A stretch of 64,000 nt of DNA. Origin: Bradyrhizobium manausense. GTDB taxonomy: Bacteria > Pseudomonadota > Alphaproteobacteria > Rhizobiales > Xanthobacteraceae. Shown here in pieces: positions 1 through 64,000 of this stretch. The stretch lies in contig NZ_LJYG01000112.1 in assembly GCF_001440035.1 (NCBI RefSeq), positions 237,361 to 301,360 of the forward strand. The letters run 5' to 3'. The position numbers were made by a program, and so were the translations under genes. The stretch's first letter is position 1; each line of letters starts with the position of its first letter. The notes beneath the pieces were generated by a model. That model was not told the origin of the DNA. It ran no database searches and saw only the letters and a list, made by a program, of their open reading frames with translations.

Positions 1-40
1 TGGATTCCGGGCTCGCGCTTCGCGCGCCCCGGAATGACGA
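1..40. repeat. Partial dispersed palindromic repeat (GTCATTCCGGGGC family)
   Basis: The window opens inside a repeat whose end reads GCGCCCCGGAATGACGA. Bases 1-40 closely match 38341-38379. Related copies lie at 24954-25033 and 38278-38379, with a diverged one at 23299-23402. Each complete copy has GTCATTCC at one end and GGAATGAC at the other, so the transcript would fold. The other arm of this copy is outside the window. Confidence 0.75.
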
Positions 41-48
41 GATCTCAC

Positions 49-1767
49 TTAACTATCGCCCCGTGTTCTTGGCAGCTCCGGAAAATCCTCCTCACGGAAT
101 TCCCGGCCGCGCAGCGGATCGTCGCGATCGTTGTCGCGTTCGAGCCGTCGTAGCTGCACGCGGCGGATTTTGCCAGAGATCGTCTTCGGCAGCTCGGAGA
201 CGATTTCCAGCCGGCGGATGCGCTTGAACGGCGCAAGCCGGGTGTGCAGGTGCTTGAAGATGGAAAGCGCCGTCTCCGGCGTCCGCTCGGCGCCCGCGGT
301 CAGCAGCACGAAGGCCTTGGGAATCGCGAGCCTGATGGGATCGGGGCTCGGCACCACCGCGGCTTCCGCGACGAGCTCATGCTCGAGCAGCACGCTCTCG
401 AGCTCGAAGGGGCTGATGCGATAGTCGGAGGATTTGAACACGTCGTCGGAGCGGCCGACGAAGGTGAGATAGCCGTCCTCGTCTGCGAAGACGACATCGC
501 CACTGCGATAGAGCTCGCCTTCCGCGCCCGACAGCTTACCGTCGTCGCCCTGATAGCCTTGCATCAGGCCGGCGGGACGAGCAGCGCCCAGCAGCAGCGC
601 CACCTCACCTTCCTTGGCTGGATGGCCGTCGGCGTCGCTGACTTGCACACGGTAGCCCGGCAGCGGCCGGCCCATCGAACCAACCTTGATCTTTTGCCCA
701 GGCGAGTTGCCGGCAAGCGCGGTCGTCTCGGTCTGGCCATAGCCGTCGCGGATGGTCAGACCCCAGGCAGCCTGAACCTGGTCGATCACCTCAGGATTGA
801 GCGGCTCGCCCGCGCCGCAGACTTCGCGCAAGGCAACCTTGAACGAGGACAGGTTCTCCTGGATGAACAATCGCCACACCGTCGGCGGCGCGCACAGCGT
901 GGTGACGCCGCAGCGGCCGATGGTGGCAAGCAGGCCCTTCGCGTCGAAGCGCGGCTGGTTGACCACAAACACGGTCGCACCCGCATTCCACGGCGCGAAG
1001 AAGCAGCTCCAGGCGTGCTTGGCCCAGCCGGGCGAGGAGATGTTGAGATGGACGTCGCCGGGCTTTAGCCCAATCCAGTACATGGTCGACAGATGCCCGA
1101 CCGGATAGCTGCGCTGGCTATGCCGCACCAGCTTCGGCTTTGCCGTCGTGCCCGAGGTGAAATAGAGCAGCATCGGGTCGTCAGCGTTGGTCGGGCCGTC
1201 GGGCGTGAAACTCACAGGCGCCTTCGCCGCTTCGTCGTAAGCGAGCCAGCCCTCGGACGTCTCGCCCACAACGATGCGCGCGACACCATCGACGCCAAGG
1301 CTGGCAAACTTCGCGACCTGATCCTGTGCGGCCACCACCGCCTTCGCCTTGCCGCGATCGAGCCGGTCGCGCAGCTCGTCGGCCGTGAGCAGCGTGGTCG
1401 CGGGGATCACGACGACGCTGAGCTTCATTGCGGCGAGCATCGTCTCCCACAACGGAACCACATTGCCGAGCAGCAGCAGGAGGTGATCACCGCGCTTCAG
1501 GCCCTGCGCACGGAGGAAGTTGGCGACCTGGTTGGAGCGCTGCGAGAGCGCCGCAAAGGACAGTTTCGTCTGCTTGTCCTGCGCAGCATCGACAATCCAG
1601 AGCGCGGGCCGATCCTTGCTCTCCGCATTCGTCGCCAGCTCGGCGTCGAACCAGTCGAGCGCCCAGTTGAAGGGATCAGGATCGGGCCAGCGGAAATCCC
1701 TGACCGCTGTCTCGTAATCCGTGCGGTGCTGAAGCAGAAACGCGCGCGCTTCCTGAAATGTCGTCAT
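49..1767 (-). CDS. AMP-binding acyl-CoA synthetase
   Basis: ANL-superfamily enzyme that activates a carboxylic acid to its acyl-CoA through an acyl-adenylate. The 572-residue protein has the phosphate-binding loop YFTSGTTAKPK near residues 202-212, the DGYGQTE adenine motif, the YRSGD motif and the C-terminal LPKTISGKIRR segment with the catalytic lysine. Overall it resembles medium-chain (ACSM-like) synthetases. I start it at the ATG at 1767; a TTG just upstream is also in frame. That ATG shares one base with the mmsB stop (TGATG), so translation is probably coupled. As last gene of the valine/isobutyrate operon it may activate isobutyrate or propionate, but the substrate is inference. Confidence 0.9.
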   Translation of the reverse strand: MTTFQEARAFLLQHRTDYETAVRDFRWPDPDPFNWALDWFDAELATNAESKDRPALWIVDAAQDKQTKLSFAALSQRSNQVANFLRAQGLKRGDHLLLLLGNVVPLWETMLAAMKLSVVVIPATTLLTADELRDRLDRGKAKAVVAAQDQVAKFASLGVDGVARIVVGETSEGWLAYDEAAKAPVSFTPDGPTNADDPMLLYFTSGTTAKPKLVRHSQRSYPVGHLSTMYWIGLKPGDVHLNISSPGWAKHAWSCFFAPWNAGATVFVVNQPRFDAKGLLATIGRCGVTTLCAPPTVWRLFIQENLSSFKVALREVCGAGEPLNPEVIDQVQAAWGLTIRDGYGQTETTALAGNSPGQKIKVGSMGRPLPGYRVQVSDADGHPAKEGEVALLLGAARPAGLMQGYQGDDGKLSGAEGELYRSGDVVFADEDGYLTFVGRSDDVFKSSDYRISPFELESVLLEHELVAEAAVVPSPDPIRLAIPKAFVLLTAGAERTPETALSIFKHLHTRLAPFKRIRRLEIVSELPKTISGKIRRVQLRRLERDNDRDDPLRGREFREEDFPELPRTRGDS

Positions 1768-2657
1768 CAAGATTTCCCGGCCAGCTCCCTAACGTGCTTG
1801 ATAATTCCGGAAAAATCCACCCCGCCATGGCCGGCTGCGTCGAAAGACTGGTAGATCTCCTGCGCATGCTTGCCGAGCGGCGTCGCCGCGCCGGCGGCCT
1901 TGGCGGCGTCCTGCGCCAGGGTCAGGTCCTTCACCATCAGCGCCGAGGCGAAGCCCGGCTTGTAGTCGTTGTTGGCCGGCGAGGTCGGCACCGGGCCGGG
2001 AACCGGGCAATAGCTCGTCAGCGACCAGCACTGGCCCGACGAGGTCGAGGCAACGTCGAACAGCGCCTGATGCGAGAGGCCGAGCTTCTCAGCCAACGCA
2101 AAGGCTTCGCTCACCGCGATCATGGAAATGCCCAGGATCATGTTGTTGCAGATCTTGGCCGCCTGGCCGGCTCCGGCGCCGCCGCAATGCACGATCTTCT
2201 TGCCCATGTTTTCGAGCAAGGGCTTGGCTGCCGCGAACGCACCCTCCTCACCGCCGCACATGAAGGTGAGCGACGCGCCCTTGGCGCCACCGGTGCCACC
2301 GGAGACCGGCGCGTCCACCGAGAGCACGCCATGCTGGGCCGCAAGCGCATGTGCGGCCCGCGCGCTCTCGACGTCGATGGTGGAGCTGTCGATGATCAGC
2401 GCGCCCTTGGTCATGACAGGTACGACCTCGTTCCAGACGGCGAGCACGTGCTTGCCGGCCGGCAGCATGGTGACGACGACCTCGGCGCCTCTTACCGCGC
2501 TCGCCGCGCTGTCGGCGATGCTGGCGCCATCGGCCTTGGCCTGATTGCGGGAAGCCTCGACGAGGTCAAAGGCCACGACCTTGTGGCCGGCCTTGACCAG
2601 ATTGGCCGCCATCGGGCCGCCCATGTTGCCGAGACCGATGAATGCGATCGTAGCCAT
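1767..2657 (-). CDS. mmsB: 3-hydroxyisobutyrate dehydrogenase
   Basis: NAD-dependent oxidation of 3-hydroxyisobutyrate to methylmalonate semialdehyde in valine breakdown. The 296-residue protein has the Rossmann motif GLGNMGGPM at residues 8-16, the substrate loop DAPVSGGTGGA near 115-125 and the catalytic lysine at about K168 in GQAAKICNN, all standard for the beta-hydroxyacid dehydrogenase family. The start at 2657 is chosen because GGAGG sits 8 bases upstream; a GTG at 2672 would add five residues and bury that site. It lies 23 bases after the hydrolase gene and is fused by a 1-base overlap to the synthetase gene, so it is clearly operonic. Confidence 0.95.
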   Translation of the reverse strand: MATIAFIGLGNMGGPMAANLVKAGHKVVAFDLVEASRNQAKADGASIADSAASAVRGAEVVVTMLPAGKHVLAVWNEVVPVMTKGALIIDSSTIDVESARAAHALAAQHGVLSVDAPVSGGTGGAKGASLTFMCGGEEGAFAAAKPLLENMGKKIVHCGGAGAGQAAKICNNMILGISMIAVSEAFALAEKLGLSHQALFDVASTSSGQCWSLTSYCPVPGPVPTSPANNDYKPGFASALMVKDLTLAQDAAKAAGAATPLGKHAQEIYQSFDAAGHGGVDFSGIIKHVRELAGKS

Positions 2658-2680
2658 TGTCGTTTCCTCCACTTCGATCG

Positions 2681-3751
2681 TTATTGGTTGAATTTGAGCT
2701 CGTCGGCGCCGATCTCGGCAAAATACGGTGCAAGCATCTCCGGCGTCACATCCTCGATGCGCGGCGGCGACCAGGTCGGGTTGCGGTCCTTGTCGATTAC
2801 CGCGGCACGCACGCCCTCGCGGAAATCATCGCTGCGGAAGACCTCATTCGCGGCGCGATATTCCCGCACCAGGCATTCCTCCAGGCTCGACGCGGTGCGC
2901 GCCAGCCGCAGCAGTTTCAGCGTCACCACCATGCCGCGCGGCGATTTTTCGTTGAGCGTCTTGAGCGTTGCCAACGCAAAGTCCGAGCCGTCGCGCTTGA
3001 GCGCGGCAAAGATGTCTTCCATGCGGTTGAAGCCGAACAACGCATCAATCACCGGCTCCTTTGCCGCGACCGGCCCCGCGGTCTCGCCGGTCGCAAAACC
3101 GTTGATGAGCCTGCTGATATCAGTCGCGGTCGCGCCCGCGCGCACCTTGGTCAGCGCCTCACGCAACTCCGGCAATTTCGCTGCAGGAACCACCCAATCG
3201 GCAAATCTCGCGTGGATCGCATCCGGCCCGTTCATGGTCTGGCCGGTCAGGCCGAAGAACGTGCCGATCTCGCCGGGCGAGCGCGACAACAAATAGGTGC
3301 CGCCGACATCGGGAAAGAAGCCGAGCCCGACCTCCGGCATCGCCAGCTTCGTCCGATCCGTGACGACCCGATGGCTCGCATGCGCGGACAAGCCGACGCC
3401 GCCGCCCATCACGATGCCGTCCATGAAAGCGACATAGGGCTTTGGAAACTTCTTGATCCGGGCGTTGAGGATATATTCCTCGCGCCACAGGATCTTGCCG
3501 AGATCGCCGCCAGCCTTCGAGCTTTCCCAGAGCGTGCGGATGTCGCCGCCGGCGCACAGGCCGCGCTCACCGGCGCCTTCCAGCAGGATCACGGCAACGG
3601 TGGGATCGCTCTCGAAGCGGTCAAGCGCCTTCTCGATGTCGCGAAACATCTCCAGCGTGACGGCATTGATGGCCTTGGGACGATTCAGCCTGATCACGCC
3701 AGCCCCGCCCTCGACACGGGCGACCAGATCGCCCTCCTCCACTTCGTTCAT
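2681..3751 (-). CDS. 3-hydroxyisobutyryl-CoA hydrolase
   Basis: Crotonase-fold thioester hydrolase that releases 3-hydroxyisobutyrate from its CoA ester, the step before MmsB. The 356-residue length fits HIBCH rather than the roughly 260-residue enoyl-CoA hydratases. Visible landmarks are the oxyanion-hole CAGGDIR near residues 66-72, MGGGVGL near 115-121 and AMPEVGLGFFPDVGG at 137-151. The latter supplies Glu140 and Asp148, which correspond to the catalytic acidic pair of HIBCH. The start codon overlaps the acyl-CoA dehydrogenase stop by four bases (ATGA). Neighbours on both sides catalyse the preceding and following steps, which supports the assignment. Confidence 0.93.
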   Translation of the reverse strand: MNEVEEGDLVARVEGGAGVIRLNRPKAINAVTLEMFRDIEKALDRFESDPTVAVILLEGAGERGLCAGGDIRTLWESSKAGGDLGKILWREEYILNARIKKFPKPYVAFMDGIVMGGGVGLSAHASHRVVTDRTKLAMPEVGLGFFPDVGGTYLLSRSPGEIGTFFGLTGQTMNGPDAIHARFADWVVPAAKLPELREALTKVRAGATATDISRLINGFATGETAGPVAAKEPVIDALFGFNRMEDIFAALKRDGSDFALATLKTLNEKSPRGMVVTLKLLRLARTASSLEECLVREYRAANEVFRSDDFREGVRAAVIDKDRNPTWSPPRIEDVTPEMLAPYFAEIGADELKFNQ

Positions 3752-4893
3752 CGCGCGCCCTCGATCAGTTTGCGCGCCACGATGAGCCGCATGATTTCAT
3801 TGGTGCCTTCGAGGATCTGGTGCACGCGCAGATCGCGCACGATCTTCTCGATGCCGTATTCGCTCAAGTAGCCGTAGCCGCCGTGCAGCTGCAGCGCATG
3901 GTTGGCGACCTCGAAACCGACATCGGTACCGAAGCGTTTTGCCATCGCGCACAGCATGGTGGCGTCGTGGTCCTTGCGATCCAGTGCGGCCGCAGCCCGC
4001 CACAGGAGGGTGCGCGCGGCCTCAAGCTCTATCGCCATATCGGCGAGCTTGAACTGCAAGGCCTGGAATTCATCCAGACGCTTTCCGAACGCCTTGCGCT
4101 CCTTCATGTAGGCGCGCGCCTTGTCCAGCGCGGTCTGCGCGCCGCCGAGCGAGCACGCCGTAATGTTCAGGCGGCCGCCGTCGAGGCCGGCCATCGCGAT
4201 CTTGAAGCCGACACCCTCCTCGCTCAGCCTGTTGGCAACAGGCACGCGGGCGTTCTCGAACATCACGGCGCGGGTCGGCTGCGCGTTCCAGCCCATCTTG
4301 CGCTCATTGGCGCCGAAGGAGACGCCCGGCGTCTTGCCGTCAATGACGAGGGTCGAGATGCCGCCCGGGCCATCACCGCCGGTGCGCACCATTGCGACCA
4401 GGAGATCAGTGCCGCCGGCACCAGAGATGAACTGCTTCTGGCCGTTGAGGACGTAGTGATCGCCGTCGCGCACCGCACGCGTCCGCAACGCCGCTGCATC
4501 GGAGCCGGCGCCCGGCTCGGTCAGGCAGTAGCTCGCGATCAGCTCCATCGAGCAGAGCTTTGGCAACCATTGATGACGCTGGGTGTCGCTGCCGAAGGCA
4601 TCGATCATCCATGACGCCATATTGTGGATGGAGATGAAGGCCGACGTGGTCGGGCAGCCGGTCGCCAGCGCCTCGAAGATCAACGCGGCGTCGAACCGCG
4701 TCATGGCGGAGCCACCGACATCGTCGCGGATGTAGATGCCGCCCATGCCGAGGGTTGCGGCCTCGCGCATCACATCGACCGGGAAATGCTTCTCTTCGTC
4801 CCAGCGTAGCGCATGCGGCGCGATCTTCTCCGCCGCAAACGCCAACGCCATGTCGCGCACCGCGATCTGATCCTCGTTCAGAGCGAATTGCAT
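3748..4893 (-). CDS. Acyl-CoA dehydrogenase, probably isobutyryl-CoA dehydrogenase
   Basis: FAD-dependent acyl-CoA dehydrogenase of 381 residues. It has the signature CLTEPGAGSDAAALRT near residues 122-137, the HGGYGY motif and a C-terminal ILEGTNEIMR, whose glutamate (about E362) is at the usual catalytic base position. GAGGAG precedes the ATG. Context points to isobutyryl-CoA to methacrylyl-CoA: it is followed by the hydroxyisobutyryl-CoA hydrolase and dehydrogenase. The methacrylyl-CoA hydratase is not in this operon and must be supplied elsewhere. Electrons would pass to ETF. A short- or branched-chain dehydrogenase of other specificity remains possible. Confidence 0.92.
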   Translation of the reverse strand: MQFALNEDQIAVRDMALAFAAEKIAPHALRWDEEKHFPVDVMREAATLGMGGIYIRDDVGGSAMTRFDAALIFEALATGCPTTSAFISIHNMASWMIDAFGSDTQRHQWLPKLCSMELIASYCLTEPGAGSDAAALRTRAVRDGDHYVLNGQKQFISGAGGTDLLVAMVRTGGDGPGGISTLVIDGKTPGVSFGANERKMGWNAQPTRAVMFENARVPVANRLSEEGVGFKIAMAGLDGGRLNITACSLGGAQTALDKARAYMKERKAFGKRLDEFQALQFKLADMAIELEAARTLLWRAAAALDRKDHDATMLCAMAKRFGTDVGFEVANHALQLHGGYGYLSEYGIEKIVRDLRVHQILEGTNEIMRLIVARKLIEGAR

Positions 4894-4912
4894 GCTGGGC
4901 TCCTCACCTCCT

Positions 4913-4998
4913 CGTCATTGCGAGGAGCGAAGCGACGAAGCAATCCAGACTTACTCTGCGGAAAGATTCTGGATTGCTTCGCTGCGCTCGCAATGACG
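4913..4998. repeat. Dispersed inverted repeat (CGTCATTGCGAGGAGC family)
   Basis: The 86-base element begins CGTCATTGCGAGGAGCGAAG and ends in the inverted form GCTCGCAATGACG. Long arms flank a short centre of about 15 bases. It fills the gap between mmsA and the dehydrogenase gene of the same operon, so it would be transcribed and form a hairpin between the two cistrons. Elements with this end sequence are common intergenic palindromes in related genomes (recalled, not searched). Confidence 0.8.
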
Positions 4999-5014
4999 GG
5001 CTGGGCAACAGCCC

Positions 5015-6511
5015 CTACTTCATCAGCGGGATCGAGAACTCCGCACCTTCCTTGACGCCGGACGGCCAGCGCGAGGTCACCGTCTTGGTCTTGGTGTAGA
5101 AGCGGACCGAATCCGGACCGTGCTGGTTGAGGTCGCCGAAGCCCGACTTCTTCCAGCCGCCGAAGGTGTAATAGGCGATCGGCACCGGGATCGGCACGTT
5201 GATGCCGACCATGCCGACATTCACCTTGGCCGCGAAGTCGCGCGCGGCGTCGCCGTCGCGGGTGAAGATGGCAACGCCGTTGCCGTAATCATGCTCGGAC
5301 GGCAGCGCCAGCGCCTCCTTGTAGTCGTGCGCGCGCACGACCGAGAGCACGGGCCCGAAGATCTCTTCCTTGTAGATCCGCATGTCCTTGGTGACGTTGT
5401 CGAACAGCGAGCCGCCGAGATAGAAGCCGTTCTCGTAGCCCTGCATCTTGAAGCCGCGGCCGTCGACGGCGAGCGTCGCGCCTTCCTTGATGCCGACGTC
5501 GATGTAGCTCTTGACCTTTTCGACCGCCTCGCGCGTCACCAGCGGACCGTAATCGGCCGACGGATCGATCGAGGTGCCGATCTTGAGCGACTCGACGCGC
5601 GGGATCAGCTTTTCCATCAGACGGTCGGCGGTGGACTTGCCGACGGGCACCGCGACCGAGACCGCCATGCAGCGCTCGCCGGCCGAGCCGTAGCCCGCGC
5701 CGATCAGCGCGTCGACCGCCTGGTCCATATCGGCGTCAGGCATGACGATGGCGTGGTTCTTGGCACCGCCGAAGCACTGGCAGCGCTTGCCGGTCTGGGC
5801 GGCGCGCTCGTAGATGTACTGCGCGATCGGCGTGGAGCCGACGAAGCCGATGGCCTTGATATCAGGGTCGTCGAGGATGGCGTCCACCGCTTCCTTGTCG
5901 CCATTGACGACATTGAGGATGCCGGCCGGCAGGCCCGCCTCCATCATCAATTGGGCGAGCAGCATCGGTACGCCGGGGTCGCGCTCGGATGGTTTGAGGA
6001 TGAAGGCGTTACCGCAGGCGATCGCGGGCGCGAACTTCCACATCGGGATCATCGCCGGGAAATTGAACGGCGTGATGCCGGCGACCACTCCCAAGGGTTG
6101 CCGCATCGAATAGATGTCGATGCCGGGACCAGCGCCTTCTGTGTACTCGCCCTTCATCAGATGCGGGATGCCGCAGGCGAACTCGGCGACTTCGAGGCCG
6201 CGCTGGATGTCGCCCTTGGCGTCGGGCACGGTCTTGCCGTGCTCGCGCGCCAGCAGCTCGGCGAGCTTGTCGTAATCGCGCTGTACCAGCTCGACGAACT
6301 TCATCATCACGCGGGCGCGGCGCTGCGGATTGGTGGCGGCCCATTCGGGCTGTGCGGCGCGGGCGTTCTCGACGGCGGCGCGGACCTCGGCCTTGGACGC
6401 CAGCGCGACCTTGGCCTGGACGTCACCGGTCATCGGCTCGAAGACGTCGGCGGTGCGGCCCGAGGTACCCTTGACCTCCTTGCCGCCGATGAAGTGTCCG
6501 ATTGAACGCAT
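5015..6511 (-). CDS. mmsA: Methylmalonate-semialdehyde dehydrogenase (CoA-acylating)
   Basis: Converts methylmalonate semialdehyde and CoA to propionyl-CoA, closing valine degradation; it also acts in inositol degradation in other bacteria. The 498-residue aldehyde dehydrogenase shows ITPFNFP near 147-153 (conserved Asn150), FVGSTPIA near 223-230 and the catalytic cysteine at C281 in GSAGERCMAVS, a sequence typical of MMSDH. AAGGAG lies 8 bases before the ATG at 6511. The frame stays open upstream to about 7189, but that stretch lies antisense to the LysR gene and has no family homology. First gene of the operon. Confidence 0.96.
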   Translation of the reverse strand: MRSIGHFIGGKEVKGTSGRTADVFEPMTGDVQAKVALASKAEVRAAVENARAAQPEWAATNPQRRARVMMKFVELVQRDYDKLAELLAREHGKTVPDAKGDIQRGLEVAEFACGIPHLMKGEYTEGAGPGIDIYSMRQPLGVVAGITPFNFPAMIPMWKFAPAIACGNAFILKPSERDPGVPMLLAQLMMEAGLPAGILNVVNGDKEAVDAILDDPDIKAIGFVGSTPIAQYIYERAAQTGKRCQCFGGAKNHAIVMPDADMDQAVDALIGAGYGSAGERCMAVSVAVPVGKSTADRLMEKLIPRVESLKIGTSIDPSADYGPLVTREAVEKVKSYIDVGIKEGATLAVDGRGFKMQGYENGFYLGGSLFDNVTKDMRIYKEEIFGPVLSVVRAHDYKEALALPSEHDYGNGVAIFTRDGDAARDFAAKVNVGMVGINVPIPVPIAYYTFGGWKKSGFGDLNQHGPDSVRFYTKTKTVTSRWPSGVKEGAEFSIPLMK

Positions 6512-6550
6512 GGAATGATCTCCTTCAGGCCGAGCTTGGACGCTTTGACA

Positions 6551-6579
6551 AATCCTATTGACCTGCATTTTATAGGATT
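6551..6579. promoter_or_regulatory. Palindrome between mmsA and lysR, candidate LysR operator
   Basis: AATCCTAT (6551-6558) and its exact complement ATAGGATT (6572-6579) are separated by 13 bases in the divergent gap. LysR-type regulators usually bind interrupted dyads of the T-N11-A type close to their own promoter. A TTGACA hexamer at 6545-6550 could be a -35 element for the LysR gene, placing the dyad over its promoter. Confidence 0.6.
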
Positions 6580-6592
6580 CAAGTCTGAGATA

Positions 6593-7522
6593 ATGCACCA
6601 TAGATGTGCGAAAATGCTGGATCAAGGCGCTATCGACTGGGATGACTTCCGCTTCGTGCTGGCCATTGTGCGGGGCGGCTCGGTGTCGGCTGCGGCAAAG
6701 CAGCTCGGCGTCGACCATGCCACCGTGATCCGGCGTGTGGACCGGCTGGAGAAGCATCTCTCGGCCAAGCTGTTTGACCGGCGAAAGACCGGCTATCTCC
6801 TCACCGAATCCGGCCAGCGCGTGGCCGACAGCGCGGAGGCGATGGAATCCACCATCGTGGCCAACCAGGAGCAGGTCGGCGGCTCCGTGGCGCGGTTGAC
6901 CGGCACGGTGCGGATCGGCGCGCCCGATGGCTTCGGCACCGCCTTCCTGGCGCCAAGGCTCGCCCCGTTCGCGGACCGCTATCCCGACCTCGATCTGCAA
7001 CTTGTGGCCACCGCGCGGTTGTTCAGCCTCTCCAAGCGCGAGGCCGACATCGCGATCAGCCTGACCATGCCGAAGGAAGGCCGCATCGTCGGCCGCAAGC
7101 TGCTCGACTACCGCCTCGGGCTCTACGCCGCCCCCGCCTATCTCGATCGCTTCCCGAAAATCGTCTCGCGGCAGGACCTGCCGCAGCACCGTTTCGTCGG
7201 TTACATCGAGGAGCTGCTGTTCACGCCGGAGCTCGACTATTTGCCGCAGGTGTCGCCGCGGATCTCGGCACGCTTCCGCAGCGCCAATCTGATCGCGCAG
7301 CTCAACGCTACGCTCTCAGGCTTCGGCATCGCTGTGCTGCCGCACTTCATGGCGAGCGACTATCCGCAACTCGTGGCGGTGCTGCCCGAGGAGATCTCGA
7401 TCACCAGGACGTTCTGGATGCTGATGCACGCCGACAGCAAGGACCTGGCGCGGATCCGGGCGGTGGCGGATTATATCGGGGAGATCGTGGAGCGTGAGCG
7501 GGCGTTGTTTGCGGGGCGATAA
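6593..7522 (+). CDS. LysR-family transcriptional regulator
   Basis: A 309-residue LTTR with an N-terminal winged helix-turn-helix (FRFVLAIVRGGSVSAAAKQLGVDHATVIRRVDRLEKHL, about residues 17-50) and a C-terminal LysR substrate-binding domain. Divergently placed from mmsA, it probably controls the valine operon, perhaps responding to a pathway acid. The ATG at 6593 is chosen; an ATG at 6614, directly before LDQGAIDWDD, is an equally credible start, and neither has a strong ribosome site. An open frame back to 6515 would cross the palindrome and is unlikely to be used. Confidence 0.88.
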   Translation: MHHRCAKMLDQGAIDWDDFRFVLAIVRGGSVSAAAKQLGVDHATVIRRVDRLEKHLSAKLFDRRKTGYLLTESGQRVADSAEAMESTIVANQEQVGGSVARLTGTVRIGAPDGFGTAFLAPRLAPFADRYPDLDLQLVATARLFSLSKREADIAISLTMPKEGRIVGRKLLDYRLGLYAAPAYLDRFPKIVSRQDLPQHRFVGYIEELLFTPELDYLPQVSPRISARFRSANLIAQLNATLSGFGIAVLPHFMASDYPQLVAVLPEEISITRTFWMLMHADSKDLARIRAVADYIGEIVERERALFAGR

Positions 7523-7532
7523 AAGACGGGCT

Positions 7533-7626
7533 CGTAGGGTGGGCAAAGCGAAGCGTGCCCACGCGTTTTTTTTGCGACCGAGAGAGATGGTGGGCACGGC
7601 GCTTACGCGCCTTTGCCCACCCTACG
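7533..7626. repeat. Dispersed inverted repeat (GTAGGGTGGGCAAAGCGAAG family)
   Basis: A 94-base element starting CGTAGGGTGGGCAAAGCG and ending GCCTTTGCCCACCCTACG. A near-identical copy sits at 26612-26698, also next to a gene end. The inner arms GCGTGCCCAC and GTGGGCACGGCGC also pair. Here it separates the LysR gene from the convergent TetR gene, where its transcript hairpin could help termination. Confidence 0.85.
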
Positions 7627-7635
7627 GCACCTCGC

Positions 7636-8256
7636 CTAGTTTTGCTTCGCCTTCTTCGCAGCCGCCACCTTCGGCTCCCGCCTCGCGCCCTCGAGCGCGC
7701 TGTCCCGGCCCGCCTTCAGCACCTCATCCGACAGCTCGCTGGAGCCGGCGATGCGCGCCAGCAGCATGGTGCCAGCCATGGTCGCCAGCGTGGCGATCGC
7801 CTGCTTGCGCGCGGCCTTGCGCGGAACGTTCGGGATGAAATTGGTCATCATCTCGATCATCTCGTCGAGCTTGCCAGCAAAGGCTTTTCGCGTCTTCGGG
7901 CTCTCGCGGGCGATCTCGGCGCCGAGCGCTGGGATCGAGCAGCCCTGGCCGGGATTGTCGCGGTGCAGCGCGGAGAGATAGGTTTCGACGATCTGGGTGA
8001 GCTGCTTCTCGGGCGCAACCTGATCGGACTGCTTGCGCCAGTGCTCCATCGAGCGGTCCATGGCGTAGGCAAAGGCTTCGATCACCAGCGCCTCGCGCGA
8101 ATCGAAATGGGCGTAGAAGCCGCCATGAGTGAGGCCCGCCTCCTTCATGAGGTCGGCAACGCCGATACCATGGGCACCTTTTTCGCGCAGCCGCACGGAG
8201 GCCTTCCTCACGATGCGGTCGTGGGTTTCCTGCTTGTGTTCCCGAGAATAGCGCAT
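7636..8256 (-). CDS. TetR/AcrR-family transcriptional repressor
   Basis: The 206-residue protein has an N-terminal TetR helix-turn-helix at about residues 10-56 (GIGVADLMKEAGLTHGGFYAH is the recognition part) and a ligand-binding C-terminal domain with the GCSIPALGAEIAR segment seen in one large subgroup. It is followed by a lysine/alanine-rich tail (AAAKKAKQN). It lies 59 bases downstream of the thioesterase gene on the same strand, so the two probably share a transcript and the repressor would autoregulate. The two TATGA-N3-TCATA palindromes at 8875 and 9967 are candidate operators. Confidence 0.9.
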   Translation of the reverse strand: MRYSREHKQETHDRIVRKASVRLREKGAHGIGVADLMKEAGLTHGGFYAHFDSREALVIEAFAYAMDRSMEHWRKQSDQVAPEKQLTQIVETYLSALHRDNPGQGCSIPALGAEIARESPKTRKAFAGKLDEMIEMMTNFIPNVPRKAARKQAIATLATMAGTMLLARIAGSSELSDEVLKAGRDSALEGARREPKVAAAKKAKQN

Positions 8257-8315
8257 GCAGCTCTCATTGGATGTCGGAGGTCATCTCATAACACGAATAT
8301 CGGCCAAGCGGCGCA

Positions 8316-8855
8316 TTAATTCCCGGCAAAGATGTTGCCGACCATGGAAAAAGTTGCAGTTGCATGGACTGCGAGCGCCCCTTTACCATCGCGCACAAAC
8401 CCTTCGGTATAGCTGGTCTGGCGCCCAAGCTTGATGATCTTGCCTTCGGCCGAGATCAGTCCGGACCGGACCGAGAGCGGCCGCAGGAAGGTGATTTTCA
8501 GGTCGAGCGTCACCGACGACTGGCCGGCCTCCAGGCGCGTCGAGATCGCACAGCCCATGGCGGTGTCGAGCAGAGCCGCCGCGGTCGCCCCATGCAGAAG
8601 GCCGATGGTATTTTCGAGATCCTCGCGCGGCTCCAGTTCCATCACGATCCTGTCAGGCTCGACCACGGCCATGACAAAACCGATCAGCCTGGCGAAGGGC
8701 GGCGGTGGCAGCCGACCATCGCGGATGCCAAGCATGGCGTCCAGGCCTGATAGCCCCATGGCCACTTTCGCGACCGGCGCAGGCACCTGCCAGTCGACCA
8801 CGCGCTCGCGCCGCTGCGCGGATGAAAACAAATCGACTTGAGCGGATTCCGTCAT
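8316..8855 (-). CDS. PaaI-family hotdog thioesterase
   Basis: A 179-residue single hotdog-fold protein. The central helix carries GLLHGATAAALLDTAMGCAI, the position of the HGG catalytic motif in PaaI-type acyl-CoA thioesterases. It is followed by the beta-strand segment SVTLDLKITFLRPL, typical of the family. Expected role: hydrolysis of acyl-CoA or aromatic acyl-CoA to free acid and CoA, as a release valve for the neighbouring beta-oxidation enzymes. AGAGGG precedes the ATG. About 65 residues precede the hotdog core, somewhat longer than minimal PaaI proteins. Confidence 0.85.
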   Translation of the reverse strand: MTESAQVDLFSSAQRRERVVDWQVPAPVAKVAMGLSGLDAMLGIRDGRLPPPPFARLIGFVMAVVEPDRIVMELEPREDLENTIGLLHGATAAALLDTAMGCAISTRLEAGQSSVTLDLKITFLRPLSVRSGLISAEGKIIKLGRQTSYTEGFVRDGKGALAVHATATFSMVGNIFAGN

Positions 8856-8874
8856 GATGCCCTCTTTATAATAT

Positions 8875-8887
8875 TATGACAATCATA
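8875..8887. promoter_or_regulatory. Operator candidate TATGA-N3-TCATA (copy 1)
   Basis: TATGACAATCATA is an interrupted dyad (5+5 bases) starting 20 bases upstream of the thioesterase ATG, in the gap shared with the divergent enoyl-CoA hydratase gene. It is surrounded by AT-rich DNA, including the palindrome ATAATATTAT at 8869-8878. The same dyad occurs before the thiolase gene at 9967. Confidence 0.6.
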
Positions 8888-9008
8888 CTATGCGACGGAC
8901 TTCATGCTGGCAACACCGTCGCATCCGCTTGACAAGCGCGGCGTTTCGGCCCGGAAGTAATGCCGACGGCCGCGCCTCGCGCCCGTCCACAAAGCTTCGA
9001 GACATCAG

Positions 9009-9779
9009 ATGGAAATGCTCAACGACCACTGCGGCGTAACACGCGATGCGCGCGGCGTCGTTCATGTCGCAATCTGCCACGCCGGCTCACTGAACATTCT
9101 GAGCTCGCACGTGACCGACGCAGTCCGCGAAGGGCTGCAAAAGCTCGCCACTGACCGCGGCATCCGGGTCGTGGTGCTGCGCGGCCAGAGCGAGAAGAGC
9201 ATGATCGGCGGCGCCGACATCAAGGAGATGGCCAAGCTCGACCAGACGTCCGCGGAGGCCTTCATCAGCCGCCTGCGCGATCTCTGCGAGGCGGTGCGGC
9301 AATTCCCTGCCCCGATGATCGCCCGCATGCCGGGCTGGTGCCTCGGCGGGGGGCTCGAGGTCGCAGCGGCCTGCGACTTCCGGATCGCGGCGCATGATGC
9401 GCATTTCGGCATGCCGGAGGTGCGCGTCGGCATCCCCTCGGTGATCCACGCCGCGCTGCTGCCGCGCCTGATCGGCTGGGCCCGTGCGCGTTGGCTGGTG
9501 ATGACCGCAGAAAATATCGATGCGCCGACGGCGCTGTCCTGGGGACTGATTGACAAGGTCGCGCCGGCGGGCGGGCTGGATGCCGAGATCGAGCACTTGG
9601 TGAGCACGCTGCTCGAATGTGGTCCCGAGGCATTGCGCTCGCAGAAGGCGCTGCTGCGGCAATGGGAGGAATTGCCGCTCACGGAGTCGGTCAACCTCAG
9701 CGTCAAGCTGTTCGGCGAGTCGTTCCTGACCGACGAGCCGACGCGGCTGATGCAGGCGTTCGTGAACAGGAAGCGGTAG
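9009..9779 (+). CDS. Enoyl-CoA hydratase/isomerase family protein
   Basis: A 256-residue crotonase with the oxyanion-hole segment GGADIKEM near 67-74 and WCLGGGLEVAAACD near 110-123. Both catalytic glutamates of enoyl-CoA hydratase can be placed at E117 and E137 (GMPEVRVGIPS). It would hydrate trans-2-enoyl-CoA in beta-oxidation, feeding the thiolase 230 bases downstream. A 3-hydroxyacyl-CoA dehydrogenase is missing from the neighbourhood. The start at 9009 has only a weak ribosome site; a second ATG lies two codons on. Divergent from the thioesterase gene, it probably shares regulation with it. Confidence 0.88.
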   Translation: MEMLNDHCGVTRDARGVVHVAICHAGSLNILSSHVTDAVREGLQKLATDRGIRVVVLRGQSEKSMIGGADIKEMAKLDQTSAEAFISRLRDLCEAVRQFPAPMIARMPGWCLGGGLEVAAACDFRIAAHDAHFGMPEVRVGIPSVIHAALLPRLIGWARARWLVMTAENIDAPTALSWGLIDKVAPAGGLDAEIEHLVSTLLECGPEALRSQKALLRQWEELPLTESVNLSVKLFGESFLTDEPTRLMQAFVNRKR

Positions 9780-9818
9780 CTTCTGGGCTAAGACACAGCG
9801 ATCACTCCGGACGACGCT

Positions 9819-9845
9819 GTCATGCCCCGCGAGGGGGGGCATGAC
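9819..9845. repeat. GTCATGCCCC palindrome after the hydratase gene
   Basis: GTCATGCCCC (9819-9828) and GGGGCATGAC (9836-9845) form a perfect 10-base-pair stem with a 7-base loop. It lies 39 bases past the hydratase stop with no T run, so it may be a dispersed palindrome that also weakens read-through. Confidence 0.6.
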
Positions 9846-9966
9846 ACTATCTTTGGAGGGACGCCCTCGTTCCTCGCGCCAACCAACTTCGCTCGCACGA
9901 CCAAATCTCATCCGGACCACGACATTTTCTCATGCCGGTCGCGGTTGCATTTTTTGCGGCGCATCA

Positions 9967-9979
9967 TATGATGATCATA
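9967..9979. promoter_or_regulatory. Operator candidate TATGA-N3-TCATA (copy 2)
   Basis: TATGATGATCATA is a perfect 13-base palindrome with a central G, 31 bases before the thiolase ATG. It shares TATGA-N3-TCATA with the site at 8875-8887. It lies where a promoter would be expected, in an AT-rich patch, which suits a repressor that blocks transcription of the thiolase gene. Confidence 0.6.
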
Positions 9980-10010
9980 ATTTAACAGATCGTCGCCAGG
10001 GAGTTCTGTC

Positions 10011-11207
10011 ATGGCCGAAGCCGCCGATTCCGTCGTCATCGTCTCCGCCGCCCGCACCCCGCTCGGCCGCTTCATGGGCGAATTATCGCCGCTTGCCGCG
10101 CACAAGCTCGGATCGCACGTGATCAATGCAGCGTTGGAACGCGCCAGGCTCGCGCCCGAGAAAGTGGACGAGGTCTTCATGGGCTGCGTGCTGCCGGCCG
10201 GCCAGGGCCAGGCGCCGGCGCGGCAGGCGGCGCGTGGCGCTGGTCTGCCCGACGCCACAGGGGCCACCACAGTGAACAAGGTTTGCGGATCCGGCATGAA
10301 GGCGACCATGCTGGCACACGACATCATCCGCGCCGGCTCGGCCGAGATCGTCGTCTCCGGTGGCATGGAGAGCATGAGCAACGCGCCCTACCTGCTCGCG
10401 AAGGCGCGTGGCGGCTATCGCGCCGGGCATGACCGCATCATCGACCATATGATGATGGACGGCCTTGAAGACGCCTACGAGACCGGCCGCTCGATGGGCG
10501 ATTTCGGCGAGGCCACGGCCGAGGCTTATCAATTCACCCGTAAGGACCAGGACGCCTATGCAATGGAGACGTTGAGCCGCGCACGCAAGGCGGTCGAGGG
10601 CGGTGCGTTCAAGGCCGAGATCGCGCCTGTTACGCTGACCGAGAAGGCAGGCCCGCGCGTGATCGCCAATGACGAGCATCCGCTGAAGGTCGATCCCGAC
10701 AAGATCCCCGGACTGAAGCCGGCGTTCCGTGCCAACGGCACCATCACGCCGGCGGCCTCCTCCGCCAATGCCGACGGTGCCGCAGCGCTGGTGCTGACGA
10801 AGCGCTCGCTCGCCGATCGCAACAACCTTCCTGCCATCGCGGAGATCAAGGGCCACGCCACCCACAGCCAGGAGCCGCAATGGTTCACCACGGCGCCGAT
10901 CCCGGCGATCAGAAAACTGCTCGATAAGGTCGGCTGGAGCGCGGGTGATGTCGACCTCTTCGAGATCAACGAGGCCTTCGCCGTCGTCGCGATGGCGGCG
11001 CAGCGCGATCTCGGCATCCCGCGCGAAAAACTCAACATCAATGGCGGCGCCTGCGCGCTCGGGCATCCGATCGGCGCGACCGGCGCGCGGCTGATCGTGA
11101 CGTTGCTGCATGCGCTCGAAGCCAACAACCTCAAGCGCGGCGTCGCGGCGCTCTGCATCGGCGGCGGCGAGGCCACCGCAATCGCGGTGGAGCGCCTGAC
11201 ACCCTAG
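10011..11207 (+). CDS. Acetyl-CoA C-acyltransferase (thiolase)
   Basis: A 398-residue thiolase II. The acyl-accepting cysteine is at C92 (KVCGSGMKA), the general-base region reads ALGHPIGATGAR (His near 351) and the second cysteine is near C382 (ALCIGGGEA). It makes or cleaves acetoacetyl-CoA or longer 3-oxoacyl-CoA in the cytoplasm. GGGAG lies just upstream of the ATG. With the hydratase before it and the shared palindrome in its promoter, it belongs to a small fatty-acid or acyl-CoA degradation group under probable TetR control. Whether it is biosynthetic (PhaA-like) or degradative cannot be decided by reading. Confidence 0.93.
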   Translation: MAEAADSVVIVSAARTPLGRFMGELSPLAAHKLGSHVINAALERARLAPEKVDEVFMGCVLPAGQGQAPARQAARGAGLPDATGATTVNKVCGSGMKATMLAHDIIRAGSAEIVVSGGMESMSNAPYLLAKARGGYRAGHDRIIDHMMMDGLEDAYETGRSMGDFGEATAEAYQFTRKDQDAYAMETLSRARKAVEGGAFKAEIAPVTLTEKAGPRVIANDEHPLKVDPDKIPGLKPAFRANGTITPAASSANADGAAALVLTKRSLADRNNLPAIAEIKGHATHSQEPQWFTTAPIPAIRKLLDKVGWSAGDVDLFEINEAFAVVAMAAQRDLGIPREKLNINGGACALGHPIGATGARLIVTLLHALEANNLKRGVAALCIGGGEATAIAVERLTP

Positions 11208-11229
11208 CCGTCGCAGCGTCCGAAATTGA

Positions 11230-11260
11230 GGGAAGTCTGTCATTTCAGACTTCCCGTTTT
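11230..11260 (+). terminator. Rho-independent terminator after the thiolase gene
   Basis: GGGAAGTCTG (11230-11239) pairs perfectly with CAGACTTCCC (11246-11255) across a 6-base loop and is followed by GTTTT. It stands 22 bases after the thiolase stop and before the MFS gene, separating the two units. Confidence 0.75.
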
Positions 11261-11322
11261 CGTGTCAGAACTGCAACAATGACGCGGGCCTGCCAAAACC
11301 CGCCAACCTGGATTGAGGCGCA

Positions 11323-12618
11323 ATGATCTCGAACTGGCTCTCGGCCGCGCTCGGCCGTCGCAACATCCATTACGGCTGGGTGATGGTCGGCGTGACCTTC
11401 TTCGCCGCACTGATCAGCGCAGGCACGGTCGGCGCGCCCGGGGTGTTCATCGTTCCGCTTCAGAAGGAGTTCGGCTGGAGCACGGCCGAGATCTCCTCCG
11501 CGCTGTCGATCCGCTTCATCCTGTTCGGGCTGATGGCGCCGTTCGCGGCCGCCCTGCTCAACCGTTATGGCTTGCGCAACGTCACGCTGACGGCGCAGCT
11601 CATCGTCGTCTCGGCGCTGGTGCTCTCGCTCGGCATGACGCAGGTCTGGCAGCTCGTGATGCTGTGGGGCGTGGTGATCGGCATCGGCACCGGCATGACC
11701 GCGCTGGTGCTGGGCGCCACCATCGCGACGCGCTGGTTCACAGCGCGCCGCGGCCTTGTCATCGGTATCATGACTGCGAGCGTCGCCACCGGCCAGCTCG
11801 TATTCCTGCCGCTGCTGGCGAGCCTGACCGAACGTTTTGGTTGGCGCCTCGCGCTCGGCTTCGTCTGCATCATGCTTGGCGTTTCCGCAACCGCGGTCAT
11901 GCTCATCATGCGCGACCGCCCAAGCGATGTGGGCCTGCGCCCATTCGGCGACGATGGCAGCGAGCCCCTGCCCGCGCCTCCGGTGAGCCACGGCTCGATC
12001 ACGGCGGTGGCGCTCGGCACGCTGCGCGACGCCTCGAAGTCGAGCGCGTTCTGGATCCTGTTTGCGACCTTCTTCGTCTGCGGCGCCTCCACCAACGGCC
12101 TCGTGCAGGTGCATTTGATCCCAATGTGCCTCGATTTCGGCATCCCGCAGGTGCAGGCGGCGAGCCTCTTGGCGGCGATGGGCATCTTCGACTTCTTCGG
12201 CACCATCATGTCGGGCTGGCTGTCGGATCGCTACGACAATCGCTTCCTGCTGTTCTGGTATTACGGCCTGCGCGGCCTGTCGCTGATCTTCCTGCCCTTC
12301 AGCGATTTCTCGTTCTATGGCCTGTCGATCTTCGCGATGTTCTACGGCCTCGACTGGATCGCGACGGTGCCGCCCACGGTGCGGCTCACCGCGCAAAAGT
12401 TCGGCCCCGAACGTGCCAATCTGGTGTTCGGCTGGATTTTCGCCGGCCATCAGCTCGGCGCCGGCGCTGCCGCTTTCGGCGCTGGCCTGTCGCGGACGCT
12501 GCTGCAGAGCTATCTGCCTGCCTTCTTCATCGCCGGTGCGCTCTGCGTATTTGCCTCGCTGATCGTGCTGGCACTGTCGCGGCAGCCGAAGCCACAGGCA
12601 AAAGCCGCGATGGCCTAG
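11323..12618 (+). CDS. MFS transporter
   Basis: A 431-residue integral membrane protein with about 12 hydrophobic segments in two halves and a short hydrophilic linker near residues 195-225. The opening HYGWVMVGVTFFAALIS and the FGWSTAEISSALSIRF segment after TM1 are typical of the monocarboxylate/oxalate-formate antiporter-like branch of the major facilitator superfamily. GAGG precedes the ATG. It follows the thiolase gene but a terminator lies between them, so it is probably transcribed alone. A small organic acid is a plausible substrate; nothing in the sequence fixes it. Confidence 0.88.
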   Translation: MISNWLSAALGRRNIHYGWVMVGVTFFAALISAGTVGAPGVFIVPLQKEFGWSTAEISSALSIRFILFGLMAPFAAALLNRYGLRNVTLTAQLIVVSALVLSLGMTQVWQLVMLWGVVIGIGTGMTALVLGATIATRWFTARRGLVIGIMTASVATGQLVFLPLLASLTERFGWRLALGFVCIMLGVSATAVMLIMRDRPSDVGLRPFGDDGSEPLPAPPVSHGSITAVALGTLRDASKSSAFWILFATFFVCGASTNGLVQVHLIPMCLDFGIPQVQAASLLAAMGIFDFFGTIMSGWLSDRYDNRFLLFWYYGLRGLSLIFLPFSDFSFYGLSIFAMFYGLDWIATVPPTVRLTAQKFGPERANLVFGWIFAGHQLGAGAAAFGAGLSRTLLQSYLPAFFIAGALCVFASLIVLALSRQPKPQAKAAMA

Positions 12619-12715
12619 CGCGATCGCGGCGGTGAAATCAGCTGGTCGGATGCGATGTGCCTCTTCGCCGCCGAACCCGGAACTGTTGACATGCTCGCCA
12701 GTGATTGCATCGCCG

Positions 12716-12853
12716 CTAGCGCTCGGACGGGGACCGGCTTTCCCATTGCTCAAGGCGATCGATTGCCGCCTCCCGTTCGTGCTGGCCCAGCCAAATCGTG
12801 AGGAGAACCAGCGCACCAGCGAGAGCGCCGATGCCGAAATATAGGTTCTTCAT
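12716..12853 (-). CDS. Predicted 45-residue single-pass membrane protein
   Basis: A short frame starting ATG AAG AAC CTA and ending TAG. It begins MKNLYFGIGALAGALVLLTI, giving one hydrophobic helix (about residues 4-23). A charged cytosolic-type tail follows, with HEREAAIDRLEQWES and ending SPSER. The hydrophobic-then-amphipathic layout and the gap-filling position support a real gene, but there is no clear ribosome site upstream and no recognised family. It lies on the same strand as, and 192 bases after, the hydrolase gene. Confidence is limited by its length. Confidence 0.4.
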   Translation of the reverse strand: MKNLYFGIGALAGALVLLTIWLGQHEREAAIDRLEQWESRSPSER

Positions 12854-13045
12854 ACGCGTTGAATGCGGCGAGGCGAATTTCGTTCCTGGGATCGCGGGGC
12901 GAACGCCGTTACGGATCGAGAAGTGGTCGCGGAAGCCCCGAATACCGGCGTCAGGCTACCATTGGACATCCAAGGAGCGAGCGAAGGCCTCCCGAACCAG
13001 ATCTCCACTGGCTGATCAACCGGACGCAGCCGGGAGCAAGCCGGG
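12854..13045. other. Gap with no recognised gene
   Basis: Between the small membrane protein and the hydrolase gene I see no convincing coding frame, repeat or terminator. The frames that stay open here have arginine/proline-rich translations typical of high-GC shadow frames. The bases before 12716, back to the MFS stop at 12618, likewise show nothing recognisable. Confidence 0.5.
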
Positions 13046-14140
13046 CTAACGCGAGGCCGTTCTTGAAGCATCCTCGCCAAGTTGCTGGCCCTGCGCGAGC
13101 CTGCGCTCGACCATCCCCATGACGGAGCTCACTTCGTCGAAGGCTCGGGAGTGGGAATCGTCTCCGCCAAGGTGCGTGAGGTCGAATACCAGGATCTTCT
13201 GCTGCGCCAACGCACTTCTGTACGGCTCTTCCTTCGGATCGATAGCGCCGAGGCGGCTCGTCCCTCCAGCAAGCGACGTCGATATTTTGAGAGCGACATC
13301 ATCCTGCGACAGGAACAGGCCGATGCGGGGGCGCCGCGGTCCCAGAGCTTCGGCCGCGCTGATGAACTCGTCGAAGCCGATGTCGGGCGCAACCAGCGCC
13401 ACATTCTTCAGCTTCGACACCGATCCACTCCGCGAGGCCCTGCTCCGCAGCGCATCGAGTGTGACCAGGCAGCCCATGGAATGGCAGACGAACGTGATCT
13501 CCTTGATGGCGGGATTGGCGTTCACGGCCACCAGCAGTTCGGTCAGTGCCGCGCCCGATTGGCCCGCGACCTTGCGGTCGTGATCGTATGACCCAAGGTT
13601 GCCCGCCCCCTGCGACGGCCATGAAAACAGGATGGGAATGACGGGAAGCCGGCCGTCATGGACGAATTGCGCGTAGCGATACACCGCATCGTCAAAACGG
13701 TTGTTGAAGCCGTGCACGAAGACCATCGTCTTGTTGCGATGCGTGGCCTTCACCGCTTGGGTGATGGCAGCATTGAATTCGGCACGATCCAGATTAGCAG
13801 CCGATGCCGTGACGAACTCCTTGCGCGGATCGCCGGGAGGCGAGAGCGGCCACTGGATCTCTCCGACCTTGCGCAATCCATCCGGGGGAATCGACACGGT
13901 GACCTGGGCAAATGCCATCTCGGTCGAGGGCTCCCGGCTGAACATCTCCCCGGGATCGCCACTTGAACGCGCCCGTGTCGTTCCGATCAGAATAGGAATT
14001 TGGGAGGTCGCTTCAACGGCCTCACTGCTCGGGACCAGCACTCCTTGCAGGGGGCGCATGGTGCAGGAAATGCAGGCCAGCACGGTCAGCACGACAGCAG
14101 CAACGTGCAGGGAAGCGACGGTACGGCTCCGAGGATGCAT
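13046..14140 (-). CDS. DUF900-type alpha/beta hydrolase, probable lipoprotein
   Basis: A 364-residue protein with an N-terminal hydrophobic segment ending LACISC, a fair lipobox, so it is probably anchored to a membrane facing the periplasm. The body has MVFVHGFNNRF near the middle and the nucleophile elbow VCHSMGCL; the serine is preceded by Cys-His instead of the usual Gly-His. An acidic residue in PDIGFDEF and a late histidine (THLGG) could complete the triad. This arrangement matches the DUF900 esterase/lipase-like group; its substrate is unknown. An ATG at 14161 is also in frame, but 14140 begins the signal directly. Divergent from a cytochrome c gene. Confidence 0.8.
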   Translation of the reverse strand: MHPRSRTVASLHVAAVVLTVLACISCTMRPLQGVLVPSSEAVEATSQIPILIGTTRARSSGDPGEMFSREPSTEMAFAQVTVSIPPDGLRKVGEIQWPLSPPGDPRKEFVTASAANLDRAEFNAAITQAVKATHRNKTMVFVHGFNNRFDDAVYRYAQFVHDGRLPVIPILFSWPSQGAGNLGSYDHDRKVAGQSGAALTELLVAVNANPAIKEITFVCHSMGCLVTLDALRSRASRSGSVSKLKNVALVAPDIGFDEFISAAEALGPRRPRIGLFLSQDDVALKISTSLAGGTSRLGAIDPKEEPYRSALAQQKILVFDLTHLGGDDSHSRAFDEVSSVMGMVERRLAQGQQLGEDASRTASR

Positions 14141-14265
14141 CCGGTTCTCCTTCCGGCGCACACAATGGGGTCCGGAGCAGTCTCACAATCGCTTGTCGCC
14201 GGCCCCGATTTTAGCGCCGCCAGCGGGCGCATCCGCCAAGGAAAGACAGCTGCCCGCGCTTCCGA

Positions 14266-14279
14266 TTGATCCAGATCAA
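14266..14279. promoter_or_regulatory. FNR/FixK box 1
   Basis: TTGATCCAGATCAA matches TTGAT-N4-ATCAA perfectly. Its centre is 132 bases from the hydrolase ATG at 14140 and 168 from the cytochrome ATG, so on position it suits the hydrolase promoter better. Confidence 0.7.
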
Positions 14280-14366
14280 CCCTCCGGTCCGGCAAGCCGG
14301 CTCCCGACGACGCGATGATCCCTTGCCAGAACTCCGGCCCAAAGGCTTCTATGCCGGAAACCAGCC

Positions 14367-14380
14367 TTGATGTGCATCAA
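14367..14380. promoter_or_regulatory. FNR/FixK box 2
   Basis: TTGATGTGCATCAA is again a perfect TTGAT-N4-ATCAA dyad. Its centre lies 67 bases before the cytochrome c ATG at 14441. Activators of this family typically bind near -41, which would put the start of transcription close to 14414. Confidence 0.75.
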
Positions 14381-14440
14381 ACGGTCGGGGAACGAAGCGG
14401 CTAGGAAGTGAGGCCTAACTCGCCGGCGTCGGAGCGCGAC

Positions 14441-14890
14441 ATGGGAAAACATGCTGTCAAGGTTTTGATAATTGCCGGTCTTACCGCTGGTTTCACCGCC
14501 GCGGCCCAGGCTGAAGACGTCGACGTCGGCAAGTCAGAGTTTCAGTCGTCCTGCGCGAGCTGTCATGGTGCGGATGCGAGGGGCAAAGGGCCGGTCAGCA
14601 ACCAGCTGAGGACATCGCCTGCCGATTTGACGATGCTGGCCAAGAACAACAACGGCGTATTTCCCGCGGACGCCATTTACGAAACAATAGAGGGAATGAA
14701 AACAGTTCCCGCTCACGGCTCTCGTGAAATGCCGATTTGGGGCGAGCGGTTCAATCCCATCGTCAACCTGCCTCACTATGTCGACCCGTCATATTGGGAA
14801 AAGGCCGGGCCGGAAAAGAACCCCGAGGTCGTCGTGCGAAAGCGCATCCTCTCTGTTGTCGATTATCTCAGCCGGATTCAGCAAAAGTAG
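14441..14890 (+). CDS. Periplasmic c-type cytochrome
   Basis: A 149-residue protein with a signal peptide (cleavage likely after AAAQA, residue 24) and one haem-binding site C38-A-S-C41-H42. Met97 (SREMPIW) is the probable sixth ligand, giving a class I monohaem cytochrome c that shuttles or accepts electrons in the periplasm. GGAG precedes the ATG at 14441; an upstream GTG at 14408 would add a non-signal extension. A perfect FNR/FixK box lies upstream, which suggests induction at low oxygen. The partner oxidase or dehydrogenase is not evident; the FAD dehydrogenase downstream is a possible but unproven donor. Confidence 0.9.
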   Translation: MGKHAVKVLIIAGLTAGFTAAAQAEDVDVGKSEFQSSCASCHGADARGKGPVSNQLRTSPADLTMLAKNNNGVFPADAIYETIEGMKTVPAHGSREMPIWGERFNPIVNLPHYVDPSYWEKAGPEKNPEVVVRKRILSVVDYLSRIQQK

Positions 14891-15070
14891 CAGCCGGCAA
14901 GGATCGAGATGACCGGCCCCCGGCGCCCGGCTGCCCTCCAGAGCGGCCCGCCGCCCAATGCCTCCCACCCCTGGCTCGGGGCATATTGCCGTGACGGCCC
15001 AAACGTGGACAATGCGACCTCAAGCGCTTCGCGCGCGCAGTGCACACCAAGATGCGCCAGAGGAAACAAG

Positions 15071-16546
15071 ATGCCGACTGCCTTCCCGTCGCCCGTCCCC
15101 ACCATTCCGACCACTCCCCTGACCGCCCAGCTCCGCGACGCGATGCGCGCGATCGTGGGCGAGAAGGGTTTCATCGAGGACGAACACGGCATGCAGCCGT
15201 TCATCACCGATTGGCGCGGGCTGCTGTTTGGCCGCGCCGGTGCCGTCGTTCGTCCCGGAAGTACCGAGGAAGTCTCAAAGGTCGTCCGGCTGTGCCACGA
15301 GCATGGCGTCGCCATTGTGCCCCAGGGCGGCAACACCGGGCTGATGGGTGGGGCCACGCCCTGGCCTGCGCACACCGGCATCGTGTTGTCGCTGGGCCGG
15401 ATGAACCGCGTGCTCGACGTCGACCCGGTCGGCTATGCCATGACGGTCGAGGCCGGCTGCGTGCTGGAAACGCTTCAGGAGACAGCTAGCCGTCACGACA
15501 GGTTCCTGCCGCTCAGCCTGGGTGCCCAGGGCTCCTGCATGATCGGCGGCAACCTCTCGACCAATGCCGGCGGCGTGCAGGTGCTGCGCTATGGCAATGC
15601 CCGCAATCTCGTGCTCGGGCTCGAGGTCGTGCTGCCCAATGGCGACGTCTGGAATGGATTGCGCGCGCTGAAGAAGGACAACACCGGCTACGACCTCAAG
15701 CACCTCTTCATGGGCGCCGAGGGAACGCTCGGCATCATCACCAAGGCCGTCCTCAAGCTGTGGCCGGCGCCCAAGGATGTCTGCACGGCGTGGCTGGCCG
15801 TTCGCGATCCGCGCGCGGCGCTGGAGATCCTGTCCGAAGCGCACGCGGCGTCCGAGGACAATGTCGGCTCTTGCGAGCTCTTGAGCCGCGCGGCCGTCGA
15901 CCTCGTGATGCGCCACATTCCCGGTGTGCAGGATCCGCTGAAGGCGGACACGCCGTGGTACCTGCTGCTGGAATGGTCGTCCTCGCGCCCGCGGCAGGAC
16001 GGGGCCGACGGCATGTCGGAGAAGCTGGAGGCGTTTCTCGCCGACCAGTTCGAAGCCGGTCGCGTACTCGATGCGGTGATCGCGCAGACCGTCAGTCAGT
16101 CACGCAACATGTGGCGCATCCGGGAAGCCATGGCCGAGGCCGCCCGCGCCGAGGGGCCGGGGATCAGCTATGACGTGTCGGTAGCAATCTCCAGGATACC
16201 CGAGTTCATCGACAAGGGGCTCAAGGCCGTGCTCGACATTCTCCCGAGCATTCGCCCCTATCCGCTCGGGCATATCGGCGACGGCAATCTGCATTTCTCG
16301 TTCATGGGGCCCATCGGCATGGATCAGCAGACGCTGAACCAGTATACCGCCGCCATCACGCGGGCCGTGAACGACCTCATCACCTCCATGGGCGGCTCGA
16401 TCTCGGCGGAGCACGGCATCGGCATCGAAAAGCTCGACGAGCTCAGCCACTACCGCTCGAAGACCGAGCTCGACATCATGCGCACCATCAAGCGCGCGCT
16501 CGATCCGCAGAACATCATGAATCCGGGCAAGGTGCTGCGGGTGTGA
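15071..16546 (+). CDS. FAD-linked 2-hydroxyacid dehydrogenase (GlcD/D2HGDH type)
   Basis: A 491-residue flavoprotein. An N-terminal PCMH FAD-binding domain is marked by IVPQGGNTGLMGGATP, followed by GGNLSTNAGG and GAEGTLGIIT. The C-terminal FAD-oxidase domain carries HIGDGNLHFSF (metal or substrate histidines) and AEHGIGIEKL. This layout is that of D-lactate, glycolate and D-2-hydroxyglutarate dehydrogenases, which oxidise D-2-hydroxyacids and pass electrons to an acceptor. AGGA stands before the ATG at 15071; the frame is open to 14909 but the added part is not family-like. The exact substrate is open. Confidence 0.9.
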   Translation: MPTAFPSPVPTIPTTPLTAQLRDAMRAIVGEKGFIEDEHGMQPFITDWRGLLFGRAGAVVRPGSTEEVSKVVRLCHEHGVAIVPQGGNTGLMGGATPWPAHTGIVLSLGRMNRVLDVDPVGYAMTVEAGCVLETLQETASRHDRFLPLSLGAQGSCMIGGNLSTNAGGVQVLRYGNARNLVLGLEVVLPNGDVWNGLRALKKDNTGYDLKHLFMGAEGTLGIITKAVLKLWPAPKDVCTAWLAVRDPRAALEILSEAHAASEDNVGSCELLSRAAVDLVMRHIPGVQDPLKADTPWYLLLEWSSSRPRQDGADGMSEKLEAFLADQFEAGRVLDAVIAQTVSQSRNMWRIREAMAEAARAEGPGISYDVSVAISRIPEFIDKGLKAVLDILPSIRPYPLGHIGDGNLHFSFMGPIGMDQQTLNQYTAAITRAVNDLITSMGGSISAEHGIGIEKLDELSHYRSKTELDIMRTIKRALDPQNIMNPGKVLRV

Positions 16547-16570
16547 TGGGCCGAGCACCTCGCCGTTTCC

Positions 16571-17104
16571 TCAGCCGCGCGGATTGACGATGGTGTAGCC
16601 CCGCAGCGAACGCGCGTGCATGCGTGTGGCGTGACCGCCCGAGTTGGCGTCGTACGCCATCCACATGTCGCCGCCGAGAGACTGCTCGAGAACGAAGACA
16701 TGCCCCCGTCGCGCCGCGACCATGCCCGGCGCCGGCGCCGCGCGCGGAAAGCGCAGCCAGTTGGATGCAAGATTCAATTCCGGCACGACATGACCGAACA
16801 CGCGCAGCGCCGCGCCGCAGCCACAGAACGACGATGGGCAACCGGCGGGCCGGCCTCCGATGATGCGCTCGCCGGAGACGCTGATCGTGCTGGCCGTGGC
16901 GCCGGCATCGGTCACCGTCATTTGCGTTGAGCGATAGGCCTGCAACGGCCTGGGAGCCCGCTCGCGTCGCGTGGGCGAATAGGAGAAGTCACAGGGCATG
17001 GTGACGTTGCATTCAGAGGCTTGGACAGCGCGATAAGGCCGCGCGTCGGCAACGGCAGAACTGGCGACAACAAAAATGCACGCAGAAAGAACTGGCTTGA
17101 TCAT
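16571..17104 (-). CDS. Secreted protein of unknown function, possible CHAP-like fold
   Basis: A 177-residue protein starting MIKPVLSACIFVVASSAVADA, a clear signal peptide. The mature part contains the conserved-looking block GGRPAGCPSSFCGCGAALRVFG, then ASNWLRFPRAAPAPGM, RRGHVFVLE and AYDANSGGHATR. I do not recognise a named family. A Cys in an N-terminal block, a His in a GHVFVLE strand and an Asn in NSGG have the order of the Cys-His-Asn residues of CHAP/NlpC-like papain-fold hydrolases; this is inference only. It lies convergent to the FAD dehydrogenase, 24 bases apart. The start at 17104 is preferred to 17143 because it begins the signal. Confidence 0.72.
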   Translation of the reverse strand: MIKPVLSACIFVVASSAVADARPYRAVQASECNVTMPCDFSYSPTRRERAPRPLQAYRSTQMTVTDAGATASTISVSGERIIGGRPAGCPSSFCGCGAALRVFGHVVPELNLASNWLRFPRAAPAPGMVAARRGHVFVLEQSLGGDMWMAYDANSGGHATRMHARSLRGYTIVNPRG

Positions 17105-17242
17105 TTGCAGGACTCTGAGTTGGAGGGTCCTGCCCCGCTGCAAAAGATCAATATTGGTTTGGCTGAAATGAGCCTGAACAGCGGCGGAAAGGCGCTGCGG
17201 AATTAACTTGGGTTAACTTGCTCGCTGCTGGACGGCCGAACC

Positions 17243-18802
17243 CTACGGCCTGATCGAGAAATTCTCCGGCGGCCCCGCTTTGCGCAGCGGCTCGGCGAGA
17301 CGTGCGAACTCGCAGAGCAGCGAGCGTGTCTTGCGGGGATCGATGATCTCCTCGACCCAGAATTTCTCGGCCGAGCGGAACGGCGAGCGAAGTCTGTTGA
17401 GTCGCTCCTCGATCTCCTTCAGCTTGGCTGCCTTATCCTCGGCGGCATCGATGTCGGCGCGGTAGGCAGCTTCGATGCCGCCTTCGAGCGGCAGCGAGCC
17501 CCAATAGGCGGACGGCCAGGCGTAGCGGATCGAGAAGCGGTCGGCGGGCTGGTGCACCACGCCGGCGACCCCGAAGGCGTTGCGCAGGATCACGGTGCAC
17601 CAGGGCACGGTGGTCTGGTTGACCGCGGCCATGGCGCGGACGCCATGGCGGATGGTCGCCGCCTTCTCGGCATCGAGACCGATCATGAAGCCCGGGCAGT
17701 CCATGAGATAGACGATCGGCAGATGGAAGGTTTCGGCGAAGTCGACCCAGCGAACCACCTTCTGGCAGGCATCGGCCGTCCAGGAGCCGCCATAGTGAAA
17801 ACTGTCGCTGGCGAGCAGCATCACCGCCCTGCCCTCGAGCCGTGCGAGGCCGACGATGATAGGCTTGCCGAAATTACTGGCGACCTCGAAGAACGAGCCC
17901 TTGTCGACGACCTGCTCGATGATCGGCCTGACCTTGTAGACCTGCTTGCGGTTGCGCGGCACCGCCTTCATGAGCGCTTCTTCCATGCGCTCCGGATTGT
18001 CGATGCAAGGCAGGGTCGGCGGCAGCTCGTAGACCGACGACGGCAGATAGGACAGGAAGCGCCGGGCGCAGGCAAAGGCCTCCTCCTCGGTATCGACGGC
18101 ATGATCGACCGCACCGGCCTTGGTCTGAATATCAGCGCCGCCGAGCTCTTCCTTTGAAAGGTTCTGACCGAGCGCCTTCACCACCGGCGGCCCTGCCACG
18201 AACATCGCGGACTTCCGGGTCATGATCGAATAGTGGCTGGCGGCAAGGCGCGCGGCACCTAAGCCCGCGACCGAGCCGAGACCGAGCGCGACCACGGGCA
18301 CGCGCGATAAATTCTCCGTCGTGAAGCGATACCAGCGCGTGCCGCCGATGCCGCCGGGCAGGTTCGCCGCGCCCTTGGTCTCGATGGTCTTGACCGAGCC
18401 GCCGCCGCCGGAGCCCTCGATGATGCGGATGATGGGCAGACGGAAGTCGTGCGCCATCTCCTCCGCCATCAAGGGCTTTGCCGAGATCGACGCATCCGCC
18501 GAGCCGCCGCGCACGGTGAAGTCGTCGCCGACCACCACGACGGTCCGGCCGTCGACACGCGCGCGGCCGAACACGCAGTTCGCCGGCGTCACGGTCTTCA
18601 GCTCGCCTTTGGGATCGTACTCACCGATGCCGGAGACGGCACCGATCTCGTGGAAGCTACCCTTGTCGATCAGTCTGTCGATGCGTTCCCGAACTGTCAG
18701 CCGGCCCTGGTCATGCTGTCGCTTGACCTTGTCAACGCCGCCCATCTCCCGCGCGAAAGCTTCGCGCCGGGCGAGCTCGTCGAGTTCCGGCTTCCAGTTC
18801 AT
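17243..18802 (-). CDS. Acyl-CoA carboxylase, carboxyltransferase subunit
   Basis: A 519-residue protein with two crotonase-like carboxyltransferase domains. The N half carries VVGDDFTVRGGSADASI and EGSGGGGSVKTIE, and the C half MDCPGFMIGLDAEKAATIRHG and RNAFGVAGVVHQPAD. This resembles propionyl-, methylcrotonyl- or geranyl-CoA carboxylase beta subunits. It transfers CO2 from carboxybiotin to an acyl-CoA. The ATG lies inside the end of the IclR gene (71-base overlap), preceded by GGAGGGAG. A small biotin carrier gene is on the other side of the regulator, but no biotin carboxylase gene is in the window. The acyl-CoA substrate is unknown. Confidence 0.9.
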   Translation of the reverse strand: MNWKPELDELARREAFAREMGGVDKVKRQHDQGRLTVRERIDRLIDKGSFHEIGAVSGIGEYDPKGELKTVTPANCVFGRARVDGRTVVVVGDDFTVRGGSADASISAKPLMAEEMAHDFRLPIIRIIEGSGGGGSVKTIETKGAANLPGGIGGTRWYRFTTENLSRVPVVALGLGSVAGLGAARLAASHYSIMTRKSAMFVAGPPVVKALGQNLSKEELGGADIQTKAGAVDHAVDTEEEAFACARRFLSYLPSSVYELPPTLPCIDNPERMEEALMKAVPRNRKQVYKVRPIIEQVVDKGSFFEVASNFGKPIIVGLARLEGRAVMLLASDSFHYGGSWTADACQKVVRWVDFAETFHLPIVYLMDCPGFMIGLDAEKAATIRHGVRAMAAVNQTTVPWCTVILRNAFGVAGVVHQPADRFSIRYAWPSAYWGSLPLEGGIEAAYRADIDAAEDKAAKLKEIEERLNRLRSPFRSAEKFWVEEIIDPRKTRSLLCEFARLAEPLRKAGPPENFSIRP

Positions 18803-19706
18803 TCACTCCCTCCGAACTCATCGGCTTGTTATTGTTATGCACTGATATTGCGACCGGCTTGCGCGAGATGCGGTTGTTGAAGGCATCGCCTTCGGCGCCT
18901 TCCATCAGGCTGCCGAGCGAGCGGCCGAGCGCCAGCATCAGCGGCGCGACCTCGGCATCCAGGCGCTGCTCGTCATACATCGCCGACAGAAGCCCGATCG
19001 TGACGACCACGAAGGTCTGGTACTGCGGCGACCAGATCGGTACCGCCAGGCCGTTGATGTGCGGGCTCCACAGCCCGCAGGCCGTGACATAGCCGCGCTC
19101 GCGCAGCGACTGCCTGTTGGCCTCGATGCGGGGCCGCAGGATCTTTGCAGCCTCCGGCGCTTCGCGCTCCATGTCGTTGATGAAGGCATCGCCGACCTGC
19201 GGCGCCAGGGCCGCGGTGTAGGCCGCGCCCGCCGCGGTCGAGGCCATCGAGATGCGGCTGCCGGTGCCCTCGTGCAGGCCGAGCGCAGAAGGCGAGCGTG
19301 CAAACTGGAGATAGACCAGATGGAAGCGATCGGGCACGACGAAGCCGACGGTGCCGGGCAGCTGCTCGGCGACTTCCTGAAGCCGCTGGCGGATCATGCT
19401 GCGCAGCTGCGCGCCCTTCATCATCGAGGCGCTCATCGCCACGGCGCTCGGACCGATTCGGTATTTCTGATCGCGCGGCAGATAGACGAGCTGCCCCATG
19501 CGCGTCAGCGTGTGCGTGAGCCGCGACACCGTCGAGCGCGGCAGGCCGCAGCGATTCGAAATTTCGAGATTGCCGAGCCGCGCCTCGTGGCCCTCGAAGC
19601 ATCGCAACACGTCGAACGCGCGCGACACCACCTGGATGACATCCCCCTCACCGGCATCGCCAGCGAGCGCACCTTGCCTGCTTAACCGCTCCGAACGTCG
19701 TCCCAT
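18732..19706 (-). CDS. IclR-family transcriptional regulator
   Basis: The 324-residue protein has an N-terminal winged helix (SRAFDVLRCFEGHEARLGNLEISNRCGLPRSTVSRLTHTL, about 28-67) and a C-terminal IclR effector domain with STAAGAAYTAAL and the SLRERGYVTACGLW segment. It controls neighbouring catabolic genes in most known cases. Its 3' end overlaps the carboxyltransferase start by 71 bases, so the two are co-transcribed and the last residues of the regulator form a non-conserved tail. Divergent from the biotin carrier gene, with a GGAATT-N-AATTCC palindrome between them. Confidence 0.9.
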   Translation of the reverse strand: MGRRSERLSRQGALAGDAGEGDVIQVVSRAFDVLRCFEGHEARLGNLEISNRCGLPRSTVSRLTHTLTRMGQLVYLPRDQKYRIGPSAVAMSASMMKGAQLRSMIRQRLQEVAEQLPGTVGFVVPDRFHLVYLQFARSPSALGLHEGTGSRISMASTAAGAAYTAALAPQVGDAFINDMEREAPEAAKILRPRIEANRQSLRERGYVTACGLWSPHINGLAVPIWSPQYQTFVVVTIGLLSAMYDEQRLDAEVAPLMLALGRSLGSLMEGAEGDAFNNRISRKPVAISVHNNNKPMSSEGVNELEAGTRRARPARSFRAGDGRR

Positions 19707-19721
19707 GATCCCTACCGTTTG

Positions 19722-19745
19722 TTCCGCTCTGCGGAATTAAATTCC
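19722..19745. promoter_or_regulatory. Overlapping palindromes, candidate IclR operator
   Basis: TTCCGC-TCT-GCGGAA (19722-19736) overlaps GGAATT-A-AATTCC (19733-19745). The second dyad follows the same layout as the E. coli IclR box (TGGAAAT-N-ATTTCCA). The site lies in the divergent gap, 16 bases from the IclR start and 57 from the biotin carrier start. Confidence 0.6.
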
Positions 19746-19801
19746 ACTTTGTGAACGACGCTACCTCAGGCATTTTGCCACGACAACAAAAAGGCGATGG
19801 C

Positions 19802-20062
19802 ATGCCAGAAATTAAGATCGTCATGGAGGTCGCCGGCCGCATCTGCGCAACTCCCGTGCAAGTTGGAGGAACTGTCGCCGATGGCGAGGACGTTGTGGTC
19901 GTCGAAGCCATGAAGATGGAGATACCGGTGCAATCGCCTGCATCGGGCACGCTGACATCATTGCTCGTGAAGATCGATGATCTCGTTGCCGAGGGACAGG
20001 CGATCGCGATCGTCGTGAGCTGCGCGCGCGCCATCGGCGGCTTGTCGGCCACGACAATCTGA
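19802..20062 (+). CDS. Biotin carboxyl carrier protein (small acyl-CoA carboxylase subunit)
   Basis: An 86-residue single biotinyl/lipoyl domain. EAMKMEIPV (about residues 38-46) is the canonical biotinylation loop with the modified lysine between two methionines, and the beta-strands repeat around it in the usual hammerhead pattern. It would carry carboxyl groups from a biotin carboxylase to the carboxyltransferase encoded just across the IclR gene. Such stand-alone carriers exist in multi-subunit acyl-CoA carboxylases. The start at 19802 (MPEIKIVM) is preferred over 19751, which would run through the operator region. The carboxylase subunit is not nearby. Confidence 0.9.
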   Translation: MPEIKIVMEVAGRICATPVQVGGTVADGEDVVVVEAMKMEIPVQSPASGTLTSLLVKIDDLVAEGQAIAIVVSCARAIGGLSATTI

Positions 20063-20134
20063 AACAGATGATATCGGAAGGGCGCGTGGAGTCTTGCGTT
20101 CGGGCGTCACCACGAGACCGGACGGGTTGCGCAT

Positions 20135-22009
20135 ATGCTTAATGCGTTGCACAAGGGAGCGATGATAGCGCAACCGTTGCACGCCTCCGCCTGGACCCGC
20201 TCGAAGCCGCCGCTGCTGCGGTTTCTCGACACATGCCTCAATGAATTCTCCGCGGAGACTGCAGGCCATGTCGCAGATTATATTCCCGAACTGAGCAAAG
20301 CCGATCCTGCCTATTTTGGCATCAGCCTCGCCACGCTTGACGGTCATGTCTACGAGGTGGGCGACTCCCGGGTGCCCTTCACCATCCAGTCGATGTCCAA
20401 GCCGTTCGTGTTCGCTTTGGCGCTGGATCTTTTGGGCGCGGGCAAGGTCGAGGGGGCGATCGGCGTCGAACCCTCGGGCGATCCCTTCAACTCGATCCGG
20501 CTCAACGCGGAAAACCATCCGTTCAATCCGATGGTGAATGCCGGCGCGATCGCCTGCACGGGGCTGATCTACGACAGTAAGGGATCTGAGGCCTTTGAGC
20601 AGATCCGGCTTGCGCTCAGCCGCTTTGCCGGGCGCGAACTCGCCGTCGACGAGGCGGTTTACTCCTCGGAGAGCCAGACCGGCGACCGCAATCGCGCCAT
20701 CGGCTATCTGCTCAAGACCAATGCGGTGATCTCGGACAATGTCGCTGAAGTCCTCGACGTCTATTTCCGCCAATGCGCCGTGCTGGTCACCGCGCGCGAC
20801 ATCGCAGTGATGGCGGCGACGCTCGCCAATCGCGGCGTCAATCCGGTGACGGGCGAACAGGTGCTGACGCCGTATGCGATTTCGCGCACGCTGTCGGTGA
20901 TGACGTCGTCGGGCATGTATGATTATGCCGGCGAGTGGATCTACCGGATCGGCATCCCCGCCAAGAGCGGCGTCGGCGGCGGCATTCTGGCCGCGCTCCC
21001 GGCCCGTCTCGGGCTCGGCAGCTATTCGCCAAAGCTCGACAAGCACGGCAACAGCGTGCGCGGCATCAAGGTCTGCGAGGCGCTGTCCTCGCATTACGAC
21101 CTGCACATGCTCAACCGCAGCGATGACGCCCGCAACGCCGTGATCGCCGACTACGATATCGGCAAGAGCCCGTCACGCCGCGTCCGCCGCCAGCAGGAGC
21201 GCGACATCCTTGCCGCGCACGAGCAGGCCGTGCGCGTGATCGAGCTGGTCGGCGTGCTGTCGCTGTCGGCCGTCGACTATGTCTCGCGGCGGCTCGCCGG
21301 GCGACCGCGACCGCAAATCGTCGTGTTCGACCTGCACCGCGTCACCTCGACGACGCGCGCCGGCGCGCGGCTGATCGCCGAGGCTTTCGAGGAGCTGGCC
21401 GCGCTCGATGTCACCGTGGTGATTTCAGGCGTTCGTCGCGCCTCCAGGGAATGGGACACATTGCGGGAGTGGACCGCGGAGCTGAAGAACGTCCGCGACT
21501 TCTATTTGCTCGACACGGCGATCGAATGGGCGGAAGACCAGATCGTCTATCGCTACGGCGGCTCGATCGATTTTCACGAGACCACCGAGCTGTCCGAACA
21601 GCCGCTGCTCGACGGCCTCAGCGCGGAAGAGCTGACCGATCTCGCCTCGATCTGCACCATCAGGACCTATCAGTCCGGCGCAAAGATCGTCACGACGGGC
21701 GATCCGGCCGATGCGCTGTTCTTCCTGCGCAGCGGCGCGGTGCATGTCACCCTGCCCGACGGCGTGCGCCTGGCGACGCTGACCGCCGGCATGGCCTTCG
21801 GCGAGATGGCCCTGATCGAGACCGCCCGCACCGCCGACGTGTTCGCGGATATGGCAGCGACTGCGTTCGAAGTGCCGCTGAAGGACTTTGAGCGCTTTCG
21901 CAGGCAGCATCCGCGTGCCTCGGAGCGCATCATGCGCAACCTGGCGCAGCTGCTCGCCGATCGCCTGATCGTCGCCAACACCAAGGTGGATATTCTGACT
22001 TCGACGTGA
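20135..22009 (+). CDS. glsA: Glutaminase A fused to STAS and cyclic-nucleotide-binding domains
   Basis: A 624-residue three-domain protein, twice the size of ordinary GlsA (about 310). Residues about 20-330 form a serine-dependent glutaminase with S86-M-S-K89 (the SxxK nucleophile), SSESQTGDRNRAIGY and IPAKSGVGGGI; it hydrolyses glutamine to glutamate and ammonia. Residues about 355-465 look like a STAS domain (VIELVGVLSLSA, VVFDLHRVTST). Residues about 490-615 form a cNMP-binding domain with FLRSGAVHV and the phosphate cassette FGEMALIETARTADV, where alanine replaces the usual proline. A second start at codon 10 is possible. Activity may be gated by a nucleotide or by partner binding; this is inference. 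Confidence 0.92.
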   Translation: MLNALHKGAMIAQPLHASAWTRSKPPLLRFLDTCLNEFSAETAGHVADYIPELSKADPAYFGISLATLDGHVYEVGDSRVPFTIQSMSKPFVFALALDLLGAGKVEGAIGVEPSGDPFNSIRLNAENHPFNPMVNAGAIACTGLIYDSKGSEAFEQIRLALSRFAGRELAVDEAVYSSESQTGDRNRAIGYLLKTNAVISDNVAEVLDVYFRQCAVLVTARDIAVMAATLANRGVNPVTGEQVLTPYAISRTLSVMTSSGMYDYAGEWIYRIGIPAKSGVGGGILAALPARLGLGSYSPKLDKHGNSVRGIKVCEALSSHYDLHMLNRSDDARNAVIADYDIGKSPSRRVRRQQERDILAAHEQAVRVIELVGVLSLSAVDYVSRRLAGRPRPQIVVFDLHRVTSTTRAGARLIAEAFEELAALDVTVVISGVRRASREWDTLREWTAELKNVRDFYLLDTAIEWAEDQIVYRYGGSIDFHETTELSEQPLLDGLSAEELTDLASICTIRTYQSGAKIVTTGDPADALFFLRSGAVHVTLPDGVRLATLTAGMAFGEMALIETARTADVFADMAATAFEVPLKDFERFRRQHPRASERIMRNLAQLLADRLIVANTKVDILTST

Positions 22010-22020
22010 GCACAGTCTTC

Positions 22021-22043
22021 ACCTCTCCCCGTCGGGGAGAGGT
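22021..22043. terminator. Hairpin between convergent genes
   Basis: ACCTCTCCCC (22021-22030) and GGGGAGAGGT (22034-22043) form a perfect 10-base-pair stem with loop GTC. It sits between the convergent glutaminase and MazG-like genes and could stop transcription from either side, though there is no T run. It may also be a dispersed palindrome. Confidence 0.55.
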
Positions 22044-22048
22044 CGGGT

Positions 22049-22366
22049 TCAGCGGCTCGCTGCCTCGCTGATGCGTCGCTTGATCTTGGCGGCGCTGGCC
22101 TTGAGCAATTCGGACGGCTGCTGGCCGGTCGCGGCGCACAGGCAGGCCCAGTAGTAGATAACGTCGCCGAGCTCTTCGACGAGACCCGCCTTGTCGAGCC
22201 AGTCGTCACGCAGGAGTTTCTTGATGTGCTCGGCGACTTCGCCCGCTTCGCCGGCAAGGCCCAACCCGAGATAGGACAGCCGCTCGTTCGAGGGATGCTC
22301 GTCGACTTTCGCAATGGTTGCAGCCCAGGCCGCATATTCATCGATCGTCATGACCATCCCCCGCAT
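22049..22366 (-). CDS. MazG-like nucleotide pyrophosphohydrolase
   Basis: A 105-residue all-alpha protein with the metal-binding pattern of the MazG/dUTPase-2 superfamily: GEAGEVAEHIKK near residues 39-50 and VEELGDVIYYW near 63-73, giving E-x2-E and E-x2-D metal ligands. It would hydrolyse a nucleoside triphosphate to monophosphate and pyrophosphate, for example in pool cleaning. In-frame ATGs at 22366, 22357 and 22351 are all possible starts; the last one, MTIDEYAAWA, is preceded by a GGGG stretch. It is separated by only 11 bases from the CMD-like gene upstream, so they are probably co-transcribed. Confidence 0.82.
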   Translation of the reverse strand: MRGMVMTIDEYAAWAATIAKVDEHPSNERLSYLGLGLAGEAGEVAEHIKKLLRDDWLDKAGLVEELGDVIYYWACLCAATGQQPSELLKASAAKIKRRISEAASR

Positions 22367-22377
22367 CTCGCCTCTGA

Positions 22378-22905
22378 TCAGCCCACCACTTCGGTGACGG
22401 GCTGGAGATCGATCTCAAACGTCTCCAAAAACTTTGACGTCATGATGTAGAATCCGACCGAGAGCTGCAACTCGACCAGTGCGGCCGGCGTCAGCTTCGC
22501 GGCGATTGCCCTGAAGGTCGCATCGGTCGGCTTCTTCAGCTTGACGATGTCGTCGGTGAAGGCGAGCGCGGCGCGCTGCGTCTCATCGAAACAGTCGGCG
22601 GCCTGCCAGTTCTCCAGCGCCTCGTTCTGCGCGTCGGTGACGCCGACATTCTTGCCGATGCGCTTGTGCGCGATGATCTCGTACGGCGCCTCGCACAGAA
22701 TGCCGGTGCGCGTGATCGCAAGCTCGCGCAGAACAGGATCGAGTTCGCCCTTGTGCCTGATGGCGCCGCCGAGCCGGCAATACTGCTCAAAATAGCTCGG
22801 CGAATGCGCCATCATGCGGAAAATATTGGCGTTGCGGTTTTTGTCGAGGATTTCGCGGGTGCGGTCGGACGCCTTGGACGGATCGCTGTAGTCGATACGG
22901 GCCAT
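22378..22905 (-). CDS. Carboxymuconolactone decarboxylase (AhpD-like) family protein
   Basis: A 175-residue helical protein with the CMD core ELDPVLRELAITRTGILCEAPYEIIAHKRIGKNVGVTD near residues 52-90. In AhpD the core has a redox CxxC before the histidine; here only one cysteine (ILCEAPYE) remains, so a disulfide peroxidase role is doubtful. It is more like the CMD-family decarboxylase or isomerase proteins found beside catabolic genes. It is followed by a second helical part with FDETQRAALAFTDDIV. Function unknown. Confidence 0.8.
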   Translation of the reverse strand: MARIDYSDPSKASDRTREILDKNRNANIFRMMAHSPSYFEQYCRLGGAIRHKGELDPVLRELAITRTGILCEAPYEIIAHKRIGKNVGVTDAQNEALENWQAADCFDETQRAALAFTDDIVKLKKPTDATFRAIAAKLTPAALVELQLSVGFYIMTSKFLETFEIDLQPVTEVVG

Positions 22906-23177
22906 GATTTACCTTGGGTTTTTCCTGACGCCTTTGAGGCTTATTGTCGTTACCGGAATAAGTTCCCAAAAACTCTATTCGCAGCCCGACGCAGGAGCAA
23001 CATTATCGAGTCAAATTGCCGCCGCATTGCTGATCGACCTTGGCACAGTCGATATTCGCTGCGTGGGGACTTAATCGCGGTGAATACTCGAGTGGGGTGT
23101 TCCGAGTAAAAGCAATTGGCCGTCTGCGCGCTTAGCACGCAATGATGAGTCATGCCCAAGTCTAGGGAGAAAACGGC
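22906..23177. other. Upstream region of the 33-residue protein, no gene seen
   Basis: This 272-base gap is less GC-rich than its surroundings and contains stop codons in all reading frames I followed. It must hold the divergent promoters for the CMD-like gene and the small membrane protein. I could not identify a convincing promoter or operator. Confidence 0.45.
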
Positions 23178-23279
23178 ATGAAGGAAGCCTCCAAGGGGGC
23201 AGCCTCGGAAGCGCTCGCGCATATGCTGGCGGTGATGGCGATGCTCGTCGTCGCCAGCATCTTGTTCTACGCGCGCTGA
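23178..23279 (+). CDS. Predicted 33-residue single-pass membrane protein
   Basis: A short frame beginning ATG AAG GAA GCC and ending TGA, with AGGGAG eight bases before the start, a good ribosome site. The protein is a small polar head (MKEASKGAASEALAH) followed by a methionine-rich hydrophobic helix (MLAVMAMLVVASILFY) and a final Ala-Arg. That is the usual layout of bacterial small membrane proteins. No family is recognised. It stands alone between a divergent CMD-like gene and a palindromic repeat. Confidence 0.55.
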   Translation: MKEASKGAASEALAHMLAVMAMLVVASILFYAR

Positions 23280-23298
23280 GTTCGAGTTCTACAGTTTT

Positions 23299-23402
23299 CG
23301 TCATTCCGGAGTGGCCGTCGGGACCGCGCAAAGCGCGGCCCCGGCAGGCCAGGCCCAGAATTCCCGTTCCAGGCTCGGTCCCACGACCGCCCCCGAATGA
23401 CG
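23299..23402. repeat. Diverged GTCATTCCGG-family palindromic repeat
   Basis: The element starts CGTCATTCCGGAGTGGCC and ends CCCCCGAATGACG, with GC-rich self-complementary blocks inside (CGCGCAAAGCGCG). It is a looser member of the family also seen at 24954 and 38278, and occupies most of the gap before the DUF35 gene end. Confidence 0.65.
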
Positions 23403-23447
23403 AAATTCCCTCGTGCGCTCCATCCGGGCTACAGCATCCCAATCCCA

Positions 23448-23807
23448 CTATTTCTCTTTGGCGAAGTACGGCACGAGCTGACCGGCAAACGGCCTGAAGC
23501 TCGCCGTGACCGCATCGCCGATGGCCAATCCGTTATCGCCATGGGCCATCATCCGAAATCCTTCGGCGCAATCGACGAGGAGGATGTTGTAGGGTACGTG
23601 CGCGCGCGTCTCGGGCGTGGCGGCGCGGCAGACCAGAGAGGTTGCGTAGACCCTGCCCTTGCCGCTGGCGCGCGCCTCGCGCAGACCTGCGGCTCCACAC
23701 GCGGCGCAGAAAGCGCGGTGGAAATACTGGACACGACCGCACGCGGCGCAGGCCTGGTAGGTAATGGCCTCTTCGCCCCTGGTCCAATCAGCTAAGCGCT
23801 CGCTCAT
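23448..23807 (-). CDS. DUF35 zinc-ribbon/OB-fold acyl-CoA-associated protein
   Basis: A 119-residue protein with a rubredoxin-like zinc ribbon, CAACGRVQYFHRAFCAACG at about residues 20-38 (four cysteines), followed by an OB-fold (GKGRVYATSLVCRA, NILLVDCAEGFRMMA). DUF35 proteins pair with thiolase-like proteins and are required for their activity, including hydratase and retro-aldolase complexes of steroid side-chain degradation. The start codon overlaps the stop of the thiolase-like gene by four bases (ATGA), the strongest sign that the two proteins form one complex. Confidence 0.88.
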   Translation of the reverse strand: MSERLADWTRGEEAITYQACAACGRVQYFHRAFCAACGAAGLREARASGKGRVYATSLVCRAATPETRAHVPYNILLVDCAEGFRMMAHGDNGLAIGDAVTASFRPFAGQLVPYFAKEK

Positions 23808-24940
23808 CGCACTTGCTCCAGAAACATGCTGACATGGGACGACAGCACGCCGCCGTCGCCGTGCAGCAGCGCAATCGAGGCGTCACGCACCTGGCGATTC
23901 GCTGCCCGGCCCGTCATCTGCAAATGCGCCTCGACCAGATGCGCCATGGCGCCGCCGACGCCGCAATGGCCGTAGCTGAGCAGGCCACCATGCGTGTTGA
24001 GCGGCATCTCGCCGTCGCGGCCGAAATGCCCCGATCGCACGCGCGCAGCCGCCTCGCCTCGTCCGGCAAGGCCAAGGTCTTCCAGCAGCATGGCCAGCGT
24101 GATGGTGAAACTGTCGTAGATCGCGGCGTAACGCACGTCTGATATTGCCAGCCCCGTAGCCTCCTTCGCGCGCGCGATGGAGATTTCGGCGCCGAGCTCG
24201 CTTAAGCCGGGTGCGGCGGTGACGTGCTGATGCGTATGCGCCTGCGCGCAGCCGCGGATCCGCACGCCCGCCTCGCCGGTTCGCTCCCGGCTGATCACAA
24301 ACGCAGCGCCGCCGTCGGACACCGGGCAGCAATCCAGCAGCTTTAACGGCATCGCCACTGGCTTGGAGGCCATGACATCGGCCACCGTGATGGGATCGCG
24401 GAATTGCGCCCCAGGATGGGTGCAGGCGTGCGCACGCATCAGCACGGCGAATTCGGCAAGGTCTTCTTCGGTCACGCCGTATTCGTGCATGTACCTGCTG
24501 GCAACGAGGCCGTAATAGGCGGGGATGGTCGGACCGAGCGGCACCTCGTAGTCGGGGTGGCCGACCTGCGCCAGCGCCTGGATCGAGGCATCGCGGCTCT
24601 GCCCGGTCAGGCGGTTCTCGCCGGCGACGACGAGCACATTGCGGCAGACACCTGATACGACGAGGTGATGGGCTAGCATGGTCATCGCAAGGCCCGTCGC
24701 GCCGCCGACCTGCACGGCATGGGCGTAAGACGGCCGGATGCCAAAATGCTCGGCGAAAACAGTCGCCAGCATGATGTGCGGCGAGACGGTGGAATAGCCG
24801 CAGAGGATGCCGTCGATCTCGGCGCGCTTGAGGCCGGCGTCGTCGAGCGCGGCTCGCGCCGCCTCGCTCATCAGGTCGAGCGAGGACGAGCCTTCGTGCT
24901 TGCCGAAAGACGTGAGGCCAACGCCGGCGATGAAGCTCAT
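23804..24940 (-). CDS. Thiolase-like protein (SCP2/Ltp2 type)
   Basis: A 378-residue thiolase-fold protein of the lipid-transfer/SCP-x-like branch. It contains VQVGGATGLAMTML where ordinary thiolases have a Cys-containing CxSG motif; I see no cysteine there, so a classical thiolase reaction is unlikely. The late LNTHGGLLSYGHCGVGGAMAHLVEA block carries the conserved His and a Cys. This pattern is as in Ltp2-type aldolases, and its coupling with DUF35 supports a retro-aldol or related acyl-CoA cleavage. The CoA-transferase upstream on the same strand may supply the substrate. Confidence 0.85.
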   Translation of the reverse strand: MSFIAGVGLTSFGKHEGSSSLDLMSEAARAALDDAGLKRAEIDGILCGYSTVSPHIMLATVFAEHFGIRPSYAHAVQVGGATGLAMTMLAHHLVVSGVCRNVLVVAGENRLTGQSRDASIQALAQVGHPDYEVPLGPTIPAYYGLVASRYMHEYGVTEEDLAEFAVLMRAHACTHPGAQFRDPITVADVMASKPVAMPLKLLDCCPVSDGGAAFVISRERTGEAGVRIRGCAQAHTHQHVTAAPGLSELGAEISIARAKEATGLAISDVRYAAIYDSFTITLAMLLEDLGLAGRGEAAARVRSGHFGRDGEMPLNTHGGLLSYGHCGVGGAMAHLVEAHLQMTGRAANRQVRDASIALLHGDGGVLSSHVSMFLEQVR

Positions 24941-24953
24941 GGCGCGCCCCCAT

Positions 24954-25033
24954 CGTCATTCCGGGGCGGTCCGAAGGACCGAACCCGGAATCGCGAGATT
25001 CCGGGTTCTCGCTTCGCGAGCCCCGGAATGACG
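24954..25033. repeat. GTCATTCCGGGGC-family palindromic repeat
   Basis: The element begins CGTCATTCCGGGGCGGTCC and ends CGCGAGCCCCGGAATGACG, with an inner AACCCGGAATCGCGAGATTCCGGGTT palindrome split around its centre. It fills the gap between the CoA-transferase and thiolase-like genes, so the message between these cistrons would fold strongly. Confidence 0.85.
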
Positions 25034-25063
25034 GCGGAGAGAGCTTTCGCCATATCCCCTCCC

Positions 25064-26263
25064 CTACTCCGGTGCCGCGCGTGTGACGCCATCGCGGACC
25101 ATGGCGGCGATCTCTCCCTCGGAGTAGCCGATCTCGCGCAGGATCTGCGCGCCATGCTCGTTGAGGCGTGGCGCCAGCCGCACCGGCTCGGCCGCGGTCT
25201 CCGACCAGCTCGCCGTCACCTTCATGCTGCGGATCGGGCCTTCGGTCGGATGGTTGACGACGGGGAAGAAACCGGTCGCTTCGAGATGCTCGTCGTGCAG
25301 GATCGATGCGAGGTCGTGCATCGGCATGACGGGCACATCGGCCCTGGTCAGCAGCTCGATCCATTCAGCCGTGCTGCGCGTCTCAAAGATGCGGGCGAGC
25401 TCGGCATAGACGACATCGATATTGGCCGCGCGCCCCGCGAAGGTCGCGAATTTGGGATCAGTGCGCAGGTCATCGCGCCCGGTCGCCTTGAAGAAATTCT
25501 CCCACTGCTTGTCGTTGTAGACGATGACGCTGAGATAACCGTCCGAGGTCTTGTACGGCCTGCGGTCGCGCGAGAGGTGGCGGGCATAGCCGCCCTTGTC
25601 GAGCGGCGGCTCGTAAGTCAGCCCGCCCATGTGATCGCCCATGACGAAGCCGGCCATGGTCTCGAACATCGGGATGTCCAGACGCTGGCCGTGGCCGGTA
25701 CGGTCGCGATGCACGAGGCTGGCACAGATCGCGCCGACGGCGGTGAGGCCGACGATGCGATCGACCAGCGCGTTCGGCACGTAGCGCGGCACGCCGTCGC
25801 CGGTCTGCGCCATCAAGGCCGGCAACGCGGTTGCGCCCTGGATCAGATCGTCATAGGCGGGTTTTGCCGCGTATGGCCCGTCCTGGCCGAAGCCGAACAC
25901 ACCGGCATAGACGAGCCGCGGATTGATCGCGGAGACGACGTCATAGCCGAGCTGCAGCCGCGCCATTGCCTGCGGTCGGACGTTGTAGACGAGAACGTCG
26001 GCATCCTTCAGCAACCGCAGCACGGCCTCGCGGCCAGCGGGCTTCTTCAGGTCGAGGCAGATCGAACGCTTGCTGCGGTTGGTGTTGAGAAACACCGGGC
26101 CCATGCCGGCATGCCGCATCGGGCCGATCAGGCGGGTGACGTCGCCGTCGAGCGATTCCACCTTGATGACGTCGGCCCCGTAGTCGCCGAGCATCTGGGT
26201 CGCATAAGGTCCCATCAGCACGGTGGTCATGTCGACGACCTTGATGCCCTTCAGCGGCCCCAT
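25064..26263 (-). CDS. CaiB/BaiF family CoA-transferase
   Basis: A 399-residue class III CoA-transferase. It opens with MGPLKGIKVVDMTTVLMGPYATQMLGDYGADVIKVE, the classic N-terminal Rossmann part. It has LDLKKPAGREAVLRLLKDADVLVYNVRP, and PAYDDLIQGATALPALMAQTG, which contains the catalytic aspartate position. The family moves CoA between acyl-CoA donors and carboxylic acids through an aspartyl-CoA intermediate. GGAG precedes the ATG. It lies upstream of the thiolase/DUF35 pair on the same strand; together they look like an activation and cleavage pathway for an unidentified acid. Confidence 0.9.
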   Translation of the reverse strand: MGPLKGIKVVDMTTVLMGPYATQMLGDYGADVIKVESLDGDVTRLIGPMRHAGMGPVFLNTNRSKRSICLDLKKPAGREAVLRLLKDADVLVYNVRPQAMARLQLGYDVVSAINPRLVYAGVFGFGQDGPYAAKPAYDDLIQGATALPALMAQTGDGVPRYVPNALVDRIVGLTAVGAICASLVHRDRTGHGQRLDIPMFETMAGFVMGDHMGGLTYEPPLDKGGYARHLSRDRRPYKTSDGYLSVIVYNDKQWENFFKATGRDDLRTDPKFATFAGRAANIDVVYAELARIFETRSTAEWIELLTRADVPVMPMHDLASILHDEHLEATGFFPVVNHPTEGPIRSMKVTASWSETAAEPVRLAPRLNEHGAQILREIGYSEGEIAAMVRDGVTRAAPE

Positions 26264-26375
26264 TGGTTCGCTCCCGATTGCGCGGGCTCTCCCGCGATTT
26301 CGGTCCAGCTAAGGGGAGTGGTGGCGCATGCGCAAGGGCGGCCGGCGAATAGCCGCATGCGCGCGGACGCGGCCG

Positions 26376-26582
26376 CTATTTCTTCTGGCGGGATTCGCGG
26401 ATCTTCATGAGACGCTCGAGCTCGTCGTTCTGCTGGTTGATGCGGTCGGCGATGCGCGACTCGTTCTGCTCGCCGGAGGCGGCGGCGGCCTGCTCGATCA
26501 GCTGGCGGATATTATCCTCGAGAATCGCGATGCGATCGTTGAGGGCTTCGATAGAGAGTGAATCTTCGTAGTTAGTACTCAT
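26376..26582 (-). CDS. Small coiled-coil protein of unknown function
   Basis: A 68-residue, charged, helix-forming protein starting MSTNYEDSLSIEALNDRIAI. Heptad-like hydrophobic spacing (LNDRIAILEDNIRQLIEQ and ADRINQQNDELERLMKI) indicates a coiled coil, and the tail is basic (RESRQKK). Superficially like SlyX-type small proteins, but I do not recognise the family. The frame is open to 26693, where it would run through the palindromic repeat, so the ATG at 26582 with GGAAAAG upstream is used. Confidence 0.7.
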   Translation of the reverse strand: MSTNYEDSLSIEALNDRIAILEDNIRQLIEQAAAASGEQNESRIADRINQQNDELERLMKIRESRQKK

Positions 26583-26611
26583 GATGCTTTTCCGCGAATC
26601 AATCAGGAGCC

Positions 26612-26698
26612 GTAGGGTGGGCGAAGCGAAGCGTGCCCACCATGATCTACCGCAAGGAAATGGTGGGCACGGCGCTTTTGCGCCTTTGCCCACCCTAC
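26612..26698. repeat. Second copy of the GTAGGGTGGGC inverted repeat
   Basis: Starts GTAGGGTGGGCGAAGCGAAG and ends GCCTTTGCCCACCCTAC, with the same inner arms as the copy at 7533-7626; only the central loop differs. It lies 12 bases after the thiolase gene end and upstream of the coiled-coil gene. Confidence 0.85.
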
Positions 26699-26710
26699 AA
26701 GAGTCGAACC

Positions 26711-27880
26711 TTACTTCAATGGCTCGAGAACCGAGACGTAGTTGGCAACGGCCGCGCCGCCCATGTTGAAGATGCCGCCGAGCTTGGCATTCTTCAACTG
26801 CATGCCCTCGGGCGCCTGCCCGGCGAGCTGCATCGCGGTCATCACATGCATGGAGACGCCGGTGGCACCGATCGGGTGGCCCTTGGCCTTCAGGCCGCCG
26901 GACGGATTGACCGGCAGCTTGCCGTCCTTGAGCGTCCAGCCTTCCTTGATGGCGCGGGCGCCCTGCCCCCTCGGCGTCAGTCCCATCGCTTCGTACTCGA
27001 TCAGCTCGGCCACGGTGAAGCAGTCATGGGTCTCGACGAAGGAGAGATCGGACAGCGTCACGCCCGCCTTCTCCAGCGCGCGCTGCCAGGCGACCGTGCA
27101 GCCCTCGAACTGGAGGATGTCGCGCTTGCTCATCGGCAGGAAGTCCTGGGCATGCGCGGTGGCGCGGAAGCCGATCGACTTGCTCATGGTCCTGGCGGTC
27201 TCGGTGTCGGCCAGCACCAGCGCGGCGGCGCCGTCGGACACCAGCGAGCAGTCGGTGCGCTTCAGGGGACCGGCGACGTACGGGTTCTTCTCGCTCTCGG
27301 CGCGGCAGAAGTCGAAGCCGAAATCCTTGCGCATCTGCGCGAAGGGATTGGCGACGCCGTTCTTGTGGTTCTTGGCCGCGATCAGCGCCAGCGCATCGGA
27401 CTGATCGCCGTATTTCTGGAAGTAGGAGCTGGCGATCTTGCCGAACACGCCGGCAAAGCCGCCGATGGTGTCGCCGTCCTCGGGCAGGTACGAGGCCTTG
27501 AGCAGGTTCTTGCCGATCTCCGGCCCCGGTGTGCGGGTCATCTGCTCGACGCCGACGACCAGCACGATTCTGGCTGCGCCTGCGGCGATCGCACGCAGGC
27601 CCTGATGGACGGCAGCCGAGCCCGTCGCACAGGCGTTCTCCACACGGGTGGCCGGCTTGAAGCGCAGCTTCGGGTCGGCCTGCAGCACCAGCGAGGCAGT
27701 AAAATCCTGCGCCGAGAAGCCGGCATTGAAATGGCCAAGCACGATCTCGTCGACATCGGAGGCCGAAATGCCGGCATCGGCCATCGCCTCATTGGCGACC
27801 CGGGTGACGAGGCTTTCGACGGTTTCGGTGTCGAACTTGCCGAACGGCGTATGCGCCCATCCGACGATGCTGGCAGTCAT
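26711..27880 (-). CDS. Acetyl-CoA acetyltransferase / SCP-x-type thiolase
   Basis: A 389-residue thiolase of the SCP-x-like branch. Unlike the protein at 23804 it keeps a cysteine in the first active-site block (RVENACATGSAAVHQG). The second block reads NPSGGLKAKGHPIGATGVSMH with the catalytic histidine. It probably cleaves or forms 3-oxoacyl-CoA. GGGAGAG precedes the ATG. A palindromic repeat follows its stop. No obvious operon partner is adjacent: upstream is the aldolase gene of the sugar-acid operon, 60 bases away on the same strand, so read-through from that operon is possible. Confidence 0.9.
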   Translation of the reverse strand: MTASIVGWAHTPFGKFDTETVESLVTRVANEAMADAGISASDVDEIVLGHFNAGFSAQDFTASLVLQADPKLRFKPATRVENACATGSAAVHQGLRAIAAGAARIVLVVGVEQMTRTPGPEIGKNLLKASYLPEDGDTIGGFAGVFGKIASSYFQKYGDQSDALALIAAKNHKNGVANPFAQMRKDFGFDFCRAESEKNPYVAGPLKRTDCSLVSDGAAALVLADTETARTMSKSIGFRATAHAQDFLPMSKRDILQFEGCTVAWQRALEKAGVTLSDLSFVETHDCFTVAELIEYEAMGLTPRGQGARAIKEGWTLKDGKLPVNPSGGLKAKGHPIGATGVSMHVMTAMQLAGQAPEGMQLKNAKLGGIFNMGGAAVANYVSVLEPLK

Positions 27881-27940
27881 GGTCTTCTCTCCCTGGCGGT
27901 CTCTTGCTGACCTAAGTCTTAGCCCAGGGATGGCAAGACT

Positions 27941-28591
27941 TCACGCGGGTTTAAGGGCATGGAGGGTGCGCTGGCAGATGGCAGTTATGCCGGCCCAGTT
28001 CCCCGCCCTGATCTCCGCCGTCGGGCACAGCCAGGAACCACCGACACAGACCACATTGGGCTCGGCGAGCCAGGTCGCCGCATTGGCCTCGCCGACCCCA
28101 CCGGTCGGGCAGAACCGGACGTTAGGGAAGGGCCCGCCAAGCGAGCGCAAGCCCTTGATGCCGCCGGCCTGCTCGGCCGGGAAGAATTTTGCGACGTCGA
28201 AGCCGTAGGATAGCGCCGTCATCAGCTCGGAGGCGGTCGCGATGCCCGGTGCAAACGGCAGGGAGCTGTCGGCGGCGACCTTGAGGAGGTCGGGGGTCAG
28301 GCCCGGGCTGATGCCGAAGGCGACGCCGAGCTTCTCGACCCGGGTGAAGTCAGCCGGATTGAGGATGGTGCCGATGCCGACCACTGCGTCGGGGACCTCG
28401 GCCATCATCGCCCGCGCCGCCTCGATCGCGACAGGGGTGCGCATGGTCACCTCCAGCGTGCGGACGCCGCCGGCCACCAGGGCTTTTGCCAGCGGCACGG
28501 CATCCTGGATCCGGTCGATGGTGAGGACGGGAATGACGGTCGCAGCCTTGAACAGCGCGACGAGGTGGTTCTGTTGGGCAGCAGTGGGCAT
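27941..28591 (-). CDS. eda: 2-dehydro-3-deoxy-6-phosphogluconate aldolase
   Basis: A 216-residue class I aldolase of the KDPG/KHG family, cleaving KDPG to pyruvate and glyceraldehyde 3-phosphate. Key residues are visible: E47 and R51 in TLEVTMRT and the Schiff-base lysine K135 in VAKFFPAEQAGG, followed by CPTGGV for phosphate binding. It is the last gene of the transporter/kinase operon, next to the KDG-kinase-like gene, so the pair would finish a dehydratase-kinase-aldolase route for sugar acids. A related aldolase preferring KDPGal cannot be excluded. Confidence 0.93.
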   Translation of the reverse strand: MPTAAQQNHLVALFKAATVIPVLTIDRIQDAVPLAKALVAGGVRTLEVTMRTPVAIEAARAMMAEVPDAVVGIGTILNPADFTRVEKLGVAFGISPGLTPDLLKVAADSSLPFAPGIATASELMTALSYGFDVAKFFPAEQAGGIKGLRSLGGPFPNVRFCPTGGVGEANAATWLAEPNVVCVGGSWLCPTAEIRAGNWAGITAICQRTLHALKPA

Positions 28592-28634
28592 CTTCTGGGT
28601 CTTTTCGTTGACTTGGTCGCGTTACTTCGTGGCT

Positions 28635-29621
28635 CTACTTCGTGGCTTGGCGTGTGGTCGCAGGCCGGTGCCGCTTCTTCGGCGGCATGGCATAGCCCGG
28701 AATGATGGCGCCGGGATAGCAGATCACGAGACTGGCGAGGCGATGGCCCGATTGGGCCGCCTCGACCGGATCGGAACCACCGAGGCGGGCCGCGATATAG
28801 GCTGCGGCAAAACTGTCACCGGCCGCCGTGGTGTCGACGACGGGCTTTGTCATGGGTTCAGCGCGGACCTCGCTGGTACCACCCGGGTAGCGCAGCCGGC
28901 TGACGGGCTCCGCGAGCCGGAACACCAGCTCCGGCGTCGGGATGCGCGCCATCAATTGCTCAGGACTTTCGCCGGGATAGAGCGCGAGCAGATCCTCGGC
29001 CGACGTCAGCACGATGTCGGCCGCGGCAAAGGCCGCAGAAAACACCTCGCGGGCAATGTCGCGATCGGGCCAGCCGCGTGCGCGGAAATTGGTGTCGAAC
29101 ACGAAGCGGGTGCCGAGCAGGCGGGCGCGCTTGATCGCCGCGAACAGGCGGTCGCGCCCGGCCTGATCGTAGATCGAGAGCGTGATCGCGGAGAGATAGA
29201 CGATGTCGTAGCTCATCAGCGAGTTGAGCAGTTCGTCGGTCTCCGGCAGGGTCATGAGTTGCCGCGCCGCCGCGCTGTCGCGCCAGTGGTAGAACTGGCG
29301 CTCGCCCTTGGCATCGAGCTGGATCATGTAGAGGCCGGGCAGCTTGCCCGGCAGCCGCACCACGCGCCTTGTGCCGACGCCTTCGGCGTTCCAGGCCGCA
29401 ATCATCTCCTCGCTCATCGCATCGTCGCCGAGCGCGGTGAAATAGTCGACCTTGACGTCGAGCCGCGCCAGATACACCGCTGTGTTGAGCGTGTCGCCGC
29501 CGAAGCCGCGCGAGAACAGGCCACCGCCCTGCCCTGCCTGCCCACCCTGAGCCTGTCGAAGCTCGACCATGCATTCACCGATGCAAGCCACGCTCGCCAT
29601 CGTCATATCCACGCTGTTCAT
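28635..29621 (-). CDS. kdgK: PfkB-family sugar kinase, probably 2-keto-3-deoxygluconate kinase
   Basis: A ribokinase-fold kinase of 328 residues. SVACIGECMVEL at the start, GGDTLNTAVYLARL (substrate glycine motif) and DTTAAGDSFAAAYIA near the C-terminus (anion hole and catalytic Asp) are the PfkB signatures. Placement directly before the KDPG aldolase gene points to phosphorylation of 2-keto-3-deoxygluconate (or -galactonate). Three in-frame ATGs (29621, 29606, 29600) make the exact start uncertain; MASVACIGECMVEL is the conserved beginning. Confidence 0.88.
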   Translation of the reverse strand: MNSVDMTMASVACIGECMVELRQAQGGQAGQGGGLFSRGFGGDTLNTAVYLARLDVKVDYFTALGDDAMSEEMIAAWNAEGVGTRRVVRLPGKLPGLYMIQLDAKGERQFYHWRDSAAARQLMTLPETDELLNSLMSYDIVYLSAITLSIYDQAGRDRLFAAIKRARLLGTRFVFDTNFRARGWPDRDIAREVFSAAFAAADIVLTSAEDLLALYPGESPEQLMARIPTPELVFRLAEPVSRLRYPGGTSEVRAEPMTKPVVDTTAAGDSFAAAYIAARLGGSDPVEAAQSGHRLASLVICYPGAIIPGYAMPPKKRHRPATTRQATK

Positions 29622-29629
29622 CAGTTACG

Positions 29630-30616
29630 TCAGGCGACGAAGTTGCCGCCGAGCTCGTCTTCGATGTGAATGCGGATGATGTCGTCAAAGGTCTTCTCGG
29701 CCGTGGTGAAGCCGAGCTCGAGCGCCCGCTTTGGGTTGAAATTGCGCGGCCAGCCCCCGACGATACCGACAATGAAAGGATCGGGCTCCCGCTTGATGCG
29801 GGCAACGACCTTCTCGCCGGCAACGCGCTTCAAGGCGGCGATCTGCTCGCCGACGGTGGCCGACAGGCCCGGCATCGTCAGATTGCGGCGCGGGCCGACC
29901 GTGGCGAGGTCCATGGTGCCGGCGTGGAGCAGGAAGCCGACCGCCGAGCGCGGCGTCGCGTGCCAGTGGCGGACATCCTCCGACACCGGGAGCACCGCTT
30001 CCTTGCCGGCGAGCGGCTCACGGAGGATATTGGAGAAGAAGCCTGATGCCGCTTTGTTGGGCAGGCCAGGCCGGATGCAGATGGTCGGCAGGCGAATGCC
30101 GATGCCGTCGAGGAAGCCGCGGCGCGAATAATCCGCGAGGAGGAGCTCGCCGATCGCCTTCTGTGTCCCGTAGCTGAGCAGCGGGGTCTGGAAGAACTCG
30201 TCGCCGATCGCATCCGGGAACGGGGCGCCGAACACCGCGATCGACGACGTGAACACCACGCGCGGCTTGTAGCCGCCGCCGACCAGGCGGATGGCGTCGA
30301 GCAGCATCCGCGTGCCATCGAGATTGATGCGGTAGCCCTTGTCGAAATCGAGCTCGGCCTCGCCCGAGACGATGGCGGCGAGATGGAAGATCACATCGGG
30401 ACGGCCGGCGATCAGCTTCTCGGCAGCGCCCGGCACGGCAAAATCGCCCGAGACCGTCTCGACGGCAAAACCCGCCTTCTCCGGCTTCCTGGGCTCGACC
30501 ACGTCATGCATGGTCATCTTGGTGATGTCGCTCTTGCCGAGCCGGCCGTCGCGCAAGAGACGTTCACACAATTTGCGGCCGACCATGCCGGCAGCGCCCA
30601 GAACCAGAATGTGCAA
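29630..30616 (-). CDS. NAD-dependent epimerase/dehydratase-type dehydrogenase (DenD-like)
   Basis: A 328-residue extended SDR with the glycine motif GAAGMVGRKL (7-16) and the catalytic YGTQKAIGELLLADYSRR (Tyr-x3-Lys). Length and the sequence MHILVLGAAGMVGRKL fit the D-erythronate dehydrogenase (DenD) group, which oxidises four-carbon sugar acids at C2. In this operon, behind an ABC sugar importer and before a kinase and aldolase, it could act on another aldonate or uronate. The exact substrate is unresolved; I give no symbol for that reason. Confidence 0.82.
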   Translation of the reverse strand: MHILVLGAAGMVGRKLCERLLRDGRLGKSDITKMTMHDVVEPRKPEKAGFAVETVSGDFAVPGAAEKLIAGRPDVIFHLAAIVSGEAELDFDKGYRINLDGTRMLLDAIRLVGGGYKPRVVFTSSIAVFGAPFPDAIGDEFFQTPLLSYGTQKAIGELLLADYSRRGFLDGIGIRLPTICIRPGLPNKAASGFFSNILREPLAGKEAVLPVSEDVRHWHATPRSAVGFLLHAGTMDLATVGPRRNLTMPGLSATVGEQIAALKRVAGEKVVARIKREPDPFIVGIVGGWPRNFNPKRALELGFTTAEKTFDDIIRIHIEDELGGNFVA

Positions 30617-30693
30617 GAGCTTAACTCCTTCTTATTGGCCGGAACGCGCCGCTCTTGGAAGATGCTGGCGCGTTCCCAGGCAGGCCCCGCTGG

Positions 30694-31569
30694 TCATTCC
30701 TTCACCGCGCCTGTCATCGCCGACACATAATACTCTACGAAGAAGGAATAAAGGATAACTACGGGGACCGAGCCGGTCAGGGCCGCCGCCATCAGGGCGC
30801 CCCAATGGTAGACGTCGCCGTTGACGAGCTCCGTGATGGCGCCGACCGGAATGGTCTTGTTCTCCGAGGAGGAGATGAAGGTCAGCGCGTAGATGAACTC
30901 GTTCCAGGACAAGGTGAAGGCGAAGATGCCGGCCGAAATGACCCCCGGCAGCGACAGCGGCAGCGTGATCTTGACCAGGATCTGCAGCCGCGTCGCCCCA
31001 TCGATCAGCGCGCATTCCTCCAGCTCATAGGGGATGGTGCGGAAGTAGCCCATCAGCAGCCAGGTGCAGAACGGGATCAGGAAGGTCGGGTAGGTCAGGA
31101 TCAGCGCCAGATTGCCGTCAAACAGGCCCAGCTGGAACACGATCGCCGCCAGCGGAATGAACAGGATCGAGGGCGGCACGAGATAGCCGAGGAAGATGGC
31201 GAGGCCGACATAGCGCGAGCCGGTGTAACGGAGCCGCTCGATCGCATAGGCCGCGCAGACGCTGGCGAACAGCGAGATGAAGGTCGAGGACACCGAGACG
31301 ATCACCGTGTTCCACATCCACAGCGGATAGTCGGTGTCCACGAACAGCTTCTTGATGTGCTCGAGCGTCGGATGGGCAATCAGGAACGGATTGTACTTCT
31401 CGTAATCGTACATCTCCGCATCTGGTTTGAACGTCGTCACCGCCATCCAGTAGAACGGAAACAACAGGAAGAAGATGATCAGGCCGAGCGGGACGTAGAC
31501 CCGGAGAAACTTCTTCGGAAAGCTCTCCAGATAGTCCATTCCGACGCTTTGGTCGTCCACGGTGGTCAT
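30694..31569 (-). CDS. Sugar ABC transporter permease (MalG-like)
   Basis: A 291-residue inner-membrane permease with six hydrophobic segments and the cytoplasmic EAA loop ALIDGATRLQILVKITLPLSLPG, which docks on the ATPase. It forms a heterodimer with the MalF-like protein. It ends 77 bases before the DenD-like gene and begins 2 bases after the MalF-like stop, in the order typical of CUT1 sugar importers. Confidence 0.92.
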   Translation of the reverse strand: MTTVDDQSVGMDYLESFPKKFLRVYVPLGLIIFFLLFPFYWMAVTTFKPDAEMYDYEKYNPFLIAHPTLEHIKKLFVDTDYPLWMWNTVIVSVSSTFISLFASVCAAYAIERLRYTGSRYVGLAIFLGYLVPPSILFIPLAAIVFQLGLFDGNLALILTYPTFLIPFCTWLLMGYFRTIPYELEECALIDGATRLQILVKITLPLSLPGVISAGIFAFTLSWNEFIYALTFISSSENKTIPVGAITELVNGDVYHWGALMAAALTGSVPVVILYSFFVEYYVSAMTGAVKE

Positions 31570-31571
31570 GG

Positions 31572-32516
31572 TCAGTCCCTCCCGCCCTGTTGCCAGCGTG
31601 AGCGCTGAAGCCCGAAGAAGCTGAGCAGGATCGCGGCGACCAGGAACGGGATCATCGCATTGGAGATCGCCGCTCCCTCGCCGAGATTGCCACCGGTGAT
31701 CGCGCGCTGAAACGACAGCGTCGCCATCAGATGCGTGGCGTTGATCGGCCCGCCGCGCGTGATGGTGTAGATCAGCTGGAAGTCGGTGAACGTCATCAGC
31801 ACCGAGAATGTCATCACGACCGCGATGATCGGCGACAGCATCGGCAGCGTGATGTGGCGGAAGCGCTGCAGATTGGTGGCGCCATCGAGATTGGCGGCCT
31901 CGTAGAGCGAGGGCGAGATAGTCTGCAATCCCGCCAGCAGCGTGATCGCCACGAACGGCACGCCGCGCCAGATATTGGCGATCACGACCGACCAGCGCGC
32001 ATTCCAGGGATCGCCCAGGAAATCGATGTAGCGGGTCAGAAGCCCCGCCTTGATCAGCACCCAGGAGACGATCGAGAACTGGCTGTCATAGATCCACCAG
32101 AACGCGATCGCCGACAACACGGTCGGCACCACGAAGGGCAATAGCACGATGGCGCGGATCATCGACTTGAATGGCAGCCGCTCGTTGAGCAGCAGCGCCA
32201 GATAAAGTCCGATCGCGAACTTCACGATGCTGGCGGTCACCGTATAGAAAATCGTGTTGAACACCGAGAGCCAGAACACCGAGTCCTTGGCAAGGGAAAC
32301 GAAATTGCCGAACCCGATGAAGCGCCCTGCCCCTCCGATCTTGGTATCGGTCAGGCCGAGATACAAACCGAGCCCGAGCGGATAGGCCAGGAACAGGACC
32401 AGGATGGCCACGGCCGGCACCATGAACATCGCGCCGAGGCAGTTACGGCTCTCAAATGCCCTCGACCACAGGCTGCTGCGTTTCGGCTGCGCGATTGGCT
32501 CCGCCAAGACGGCCAT
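31572..32516 (-). CDS. Sugar ABC transporter permease (MalF-like)
   Basis: A 314-residue permease with an N-terminal cytosolic part, about six transmembrane segments and the EAA loop EAANLDGATNLQRFRHITLP. GGGGAG precedes the ATG at 32516; the frame remains open to 32555 but without a ribosome site. Partner of the MalG-like gene downstream and of the binding protein upstream. Confidence 0.92.
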   Translation of the reverse strand: MAVLAEPIAQPKRSSLWSRAFESRNCLGAMFMVPAVAILVLFLAYPLGLGLYLGLTDTKIGGAGRFIGFGNFVSLAKDSVFWLSVFNTIFYTVTASIVKFAIGLYLALLLNERLPFKSMIRAIVLLPFVVPTVLSAIAFWWIYDSQFSIVSWVLIKAGLLTRYIDFLGDPWNARWSVVIANIWRGVPFVAITLLAGLQTISPSLYEAANLDGATNLQRFRHITLPMLSPIIAVVMTFSVLMTFTDFQLIYTITRGGPINATHLMATLSFQRAITGGNLGEGAAISNAMIPFLVAAILLSFFGLQRSRWQQGGRD

Positions 32517-32581
32517 ATCGGACTCCCCTAGACAAATAGCAGCAGCGTCCGGCACGCCGGACGCTGCGCTGAAGGTGCGGA

Positions 32582-33895
32582 TCAGACCTGGTAGTAGCGC
32601 TTGGCACGCTCGGCTGCGCGCGCCGCAGCCTCTTTCGGCGTCGCAGAACCGGTGGCTGCTTCCGCGAACATGTCGACGAGGACGAAGTCGCCCATCACCG
32701 CCGCGGAGGCGTAGCCGAGATCGCCGGCATAGCCGTTGTCAAGGCAACGCTTCAAGCAATCACGGAACGGCGTGATCTTCGGGTCGGAAGTCCAGACCGG
32801 ATTGTCGTTGTAGGCCGGTAGCGGCGGCGCGACGTAGCCGTTGGAGGCAACCTCCCAGGCGTCGTAGTTCTCCTTTTCCCACATGAAACGGAGAAACTCT
32901 TTCACCGCGTTCGGATATTTCGAGTATTTGTAACCGTAGGCGATCACGATGTTCTGTTGCTCGGTCGGCTTGCCGACCGGACCGATGGGCAGGGCTGCGT
33001 GATCCGTATCCTTGGCGATCTCCTGCTGCTTCGGATCCGGGGAATTCTTGCCGACCGTCCAGATCGAGATGCCATTCAGGGTCAAGCTGAGTTCGCCGGA
33101 CAGGTAGGCCTTGTTGTTGTTGGAATCGTTCCACGACAACACGCCCGGGATGAAGGTCGGATACAGTTGCTTGACGTATTCCAGCGCGGCGATCGTTTCC
33201 GGCGACTCGATCACCACCTCGTTCTTCTCGTTGACGAGCTTGCCGCCATGCGCCCAGAGCAGCCAATGGACCCAGCCATTGGCGTCGCCTGTCGCATGTC
33301 CCAGCGCGAATCCTGCCGGGGTGTTGTTCTTCTTCAGATTCTGGCAGAGCTTGAGGAAGCCGGGCAGATCCTTCGGAAACTCTTCGAATCCGGCGGCCTT
33401 CATGTGGCTGATCCGGTAGTTCATGCAGCCGCCGGTGGCGCCCTGGGGAATGGCGATCCAGCTATTGCCCTTCTTGCCGTATTTCTCGGCGACCGGATAC
33501 CAACCGCCATATTTTGCGCCGAGATAATTCGCGACGTCGGTGACGTCGATCAGCTTCTCGGGAAATTTGTGGGCATCGTCCAGCGTGCCGATGATGAGGT
33601 CGGGACCGGCGCCGACATTGGCGGCCACTGCCGCCTTGGGGCGAATGTCATCCCAGCTCTCGGCCTCGAGCTTGACCTTGACGCCGGTGGTCTCGGCGAA
33701 CTTCTTGGTCTGCTCGGCGAACTTGTCGTACTCGGCCTGGATGAATTGCTTCCAGCGCAAGACACGGATGGAGGCGTTCGGCTCGGGCTTGTTGGTCCAC
33801 TCGGCCGCGCGCACCGGGACGACACCCGGGCCGGCCAGCAATGCTGCGCCGCCCAGGCCGGCCTTAAGCACACTTCGCCTGTCGAAATCGCTCAT
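32582..33895 (-). CDS. ABC transporter sugar-binding protein (Tat-type signal)
   Basis: A 437-residue family-1 extracellular solute-binding protein. It starts MSDFDRRSVLKAGLGGAALL, a twin-arginine signal (RRSVLK), with cleavage expected after VPVRA; the mature protein would be exported folded. The body has the MalE/UgpB-type layout (ESWDDIRPKAAVAANVGAGPD, YGYKYSKYPNAVKEFLRFM). It collects the sugar or sugar acid for the permease pair. GGGAGAG precedes the ATG. The ligand is unknown; the catabolic genes suggest a hexose- or pentose-derived acid or its parent sugar. Confidence 0.92.
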   Translation of the reverse strand: MSDFDRRSVLKAGLGGAALLAGPGVVPVRAAEWTNKPEPNASIRVLRWKQFIQAEYDKFAEQTKKFAETTGVKVKLEAESWDDIRPKAAVAANVGAGPDLIIGTLDDAHKFPEKLIDVTDVANYLGAKYGGWYPVAEKYGKKGNSWIAIPQGATGGCMNYRISHMKAAGFEEFPKDLPGFLKLCQNLKKNNTPAGFALGHATGDANGWVHWLLWAHGGKLVNEKNEVVIESPETIAALEYVKQLYPTFIPGVLSWNDSNNNKAYLSGELSLTLNGISIWTVGKNSPDPKQQEIAKDTDHAALPIGPVGKPTEQQNIVIAYGYKYSKYPNAVKEFLRFMWEKENYDAWEVASNGYVAPPLPAYNDNPVWTSDPKITPFRDCLKRCLDNGYAGDLGYASAAVMGDFVLVDMFAEAATGSATPKEAAARAAERAKRYYQV

Positions 33896-33951
33896 CGTTC
33901 TCTCCCTGATTTTTTAATTGTCTTTGGGTCGTCTTAAATCAAGAAACGCCA

Positions 33952-35013
<1,062 letters not shown>

Positions 35014-35162
35014 CTAGCTCCCTCCTCCGACCGAAACGACACATCTGCAGCGCCGCCACCGTCTTGTTTTTTCTGAACTTCGCTGACCCGAAGCCCCTTG
35101 TAACAGGCGACATTGTCAGCAGTTTGTGCGGGTTTGGCAATTTGTCTTTGGTTAGTCGTTGC

Positions 35163-35176
35163 TGGTAGCGCTGTCA
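35163..35176. promoter_or_regulatory. LacI-type operator candidate TGGTAGCGCTGTCA
   Basis: The sequence is TG-N2-AGCGCT-N2-CA, palindromic about the central CG, the layout used by LacI/GalR-type repressors. It lies in the 205-base divergent gap, 42 bases before the LacI start and 149 before the ATPase start, so one site could control both directions. Confidence 0.65.
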
Positions 35177-35218
35177 ACGATCCTTTGTTTGCGGGAATGG
35201 CTGTGTTATGAGCAACAA

Positions 35219-36316
35219 ATGGGTCGAAAGCGCACCAAGTCTGGCAAGATTCGGTTAGCGGAAGTCGCCGAGCTGGCCGGCGTCAGCCCGATCACGGCGT
35301 CGCGCTTCTTCCGCAATCCCGAGGCGTTGTCGGTCGCCAAGCGAACGCGGGTCGAAAGCGCGGCCCGGGAGCTCGGCTATGTGCCCAACCTTGCTGCACG
35401 TGCGCTGGCCTCGCAGCGCACCGAAGTGATCGGGGTCTTGATTCCGTCGCTGACCAACAACGTGTTTTCCGATGTGCTGCGCGGCATCTATGACGCGTCC
35501 GAAGGCAGCCGTTACTCGATCCAGCTGTCCAACACGCGCTACTCCATTCTCCAGGAGGAGAAGCTGCTGCGGCTGTTTCTGGCACAGAAGCCCGCAGGAC
35601 TGATCGTCACCGGCATCGACCAGACCACCGAGTCCCGCGCGATGCTTGAGGCGGCCGACTGCCCGATCGTGCAGATCATGGAAATCGGGCCCAATCCGGT
35701 CGACATGATGATCGGCTTCTCTCATTATGATGCGGCGCGCGCGGCAATTGCCCATTTGTTCGCGCAAGGCCACCGCAGGATCGGCTTCGTCGGCGCCCGC
35801 ATGGATCCCCGGGTGCAGCGCCGGCTCGACGGCTACGCCGCAGCCATGAAAGAGGCCGGCCTGTTCGACCAAAGACTGACCGTGACGACGGCAACGCCGA
35901 CCTCGGTGACGCTTGGCGGCGCGCTGTTCGCCGATCTAATCGCGCGCGAGCCCGCCATCGACGCGGTGTTCTGCGCCAATGACGACCTCGCGCTCGGCGT
36001 TCTCTTCGAATGCCGCCGGCGCGAGATCCCGGTCCCCGATCAGATCGCGATCGTCGGCTTCAACGACCTCGAATTCATGGCCTCCTCGGTGCCGACGCTG
36101 ACGAGCGTGCGGACCAATCGTTACGAGATGGGCAGCACGGCTGCCGCGATGCTGATCGAGGCGATCGAGGGAAAGCGCCCTGAAAAGCCCGTGCTCGATC
36201 TCGGCTTCACGGTGATCGAACGACAGAGTTCGCAAGCACAGCGGCCGACGGCGAGCCCCCGCGCGGGCGAATGGGTGGCCGCCGTACAAAATGATAGCGT
36301 TACCAACGACCCGTGA
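35219..36316 (+). CDS. LacI-family transcriptional regulator
   Basis: A 365-residue repressor. The N-terminal helix-turn-helix reads IRLAEVAELAGVSPITASRFFRNPEALS (about 10-37), followed by the hinge helix LGYVPNLAARALASQ. The C-terminal periplasmic-binding-like domain (VIGVLIPSLTNNVFSDVL, GFVGARMD, DAVFCANDDLALG) binds the inducer. It resembles GntR-type gluconate regulators. The ATG at 35219 is chosen; the open frame upstream to 35159 would run through the candidate operator. Probable regulator of the ABC operon and of the dehydratase gene downstream. Confidence 0.92.
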   Translation: MGRKRTKSGKIRLAEVAELAGVSPITASRFFRNPEALSVAKRTRVESAARELGYVPNLAARALASQRTEVIGVLIPSLTNNVFSDVLRGIYDASEGSRYSIQLSNTRYSILQEEKLLRLFLAQKPAGLIVTGIDQTTESRAMLEAADCPIVQIMEIGPNPVDMMIGFSHYDAARAAIAHLFAQGHRRIGFVGARMDPRVQRRLDGYAAAMKEAGLFDQRLTVTTATPTSVTLGGALFADLIAREPAIDAVFCANDDLALGVLFECRRREIPVPDQIAIVGFNDLEFMASSVPTLTSVRTNRYEMGSTAAAMLIEAIEGKRPEKPVLDLGFTVIERQSSQAQRPTASPRAGEWVAAVQNDSVTNDP

Positions 36317-36443
36317 GTAGTATCCCAACCATGAGGAAATGTTCGCCAGCAGGCGGGCCGTCTGACCATGCTCGCGCTGCCGGGCAGCGCACCGATCGAC
36401 ATCCCGAACGTCGGACCGTGCGTTTGCATTGAAGGAGAAACCC

Positions 36444-38273
36444 ATGACAAAAAACCCAACCAATGGGCACGCGCCCGCCGGCAACGGCACCCGCCGCCAT
36501 CTTCGCTCGCAGGACTGGTTCAACAATCCGCATAATCCGGGCATGACCGCGCTCTATATGGAGCGCTACCTGAATTTCGGCCTCACCCGCGCCGAGCTGC
36601 AATCCGGCAAGCCGATCATCGGTATCGCCCAGACCGGCAACGACCTGTCGCCCTGCAACCGCCACCATATCGAGCTGGCCCACCGCGTCCGCGAGGGCAT
36701 CCGCGAGGCCGGCGGCATTGCGATGGAATTCCCGACCCACCCGATCCAGGAGACCGGCAAGCGCCCGACCGCGGCGCTGGACCGCAACCTCGCTTATCTC
36801 GGCCTGGTCGAGGTGCTCTACGGCTACCCGCTCGACGGCGTGGTGCTGACCACCGGCTGCGACAAGACCACGCCGGCCTGCATGATGGCGGCGGCGACCG
36901 TCAACCTGCCCGCGATCGTGCTGTCGGGCGGGCCCATGCTGAACGGCTGGCACAATGGCGAGCGCACCGGCTCCGGCACCATCGTCTGGAAGTCGCGCGA
37001 GCGGCTCGCCGCCGGCGAGATCGACTATGAAGAGTTCATGGAGATCGTGGCGTCCTCGGCGCCGTCGGTCGGCCATTGCAACACCATGGGCACGGCCTCG
37101 ACCATGAACGGCCTTGCCGAAGCGCTCGGCTTCTCGCTGCCGGGCTGCGCGGCCATCCCCGCTCCCTATCGCGAGCGCGGCCAGATCGCCTATGAGACGG
37201 GAAAACGTATTGTCGAGATGGTCTGGGAAGACCTCAAGCCGTCGGACATCCTGACCCGCAAGGCGTTCGAGAACTGCATCGTCATCAATTCGGCGATCGG
37301 CGGCTCGACCAACGCGCCGATCCACATCAACGCGTTGGCACGACACATCGGCGTCGAGCTGTCGATCGACGACTGGCAGAAAATCGGCCACGACGTGCCG
37401 CTGCTGGTCAACATGCAGCCGGCCGGATTCTATCTTGGCGAGGAATTCCACCGCGCCGGCGGCGTGCCCGCGGTGGTGCGCGAATTGATGAAGCACAAGC
37501 GCATCCATGAGGACGCGGTCACCGTCAACGGCCGCGGCATCGGCGATAATTGCAAGAATGCGCCGGCGCCCGACAACGACGTGATCTGGGCCTACGACAA
37601 GCCGCTGGTGAAGGACGCCGGCTTCCTGGTGCTGAGGGGCAATCTGTTCGATTCTGCGATCATGAAGACCTCGGTGATCTCCAAGGAGTTTCGCGATCGC
37701 TACTTGAGCAACCCGAAGGATCTGAACGCCTTCGAGGGCCGCGCCGTCGTGTTCGAGGGGCCGGAGGATTATCACGCGCGGATCGACGATGCCTCGCTCG
37801 ACATCGACGAGCATTGCGTGCTGTTCATCCGCGGCACCGGCCCGATCGGCTACCCCGGTGGTGCCGAGGTCGTGAACATGCAGCCGCCGGCGGCGCTGAT
37901 CAAACGCGGCATCCTGTCCCTGCCCTGCATCGGCGATGGCCGTCAGTCCGGCACCTCGGGCTCGCCGTCCATCCTGAACGCCTCGCCGGAAGCCGCCGCC
38001 AACGGCGGCCTCGCGATCCTCAGGACCGGCGACAAGGTCCGCATCGACCTCAACAAGGGCAGCGCCAACATCCTCATCTCCGAGGAGGAACTGAAGAAGC
38101 GCCATGCCGAGCTGAAGGCCGCCGGCGGCTTCAAGCATCCGCCGAACCAGACGCCGTGGCAGGAGATCTATCGTAGCACTGTCGGCCAGCAATCGACCGG
38201 CGCCTGCATGGAGCTCGCCACGCGCTACCAGAACGTCGCCTCGGCGTTTGGCGTGCCGCGGGATAATCACTGA
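36444..38273 (+). CDS. IlvD/EDD-family sugar-acid dehydratase (xylonate dehydratase-like)
   Basis: A 609-residue Fe-S dehydratase removing water from an aldonate to give a 2-keto-3-deoxy acid. Cluster cysteines C71 (SPCNRHH), C139 (TTGCDKTTP) and C212 (GHCNTMG) have the spacing I recall for Caulobacter xylonate dehydratase (60/128/201), and the opening [21 protein letters not shown] is similar. GAAGGAG stands before the ATG at 36444. Its product would suit the KDG kinase and KDPG aldolase encoded on the other side of the regulator if the acid has six carbons. Xylonate, arabonate, gluconate and fuconate are all possible substrates. Confidence 0.9.
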
Positions 38274-38277
38274 CGTT

Positions 38278-38379
38278 GTCATTCCGGGGCGCGCGCAGCG
38301 CGAGCCCGGAATCCATCAATCCACAAACTTTGCCGCACAATGGATTCCGGGCTCGCGCCAAGAGGCGCCCCGGAATGAC
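38278..38379. repeat. GTCATTCCGGGGC-family palindromic repeat
   Basis: The left arm starts GTCATTCCGGGGCGCGCG and the right arm ends GCGCCCCGGAATGAC, with CCCGGAATCCATCAATCC and TGGATTCCGGG pairing inside. It occupies nearly all of the gap between the dehydratase gene and the first SDR gene, and its right half is almost the same as bases 1-40. Confidence 0.88.
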
Positions 38380-38399
38380 CAACTCAAAGGGAGAACACC

Positions 38400-39131
38400 A
38401 TGGCCAACCGCCTCAAGGGCAAGCGCGCCGTCGTCACGGCTGCAGCCGCAGGCATCGGGCGCGCATGCGCGCTCGCATTCGCGCGTGAGGGCGCAACCGT
38501 CATCGCCACCGACATCAACGAGGCGGGCATCGCAGGCCTGACCAGGGAGGGCGTCGCCGAAGTGGCGAAACTCGACGTCCGCAACACGGCCGACGTCAAC
38601 GCTTTTGCAAAACGTGTCGGCAAGATCGACATCCTGCTCAACGCGGCCGGCTTCGTGCACCACGGGACCATCCTGGATTGCTCGGAAGAGGATTTCGATT
38701 TCTCGTTCGACCTCAACGTCAAGTCGATGCACCGGACCATCAAGGCCTTCCTGCCTGACATGATCGCCGGCGGCGGCGGCAGCATCGTCAACATCTCGTC
38801 CTGCGCGGCGCTGCGGCCGCCGGCGAACCGCTACGTTTACAGCTCATCCAAGGCCGCGGTGTCGCTGCTGTCGCGCGCGGTCGCGCTGGACTTCATCACC
38901 AAGGGCATCCGTTGCAACGCGATCTGCCCCGGCACCGTCGAGACCCCCTCGATGCTCGACCGCGCCGCCGCGCAAGGGCCGCAGGGCAAGGAGATGTTCA
39001 TCTCGCGCCAGAAGATGGGCCGGCTCGGCACTGCCGAGGAGATCGCATCCATGGCGGTCTATCTCGGCAGCGACGAGAGCGCCTTCACCACCGGTGTCGA
39101 CCTCGTGGTTGACGGCGGCTACATGCTCTGA
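38400..39131 (+). CDS. Short-chain dehydrogenase (DHRS6/KDF-dehydrogenase-like)
   Basis: A 243-residue classical SDR with the coenzyme loop TAAAAGIGRACALAF (13-27), an acidic residue after strand 2 (ATDIN) suggesting NAD preference, and the catalytic YSSSK. LNAAGFVHHGTILDC and NAICPGTVETPSM resemble mammalian DHRS6/BDH2 and bacterial 2-keto-3-deoxy-L-fuconate dehydrogenases. In this locus oxidation of a 2-keto-3-deoxy sugar acid is plausible. It is read with the dehydratase and the second SDR gene 20 bases later. Confidence 0.88.
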   Translation: MANRLKGKRAVVTAAAAGIGRACALAFAREGATVIATDINEAGIAGLTREGVAEVAKLDVRNTADVNAFAKRVGKIDILLNAAGFVHHGTILDCSEEDFDFSFDLNVKSMHRTIKAFLPDMIAGGGGSIVNISSCAALRPPANRYVYSSSKAAVSLLSRAVALDFITKGIRCNAICPGTVETPSMLDRAAAQGPQGKEMFISRQKMGRLGTAEEIASMAVYLGSDESAFTTGVDLVVDGGYML

Positions 39132-39151
39132 CGCCCACCGGATCACATCTG

Positions 39152-39898
39152 ATGAACAAGATTGATCTCAACGACCGTGTCGCCGTCGTCACTGGCGGCG
39201 CGCAGGGCTTTGGCCGCGCCATCACCGAGCGCTTCGTCGCTTCCGGCGCCAGGGTCGCAATCTGGGACTTTGATTCAGACTTGGCGGAGAAGACCGCCGC
39301 GGAGATCGGCGACAACGTCCGCGTCTTCAAGGTCGACGTCACCGACACCGCAGGCGTCGAGCAGGCCCGCGATGGGACGCTCGCCGCCTTCGGCAGGATC
39401 GACATCCTCGTCAACAATGCCGGCATCGCCGGCATCAACAAGCCGGTCTGGGAGACCGATCTGGAGGAATGGCGGAAAGTCCTGCGCATCAACCTCGACG
39501 GCCCCTTCATCGTCTGCAAGGCCATCGTGCCCGTGATGCTCAAGCAGAAATACGGGCGGATCGTGAACATCGCCTCGATCGCCGGCAAGGAAGGCAATCC
39601 CAACGCCTCGCACTATTCGGCCTCCAAGGCTGGCCTGATCGCGCTGACGAAATCGCTCGGCAAGGAGCTCGCCGCGCATGATATTCTCGTGAATGCGGTG
39701 ACGCCGGCGGCGGCCAAGACCGCGATCTTCGACCAGATGACGCAGCAGCATATCGATTTCATGCTGTCTAAAATCCCGAAAGCGCGCTTCGTGCTGGTGG
39801 AAGAACTGGCGGCGATGGTCGCGTGGCTCGCATCCGAAGACTGCGCGTTCTCGACCGGCGCGGTGTTCGATATCTCGGGTGGACGGGCAACCTATTGA
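39152..39898 (+). CDS. Short-chain dehydrogenase (FabG-like sugar dehydrogenase)
   Basis: A 248-residue SDR with VTGGAQGFGRAI (13-24), an aspartate after strand 2 (IWDFDSD) favouring NAD, NNAGIAG, and the active-site HYSASKAGLIALTKSLGKEL. The fold also covers 3-oxoacyl-ACP reductases, but the position behind a sugar-acid dehydratase suggests oxidation of the parent sugar or of a deoxy keto-acid. Last gene of the LacI-dehydratase-SDR-SDR run with likely metabolic linkage. Confidence 0.87.
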   Translation: MNKIDLNDRVAVVTGGAQGFGRAITERFVASGARVAIWDFDSDLAEKTAAEIGDNVRVFKVDVTDTAGVEQARDGTLAAFGRIDILVNNAGIAGINKPVWETDLEEWRKVLRINLDGPFIVCKAIVPVMLKQKYGRIVNIASIAGKEGNPNASHYSASKAGLIALTKSLGKELAAHDILVNAVTPAAAKTAIFDQMTQQHIDFMLSKIPKARFVLVEELAAMVAWLASEDCAFSTGAVFDISGGRATY

Positions 39899-39905
39899 GG
39901 ACACC

Positions 39906-40298
39906 ATGATCCGGGAAGGTGGATGCCTGTGCGGCGCAGTACGGTTCAAGGCGGAGGGCGAACCGCTGAACGTGCGCATCTGTCACTGCCGCATGTGCCA
40001 GAAGGCGATGGGCTCGCCCTATTTCGCCCGCGCCCAGTTCGACCAGAAGGCGCTGACAGTCGAGGGTGAGACCGGCCGCTACAAGTCGTCCGAGGCGATC
40101 GACCGCGTGTTCTGCAAGACCTGCGGCACGCGGCTGTTCTCCTGGCGGCGCAACGGCACACTGGCCGGCGTCGCGCTTGCGACCTTCGACGACCGCAACG
40201 CCTTCGCGCCGACCGAGCACATCTGGGTCTCGGAAAAGCTCGCCTGGGTGAAACTCGACGACGGCCTGACGCAGTATGAGACGACGATCCCGGCCTGA
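39906..40298 (+). CDS. GFA-family (glutathione-dependent formaldehyde-activating-like) protein
   Basis: A 130-residue zinc-binding protein. Cysteines occur as GGCLCGAVRF, ICHCRMCQKAMGSP and FCKTCGTRLF, the three blocks of the GFA/CENP-V fold, which binds one or two zinc ions. Founding members were linked to glutathione-formaldehyde adduct formation, but most homologues have no proven activity. GAGGA precedes the ATG at 39906, 8 bases after the SDR stop, so it is probably co-transcribed. The frame can be extended upstream to 39879, overlapping the SDR. Confidence 0.85.
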   Translation: MIREGGCLCGAVRFKAEGEPLNVRICHCRMCQKAMGSPYFARAQFDQKALTVEGETGRYKSSEAIDRVFCKTCGTRLFSWRRNGTLAGVALATFDDRNAFAPTEHIWVSEKLAWVKLDDGLTQYETTIPA

Positions 40299-40300
40299 GG

Positions 40301-41212
40301 TCAGGGCTGCCTTGAAACGGTGATGCTTGCCGCCTGCACGCGCTTTCCCGTTGTCGTGGCTAACCAAATCCCTGCGAACACCGCGACAATGCCGGCCGCG
40401 AGATTCCAGCGCAGCGGCTCATGCAGCAGCCATGCGCCGACCAGCGATGCCGTGATCGGATTGACCGTGACCGAAATCGCCACGCGCGTCGGCGTGGTCC
40501 GCTCCAGCGCGAAGGCCCAGAGATAGAAGGTCAGCGCCGCGCCGAAGGCCCCGAGATAAAGCGCAGCCAGCCATTGGGGCGTGCCGAAATCTGCAACCGG
40601 CGCGAAGCTGCCTCGAAAACTTGAAAGCAGGATGAGGCAGAGACCGCCCGCGGCCATGCTCATGGTCGTAAACCCGATCGGGCTGGAGCGCCGGATCAGC
40701 GGCTTCGACCAGATACCATACAGCGCCATGCACAGCGCAGCCGCCATCATCAGAAGATCACCGCGCCAGGCCCCTGACGGCGCCGAGCTCAAGTCAGAGA
40801 GAAGCGCGACGGCAACGCCTGATGTTGCCACCACGACACCAATTGACTTGCGCCAGGTCAGGGCTTCGCTGCCGAGCGCGGCGCCAATCACTAGCGACAA
40901 CAGTGGCAACGTCGATAGCGCGAGCGCGCCGCGCGCGGCCGTCGTGAAGATCAGCGATGCATTGAACAGGATTGGAAACAGCGCGAAAAACAATATGCCG
41001 AGGCCGACGGTAGCCGCCCAGTCATCGCGCTCCGGCCAGCGGTCGCCGCGCAGCAGGGTCAGCGGCAGTAGCAGCAGAAAGCCAATGCCAAACCGGAATG
41101 AGCCAATCGCCAGCGGATCGATGCTGCCGACGAGATAGCGCGTCGCGCCAATCGAGGTGCCGCCCAGCGCGCTCGACAGCACCGCGGCCAGAACGCCGAA
41201 AATCTCGCTCAC
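40301..41212 (-). CDS. EamA/DMT-family transporter
   Basis: A 303-residue membrane protein of about ten hydrophobic helices in two EamA repeats (repeat boundary near residue 150), as in RhaT/YdcZ-type drug/metabolite exporters. It probably exports a small metabolite or amino acid. It faces a LysR gene across a 92-base gap, an arrangement in which the regulator usually controls the exporter. Its 3' end converges with the GFA gene, with only two bases between them. Confidence 0.88.
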   Translation of the reverse strand: MSEIFGVLAAVLSSALGGTSIGATRYLVGSIDPLAIGSFRFGIGFLLLLPLTLLRGDRWPERDDWAATVGLGILFFALFPILFNASLIFTTAARGALALSTLPLLSLVIGAALGSEALTWRKSIGVVVATSGVAVALLSDLSSAPSGAWRGDLLMMAAALCMALYGIWSKPLIRRSSPIGFTTMSMAAGGLCLILLSSFRGSFAPVADFGTPQWLAALYLGAFGAALTFYLWAFALERTTPTRVAISVTVNPITASLVGAWLLHEPLRWNLAAGIVAVFAGIWLATTTGKRVQAASITVSRQP

Positions 41213-41276
41213 GATTGCTCCCTGACGAACGCGCTGACGAACAGCATACGGGCCGTGCCAAAACTGAGAATGGAAT

Positions 41277-41306
41277 TTCCGTCATACTGGGATAACGTTC
41301 CGTCAT
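41277..41306. promoter_or_regulatory. Direct repeat TTCCGTCAT x2, 21 bases apart
   Basis: TTCCGTCAT occurs at 41277-41285 and again at 41298-41306, the second copy overlapping the LysR start codon. A spacing of 21 bases places both on the same DNA face. It may be an autoregulatory site for the LysR/EamA pair, or chance. Confidence 0.4.
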
Positions 41307-42171
41307 GACCGCGCCCGACCTCGATCCCGATCTGCTGAGGGCTTTTCTCGCCGTCGCCGAGCATCGCTCGTTCACGCGCGCGGCCGATCGGCTCAACCGC
41401 ACACAGTCGGCGGTGAGCGTGCAGGTCCGGCGCCTCGAGCAGCGGCTCGGCACAAAGTTGTTTCAGCGCAATCGGGACGGCATCGTGCAGACCGCCGCGG
41501 GCAAAGAGCTGCGCGCCTATGCCCAGCGTATCCTTGCCCTTCATGCGGAAGCGGTCGACGCCTTGCGCGCGCGCAAGCCCGAGGCGGTCATTCGCCTCGG
41601 CGTGATGGACGATTATGGCACGATCGTCGTTCCGCCGCTGCTGGCGAGCTTTGCCAAGAATCATCCGACCGTCAGGGTCGAGGTCGAGACCGGGCTGACC
41701 GCCACCATGCCGGCCCGCCTCGGCGAGGGCTATGACCTCGTCATCGCCATGCATCCGGAAGGGCGTGGCGAGGGCGAGCTGTTGCGGCGCGAGCAGGCCG
41801 TCTGGGCAGCCGCCGCCGCTTGTCGCGCCATGGCGGAAGACACCCTGCCCGTCGCGCTCTACCCGCCGGGCTGCCTGTTCCGCCAATGGGCCGCGGAAGC
41901 ACTTGATCACGCCGGCCGGCCCTGGCGGCTCGCCTTTGTCAGCCGGACGACGGCGGCGGTGGAATCGATCGCAGCGGAAGGCCTTGCGGTGACCGTGGTG
42001 AAGGCCGGCACCCTGCCGCGCCGCCTTCGACCTCTCGGCTTACGCGACGGCCTGCCGCCGCTGCCGGTGGCGGACATCCGCCTCCATTGCGCGCGCGGCC
42101 TATCGCGCCCGGCGGCACTGCTCGCCGATCATCTGCAACGTGGCATTTCGGAACGGGCCACCCTATGTTGA
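41305..42171 (+). CDS. LysR-family transcriptional regulator
   Basis: A 288-residue LTTR. The helix-turn-helix is DLLRAFLAVAEHRSFTRAADRLNRTQSAVSVQVRRLEQRLG (about residues 9-48), and the remainder is a LysR effector domain with GVMDDYGTIVVPPLLASF. The divergent EamA exporter gene is the likely target. The start is the ATG at 41305, which lies within the second TTCCGTCAT copy. Confidence 0.92.
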   Translation: MTAPDLDPDLLRAFLAVAEHRSFTRAADRLNRTQSAVSVQVRRLEQRLGTKLFQRNRDGIVQTAAGKELRAYAQRILALHAEAVDALRARKPEAVIRLGVMDDYGTIVVPPLLASFAKNHPTVRVEVETGLTATMPARLGEGYDLVIAMHPEGRGEGELLRREQAVWAAAAACRAMAEDTLPVALYPPGCLFRQWAAEALDHAGRPWRLAFVSRTTAAVESIAAEGLAVTVVKAGTLPRRLRPLGLRDGLPPLPVADIRLHCARGLSRPAALLADHLQRGISERATLC

Positions 42172-42239
42172 GCTGAAGCATTGCTGCACCGCCTGACGGT
42201 CGTCTGCAAGGCGACAGGCACAAACAGGCTGGATGCGAC

Positions 42240-42920
42240 GTGAACGTTTCCTTTTATGATCTCTCGGTGTGGGTGCTGCCGCTGGTGCTTGCCATCACCT
42301 TCCATGAAGCCGCGCACGGTTTTGTCGCGCACCGGCTCGGCGACGACACAGCCTGGCAGCTTGGGCGCGTCAGCTTCAATCCTGCCAGGCACATCGATCC
42401 GTTCGGCACGCTGATATTACCGGCGATGCTGCTGTTTGCGCATTCCCCGTTCGTGTTCGGCTATGCCAAGCCCGTGCCGGTGAATTTTCGCAAGCTCAAT
42501 CATCCGAAGCTGGACATGGTCTGGGTCGCTCTCGCCGGTCCCGTCACAAACATCCTGCTGGCGCTGGTCGCAGGTCTCGCCCTCCACGCTTTGCCCTTGG
42601 CGCCGGCAGGCTCCGCACAATGGATCTTTGACAATCTCAAGAATGCGCTGCTGATCAACGCCGTGCTGGCGGTTTTCAACATGATGCCGATACCGCCGCT
42701 CGACGGCGGACGGGTCGCGGTCGGGCTGTTGCCCCGCGCGCTCGCCCTGCCGCTGTCACGACTCGAGCCGTTCGGCATGATGATCCTGATCGGGCTTCTG
42801 ATTTTGCTACCGCTGGCGGGTTCCCAGCTCGGTCTAAATCTTGATGTTATTTCAGCAATACTGCGAACGTTGACCGGTTATGTGATTCAAGCTGTTCTCT
42901 TGGCCACCGGCAATGCGTAG
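42240..42920 (+). CDS. Site-2 protease family (M50) membrane metalloprotease
   Basis: A 226-residue polytopic protein. The zinc-binding helix HEAAH is at residues 22-26 inside TM1, and the third ligand region NMMPIPPLDGGR is near 144-155. This is the minimal M50 group without PDZ domains, related to SpoIVFB/YwhC. It would cleave a membrane protein within the bilayer; the substrate is unknown. It starts with GTG. It may be linked to the 146-residue membrane-anchored protein that follows 54 bases later. Confidence 0.88.
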   Translation: MNVSFYDLSVWVLPLVLAITFHEAAHGFVAHRLGDDTAWQLGRVSFNPARHIDPFGTLILPAMLLFAHSPFVFGYAKPVPVNFRKLNHPKLDMVWVALAGPVTNILLALVAGLALHALPLAPAGSAQWIFDNLKNALLINAVLAVFNMMPIPPLDGGRVAVGLLPRALALPLSRLEPFGMMILIGLLILLPLAGSQLGLNLDVISAILRTLTGYVIQAVLLATGNA

Positions 42921-42974
42921 TTGAAACAGTAACTTGATATCCCTGAAGACAAAGCCGAAGGGCTAGAGGCCAAC

Positions 42975-43415
42975 TTGGTCAAAGCTGCCGATATGCTGAT
43001 CGCGCGTCGCGCGGACACCCGTGCCCGCGCCGATTTCGCCACCTGGAAGATGATGGCCAAGCTGAACGGGTTGTCGGCGCTGCCCCCTGACGCACAGGGC
43101 TTCCTGGACGGCTACAAGAAGCTGCTGGAGCGGATGAGCGAGGCTGAGGCGACAGAGGCCGCCATCGCCGAGGTCTACAAATCCTACTATCTTGAGATGG
43201 GCGGCGGTGGGAACCCGCCCGACGTCCGCACGCGGCCGGCCGAACCGGCAAGGGACAATGTTACCGCTTTCCGGCGCCCGGCTCCCAAGCCGAAAAAGAC
43301 CGGCTTCTTCGGGGCGGCGACGGTCGGAGGAACCCAGAAACGCCCGCTGCCGGTGGCGCTGATCTTCGCCTGCCTGGTCGTGGTCTATGTCGGGATCAAG
43401 TTCTACTGGCGCTGA
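42975..43415 (+). CDS. C-terminally membrane-anchored protein of unknown function
   Basis: A protein of 146 residues (140 if started at the ATG at 42993). A helical charged N-terminal domain (TWKMMAKLNGLSALPPDAQGF, KKLLERMSEAEATEAAIAEVY) is followed by a Pro/Lys-rich linker and a C-terminal hydrophobic helix (PVALIFACLVVVYVGIKFYW). The TTG start at 42975 has AGAGG 5 bases upstream; the ATG at 42993 has none. No family recognised. Tail-anchored topology and position after the M50 protease gene make it a possible substrate or partner, which is inference. Confidence 0.65.
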   Translation: MVKAADMLIARRADTRARADFATWKMMAKLNGLSALPPDAQGFLDGYKKLLERMSEAEATEAAIAEVYKSYYLEMGGGGNPPDVRTRPAEPARDNVTAFRRPAPKPKKTGFFGAATVGGTQKRPLPVALIFACLVVVYVGIKFYWR

Positions 43416-43426
43416 GCGCTATCAGC

Positions 43427-44218
43427 CTATTTCGACGGCTTCTTGAAATTCACCGGCAGGCTGAAGGCGAATTGATCGTCGGTCAACTCGGCCGGCGGAA
43501 CCGGCACCGGATCCGACCGGCGCACCATGGAAATGGCCGCATCGTCGAAGGCGGGATCCCCTGAGGACTCCGCGACATTGACGGACACGACATTGCCGCG
43601 CCGGTTCAGGACCAGGCTGAGCGTGACCGTCGTCGTCTTGATCTTGTCCTTGGGATAGCGCTTGTGAATCTCGAAATAGGCGCTGATCCGCTTGCCCCAC
43701 TCGGCGGTCAGCTTGCGGATGTCCTTGCCGATACCCTGATGGGGCGCGGCCGCCTTCTCGTCCTCGCGCGCGTCCTCGTTCAGTGCCTGCCTTGCCGATT
43801 CCTGGGCGTTCGGCATCTCCTCGACGGCCTGGGTCTCGACCTTGGCCACCTTCGTGGTGTCCTCCACCGGCTTCTTGGAGTCATTCTCGGTGACGAGGCG
43901 GTCCGGATCCTCGGCCTCCTGAGGGATTTCCTTCGGCAGATCGGTCTCCTTGAGCTCGGCCTGCTGCTGCATCTGCTGCGGCTGGTACTGCGAGGCTTCG
44001 CTGTCCGGACCGGGCGGCAGATCCGTCTCGGGAAGCTTCGGTGAGGTCATTTCGACGGCGTATTCCGCGCCGTTAACGCCGAGGCCGTCGTCACCGTCAT
44101 CGGCACGTAGGTTGGCGAGCGCCAGCGCGGCCCCGCCAAGATGCAGGCCAACCGCTACGACAGCGGCCACGATCCACAACGGCCGCGAGGATTTTGCCTC
44201 GAACACAGGGTCGGTCAT
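43427..44218 (-). CDS. tonB: TonB energy transducer
   Basis: A 263-residue protein with one N-terminal membrane anchor (LWIVAAVVAVGLHLGGAALAL), a long Pro/Glu/Lys-rich periplasmic linker and a C-terminal TonB domain (RYPKDKIKTTTVTLSLVLNRRGNVVSV, SSGDPAFDDAAISMVRRSDP). The histidine in the anchor (GLHLGG) is the usual ExbB contact. It transmits proton-motive energy to the outer-membrane siderophore receptor encoded four genes upstream. Last gene of the iron operon. Confidence 0.92.
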   Translation of the reverse strand: MTDPVFEAKSSRPLWIVAAVVAVGLHLGGAALALANLRADDGDDGLGVNGAEYAVEMTSPKLPETDLPPGPDSEASQYQPQQMQQQAELKETDLPKEIPQEAEDPDRLVTENDSKKPVEDTTKVAKVETQAVEEMPNAQESARQALNEDAREDEKAAAPHQGIGKDIRKLTAEWGKRISAYFEIHKRYPKDKIKTTTVTLSLVLNRRGNVVSVNVAESSGDPAFDDAAISMVRRSDPVPVPPAELTDDQFAFSLPVNFKKPSK

Positions 44219-44228
44219 CGCACCGCCA

Positions 44229-44690
44229 TCAGGGTTGGACTGCCCCTTGCGCCGGCCCGGCCGCCGCAGGAGGTGCCTCTAGCGCCACCAGCTTGATCCG
44301 AGAATAGCCGCCGGATCGCAGGATTTCCATCACGCCCATCAACTCGCCGTACGGCACCGCCTTGTCGGCGCGCAGGAACAGATATTTGTCCTTGCTCATA
44401 TCGGCGACGGCATCGAGCGAGCTGACGAGGTCGGTGCGCTTGACCGGATTCTCTCCGATCGCCAGCGTCAGATCGGGCTTGATGCTGACATAGGTCGGCT
44501 TGTCCGGCTTCTTCTGCGGCTGCGCGCTCGACGTCGGCAGGTCGATCGGCAGATCGACCGTCGACAGCGGAGCTGCGACCATGAAGATGATCAGCAGCAC
44601 CAGGATGACGTCGATGAACGGCGTGACGTTGATGTCATGCGTTTCGGAGAAATCGTCGTCGTCATCATTCTCGGTGAGCGAGACAGCCAT
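44229..44690 (-). CDS. exbD: Biopolymer transport protein ExbD
   Basis: A 153-residue protein with one transmembrane helix carrying the functional aspartate (NVTPFIDVILVLLIIFMVAAP) and a periplasmic domain with a C-terminal MEILRSGGYSRIKLVALE. It is the proton-conducting partner of ExbB. GGAG from the end of exbB serves as ribosome site; the genes are 3 bases apart. Confidence 0.94.
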   Translation of the reverse strand: MAVSLTENDDDDDFSETHDINVTPFIDVILVLLIIFMVAAPLSTVDLPIDLPTSSAQPQKKPDKPTYVSIKPDLTLAIGENPVKRTDLVSSLDAVADMSKDKYLFLRADKAVPYGELMGVMEILRSGGYSRIKLVALEAPPAAAGPAQGAVQP

Positions 44691-44693
44691 GGC

Positions 44694-45728
44694 TTACTCC
44701 GCCGCGTGCGAATGCGCGCTGCCATGGCTGCGGTCGAGATCGCGCGACAACAGCCGGGCGGCGGCGCCCGAGGCGCGGCTGACGAGCTCGAGATAGCCCT
44801 TCGTCACGCGCGAGAAGTGATTGTAGATGATGACGGCAGGAATAGCGGCGACGAGACCGATGGCAGTGGCGAGCAGCGCCTCGGCGATGCCGGGGGCAAC
44901 CACAGCAAGATTGGTCGTCTGCGACTTCGAGATGCCGATAAAACTGTTCATGATGCCCCAGACGGTGCCGAACAGACCGACGAACGGTGACGTCGAACCG
45001 ATGGTCGCAAGCACACCCATACCGACGCGGATGCGCCGCGCTTCCGCGCGCACGATCTCGGCGAAGCTCGACGCCGCACGCTCCTTGATGCCGCCGTCGC
45101 TGGACAGGCCCGCCGACATCCGCGCTTCGCGCAGCGCGGCACTCAGGAAGGACGGCAGGATGCCCTGCTTGGTGCCGAGCGCCATCTGGGCTTCCGCGAG
45201 CGACCGCGCCTCTGCAATCCTCTTCAGCGCCGAACGAAGCCTCGTGGAGGCGATCGACAGCTCGATCGATTTTGCGATGAAGACGGTCCAGGTCACGAGC
45301 GAGGCGAAGGCAAGCCCGATCATGACCGCCTTCACGATGACGTCCGCCGACATGAACATCACCCAGGGTGACAATTCCTTCATGGCCGGCGCGATGCCGG
45401 CCTTTGGCGCTGGCTCGGATGCCGGGGCGATGGCAGCCTCGGTCGCGGGAGCGCTGGGCATCGCGGCCATGGGCGCCGCAGCCATGGGCGACGCAGCCGT
45501 GGGCATGGCAGCCGTGGCGGCTGCGGTCGAAGGCGCCGCGGTAGCGCTTGGTTGCGCCGCGGTAGCGGCAGTAGCCGGCGCCGGCAGGACCGCCGCAGGT
45601 GCAGGCGCTGTGGGCCGAGCCTGCGCCGCCGCCTGGGGTTGTGTCTGGGCAGCAGCAGGCGCTGTGAGCCAGGTGGCCGCGAGCAGCGCGGTTGCAACGA
45701 GGCTTGCGTGGAAAGATGCGAACTTCAT
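44694..45728 (-). CDS. exbB: ExbB proton channel subunit with Ala/Pro-rich periplasmic extension
   Basis: A 344-residue MotA/TolQ/ExbB-family protein. After a signal-like segment ([19 protein letters not shown]) come about 90 residues of Ala/Pro/Met-rich low complexity. The ExbB core follows with three membrane helices (residues about 120-330; [55 protein letters not shown]). Such N-terminal extensions are known in some alphaproteobacterial ExbBs. The start overlaps the stop of the hydroxylase gene by four bases. Confidence 0.92.
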
Positions 45729-46414
45729 ACTTCGGCCCAGTTGCGAATGAGGTTGTGATAGATACCCGTCAATTTGACCGTTTCGGGATCGTCGCGCCCG
45801 AGCCGTGCCACCAGCGCCTGAATGGCGGTGTCGAGGTCAAAGATCATGCTGCGGGCTTGATCGTCCCGTATCATGCTCTGGAGCCAGAAGAAAGACGCAA
45901 CCCGGGCCCCCCTCGTCACCGGGGTGACCAGATGCAGGCTGGTCGAGGGATAGAGCACGCAGTCCCCAGCCGGCAACTTCACTTCGTGCGAACCGTAGGT
46001 GTCCTCGATCACAAGTTCGCCACCATCATAATCTTCGGGCTCGCTGAGGAATAACGTGACCGACAGATCGGTGCGAATGCGAAGGCCGGTCAGGCGGTCG
46101 CCGCGGATCGCGTTGTCGACATGCAGGCCGAAATAGTGGCCGCTGTCCGCCGCATAGCGGTTGAACAGCGGCGGAAAGATCTGGAGTGGGATTGCGGCCG
46201 CCAGAAACCGCGGGTTCGCCGTCAGCGCCGAGATGATGCGATGGCCGAGCTTGCGCGCGACCTCACCGTCCGGCGGCAACTGCTCGTTGCGCTTGACCAT
46301 GGCCGACTGCGCGCCCGCCGTGGAACGGCCGTCTTCCCATTCGCTGGCATCCATGATGCGGCGAAACTCCGCCACATCATCCTTGCTCAGGACGCCTTCA
46401 ATGCATGTCAGCAT
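45725..46414 (-). CDS. Fe(II)/2-oxoglutarate dioxygenase, PiuC/YbiX type (PKHD hydroxylase)
   Basis: A 229-residue oxygenase. It has the HxD iron-ligand pair in [12 protein letters not shown], a [11 protein letters not shown] strand, and a distal histidine with an arginine-containing 2-oxoglutarate site ([22 protein letters not shown]). Members sit next to TonB-dependent siderophore receptors in many bacteria; the substrate is not known with certainty but a siderophore or iron-release role is assumed. It lies between the receptor and exbB in one operon. GAGG precedes the ATG. Confidence 0.92.
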
Positions 46415-46434
46415 GGCACCTCGTCATCTTCCCA

Positions 46435-48990
46435 TCAGTAGCGCGCCGAGATCACGAAATAGGCGGCGCGTCCGGGTGCTTCCAGCACGAAGGGCGCGGC
46501 GCTCTGGTACAGCGCGTCGTAGTAGCGCTTGTCGAAGATGTTGTTGACGAACAGCTTCAGACGCCAGTTCTTGTTGATCTTGGCTTCCGCGAACGCATCA
46601 AAGCGCCAGTAGCTCGGAATCGACGTGCCCTGGTTGGCCGCGAGCAAAGTGCCGCCATAGATCTTGGAGCGGTATACCGCCTGGCCGCCGAGCTCCCAGG
46701 TGTCGTTGAGCTGGTACTTCGAGAGCAGGCTGAACGACTCGTGCGCGATGTTGGCGAGCGGACGCCCGACATTGGAGACGTAGAGTGTCGTATTGGCCGG
46801 CGGGGCCAGGGACTTCGTCACCTCCGACTGCATCAGCACGAGGCCGCCGAACACGCTCCATTTGTCCGTGATCTTGCCACCCACCCCGAGATCGATGCCG
46901 CGGACGCGATAGGCAGCGCCCGCCGTGATGCACGACACGGTCTTTGCCGGAGCCACGGGAGCGAAGGTACAGCCAAGCGCCGCCGCCGCCGCAGTGCTGC
47001 CGACGTTCTGCGCCTCGCGCGCGTTTTCCTTGGTCGTCTCGAACAGCGCGGCAGTCAGCAGCAGGTGGCGATCGAACAACTCCCATTTGGTGCCGAGCTC
47101 TATGGCCTTGTTCTTTTCGGGCCCGAAGATCTGGTTGTTGCCACCGGCCAGATTTGGATTGATGCCGCCATAGGCGGTGCTGGTGCCGTCGAACTCCGAG
47201 CCCACGGGATTCGCCGAGGTCGCATAGGCGGCATAAACGCTGCCGTTGGGCAGCGGCTTCAGCGTGAGGCCGAGGTTGTAATCCGGAACCAGGAATTGCG
47301 CGGACTGCTGCCCGAAAGCACCCGCCGCCGTGAAAGCCGATGTCTTGATGCTGTAATCGTCATAGCGGAAACCGCCGTTGAGGATGAGGACATCGCGATA
47401 ATTCGCGCTGTCCATGACGTAGCCGCTGATGGTTTCAATCCCAATCTTGGTCGGCCTGCCGGTCAGGCCCCCCGGTATCGGGAACGGATTGTCGGTGGCC
47501 TGCGGATAAAACACGCTGACGCCGGACGTTGATCCCGAGCCGGTGAAAGGCGTCGTCCCGGTCGTGATCTCCGAGCCAAGCCCGGTGTAAGTGTCGATCG
47601 ACGATCGCTCGTTGTCGTATTCGATGCCTGCAAACAACGTGTGCCTGAAGCCGGCATGATCGTCGAACTTGTACGTCGCCTCGGTCTGGTTGGCGAACAC
47701 GTCGGTGGCCTGGTAGCGGCTCTGAGGGTTGGCGCTCACAGTATAGGCCGTGAACGGAGCGCCCGCGGCCAGCGTCGGCGATTCCGGCAGTGTGCCGATG
47801 TAGTTCTGCGTCGAGTGCGATTCCCGGATCTTGTTGGTGAGCAGCAGATCGGGCGTGACCTGAACTTCCGCATTGATCGTGCCGATATCCTGGCCGGTCC
47901 GGTAGAAATCGCGATTGACGAAGCCGTAGAAATTATTCCGGTTGACCCCGAAGTCCGGGAAAGGCCCGCCTGATGTCGACGACGTGCTCGGCCGATAATA
48001 CGGCACGCCGAAATCGGGAATGCCCGTCAGCTCGGTGTGAATGTAATTGCCGGTGATCTTGATGGCGTCGGTCGGCTTCCAGGTCGTGGCGACGAAGGCG
48101 CCATCGCGATTGTCCTTGACGCGATCCCGCCCCGCAACGTCGGCATCCTGAAACAGGCCACCGGCGCGAACGGCGAGCGACGGGTTGATCACCTGGTTGA
48201 CGTCGAGCGTGACACGCTTGGTCTGGTCGGTGCCAAACGTCGTGTCCATGTTGTAGAAGCTCTTCTCGGTCACGGCCTGCTTGGTGACGATGTTGATGGC
48301 GCCACCCGCCGTGCCGCGGCCCGCGAAGGACGACGCGGGACCGCGCAGGATCTCGACCTGCTCGGTGAAGAAGTTCTCGCGCACGCTGACGCCGGCATCG
48401 CGCACGCCGTCGATGAAGACGTCGTTGCGGGCGTCAAAGCCGCGGATGAAGAAGCGATCGCCGAAAGCATTGCCGCCCTCGCCGGTGCCGAGCGTCACGC
48501 CGGCCGTGCTCAGGATCGCCTGCTTCAGCGTGGTGGCGCCCTTGTCGTCGAGGACTTCCTTGCTCAGCACCGTGATCGACTTCGGCGTATCGACCAGCTT
48601 CTCCGGAAACTTGCCGCCGGCCTGGACGTGATCGACTTTGTAGGGCGCAGCCGGATCTGCATAGGGATTGCTATCAGGCGACGGTGCGGCCGCATCGACG
48701 ACCGGGGCCACTGCAGCCTGCTGACGTTGTTGTGCCGCACGCCGCAGCGCGTTGCGGGCGCGGACCTGATCGGGCGTCGGTTTCGCGGTGGTGGAGCGCG
48801 GCCGCTCCTTGGGTGCGTCGACGTTGACCGGCGGCAGACTTGTCTGCTGCGCTTGTGCTGCGCCCGATACCGACGCGACTGCGATCAGGCCTGCAACGGT
48901 GGAAGCAGTCTTGCCAGCCGCACCATCGAAATTGCCGACCAAAGCTTGCCGTGCCGCGGTCGAACGCAACGACCGCGGAGCCCTCGCCAT
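46435..48990 (-). CDS. TonB-dependent siderophore receptor
   Basis: An 851-residue outer-membrane receptor. A long basic leader and export signal (ending ASVSGAAQAQ) is followed by a Pro/Ala-rich spacer, the plug domain (DTPKSITVLSKEVLDDKGATTLKQ, EILRGPASSFAGRGTAGGAINIVTK) and a 22-strand barrel ending with aromatic-rich AAYFVISARY. The FhuA/Fiu/CirA-like pattern and the linked PKHD hydroxylase and ExbBD-TonB point to ferric siderophore uptake, possibly catecholates. AAGGA is 5 bases before the ATG at 48990; upstream ATG and TTG codons are also in frame. Repeats at 49126-49194 are probably its regulatory region. Confidence 0.93.
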   Translation of the reverse strand: MARAPRSLRSTAARQALVGNFDGAAGKTASTVAGLIAVASVSGAAQAQQTSLPPVNVDAPKERPRSTTAKPTPDQVRARNALRRAAQQRQQAAVAPVVDAAAPSPDSNPYADPAAPYKVDHVQAGGKFPEKLVDTPKSITVLSKEVLDDKGATTLKQAILSTAGVTLGTGEGGNAFGDRFFIRGFDARNDVFIDGVRDAGVSVRENFFTEQVEILRGPASSFAGRGTAGGAINIVTKQAVTEKSFYNMDTTFGTDQTKRVTLDVNQVINPSLAVRAGGLFQDADVAGRDRVKDNRDGAFVATTWKPTDAIKITGNYIHTELTGIPDFGVPYYRPSTSSTSGGPFPDFGVNRNNFYGFVNRDFYRTGQDIGTINAEVQVTPDLLLTNKIRESHSTQNYIGTLPESPTLAAGAPFTAYTVSANPQSRYQATDVFANQTEATYKFDDHAGFRHTLFAGIEYDNERSSIDTYTGLGSEITTGTTPFTGSGSTSGVSVFYPQATDNPFPIPGGLTGRPTKIGIETISGYVMDSANYRDVLILNGGFRYDDYSIKTSAFTAAGAFGQQSAQFLVPDYNLGLTLKPLPNGSVYAAYATSANPVGSEFDGTSTAYGGINPNLAGGNNQIFGPEKNKAIELGTKWELFDRHLLLTAALFETTKENAREAQNVGSTAAAAALGCTFAPVAPAKTVSCITAGAAYRVRGIDLGVGGKITDKWSVFGGLVLMQSEVTKSLAPPANTTLYVSNVGRPLANIAHESFSLLSKYQLNDTWELGGQAVYRSKIYGGTLLAANQGTSIPSYWRFDAFAEAKINKNWRLKLFVNNIFDKRYYDALYQSAAPFVLEAPGRAAYFVISARY

Positions 48991-49334
48991 ACCCATCCTT
49001 ACGCCCCATTCCAATTGCTGCAGTGTGTCGCGCCGTGACAGGGCGACGCACTGGTCGTATCGAGCGGGGCAATGAGGGTCAACGCAGTGACGGCATGAGC
49101 AACGTTGAATCCATCCAGATCAAAACGATTCTAAATTTGAGTTTGAAACCGTTCTAAGCTCGAGCTTGTAAGCGTTCTAAACTGAAGCCGATGTTTGTCC
49201 TTGCGATGCGCGGTTCGTGCATCGCGCTTTTGCGTCAAAGCACGGGACGCCTGTCGCAGCAGGTATTGTCGCGCGACACGTTGATGCAGCGGGACATAGC
49301 GACACTCGTCTTCGCGCATCATCTTGCGCGGCCG
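48991..49334. other. Promoter gap of the siderophore receptor
   Basis: Apart from the TTCTAA repeats at 49126-49194, I see no gene or terminator here. The segment around the repeats is clearly AT-richer than the surroundings, as expected for an iron-controlled promoter reading to the left. Confidence 0.6.
49126..49194. repeat. Three 23-bp tandem repeats with TTCTAA core
   Basis: TTCTAA occurs at 49129-49134, 49152-49157 and 49175-49180, exactly 23 bases apart. The first two 23-base units share 16 positions. On the receptor's coding strand each reads [C/T]TTAGAA followed by C or T, resembling half of the TTTAGAA-N-TTCTAAA iron control element recognised by rhizobial Irr (recalled consensus). 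A perfect palindrome AAGCTCGAGCTT (49156-49167) spans units 2 and 3. The repeats lie 139-205 bases upstream of the receptor start. Confidence 0.7.
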
Positions 49335-49574
49335 TCAGTCGCTGCTCGGGGGCTTCATCAGCGAGAACAATTCATCGACGGTGCGCTGCGCGGTTGCACG
49401 CACGCGATCTGTGTTGTCCATGCCCACGATCTTGACGCCGCCAACGACGGCTTTGATCTCGTCGCGGAAGTCGGTGAGAAAGCGCAAGGGATCGCGCTGC
49501 TCATTGGCTACGCGCGCGATCAACCCCGTAATCAGAATCTGGCACGCGATCAGCTTGCCGTTCAATTCGTCCAT
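49335..49574 (-). CDS. Small conserved-looking protein of unknown function
   Basis: A 79-residue protein starting MDELNGKLIACQILITGLIA, with AGGAG 7 bases before the ATG. Helical and amphipathic (RDPLRFLTDFRDEIKAVVGG, TDRVRATAQRTVDELFSLM), with a short tail PPSSD. No transmembrane helix and no recognised family. The frame runs upstream to 49628 without a better start. Divergent from the RND adaptor gene. Confidence 0.7.
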   Translation of the reverse strand: MDELNGKLIACQILITGLIARVANEQRDPLRFLTDFRDEIKAVVGGVKIVGMDNTDRVRATAQRTVDELFSLMKPPSSD

Positions 49575-49964
49575 TCCGCACTCCTGACGTGGCGGCGCCG
49601 ATATGAACGATGCTGGTTTTGGTGACAACCGAAACGCGACCGGGGCGGTTTAGAACCGTTCTCGCGAAGGCAAATGCGCCCGTACCAACACAGCGCGTTC
49701 GCTGGCGTCCTCCATCGCAACGTCACGACGCCTGCGAGTATTCTCTGTCTCTTGCACGCTCCTCGCTCGTCACAAGAGAATGCAGCACTGCACACCGGCG
49801 CGTCACCCGGTTGCCTACGGGGTGCAAAGCTTTCCAATTGTTTAGGATTCTCAACTGATAGTGCTGTTTACACTGGAACTTGGCGTGTAATATACAAGCC
49901 TTGCTGGAACCCTTTGATTGCCCCGCCATTCGTTGTTTTGGGCATACAAGCCGATACACTCACA
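49575..49964. other. Gap before the RND operon with an inverted repeat
   Basis: No gene is recognised in this 390-base gap. An AT-rich stretch holds TTACAC (49868-49873) and GTGTAA (49885-49890), a perfect 6-base dyad with 11-base spacing. It overlaps a possible promoter, TTTACA (-35) at 49867 with TATACA 18 bases on. This would suit a regulator of the efflux pair, though no regulator gene is adjacent. Confidence 0.5.
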
Positions 49965-51140
49965 ATGAAAAAGTCACGGCCGATCCTGTGGATTGTCATC
50001 ATCGCAGCTGTGGCCGGTGGCGGCTATTACGGCTGGCAGCGATATCAGGCCGCGGAGGCCGGGAAAGCCCAGACTGCACAGAAGGGTGCGCCGCGCGCGC
50101 CCGCCGTGCCCGTCAGCATCGCGCCGGTCCAGAAGAGCGACTTCCCGGTTTACCTGACCGGTCTTGGCACCGTTCAGGGCTTCAACACCGTACAAGTCCG
50201 GACCCGGGTGGATGGCCAGATCGACAAGATCGCCTTCACCGAAGGCCAGATCGTCAAGCAGGGCGAGTTGCTGGTCTCGATCGATCCCCGCCCCTATCAA
50301 GCCACGCTCGACCAGGCCAAGGCCAAGAAGGCGCAGGACGAGGCTAGCCTGGCCAATGCCAATCTCGAGCTGCAGCGCGCGATGAAGCTCGGCGAATTCG
50401 CGACCGCACAGCGCGTCGATACCCAGCGCTCGACCGTCGCCCAGCTCACCGCCCAGATCGCCGCCGACGAAGCCGCCATCGCCAACGCCCAGACCCAGCT
50501 CGACTACACCCAGATCACGGCACCGATCACGGGCGTCGCCGGCCTGCGCCAGGTCGACATCGGCAACATCGTCAACGCCTCGAACCAGACCGGTGTCGTC
50601 ACCATCGCTCAGGTCGAACCGATCACCGTGATCTTCACCGCGCCGGAGGACCAGCTGCCCTATATCAGCGAGGGCCAGAAAGCCGGCGAGCTCAGGGTGA
50701 TCGCGTTCACCACCGACGGCAAGAAGACGCTGGCCGAAGGCAAGCTTGCCGTCATCAACAACCAGGTTGATACGACCAGCGGGACGATCAGGCTGAAGGC
50801 GGTGTTCGACAACAAGGAGCACACGCTGTGGCCGGGACAATCGGTGTCGACGCGACTGCTGGTGCGGACGCTGAAAGACGCGACCATCGTTCCCGATGAC
50901 GCGGTCCAGCATTCGACCAACGGCCTCTACGCCTATACCGTCAGCCAGGACAACAAGGCCGAGGTTCGCAAGATCAAGGTCGCCTATTCCATCGACGGAC
51001 GCTCGGTCATCGAGGAAGGCTTGAGCCCCGGCCAGCAGGTGATCACCGGCGGCCAGTACAAGGTTCAGCCCGGCAGTCTGGTCTCGACGACTGTCGCGAG
51101 TTCGGATCCGGTCCAGAAAAACAAGGTTCAGCAGGAATGA
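49965..51140 (+). CDS. RND efflux periplasmic adaptor (MdtA-like)
   Basis: A 391-residue membrane-fusion protein. N-terminal anchor (PILWIVIIAAVAGGGYYGW), lipoyl-type half-domains around RVDGQIDKIAFTEGQIVKQGELLVSIDPRPYQ, a coiled-coil hairpin (NANLELQRAMKLGEFATAQRVDTQRSTVAQL), and a beta-barrel and proximal domain with FTAPEDQLPYI. It links the inner-membrane RND pump to an outer-membrane channel. The ATG at 49965 has no clear ribosome site but begins the anchor; the frame is open to 49674 without homology. Overlaps the pump gene by four bases. Confidence 0.92.
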   Translation: MKKSRPILWIVIIAAVAGGGYYGWQRYQAAEAGKAQTAQKGAPRAPAVPVSIAPVQKSDFPVYLTGLGTVQGFNTVQVRTRVDGQIDKIAFTEGQIVKQGELLVSIDPRPYQATLDQAKAKKAQDEASLANANLELQRAMKLGEFATAQRVDTQRSTVAQLTAQIAADEAAIANAQTQLDYTQITAPITGVAGLRQVDIGNIVNASNQTGVVTIAQVEPITVIFTAPEDQLPYISEGQKAGELRVIAFTTDGKKTLAEGKLAVINNQVDTTSGTIRLKAVFDNKEHTLWPGQSVSTRLLVRTLKDATIVPDDAVQHSTNGLYAYTVSQDNKAEVRKIKVAYSIDGRSVIEEGLSPGQQVITGGQYKVQPGSLVSTTVASSDPVQKNKVQQE

Positions 51141-54100
51141 CCGAAGGCGGGATTTCGGCACCTTTCATCCGTTATCCCATCGGCACATCGCTGCTGATGG
51201 CCGGCATTCTTTTTGTCGGCCTCGTCGCCTATCCGCTGCTGCCGGTGGCGCCGCTGCCGCAGGTGGACTTCCCGACCATCCAGGTCACGGCCAATTTGCC
51301 GGGCGGCAGCCCGGAGACGATGGCCTCGTCGGTCGCCCAGCCGCTGGAGCGCCAGTTCGCCCAGATTCCCGGCATCGCGCAGATGACCTCGACGAGCTAT
51401 CTGGGCACCGCCTCGATCACCATTCAGTTTGACCTCAACCGCAGCATCGACGGTGCAGCGAACGACGTGCAGGGCGCCATCAACGCCGCCAGCGGCCAAT
51501 TGCCGAAGAACCTGCCCTCGCCGCCGACCTACCGCAAGGTAAACCCGGCCGACTCCCCGATCCTGCTGCTGTCGGCGACATCAGACACACTGCCCCTGAC
51601 CACCGTCAGCGATTCGATCGACGCCCAGCTCGCCCAGCAGATCAGCCAGATCTCCGGCGTGGCACAGGTCTTCATCGGCGGCCAGCAGAAACCCTCGATC
51701 CGCATCCAGGTCGATCCGGCGAAGCTGGTCGCCAAGGGCCTATCGATGGAGGACGTGCGTAGCCAGATCGCGATCACCACGGTCGACAGCCCGAAGGGCA
51801 ATATCGACGGCGAGAAGCGCGCCTACACGATCTACGCCAACGATCAGCTCACCCAGTCCAAGGACTGGAACGACGTCATCATCGCATACCGCAACGGCGG
51901 CCCGCTGCGCATCCGCGACATCGGGCAGGCGGTCAGCGGCGCCGAGGATGCCAAGCAGGCGGCCTGGGCCAATGGCAAGCGCGGCGTATTCCTGGTCGTG
52001 TTCAAGCAGCCGGGCGCCAACGTCATCGAGACCGTCGACCGGATCAAGGCGACCCTGCCCCGCCTCGTCGCAGCCATCCCGCCCGCGATCAAGATCGAGC
52101 TCATCAGCGACCGCACCACCACCATTCGTGCCGCGGTCGAGGACGTGCAGTTCACGCTGCTGCTGACCATCGCCCTCGTGGTCATGGTCATCTTCGTGTT
52201 CCTGCGCAGCTTCTGGGCGACGGTGATTCCCACCATCACGGTTCCGCTGGCGCTGCTGGGTGCCTGCGCCCTGATGTGGGTGTTCGGCTATTCGCTCGAC
52301 AATCTGTCGCTGATGGCGCTCACGATCGCGGTCGGCTTCGTGGTCGACGACGCCATCGTGATGCTGGAGAACATCACGCGTTACATCGAAGAAGGCGAAA
52401 AGCCGCTCGCGGCCGCCTTCAGAGGCTCCAAGGAGATCGGCTTCACCATCGTCTCGATCTCCATCTCGCTGGTCGCCGTGCTGATCCCACTGCTCCTGAT
52501 GGGCGGCATCATCGGACGCCTGTTCCGCGAATTCGCGGTCGTGCTGGCGATGACGATCTTCGTGTCGATGTTCGTGTCGCTGACCCTGACGCCGATGATG
52601 GCCTCGCGCTTTCTGCGTGCCCATGGCGAAGTGAGCCACGGCAAATTCTACAAATGGAGCGAGGGCGCCTTCGACGCGATGCTGCGCGGCTACGAATGGG
52701 GGCTCGACCATGCCCTGGCCTGGCGGCGCACCACCCTCGTGGTCTTCTTCGCCACGCTTGGGCTGTCGATCTATCTCTTCGTCCTGATCCCGAAAGGCTT
52801 CTTCCCGCAGCAGGACGTCGGTCTGATAACGGCGACCTCGGAAGCTTCCCAGGACATTTCCTTCAAGGAGATGGTCAAGCGCCAGGAGCAGCTTGGCAAG
52901 ATCATCCTCGCTGATCCCGACGTCGCAAGTGTTGCGATGTCGATCGGCGGCAGTGGCCGTGCCGGCAACAACGGCAACCTGTTCATCACGCTGAAGCCTC
53001 GCGACCAGCGTGTGGCGTCGGCCCAGGAAATCATCGCGCGGTTACGCCCAAAATTCGACAAGGTCGAGGGCGCCCGCCTGTACATGCAGGCAGCCCAGGA
53101 CGTCCGTCTCGGCGGCCGTCCGACCCGTACCCAGTTCGAGTTCACATTGCAGGACGCCGACCTCGGCGAGCTGAACGAATGGGCGCCGAAAATCCTCGCC
53201 AAGATGCAGACGCTGCCAGAGCTGCGCGACGTCGCCACCGACCAGCAGACCCAGGGCACCACGGTCCAGCTCAAGATCAACCGTGACACCGCCTCGCGCT
53301 ACGGCATCCAGCCGCAGCTGATCGACGACACCCTCTATGATGCCTTCGGACAGCGGCAGGTCACGCAGTATTTCACACAGCTCAACACCTACAAGGTGAT
53401 CCTGGAAATTCTGCCGGAGATGCAAGGCAACCTGGATTCGCTGAACAAGCTTTATCTGAAGTCGCCGCTGACAGGCGACCAGGTGCCGCTGTCGACCTTC
53501 GCGACCTGGACCACCGATCCGGTCCGTCCGCTCTCGATCAGCCACCAGGGCCAATTCCCGGCGATCACGATCAGCTTCAACCTTGCCCAGGGCGTTGCGC
53601 TCGGACAGGCCACCCAGGCCGTTCAGAAGGCGATGGCCGATCTCGGCGCGCCGGCGACGCTGAATTCGAGCTTCCAAGGCACCGCACAGGCGTTCCAGCA
53701 GTCGCTCGGCACCGTGCCGCTGCTGATCCTGGCCGCGCTCGTCGTGGTCTATCTGATCCTCGGCATCCTCTACGAGAGCTACATCCACCCGATCACGATT
53801 CTGTCGACCCTGCCCTCGGCCGGCGTCGGGGCGCTCATGATCCTCATGGCGGCTGGCTTCGACTTCAGCCTGATCGCCTTGATCGGAATCATCCTGCTGA
53901 TCGGTATCGTGAAGAAGAACGGCATCATGATGGTCGACTTCGCCATCGCCGCCGAGCGCGATGAGCACAAGACGCCGGAGGAATCGATCCGGCAGGCCGC
54001 GCTGCTGCGCTTCCGCCCGATCATGATGACGACGATGGCAGCATTGCTGGGCGGCGTGCCGCTGATGCTCGGCCACGGCACCGGCGCCGAGATCCGCCAG

Positions 54101-54277
54101 CCGCTCGGCTACGCCATGGTCGGCGGCCTCATCGTCAGCCAAGCGCTGACGCTGTTCACCACACCGGTGGTCTATCTCTATCTCGACAAATTCTCCAACC
54201 TGTTCAAGGGCGGCTCGGCCGACGAGGATGGGCTCGCGACGTCGGAGCACGGCACCGTCAAGGAAGCCGCCGAGTAA
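51137..54277 (+). CDS. RND multidrug efflux permease (MdtB/MdtC-like)
   Basis: A 1046-residue proton-driven pump with two large periplasmic loops and 12 membrane helices. The proton-relay aspartates are visible in TM4 (VGFVVDDAIVMLENI), and the typical LPAVGVGAL-like segment appears as LPSAGVGALMILM. The N-terminus lies at the membrane (FIRYPIGTSLLMAGILFVGLVAYPLLPVAPLPQVDFPTI). It works with the adaptor encoded just upstream; the outer-membrane channel is not in this window. Substrates are unknown; related pumps export bile salts, novobiocin and other amphiphiles. Confidence 0.95.
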   Translation: MTEGGISAPFIRYPIGTSLLMAGILFVGLVAYPLLPVAPLPQVDFPTIQVTANLPGGSPETMASSVAQPLERQFAQIPGIAQMTSTSYLGTASITIQFDLNRSIDGAANDVQGAINAASGQLPKNLPSPPTYRKVNPADSPILLLSATSDTLPLTTVSDSIDAQLAQQISQISGVAQVFIGGQQKPSIRIQVDPAKLVAKGLSMEDVRSQIAITTVDSPKGNIDGEKRAYTIYANDQLTQSKDWNDVIIAYRNGGPLRIRDIGQAVSGAEDAKQAAWANGKRGVFLVVFKQPGANVIETVDRIKATLPRLVAAIPPAIKIELISDRTTTIRAAVEDVQFTLLLTIALVVMVIFVFLRSFWATVIPTITVPLALLGACALMWVFGYSLDNLSLMALTIAVGFVVDDAIVMLENITRYIEEGEKPLAAAFRGSKEIGFTIVSISISLVAVLIPLLLMGGIIGRLFREFAVVLAMTIFVSMFVSLTLTPMMASRFLRAHGEVSHGKFYKWSEGAFDAMLRGYEWGLDHALAWRRTTLVVFFATLGLSIYLFVLIPKGFFPQQDVGLITATSEASQDISFKEMVKRQEQLGKIILADPDVASVAMSIGGSGRAGNNGNLFITLKPRDQRVASAQEIIARLRPKFDKVEGARLYMQAAQDVRLGGRPTRTQFEFTLQDADLGELNEWAPKILAKMQTLPELRDVATDQQTQGTTVQLKINRDTASRYGIQPQLIDDTLYDAFGQRQVTQYFTQLNTYKVILEILPEMQGNLDSLNKLYLKSPLTGDQVPLSTFATWTTDPVRPLSISHQGQFPAITISFNLAQGVALGQATQAVQKAMADLGAPATLNSSFQGTAQAFQQSLGTVPLLILAALVVVYLILGILYESYIHPITILSTLPSAGVGALMILMAAGFDFSLIALIGIILLIGIVKKNGIMMVDFAIAAERDEHKTPEESIRQAALLRFRPIMMTTMAALLGGVPLMLGHGTGAEIRQPLGYAMVGGLIVSQALTLFTTPVVYLYLDKFSNLFKGGSADEDGLATSEHGTVKEAAE

Positions 54278-54281
54278 GCTT

Positions 54282-54302
54282 GCGTCGCGACATCCGCGAC
54301 GC
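54282..54302. repeat. Hairpin after the RND permease gene
   Basis: GCGTCGCG (54282-54289) and CGCGACGC (54295-54302) form a perfect 8-base-pair stem with a 5-base loop, five bases after the permease stop. There is no T run, so it may be a mRNA-stability or weak termination element. Confidence 0.4.
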
Positions 54303-54340
54303 TACAGCCAAGCCTCGGTTCACGCCAACGCGGTCACGCC

Positions 54341-54910
54341 ATGCCCACGCAATCCAGACTTGTCGCCCTTGCCGCCGCTGTTCTGTTGTCGATGGGCGCT
54401 GCGTCTGCCCAGCAGGGCAGCAAGAAGAACGCGGCTTCCCCTGCCCCCGCCGCCCAGCCGACGCCTGCACCAACCCAACCGCAGGCCGAGAGCACGCCGC
54501 CTCAGCCCGGCTGGATCGCGCGCTGCACCAGCGCGAGCCGCGACGCCCCGCTCGAATGCGCGATCGAGCAGAACGCAGTGCTGACCAAGACCGGCCAGAC
54601 CATCGTCTTGATCAACATCCGCGTCGCGCCCGACACCCGCACGCCGGTTGCGCTGCTGCAGCTGCCGCTCGGCCTCAATCTCCCGCTCGGCGCCAAGCTT
54701 CAGGTCGACGAAGGCAAGACGATCGATCTGCAGATCCAGACCTGCGAGAACCGCGGCTGCTATGCCTCGACGCCGATCGCGCCCGACCTGCTCGCGAGCC
54801 TTCGCTCGGGCAAGCAGCTGAAGGTCTCCTTTCAGAACATGGCCAAGGAGACGATCGCGATCCCGATGCCGTTGAACGACTTCGCCGCGGCCTACGACAA
54901 GATCAAGTAA
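54341..54910 (+). CDS. Invasion-associated locus B (IalB) family periplasmic protein
   Basis: A 189-residue protein with a signal peptide (LVALAAAVLLSMGAASAQQ), a Pro/Ala/Gln-rich linker and the IalB domain (residues about 60-185). The domain has four cysteines (ARCTS, ECAI, TCENRGC) and the LGLNLPLGAKLQVD and NMAKETIAIPMPL segments. Named after a Bartonella protein, but widespread in alphaproteobacteria with no settled biochemical role; envelope stress or adhesion has been suggested. It follows the RND permease by 63 bases with a hairpin in between, so co-transcription is uncertain. Confidence 0.88.
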   Translation: MPTQSRLVALAAAVLLSMGAASAQQGSKKNAASPAPAAQPTPAPTQPQAESTPPQPGWIARCTSASRDAPLECAIEQNAVLTKTGQTIVLINIRVAPDTRTPVALLQLPLGLNLPLGAKLQVDEGKTIDLQIQTCENRGCYASTPIAPDLLASLRSGKQLKVSFQNMAKETIAIPMPLNDFAAAYDKIK

Positions 54911-54929
54911 TTCGCGCGGCCAGCTCTGA

Positions 54930-55793
54930 TCAGGGTTGCGGAAGCTGGATGGACGCCATGTAGTCGCGGATCGACCGATCAGGGATCGACTTGCGCGCAA
55001 TCAGGTGATGAATACAGTTCGCAGCAAGGTCGAATGAGCGGTAGCAATGATGAGCGATCATTGCCAGATGCTTGAGTTGCTCGACCGTCATGTCAGCCGG
55101 CCGCATGAAGTTTCGCACATAGACGATATCGGCCTCCAGCAGCTGGTTCATCGCCGCGTAGGGATTGGATGGGTCGCTCAAAGGCGCGATCATACGCCGG
55201 TTGACGGCCGTAAAGGCGTGAGGAACGAACCCCTGCCTGCGCAATTCGCCATCGATATCGCCGAATGTCGGCTGCTCCTTGTAAAGGCAAAGAAACGAGA
55301 CCTCCGTTTGAATGGCGACGGCCTGCTTCAGCTTCTGCCGCCCGCTTCCGAAGACAGCCAGCTCGGAGCCCTGAACGTCGATTTTCAGGAAATCCAGATC
55401 CCGGATCTCGGCGATATCGTCGAGCCGGCGGGTCTGGACCGGATGTTCGCTGACCACGGTGCCCCATTCGGAAAATTTCGCAAAATGCGACAGCACATTC
55501 TGATCAGGAAGTAGCAGGCTCGTCATTCCCGGGATTCGGCACAGACGCAGCTTTGCCTTGTGCCCATTCCCAACGACATAATGATAGTAGCTCTCGAGGT
55601 CGCTCTTGCGGGCATTGAGCTCTGCAAGCGCTTCGTCCTGCGGTTCAAAGCCAACGACGGTGCAAAGTCTTCGTTGCAGCATCGCCTTGTAGGGCGGATC
55701 GCCATCGATCGGATTGGCCCCGATATCAACGACCGAGGTCAGCCGTGCCGGCCGGATGAGATCATGTAAAAAGTCCGGTTCGTTATCAGTCAT
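54930..55793 (-). CDS. FkbM-family methyltransferase
   Basis: A 287-residue SAM-dependent methyltransferase. Motif I reads TSVVDIGANPIDGDPPYKAML with the acidic ribose contact in VVGFEPQ. LDFLKIDVQGSELAVFGSG near the middle is the FkbM hallmark, followed by EVSFLCLYKEQPTFGDID. Members O-methylate sugars of polysaccharides, glycoproteins or antibiotics. The ATG at 55793 (MTDNEPDFLHD) is used; one at 55823 is also in frame. It lies 66 bases after the TPR/GT41 glycosyltransferase gene on the same strand and may modify the same glycan. Confidence 0.88.
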   Translation of the reverse strand: MTDNEPDFLHDLIRPARLTSVVDIGANPIDGDPPYKAMLQRRLCTVVGFEPQDEALAELNARKSDLESYYHYVVGNGHKAKLRLCRIPGMTSLLLPDQNVLSHFAKFSEWGTVVSEHPVQTRRLDDIAEIRDLDFLKIDVQGSELAVFGSGRQKLKQAVAIQTEVSFLCLYKEQPTFGDIDGELRRQGFVPHAFTAVNRRMIAPLSDPSNPYAAMNQLLEADIVYVRNFMRPADMTVEQLKHLAMIAHHCYRSFDLAANCIHHLIARKSIPDRSIRDYMASIQLPQP

Positions 55794-55858
55794 TTCAGGA
55801 CAAGCCCATGGAAGGAATGACATGAGGCTTCAGGCCAAGGGCGACCTCATGATGAGAT

Positions 55859-57865
55859 TTAGACGGCAAACGAGGCCGGCGCTTCTCCGGCGCAATGCCG
55901 ACGCCACATTTCATTGAAGGCCTTTTCGATGTGCCGCGTCATGCGGGCCGTATCGAACAGCGGCCAAGTGGTCCGCTGCGACGCCAGCTTGCTCTTAAGC
56001 ACGGTTCGAAGTTCGGAATCATGCGCGATTCGAAGCGCCAAGCTCTCATAGTCGTTCAGCGATTGCGTCACCAGTTCGGGTAGGCCGACAGCGTTCAGGA
56101 TGCTGGCTGCAACGCGTCCCGCAAAGGCGCTGCCGAGGCAGGTCACGACCGGCAAGCCAGCCCAAAGTGCATCACTGGCACCGGTGTGGGCATTGTAGGG
56201 CAATGTATCCAAGAACAGATCGGCGAGTTGGTGGCGCACCAGGTGCGCGTCTGCCGGCGCGTGTGGGGCGAACACGATCCTCTCTGCCGCGATGCCGCGC
56301 GCAACGGCCTCACGCTTCAGGTTCTCCCTGGCGATCGGATCGCCATCAAGCAGCCAGAGGACGCTGCCGGCGGTCTTGGCAAGCAGCCTCATCCAGACAT
56401 CGAACAGCACCGGCGTGATCTTGGACGTTCTGTTGAACGCACAGTAGACGAATGCATCGTCCGGCAGTCCGACCTCGCTTCGGGCCGGTACACTTGCAAG
56501 CGATCGCCTCGCGTCGGTTGCCTGATAGCTGTCCGGAAGATAAATCACCTTCTCGGCGTAGTGCTTCTGCTCTGCTTCGGGCACGATGATTCGGTCGGCC
56601 ATAACGTAGTCCACGTAGGATGCGCCCATCGTGCCGGGGTAGCCGAGATAGTTGACCTGGATGGGAGCCGCCCGGTGCGCCAGGATCCTCGGCCGCGCGC
56701 CGGCCGTGAAGCCTCCGAGATCGACGAGAACATCGATGTCGAGCCGGCGTATCAGCTCGACCACGCCCTCATCGGGAAGATGGCTGACGTCTTCGAAGCG
56801 CTCGAATGCTGCCTTCAGGCGGCCGCGCACCTCGCTCCGGTCGTCGGGCCCGTACGAAATGGCGCTGATCTCGAAACGCTCGCGGTCGTGCTCCTCGATG
56901 ACCCCGACCATCAGATGACCAATGGCGTGATTGCGAAGATCGGCAGACATGTACCCGATCCGCAGCCGGGAAGCCGGTGACGGCGTTCTTGGTTTCGCCG
57001 CACCTCGTTCCGGCGCGACGTTGGCGACGAATGTCTTCGCACAGGCCAATTGGCGTGCGGGAGACGACGAGGCATGAAGGAACATGAAGGGATCGACCGC
57101 GACGCCGGATTCGACGGCCTCGTCCAGGCCGGCCTGTTCACGTTCGAAATCGCGCCAGTCGGCGCGCTTCCGCCTGGCGTCAACGAGCTTGCTCAACGCG
57201 AATGGGAAGGCCTTGTTCAGTGCGACAGTTCTTTCGAGCGCTCCAATCGCTTCGTCGTGTCGGCCCATTTGGCCAAGGACCTCAGACAAGACGAAATGGA
57301 GCTGTGGATTCGACGGTGCGAGCGCGACGGCACGTTGGTAGCTGTCATGCGCGTCGTCGAGCTGACCGAGCTGCTGAAACGCACTGCCCCGGTTTGCGAA
57401 CGCCGCACTCGATGGCGCGATCGCAATGGCGCGATCGAATTCCGCGATGGCTCCGTGAAGCTCCTTCCGTGCAAGCAGGATCGCTCCGCGATTGAGATGC
57501 GCATCCGCAAAGTTCGGCGACAGGGCAATCGCTTTCGCAAGCCAGTCGAGCGCATCGTCTGTTTTGTCCAATGCACGCAGCACATTGGCATAGTTGAAAA
57601 GAACGTCGGGATTGCCGGCATCGACGCGGGCGGCCTTCTTGAGCAATGGCTCGGCGTCTGAGAAATTGCCACGCTGAGCATGCAACAGCCCCAGCATATG
57701 CAGCGCCACAGAATGCGTTTTGCTGCCCTTCAGGACGGTTGCATAGACCCGCTCTGCCTCCAACAGATTGCCCGAACGGTGCGCCGCAATTGCCTGGTCC
57801 AGAATAGCCGACGAATGGAGTGAGGAGGAGGCCGAAGCTTCCTTGTTGCGGCTCTGCTGCGACAT
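55859..57865 (-). CDS. TPR-repeat GT41 glycosyltransferase (OGT/SPINDLY-like)
   Basis: A 668-residue protein. Residues about 15-240 hold roughly six TPR repeats (for example DALDWLAKAIALSPNFADAHLNRGAILLARKELHGAIAEFDRAIAIAPSS). From about 305 comes the GT41 catalytic part with LRIGYMSADLRNHAIGHLM, VDLGGFTAGARPRILAHRAAPIQVNYLGYPGT and DLFLDTLPYNAHTGASDALWAG. It is homologous to the O-GlcNAc transferase and SPINDLY proteins. In bacteria these modify proteins or cell-surface glycans; donor and acceptor are unknown here. The ATG at 57865 (MSQQSRNKEAS) is preferred over 57979, whose added part has no TPR pattern. Confidence 0.9.
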   Translation of the reverse strand: MSQQSRNKEASASSSLHSSAILDQAIAAHRSGNLLEAERVYATVLKGSKTHSVALHMLGLLHAQRGNFSDAEPLLKKAARVDAGNPDVLFNYANVLRALDKTDDALDWLAKAIALSPNFADAHLNRGAILLARKELHGAIAEFDRAIAIAPSSAAFANRGSAFQQLGQLDDAHDSYQRAVALAPSNPQLHFVLSEVLGQMGRHDEAIGALERTVALNKAFPFALSKLVDARRKRADWRDFEREQAGLDEAVESGVAVDPFMFLHASSSPARQLACAKTFVANVAPERGAAKPRTPSPASRLRIGYMSADLRNHAIGHLMVGVIEEHDRERFEISAISYGPDDRSEVRGRLKAAFERFEDVSHLPDEGVVELIRRLDIDVLVDLGGFTAGARPRILAHRAAPIQVNYLGYPGTMGASYVDYVMADRIIVPEAEQKHYAEKVIYLPDSYQATDARRSLASVPARSEVGLPDDAFVYCAFNRTSKITPVLFDVWMRLLAKTAGSVLWLLDGDPIARENLKREAVARGIAAERIVFAPHAPADAHLVRHQLADLFLDTLPYNAHTGASDALWAGLPVVTCLGSAFAGRVAASILNAVGLPELVTQSLNDYESLALRIAHDSELRTVLKSKLASQRTTWPLFDTARMTRHIEKAFNEMWRRHCAGEAPASFAV

Positions 57866-58063
57866 GCGACTGGGGTTCCGGACTCCGATGACGGGTCTGT
57901 TTTCTGTTGAACTGGTGCAAAAAACTCTAGTTGCCTTTGCTGCAGAGAACAACGGCCGTGCCGTTGCGCTGCAAGGCATGAAATGACCGCGCGCGTGTCG
58001 ATTTCGACCAATTCGTTTGGCCTTTCGATCCTTCGCGCGGCGAGGATGTTCAAAGTGACACGC

Positions 58064-58098
58064 AAAAAAATAGGCCCCCAGCGAAACCGCTGGGGGCC
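58064..58098 (-). terminator. Rho-independent terminator of the porin gene
   Basis: Reading to the left, GGCCCCCAGCG (58098-58088) pairs perfectly with CGCTGGGGGCC (58083-58073) over a 4-base loop, followed by TA and seven T residues (complement of 58064-58070). An 11-base-pair GC-rich stem with T7 is a strong terminator and ends the highly expressed porin message about 24 bases after its stop. Confidence 0.92.
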
Positions 58099-58122
58099 TT
58101 TGTTATCGGCTCAGGACTGAGC

Positions 58123-59604
58123 TTAGAAGTTACGCTGAGCGCGGAGGAGCAGGGCGACCGAGTCCTGGTCCTTCAGCTCATAGAGAGCTGCCGGCTTGGC
58201 AGCGGCCGCAAGGCCCGGGCTCGCGATGGTGCCCGAGTACTTCTGGTCAAGACGCGACCAGCTCACGTCCGCCGTGAAGGCCAGGTTCTTCACCGGGGTC
58301 CACACGGTGTTGACACCGATCACAGCGAAGTTGAAGTCCGGGTTGCAGTTGCCGGTGAGGCCGAGCAGCGTGACCATGTTCGCGCAGATCGCAGCCTTGC
58401 CGCCGGAACCGTACTGAATGGCGCCGTAGCCACCATAGATGGCGCTCGCCCAGTTCGGGCTCCAGTTGTGGGTGTAGCCACCGCGGAAGCCCCAGGACTT
58501 GACGGATTCGATGCCAGAGCCGGTGGTGTAGACACCATCAGCAATGCCGGCGAAGCCGAGGCCCTGATAGGCAATGCCGCTACCGCTGTACATGAAGAAG
58601 GTCTGCGGGAACAGGCTCTGGAAGTTGTAGCGGCTCGCACCGTCGGTGTAGACCGCCTGCAAGTTGATCGAGTCACCCGCGCCAGTCGGGATGTTCTTGA
58701 TCGACAACGATCCCTGGACCGCCCAGCCCCACTTGTCGCCCGGGTGACCCGTGGGTTCCGTCGCGCCGTAGTAGGCAGCATGCATGTCATGCGCGGCAAC
58801 CGAGATCTGGGCCAGACCCCAGGCCTGGTCGACACGGATCGCACCGGTGATGTCGGGCGAGCGCGTACCACCCCAGTTGTTGGCGCCGTACGCACCCGTG
58901 ATGATGCCGGCCGCAGTCGCGCTCGACAGGTTCCACAGGTTCGACTGACCACCAGCCGAGGTCGTTTCGTCCTCGAGGGCGATCGAGCCGGTGATGCCCT
59001 GGCCGAAGTCAGCGGTATAGGCGACCTGGTTGATACCGGTCACGTGGTTGGAACCGCCCGGAAGGGTATCGGGACCGCCAGCCGGATAGCTCTGCCACGG
59101 AGCGTCGAAGATCGAGACCGTGCGGCCGAAGGTGAAGCCGGCGAACTGGATGAACGCATGGTACAGGCCGAGCGAGGCCGAAGTGTTAGGCGTACCATTG
59201 AGGGTCGACGGGTTGCTGTTGCTGACAGCTTGCGTATCCCAGGTGAAGACCATGTCGGCGAAGGTGCGAACCACGCCGTACTCGGTCGCCGTGCGCGTAT
59301 CGACCGTGAGGTCCATACGAGCGCGCATGCCCCAGTAGTTCGTCAGACGGTTGTTCGAACCCTGGTTCGCGCCCTGACGGAAGCCATAGTCGCCGCCTTG
59401 GGCCCAGTAGTCAGCACGCACGTAGCCGCCGAACTTGATGCAGGTATCGGTGCCCGGCATGTAGTAGAAACCCGCACCGTACAGCGAGCAGATCTTCACG
59501 TATTCGACCGCCTTGGCCTTCACGGGGAGATCGGCTGCTTGAGCTCCGCCCACGGCGATCAGACCCGCCGCTGAGCCGAGCAAAAGGCTCTTAACCAACT
59601 TCAT
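58123..59604 (-). CDS. Outer-membrane porin (Porin_2 family)
   Basis: A 493-residue trimeric porin of the rhizobial type. It starts MKLVKSLLLGSAAGLIAVGG, a signal peptide cleaved after AQAAD. The YVKICSLYGAGFYYMPGTDTCIKFGGYVRADYW block with two cysteines is the family's N-terminal signature. The barrel is rich in Gly, Tyr and Trp and ends LLLRAQRNF with the terminal phenylalanine required for assembly. GGAGG precedes the ATG. A very strong terminator follows. It probably provides general diffusion of small solutes. Confidence 0.94.
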   Translation of the reverse strand: MKLVKSLLLGSAAGLIAVGGAQAADLPVKAKAVEYVKICSLYGAGFYYMPGTDTCIKFGGYVRADYWAQGGDYGFRQGANQGSNNRLTNYWGMRARMDLTVDTRTATEYGVVRTFADMVFTWDTQAVSNSNPSTLNGTPNTSASLGLYHAFIQFAGFTFGRTVSIFDAPWQSYPAGGPDTLPGGSNHVTGINQVAYTADFGQGITGSIALEDETTSAGGQSNLWNLSSATAAGIITGAYGANNWGGTRSPDITGAIRVDQAWGLAQISVAAHDMHAAYYGATEPTGHPGDKWGWAVQGSLSIKNIPTGAGDSINLQAVYTDGASRYNFQSLFPQTFFMYSGSGIAYQGLGFAGIADGVYTTGSGIESVKSWGFRGGYTHNWSPNWASAIYGGYGAIQYGSGGKAAICANMVTLLGLTGNCNPDFNFAVIGVNTVWTPVKNLAFTADVSWSRLDQKYSGTIASPGLAAAAKPAALYELKDQDSVALLLRAQRNF

Positions 59605-60313
59605 GTTAAACCTCCAAGTTGCTCTTCAGGGAAGGTCACTGACCCGAACGGCCAATTCCCCAACCCCCTTTAAATCACCGCTTTGGCCGCCTTCGCGTCT
59701 TCGGACACACCCGCATGAACGCGAGGGACTTAAGCGAAAGACCTAAACGGGACGACCTTGGGATGCCCCCCTCCGTCGCCCGATCACCATGATGGATGGC
59801 CGATGCACACGCAACATCCGAACGGGCCCAAACACCGCCGAACAATCCGAATCCGGGCAGGTGTTGCACAAAAATCACGCAGCATTTTTTGGACCAAGGC
59901 CGAATAATCAATTGATTTTACTTCATAAAATATCGATCACAGCTGCGTGACGCCCACGGTCCTGAATGGAACCCGTCGCTATGGGGGTTGGCAGGCGAAC
60001 CCTGGAGACCACGCTTCCGGGCTTGAAAGGGTCGAATCGGGCCGCGCGGGATGAGCGCTCCGCACCACACGTCATCGCAGTAACGACGAAGACGTTCACG
60101 CGCTTTTTCAAATCATTACGTGTCGCGCGGACGCATTATTTCACGAGCCGTATTTGCGCGGCGGGTGAAGATCGCAGCTATGCGAATGCGAACGGCCATG
60201 GCGCTGGTCGTTCCCAACACGATGCGTTGCTGAACAGAGATTGTCGGACGAGGATGGTGACCGCGTTCGCGCTCGGCGGATCAATGGACGATCCCGGTCG
60301 GGAATCTGACGCT
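59605..60313. other. 709-base gap: porin leader, no gene recognised
   Basis: The first 350 bases must contain the promoter and leader of the porin gene; AT-rich DNA lies around 59877-59945 but no clear -10/-35 pair. The remainder up to the tRNA has no convincing gene. The one long open frame (59966-60421) runs antisense through the tRNA and is rejected. Confidence 0.6.
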
Positions 60314-60387
60314 TGGCTGGGGAACCTGGATTCGAACCAAGACAAACAGAGTCAGAGTCTGTTGTGCTACCGTTACACCATTCCCCA
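60314..60387 (-). tRNA. tRNA-Gln (anticodon CUG)
   Basis: The minus strand gives a 74-base cloverleaf. The acceptor TGGGGAA pairs with TTCCCCA, there is a short D-arm (GTGTAACGGTAGCAC), and the anticodon stem ACAGA/TCTGT has loop CTCTGAC with anticodon CTG, which reads CAG glutamine codons. The T-arm CTTGG-TTCGAAT-CCAGG has one G-T pair. G is the discriminator and CCA is encoded. The next tRNA-like sequence is not seen nearby, so it is probably a single gene. Confidence 0.95.
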
Positions 60388-60657
60388 ACGGAATAGCCGA
60401 ACAAATTCAACGTCTTACTGATTTGTCCGACTGTGGCCGGCAGCGCGGTTTGCGCAAATCGCGGCTCAGGCGTGCAGCCTTCTACCTGCTCAGCCATAGG
60501 CTGGCAAGCGCGGCTGTGCATCTGGGGGATCGCACGACGATTCGCACTTGCCGGATTGATCGAACGCGAGTTCGGCGGATTCGCCGCCGCCGCCGTCGCT
60601 CGCGCGCGGCGGCGACGGCTAGAACGCGATGAGATTAGGAGCAATCATCATCGCGCT
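60388..60657. other. Gap between tRNA and the threonate-type operon
   Basis: No gene is seen here. A GC-rich inverted repeat, GCCGTCGC (60592-60599) and GCGACGGC (60612-60619), lies 39 bases beyond the PdxA2-like stop; it lacks a T run and may be a weak terminator. Open frames on the plus strand translate to arginine-rich shadow sequence. Confidence 0.45.
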
Positions 60658-61683
60658 TCAGGAAGCGCCGGCGGCAAGACGCTCGGCATAATCAATGGCC
60701 TCGATCAGGCTGTGCTCGTTGGCGATGCCCCTGCCGGCAATGTCGAAAGCGGTGCCGTGATCGACCGAGGTGCGGATGATCGGCAGGCCCAGCGTAATGT
60801 TGACGCCTGAGAGTTCCTGCCAGCGACCGGTCGTGGGATCGACTTGGAAGCCGAGCAGTTTTACGGGAATGTGCCCCTGGTCGTGATACATCGCGACCGC
60901 TGCATCGAACTGGCCGGCGCGCAGCTTGACGAAGATGGTGTCGCCCGGCACGGGGCCGACGACGTCCAGACCATCGGCGACGGCTTTGGCGATCGTCGGC
61001 GCGGAAATGTCGATATCCTGCCGGCCGAAAAGACCGCCCTCGCCGGCATGCGGATTGAGCGCGGCGATCGCGATCTTGGGCTTTGCAATGCCGAGCCGGC
61101 GCAGCGCGTCATTGGTGAGATCAATCACCATGCGCAGTCGCTCCGGGGTCAGACGCTTCGGCACGTCCTCCAGCGCCACATGGGTCGAGACATGGCTGAC
61201 GCGCATGTTGCCATGGGCGAGCAACATCACCGAGCCGCGCACGCCGGTGAGATGCGCCAGCATCTCGGTATGGCCCGGGAAGTGGTAGCCGGCCTTGTTG
61301 AGCGCTTCCTTGTTCAGGGGCGCCGTGACGATCGCCGCGGTGCGGCCGGACTGCGTCAGCCGGACGCCCTGCTCGATCGCCTTATAGGCAAAGCGGCCGC
61401 CATCGGCACTGAGCACGCCCGGCTTGATCGGATCGCCTTCGGCGTCGGCTTGCAGGTAGCATAGATTGGGCCAGTCGCGATCGTCGGCGGTGACTTCCGG
61501 GATCGCAACGTTGGCACCGAGCGCAGCCTTCGCGCCATCCAGCGCCGCGCCGCTGCCGATGATGAGCAGGCGGAGATCGCCTCTGGCAATCCGTTCTTTC
61601 AATCCGACGCAGGCCTTGACGATGATCTCCGGCCCGATTCCGGCGGGATCGCCCATGGTGACGGCGAGGTGACGAGAGGTCAT
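60658..61683 (-). CDS. pdxA2: PdxA2-like 4-phospho-threonate/erythronate dehydrogenase
   Basis: A 341-residue metal-dependent oxidative decarboxylase of the PdxA fold. TMGDPAGIGPEI (9-20) starts the domain, FPGHTEML (about 135-142) holds the substrate H-T pair, and YHDQGHIPVKLLGF is the conserved metal-ligand region. Ordinary PdxA serves pyridoxal phosphate synthesis, whereas the PdxA2 branch oxidises D-threonate or erythronate 4-phosphate to dihydroxyacetone phosphate. The four-base overlap with a DUF1537 kinase gene strongly supports the PdxA2 role. The frame is open to 61872, but that part overlaps the kinase. Confidence 0.9.
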   Translation of the reverse strand: MTSRHLAVTMGDPAGIGPEIIVKACVGLKERIARGDLRLLIIGSGAALDGAKAALGANVAIPEVTADDRDWPNLCYLQADAEGDPIKPGVLSADGGRFAYKAIEQGVRLTQSGRTAAIVTAPLNKEALNKAGYHFPGHTEMLAHLTGVRGSVMLLAHGNMRVSHVSTHVALEDVPKRLTPERLRMVIDLTNDALRRLGIAKPKIAIAALNPHAGEGGLFGRQDIDISAPTIAKAVADGLDVVGPVPGDTIFVKLRAGQFDAAVAMYHDQGHIPVKLLGFQVDPTTGRWQELSGVNITLGLPIIRTSVDHGTAFDIAGRGIANEHSLIEAIDYAERLAAGAS

Positions 61684-62792
61684 GTCGGACTCTCCAAGTT
61701 GAGCAAATGATTGTCCCGCAGCAGATCGCGCCACAACTCGCGCGCGCCGAATGCGCCGGATTTCGAGATGACATCGACGCCGGCCCAGCGGCCACCCTGC
61801 AGCGTCGAGCGGGGCAGGCCGGGCACGATGCGACCCGTAACCTGAAGCGCATGCGCACCGAGCGCAACGCATACGACCTTCAACGTCTCGCCGCCGGCAA
61901 CGATCAGGGTTCCCGGCGGATCGAGGGCGGCGGTGAGCGCCGTCAATTCGCGAGCGATCCGTTGCGCGGCCTCGGCGCGCGACAGGTCATCGGGAAGCGC
62001 GAATTTCACAAAGGCCACGCCGCCGTCTTCGAGTTTGCGCTGAACGCGCATGCTGCTTTCACTTTGGGCCAACGAAATTGTCGCCTCACCGCACGCTGCA
62101 AGCTGTGCTGCGGTTGCGGCTTGATCCGAGCCGAACAATCCGAGCACGGGCCTCTTAAGCTCAGGCGAAGCATCGGCGCGATGACTGCGCGCAAGCGCAC
62201 CGGCCAAACCGCCGCTGCCGCACCAGAGCACAGGTCCCGGCAGGCGTCGCCCCATCTCGGCGACGCGGTCGAGATCGAGGTCGCTCTCAGCGTCGAAGAC
62301 CTGAACACCGCCCTGTGACAGCGTGTCGGAACAACCCCGCTGCGCCGCGATGCCCTCCTGCCTTAGCTGGTCCAGCAGATTGTCGCCAACGCGATGCCAG
62401 TCGCCCTGCACGGTAAGCGCATATTGCTGGCCATCGACTGTGCGGCGTCCCTGATAGTCGAAAGCAGGTGCGACCACGCAAGACGCCCAATGGCCGGTGT
62501 TCAGGCAAGCGCCGAGTTCGGCCGCCCACGCACCACGAAGCAGGCTGTCGACTTTCTTGTAGGCGATATCGCCGTCCTGAAGCAGCGGCGCCAGCCGAGT
62601 GACGATCTCGACACTCTCGGTCTTCGAACGCTCGCGAGTGCCGCTGTCAATGGCCAGGCTCCGCGAGACTGACGCAGCGAACGCCTCCGACCAGATCACG
62701 TCGAACGGCCCGCACAGGCCGACGAACTCCGCCGCGGTGTCGAGCGCGCCGGTCAGATCGTCGGCCAGCATACGGGCGCGCGTCATCGCCAT
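61680..62792 (-). CDS. Four-carbon acid sugar kinase (DUF1537 family, DtnK-like)
   Basis: A 370-residue kinase, slightly shorter than the usual 400-430. The N-terminal domain begins RMLADDLTGALDTAAEF, the family signature, with YKKVDSLLRGAWAAELGA (about 80-97). The C-terminal nucleotide domain has LIVAGGETLKVV and GVDVISKSGAFG. Family members phosphorylate D-threonate, L-threonate or erythronate at C4. Its start is followed in the same operon by PdxA2, which would use the product. Start ATGs at 62792 and 62786 are both possible. Confidence 0.88.
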   Translation of the reverse strand: MAMTRARMLADDLTGALDTAAEFVGLCGPFDVIWSEAFAASVSRSLAIDSGTRERSKTESVEIVTRLAPLLQDGDIAYKKVDSLLRGAWAAELGACLNTGHWASCVVAPAFDYQGRRTVDGQQYALTVQGDWHRVGDNLLDQLRQEGIAAQRGCSDTLSQGGVQVFDAESDLDLDRVAEMGRRLPGPVLWCGSGGLAGALARSHRADASPELKRPVLGLFGSDQAATAAQLAACGEATISLAQSESSMRVQRKLEDGGVAFVKFALPDDLSRAEAAQRIARELTALTAALDPPGTLIVAGGETLKVVCVALGAHALQVTGRIVPGLPRSTLQGGRWAGVDVISKSGAFGARELWRDLLRDNHLLNLESPT

Positions 62793-62808
62793 GCCTTGTC
62801 GTTAGCCT

Positions 62809-63759
62809 CTAAGCGGCTTTCGCGAATGCTGCGGCACTCGCGAGCAATTCTTTCACTTGAGCAGCCGGCAAGGTCTCAAGCGGCGGCCGCAGCCGCTGCC
62901 AGCCGGCGTGACCTGTGCGCTCGGCCATCAGCGCCTTCAGCGACGGCATCTGCGCGAAGCGCGAGACCAGCTCGCGCGCCTTGACGATGCGCGCCTGCGC
63001 TGCAGCGAGGCTTGCATCGCCGTCGCTGTCGCGGAAATGCTTGAAGACATAGGCAAGGTCGCGGGCGACGAGGTTCGAGGTCGCGGTGATGCAGCCCGCG
63101 CCGCCCTTGCGCAGCAGCGGCAGCAGCAGCGGGTCGGCGCCCGTCAGCACCGCAAAGCCCGGGAAACGCTCGACCATCGCGGTCATGTTGGCGAAGTCGC
63201 CCGAGGAATCCTTGATGCCGACGATGGTCGACGGATAGTCCTTGCGCAGCCGCTCGATCAGCGCATGCGAGATCGGCTGCATCGACATCTGCGGGATGTG
63301 ATAGAGCACGATCCTGAGCCTGGGATTGGCGATGCGCTGGATGATCTCGCTGTAGGCGGCATAGACGCCGTCGTCGCTGACGTTCTTGTAATAGAACGGC
63401 GGCAGCATCACCACGGTCTCGACGCCGACCGACAGCGCGTGGCGCGTCAACGCAACAGTCTCGGTGAAGGCCGCGACGCCGGTGCCCGGCAGCAACTGGT
63501 TGGGCTTGATGCCGCCAGCGATCACGGCCTGCAACAATGCGGTCCGCTCGGAGACCGAGAAGGAGTTCGCCTCCCCCGTCGTGCCGAGCATCGCGATGGC
63601 GTCGCAGCCTTCTTCCAGCAGATAGCGGCAATGCGCGATGAAGCGCGCGTGATCAGGCGCGAGCTCGGCGTCGAGCGGCGTCAGCGCGGCGGAGAAAACG
63701 CCATGCGGATGCAAGGACTGTGAGTGCACGGAGTTGGGTTGCAGCGATGATGTCGACAA
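62809..63759 (-). CDS. Dihydrodipicolinate synthase/N-acetylneuraminate lyase family aldolase
   Basis: A 316-residue (beta/alpha)8 class I aldolase. GTTGE is at residues 59-63, the Tyr of YHIP at Y153 and the Schiff-base lysine at K183 in IVGIKDSSGDF. I place the start at TTG 63759, preceded by GGAGGA with 5-base spacing; ATGs farther upstream lack such a site. The family cleaves or forms 2-keto-3-deoxy acids. As first gene before the four-carbon acid kinase and PdxA2 it probably acts on a related hydroxy or keto acid rather than in lysine synthesis. The gap to the kinase gene is 16 bases. Confidence 0.87.
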   Translation of the reverse strand: MSTSSLQPNSVHSQSLHPHGVFSAALTPLDAELAPDHARFIAHCRYLLEEGCDAIAMLGTTGEANSFSVSERTALLQAVIAGGIKPNQLLPGTGVAAFTETVALTRHALSVGVETVVMLPPFYYKNVSDDGVYAAYSEIIQRIANPRLRIVLYHIPQMSMQPISHALIERLRKDYPSTIVGIKDSSGDFANMTAMVERFPGFAVLTGADPLLLPLLRKGGAGCITATSNLVARDLAYVFKHFRDSDGDASLAAAQARIVKARELVSRFAQMPSLKALMAERTGHAGWQRLRPPLETLPAAQVKELLASAAAFAKAA

Positions 63760-64000
63760 AGCTTCCTCCGATCGTTGGATCGACGTTGCTCGAAATGCGA
63801 ACATCCGTGATCTGATCCGTTGGTAAGAGCCGGCCGCCGCGGCGTCAACGGCCGCGGCCGTCATGGCAGGGCATTCGGGCACGGCCAAGGTCGAGAACAA
63901 GGCGGCGAAGCGCTCATCGTCACCGTGGACGTGATGCGTACGACATGCCGACCCTTCCGCGAGCAGGCGCCGCTGCAGCTGATGCGGCTGCCGGGCCCGG
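63760..64000. other. Upstream region of the aldolase operon, window end
   Basis: This 241-base end piece presumably holds the operon promoter. Frames on both strands stay open to the window edge but give no recognisable protein. A gene starting beyond 64000 on either strand cannot be judged. No clear operator was found. Confidence 0.4.

Follow-up and report, generated by a model that had tools for sequence, protein, structure and literature searches.

A Bradyrhizobium serine glutaminase with a STAS and cyclic-nucleotide-binding tail: a candidate for second-messenger control of glutamine deamidation

The window, that is, the whole 64,000-nt stretch of Bradyrhizobium manausense DNA analyzed here, contains a gene whose product joins a serine glutaminase to a STAS domain and a cyclic-nucleotide-binding domain (cNBD). 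This gene, its parts and the gene directly upstream are as follows, with positions counted along the window.

19751 to 20062, plus strand: biotin/lipoyl-carrier gene (PF00364), ending about 73 nt upstream of the glutaminase gene
20135 to 22009, plus strand: glutaminase-STAS-cNBD gene, 624 aa, a single uninterrupted ORF with an ATG start
20264 to 21109, plus strand: serine glutaminase catalytic domain, residues 44-325 (PF04960, E 6.9e-114), superposing on Mglu and human GLS
20390 to 20401, plus strand: S86 to K89 of the catalytic domain
21173 to 21187, plus strand: linker motif S-x-R-x-R between glutaminase and STAS, residues 347-351
21215 to 21448, plus strand: STAS domain, residues 361-438 (PF01740), superposing on the C-terminal domain of Mglu
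21512 to 21535, plus strand: linker helix motif D-x-A-x-E-W-x-E between STAS and cNBD, residues 460-467
21662 to 21910, plus strand: cyclic-nucleotide-binding domain, residues 510-592 (PF00027), CRP-family fold with Z about 18
21797 to 21835, plus strand: phosphate-binding cassette FGEMALIETARTA, residues 555-567
21911 to 22000, plus strand: long C-terminal helix, residues 593-622 (DSSP of the model), aligned to GlxR and Clr

The fusion of three domains in one frame, recognized in a preliminary description of this DNA, is borne out by the uninterrupted ORF and by three Pfam models that all score above their cut-offs. The glutaminase part is complete, as had been claimed from its S86xxK89 and KSGVGG motifs: PF04960 matches residues 44-325 with 380.3 bits (cut-off 27), the NCBIfam glutaminase A model TIGR03814 gives 337.7 bits (cut-off 255.4), the Ser-x-x-Lys pair is S86 and K89, and AKSGVGG occupies residues 276-282. 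A further NCBIfam model, NF002134 (PRK00971.1-4, "glutaminase", 429 positions), scores 429.4 bits, below its cut-off of 557. Among 114 non-redundant relatives, the set used for the conservation counts, K89 is present in all and S86 in 112. By family model and Ser-x-x-Lys pair the 624-aa protein is a serine glutaminase, predicted to release ammonia from glutamine, and nowhere else in the genome of 9.15 Mb does PF04960 find a match.

An AlphaFold2 model of the full-length protein, built with 49 aligned proteins, has a mean pLDDT of 91.2 and a pTM of 0.80, with pLDDT below 50 at residues 1-18 only; structure prediction, which had been proposed as a check, thus returned a confident three-domain model. 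The best solved match to it is Mglu, the salt-tolerant glutaminase of Micrococcus luteus K-3 (PDB 3ih8, 3if5, 3agd), which superposes on residues 23-434 (Z 47.8, rmsd 1.6 across 388 residues, 40% identity) and carries a glutaminase and a STAS-like domain that are placed alike relative to each other. The solved Mglu chains (398-450 residues modelled) lack a cNBD and end at about the start of the second linker of the Bradyrhizobium protein. The combination of glutaminase and STAS is thus already known from crystal structures, and what is added here is the cNBD. The human kidney- and liver-type glutaminases (GLS, GAC, GLS2) match the catalytic domain alone (Z about 45, 42-43% identity); human glutaminase has ankyrin repeats as its regulatory tail and phosphate as activator, and the STAS-cNBD part is absent from it. 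Two glutaminases of 508-516 aa (loci L057 and L058, genomes G302 and G203) have ends that by eye resemble ankyrin repeats. For human GAC, a tie between glutaminase activity and the oligomeric state is discussed (PMC3787022).

The Pfam search proposed for the C-terminal part found both expected domains, each above its cut-off. The STAS match (residues 361-438, E 1.6e-5) has 25.1 bits, barely over the cut-off of 22.6, and the assignment is backed by the fold held in common with the C-terminal domain of Mglu. The cNMP_binding match (residues 510-592, E 2e-16) has 60.1 bits against a cut-off of 27.5. Modelled alone, the C-terminal 170 residues give a pLDDT of 87.2 and a CRP-type fold, with matches to GlxR and Clr at Z 18.4 each, the rmsd being 2.5 over 143 residues for GlxR and 1.8 over 135 residues for Clr. 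The cNBD fold and the long last helix are common to these regulators and the Bradyrhizobium protein, which lacks their DNA-binding domain and has an enzyme as its output. Helix 593-622 presumably occupies the place of the CRP dimerisation helix. Both characteristic residues of the cassette, E557 and R565, are present, and we take Glu557 to contact the ribose and Arg565 the phosphate, as in CRP and PKA. The E557/R565 cassette is supported as a predicted cyclic-nucleotide site.

That the architecture "may occur in relatives", as first put, understates its distribution. A full-length orthologue is found in 33 of the 35 congeners searched (in one congener, G012, a TAG lies within the matched stretch, yet an ORF of 615 aa remains), and nine of these 33 carry a second full-length copy with 58-60% identity. 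Genome scans, in which three to six candidates were scored per genome and the counts are therefore lower bounds, gave full-length matches in at least 54 of 296 genomes at family level, 5 of 385 at class level and 12 of 398 at phylum level, the own genome included. Scans of the same kind centred on other members, with the centre genome counted, gave at least 5 of 194 genomes for the phylum around a verrucomicrobial protein, at least 3 of 220 for the order around a betaproteobacterial one and at least 3 of 214 for the phylum around a cyanobacterial one. The best 80 of 579 confirmed stretches, picked by likeness to a triple-domain alignment (A2) and hence showing where the family occurs, not how commonly, come from Alpha-, Beta- and Gammaproteobacteria, Verrucomicrobia, Planctomycetes, Cyanobacteria and Actinobacteria. 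The glutaminase-STAS-cNBD architecture is sparse, spread across several phyla and not a one-off. A plasmid search with the whole protein returned 143 records, none covering at least 80% of the query in one place; the matches in the 40 of these records that were listed are partial, the longest of them reaching residue 404 (Embleya). Apparent decaying relatives are seen as a second copy split into two frames (L039, genome G025) and an isolated cNBD-like ORF (L046, genome G013), and a short remnant persists in a congener without the full gene (G006:C6:74704-74871).

E467 (21533-21535), in the helix linking STAS and cNBD, and G534 are present in all 114 relatives, so that E467 is as constant as the catalytic lysine; G373 is kept in 113, E557 in 110 and S347, in the first linker, in 108. 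D460, E464 and E467 are invariant in an alignment of four glutaminase and three SulP tails (A4). One row (L111) is out of frame across the cassette, its Arg being an alignment accident, and cassette counts use the 113 readable relatives: R565 is present in 99 and together with E557 in 98. Of the 14 without it, 12 are actinobacterial and the other two are L121 and L310; some actinobacterial members (L135, L146) retain it. Since E467 persists even in proteins that have lost the Arg, ligand binding is not the whole role of the tail, and part of its job apparently needs no nucleotide. It may then be asked whether the whole tail is a nucleotide-free structural part, an oligomerisation scaffold or partner-docking platform with the cassette as an inherited relic. 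The 12 actinobacterial relatives that have the tail without the cassette Arg, the better conservation of E467 and G534 than of the Arg, and the STAS of Mglu without a cNBD in the solved chains are in keeping with such a scaffold. However, the Arg is lost in just two proteins beyond Actinobacteria, and the gene neighbourhoods described below also speak against it; we regard this explanation as rather unlikely.

Several readings were considered and did not hold up. Where the preliminary description saw an alanine substituted for the cassette proline, a loop with one residue fewer (eight against nine) is the better reading, and loss of the proline as a special trait is rejected. Counted from E557 to the position of the Arg, the loop has eight residues in 47 relatives, nine in 63 and ten in three, with one of the 114 unreadable; the Bradyrhizobium loop is of the eight-residue type and retains both Glu557 and Arg565. 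Specificity for cGMP was considered on account of Thr566 and rejected, as this position is Ser in 58 of 90 relatives and Thr in 13 of 90. The best phmmer match, a Plasmodium PKG, was likewise rejected as a sign of cGMP specificity, being the sum of four weak domain matches of which the best single one has an E-value of 1e-4. Finally, loss of the Arg does not coincide with absence of cyclases: eight genomes of Arg-less actinobacterial members that were searched gave 1-14 class III matches.

Clustering of the ORFs that flank the glutaminase gene in relatives revealed one recurrent neighbour, with CHASE2 and Guanylate_cyc domains (Pfam) in eight of ten members scanned; two are truncated where their flanking sequence ends and show one domain each. 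Besides this neighbour the clustering yielded frames on the opposite strand, clusters confined to single genera and a loose cluster in eight loci that by eye is ABC-ATPase-like, all of which were left aside. There are 120 triple-domain loci with wide flanks, 115 after near-identical ones are dropped. A CHASE2-class III cyclase gene is adjacent to the glutaminase gene in nine of the 115 (L112, L123, L125, L126, L139, L159, L163, L165 of Xanthobacter and L312) and lies within about 6 kb in five further loci (L144 and L158, both fragments, L155, L242 and L256), the calls for L163 and L256 resting on HMMs built from other neighbours; for L312 and L242 both domains were confirmed by Pfam. The remaining 101 loci have no such cyclase within reach. 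No CHASE2-cyclase neighbour was found in a comparison set of 40 wide-flank loci of tail-less glutaminases, one of them on a short contig. At 70% clustering, cyclase linkage is found in 6 of 33 triple-domain clusters versus 0 of 11 tail-less clusters, a contrast that is modest by Fisher's logic. The argument from cyclase density is stronger. Calculated from 60 genomes, in which class III cyclases average 1.2 per Mb, and with a target of 6 kb assumed, the expectation is 0.44 adjacent cases, against 8 seen (Poisson 2e-8), and 1.16 cases within 6 kb, against 11 seen; the genomes of the remaining triple-domain loci, which lack such a neighbour, lie outside the 60, making the expectation somewhat low. 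By a hand estimate, even with 0.8 adjacent cases expected the probability would be near 2e-6. As some pairs are related, the independent adjacent cases come down to about six clusters.

The hosts of the adjacent cases belong to Alpha-, Beta- and Gammaproteobacteria, Verrucomicrobia and Cyanobacteria. With starts assigned mechanically, the two genes are separated by 3 to about 270 nt in six cases, whereas the gap in L112 is about 760 nt. The cyclase is upstream and codirectional in L112, L123 and L125, downstream and codirectional in L159, L163, L165 and L312, convergent in L126 and divergent in L139; these differing orientations are as expected of an association that has been re-made repeatedly. 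All 13 cyclase-linked proteins in the alignment carry the Arg. In the Pseudothioclava genome of L112 (G1082, 2.8 Mb) the neighbour is the sole class III cyclase match. Class III cyclase matches are absent from four of 49 further genomes, whose completeness is not given, and the Arg is kept in three of the four proteins concerned. A small stand-alone cNMP-binding protein of 157 aa lies near the triple-domain glutaminase of one locus (L242:7912-8382, minus strand), the only one confirmed by Pfam; similar tail-type matches occur near glutaminases in L113, L125, L141, L155 and L159.

Cyclase genes that adjoin the glutaminase gene far above chance are hard to reconcile with the nucleotide-free scaffold. 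They also bear on the idea that the cNBD reads a ligand other than a cyclic nucleotide. FNR- and NtcA-type regulators have such ligands, and the last 170 residues match CRP/FNR-family folds in general, FNR itself as well as HCN and plant-channel proteins being among the matches. Nevertheless, most members retain the cassette Glu and Arg, and the recurrent cross-phylum neighbour, apart from the loose ABC-ATPase-like cluster, is a cyclase, which makes a different ligand very improbable.

A nucleotide response is supported by the conserved cassette residues together with the above-chance adjacency of CHASE2-cyclase genes in relatives, and we consider it reasonably probable that deamidation by this glutaminase is switched by 3',5'-cAMP or cGMP through the C-terminal cNBD. 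We infer ligand binding, an allosteric path and a sensed signal along the following lines. The cyclic nucleotide would bind the cNBD, with Glu557 at the ribose and Arg565 at the phosphate, and binding would rearrange the long C-terminal helix. The movement would pass via the D-x-A-x-E-W-x-E linker and the STAS domain, which packs beside the catalytic domain in the model, and would alter subunit packing or an active-site loop. Activation seems the likelier direction of the effect. In several relatives the messenger could come from the CHASE2-class III cyclase encoded next door, and in B. manausense from one or more of the 35 unlinked class III cyclase domains of its genome, three of them with CHASE2. 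The earlier suggestion of an activity that responds to a nucleotide therefore gains from cassette conservation and from the gene pairs of relatives, whereas the 64-kb window itself contains no class III cyclase match. Likewise, none was found in the flanks of roughly 1.2-1.5 kb around 29 of the 33 congeneric orthologues.

In the window, an IclR regulator gene (minus strand) and then the biotin-carrier gene (plus strand) precede the glutaminase gene, and MazG and carboxymuconolactone-decarboxylase-family genes follow on the minus strand. A TRAP DctM gene lies directly upstream, at about 8-101 nt, in 37 of 53 genus-level orthologue rows, which count at least three genomes twice; the biotin-carrier gene is upstream in 10 and neither gene in 6. 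The order in L175 is biotin carrier, DctM, glutaminase. The window's own group has the biotin-carrier gene in place of DctM directly upstream (19751-20135 compared with L175), and, to judge by the order in L175, the TRAP gene has probably disappeared from this site.

Matches to the last ~280 residues, with 23-30% identity, are also found at the ends of longer frames of mostly 730-840 aa, and all 13 of those scanned are Sulfate_transp, STAS and cNMP proteins (Pfam). These SulP (SLC26-type) anion transporters share with the glutaminase the STAS domain, the D-x-A-x-E-W-x-E linker, the cassette and the last helix. A similar S-x-R-x-R motif occurs in the first linker of some; the N-terminal part of these proteins is a membrane transporter where the glutaminase has its enzyme. 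Such a tail, and the DctM gene beside so many genus-level orthologues, could mean that STAS places the glutaminase at the membrane or at a TRAP or SulP transporter, coupling its product to transport, with any nucleotide effect secondary. The window's own group, however, has a biotin-carrier gene and not a TRAP gene alongside, and we think this arrangement improbable.

Cyclic-nucleotide control of the glutaminase, the reading we prefer, can be taken one step further. Tentatively, and with slightly more doubt than confidence, we propose that the STAS-cNBD tail is a portable cassette that acts as a general cyclic-nucleotide regulator of glutaminases and SulP transporters, and that with the CHASE2 cyclase it would form an undescribed two-gene circuit leading from an extracytoplasmic signal to ammonia and glutamate release, without transcription, in several phyla. 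Open-licence PMC full text, judged by titles and the starts of abstracts, yielded no article about a glutaminase that carries a cyclic-nucleotide domain; PMC2837644 holds an unrelated domain table. The preliminary view that the system is not described thus stands, within that literature, for the whole architecture, but not for its glutaminase-STAS half, which has the Mglu structures. If the proposal is true, second messengers may govern how nitrogen is released from glutamine, and direct allosteric regulation of an enzyme central to nitrogen metabolism would be a cyclic-nucleotide output other than transcription or channel gating. It would also give the crowded cyclase sets of rhizobia, such as the one in this genome, one concrete target. 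Thanks to the cyclase-glutaminase gene pairs, two small clones would be enough to test the idea, and the shared tail ties it to SulP transporters.

As for the origin of the fusion, a tree of 65 tails shows three changes of setting between glutaminase and SulP, and a tree of 83 catalytic domains, a chosen subset, shows three label changes; both are poorly resolved, and neither a single nor a multiple origin is claimed. In Betaproteobacterium AAP51 the glutaminase ORF is directly preceded, on its upstream side, by a second frame that resembles the tail (L142:6061-8797). On an Ensifer plasmid (L330, NZ_CP070354), the fourth gene downstream of a tail-bearing SulP transporter is annotated as an adenylate/guanylate cyclase.
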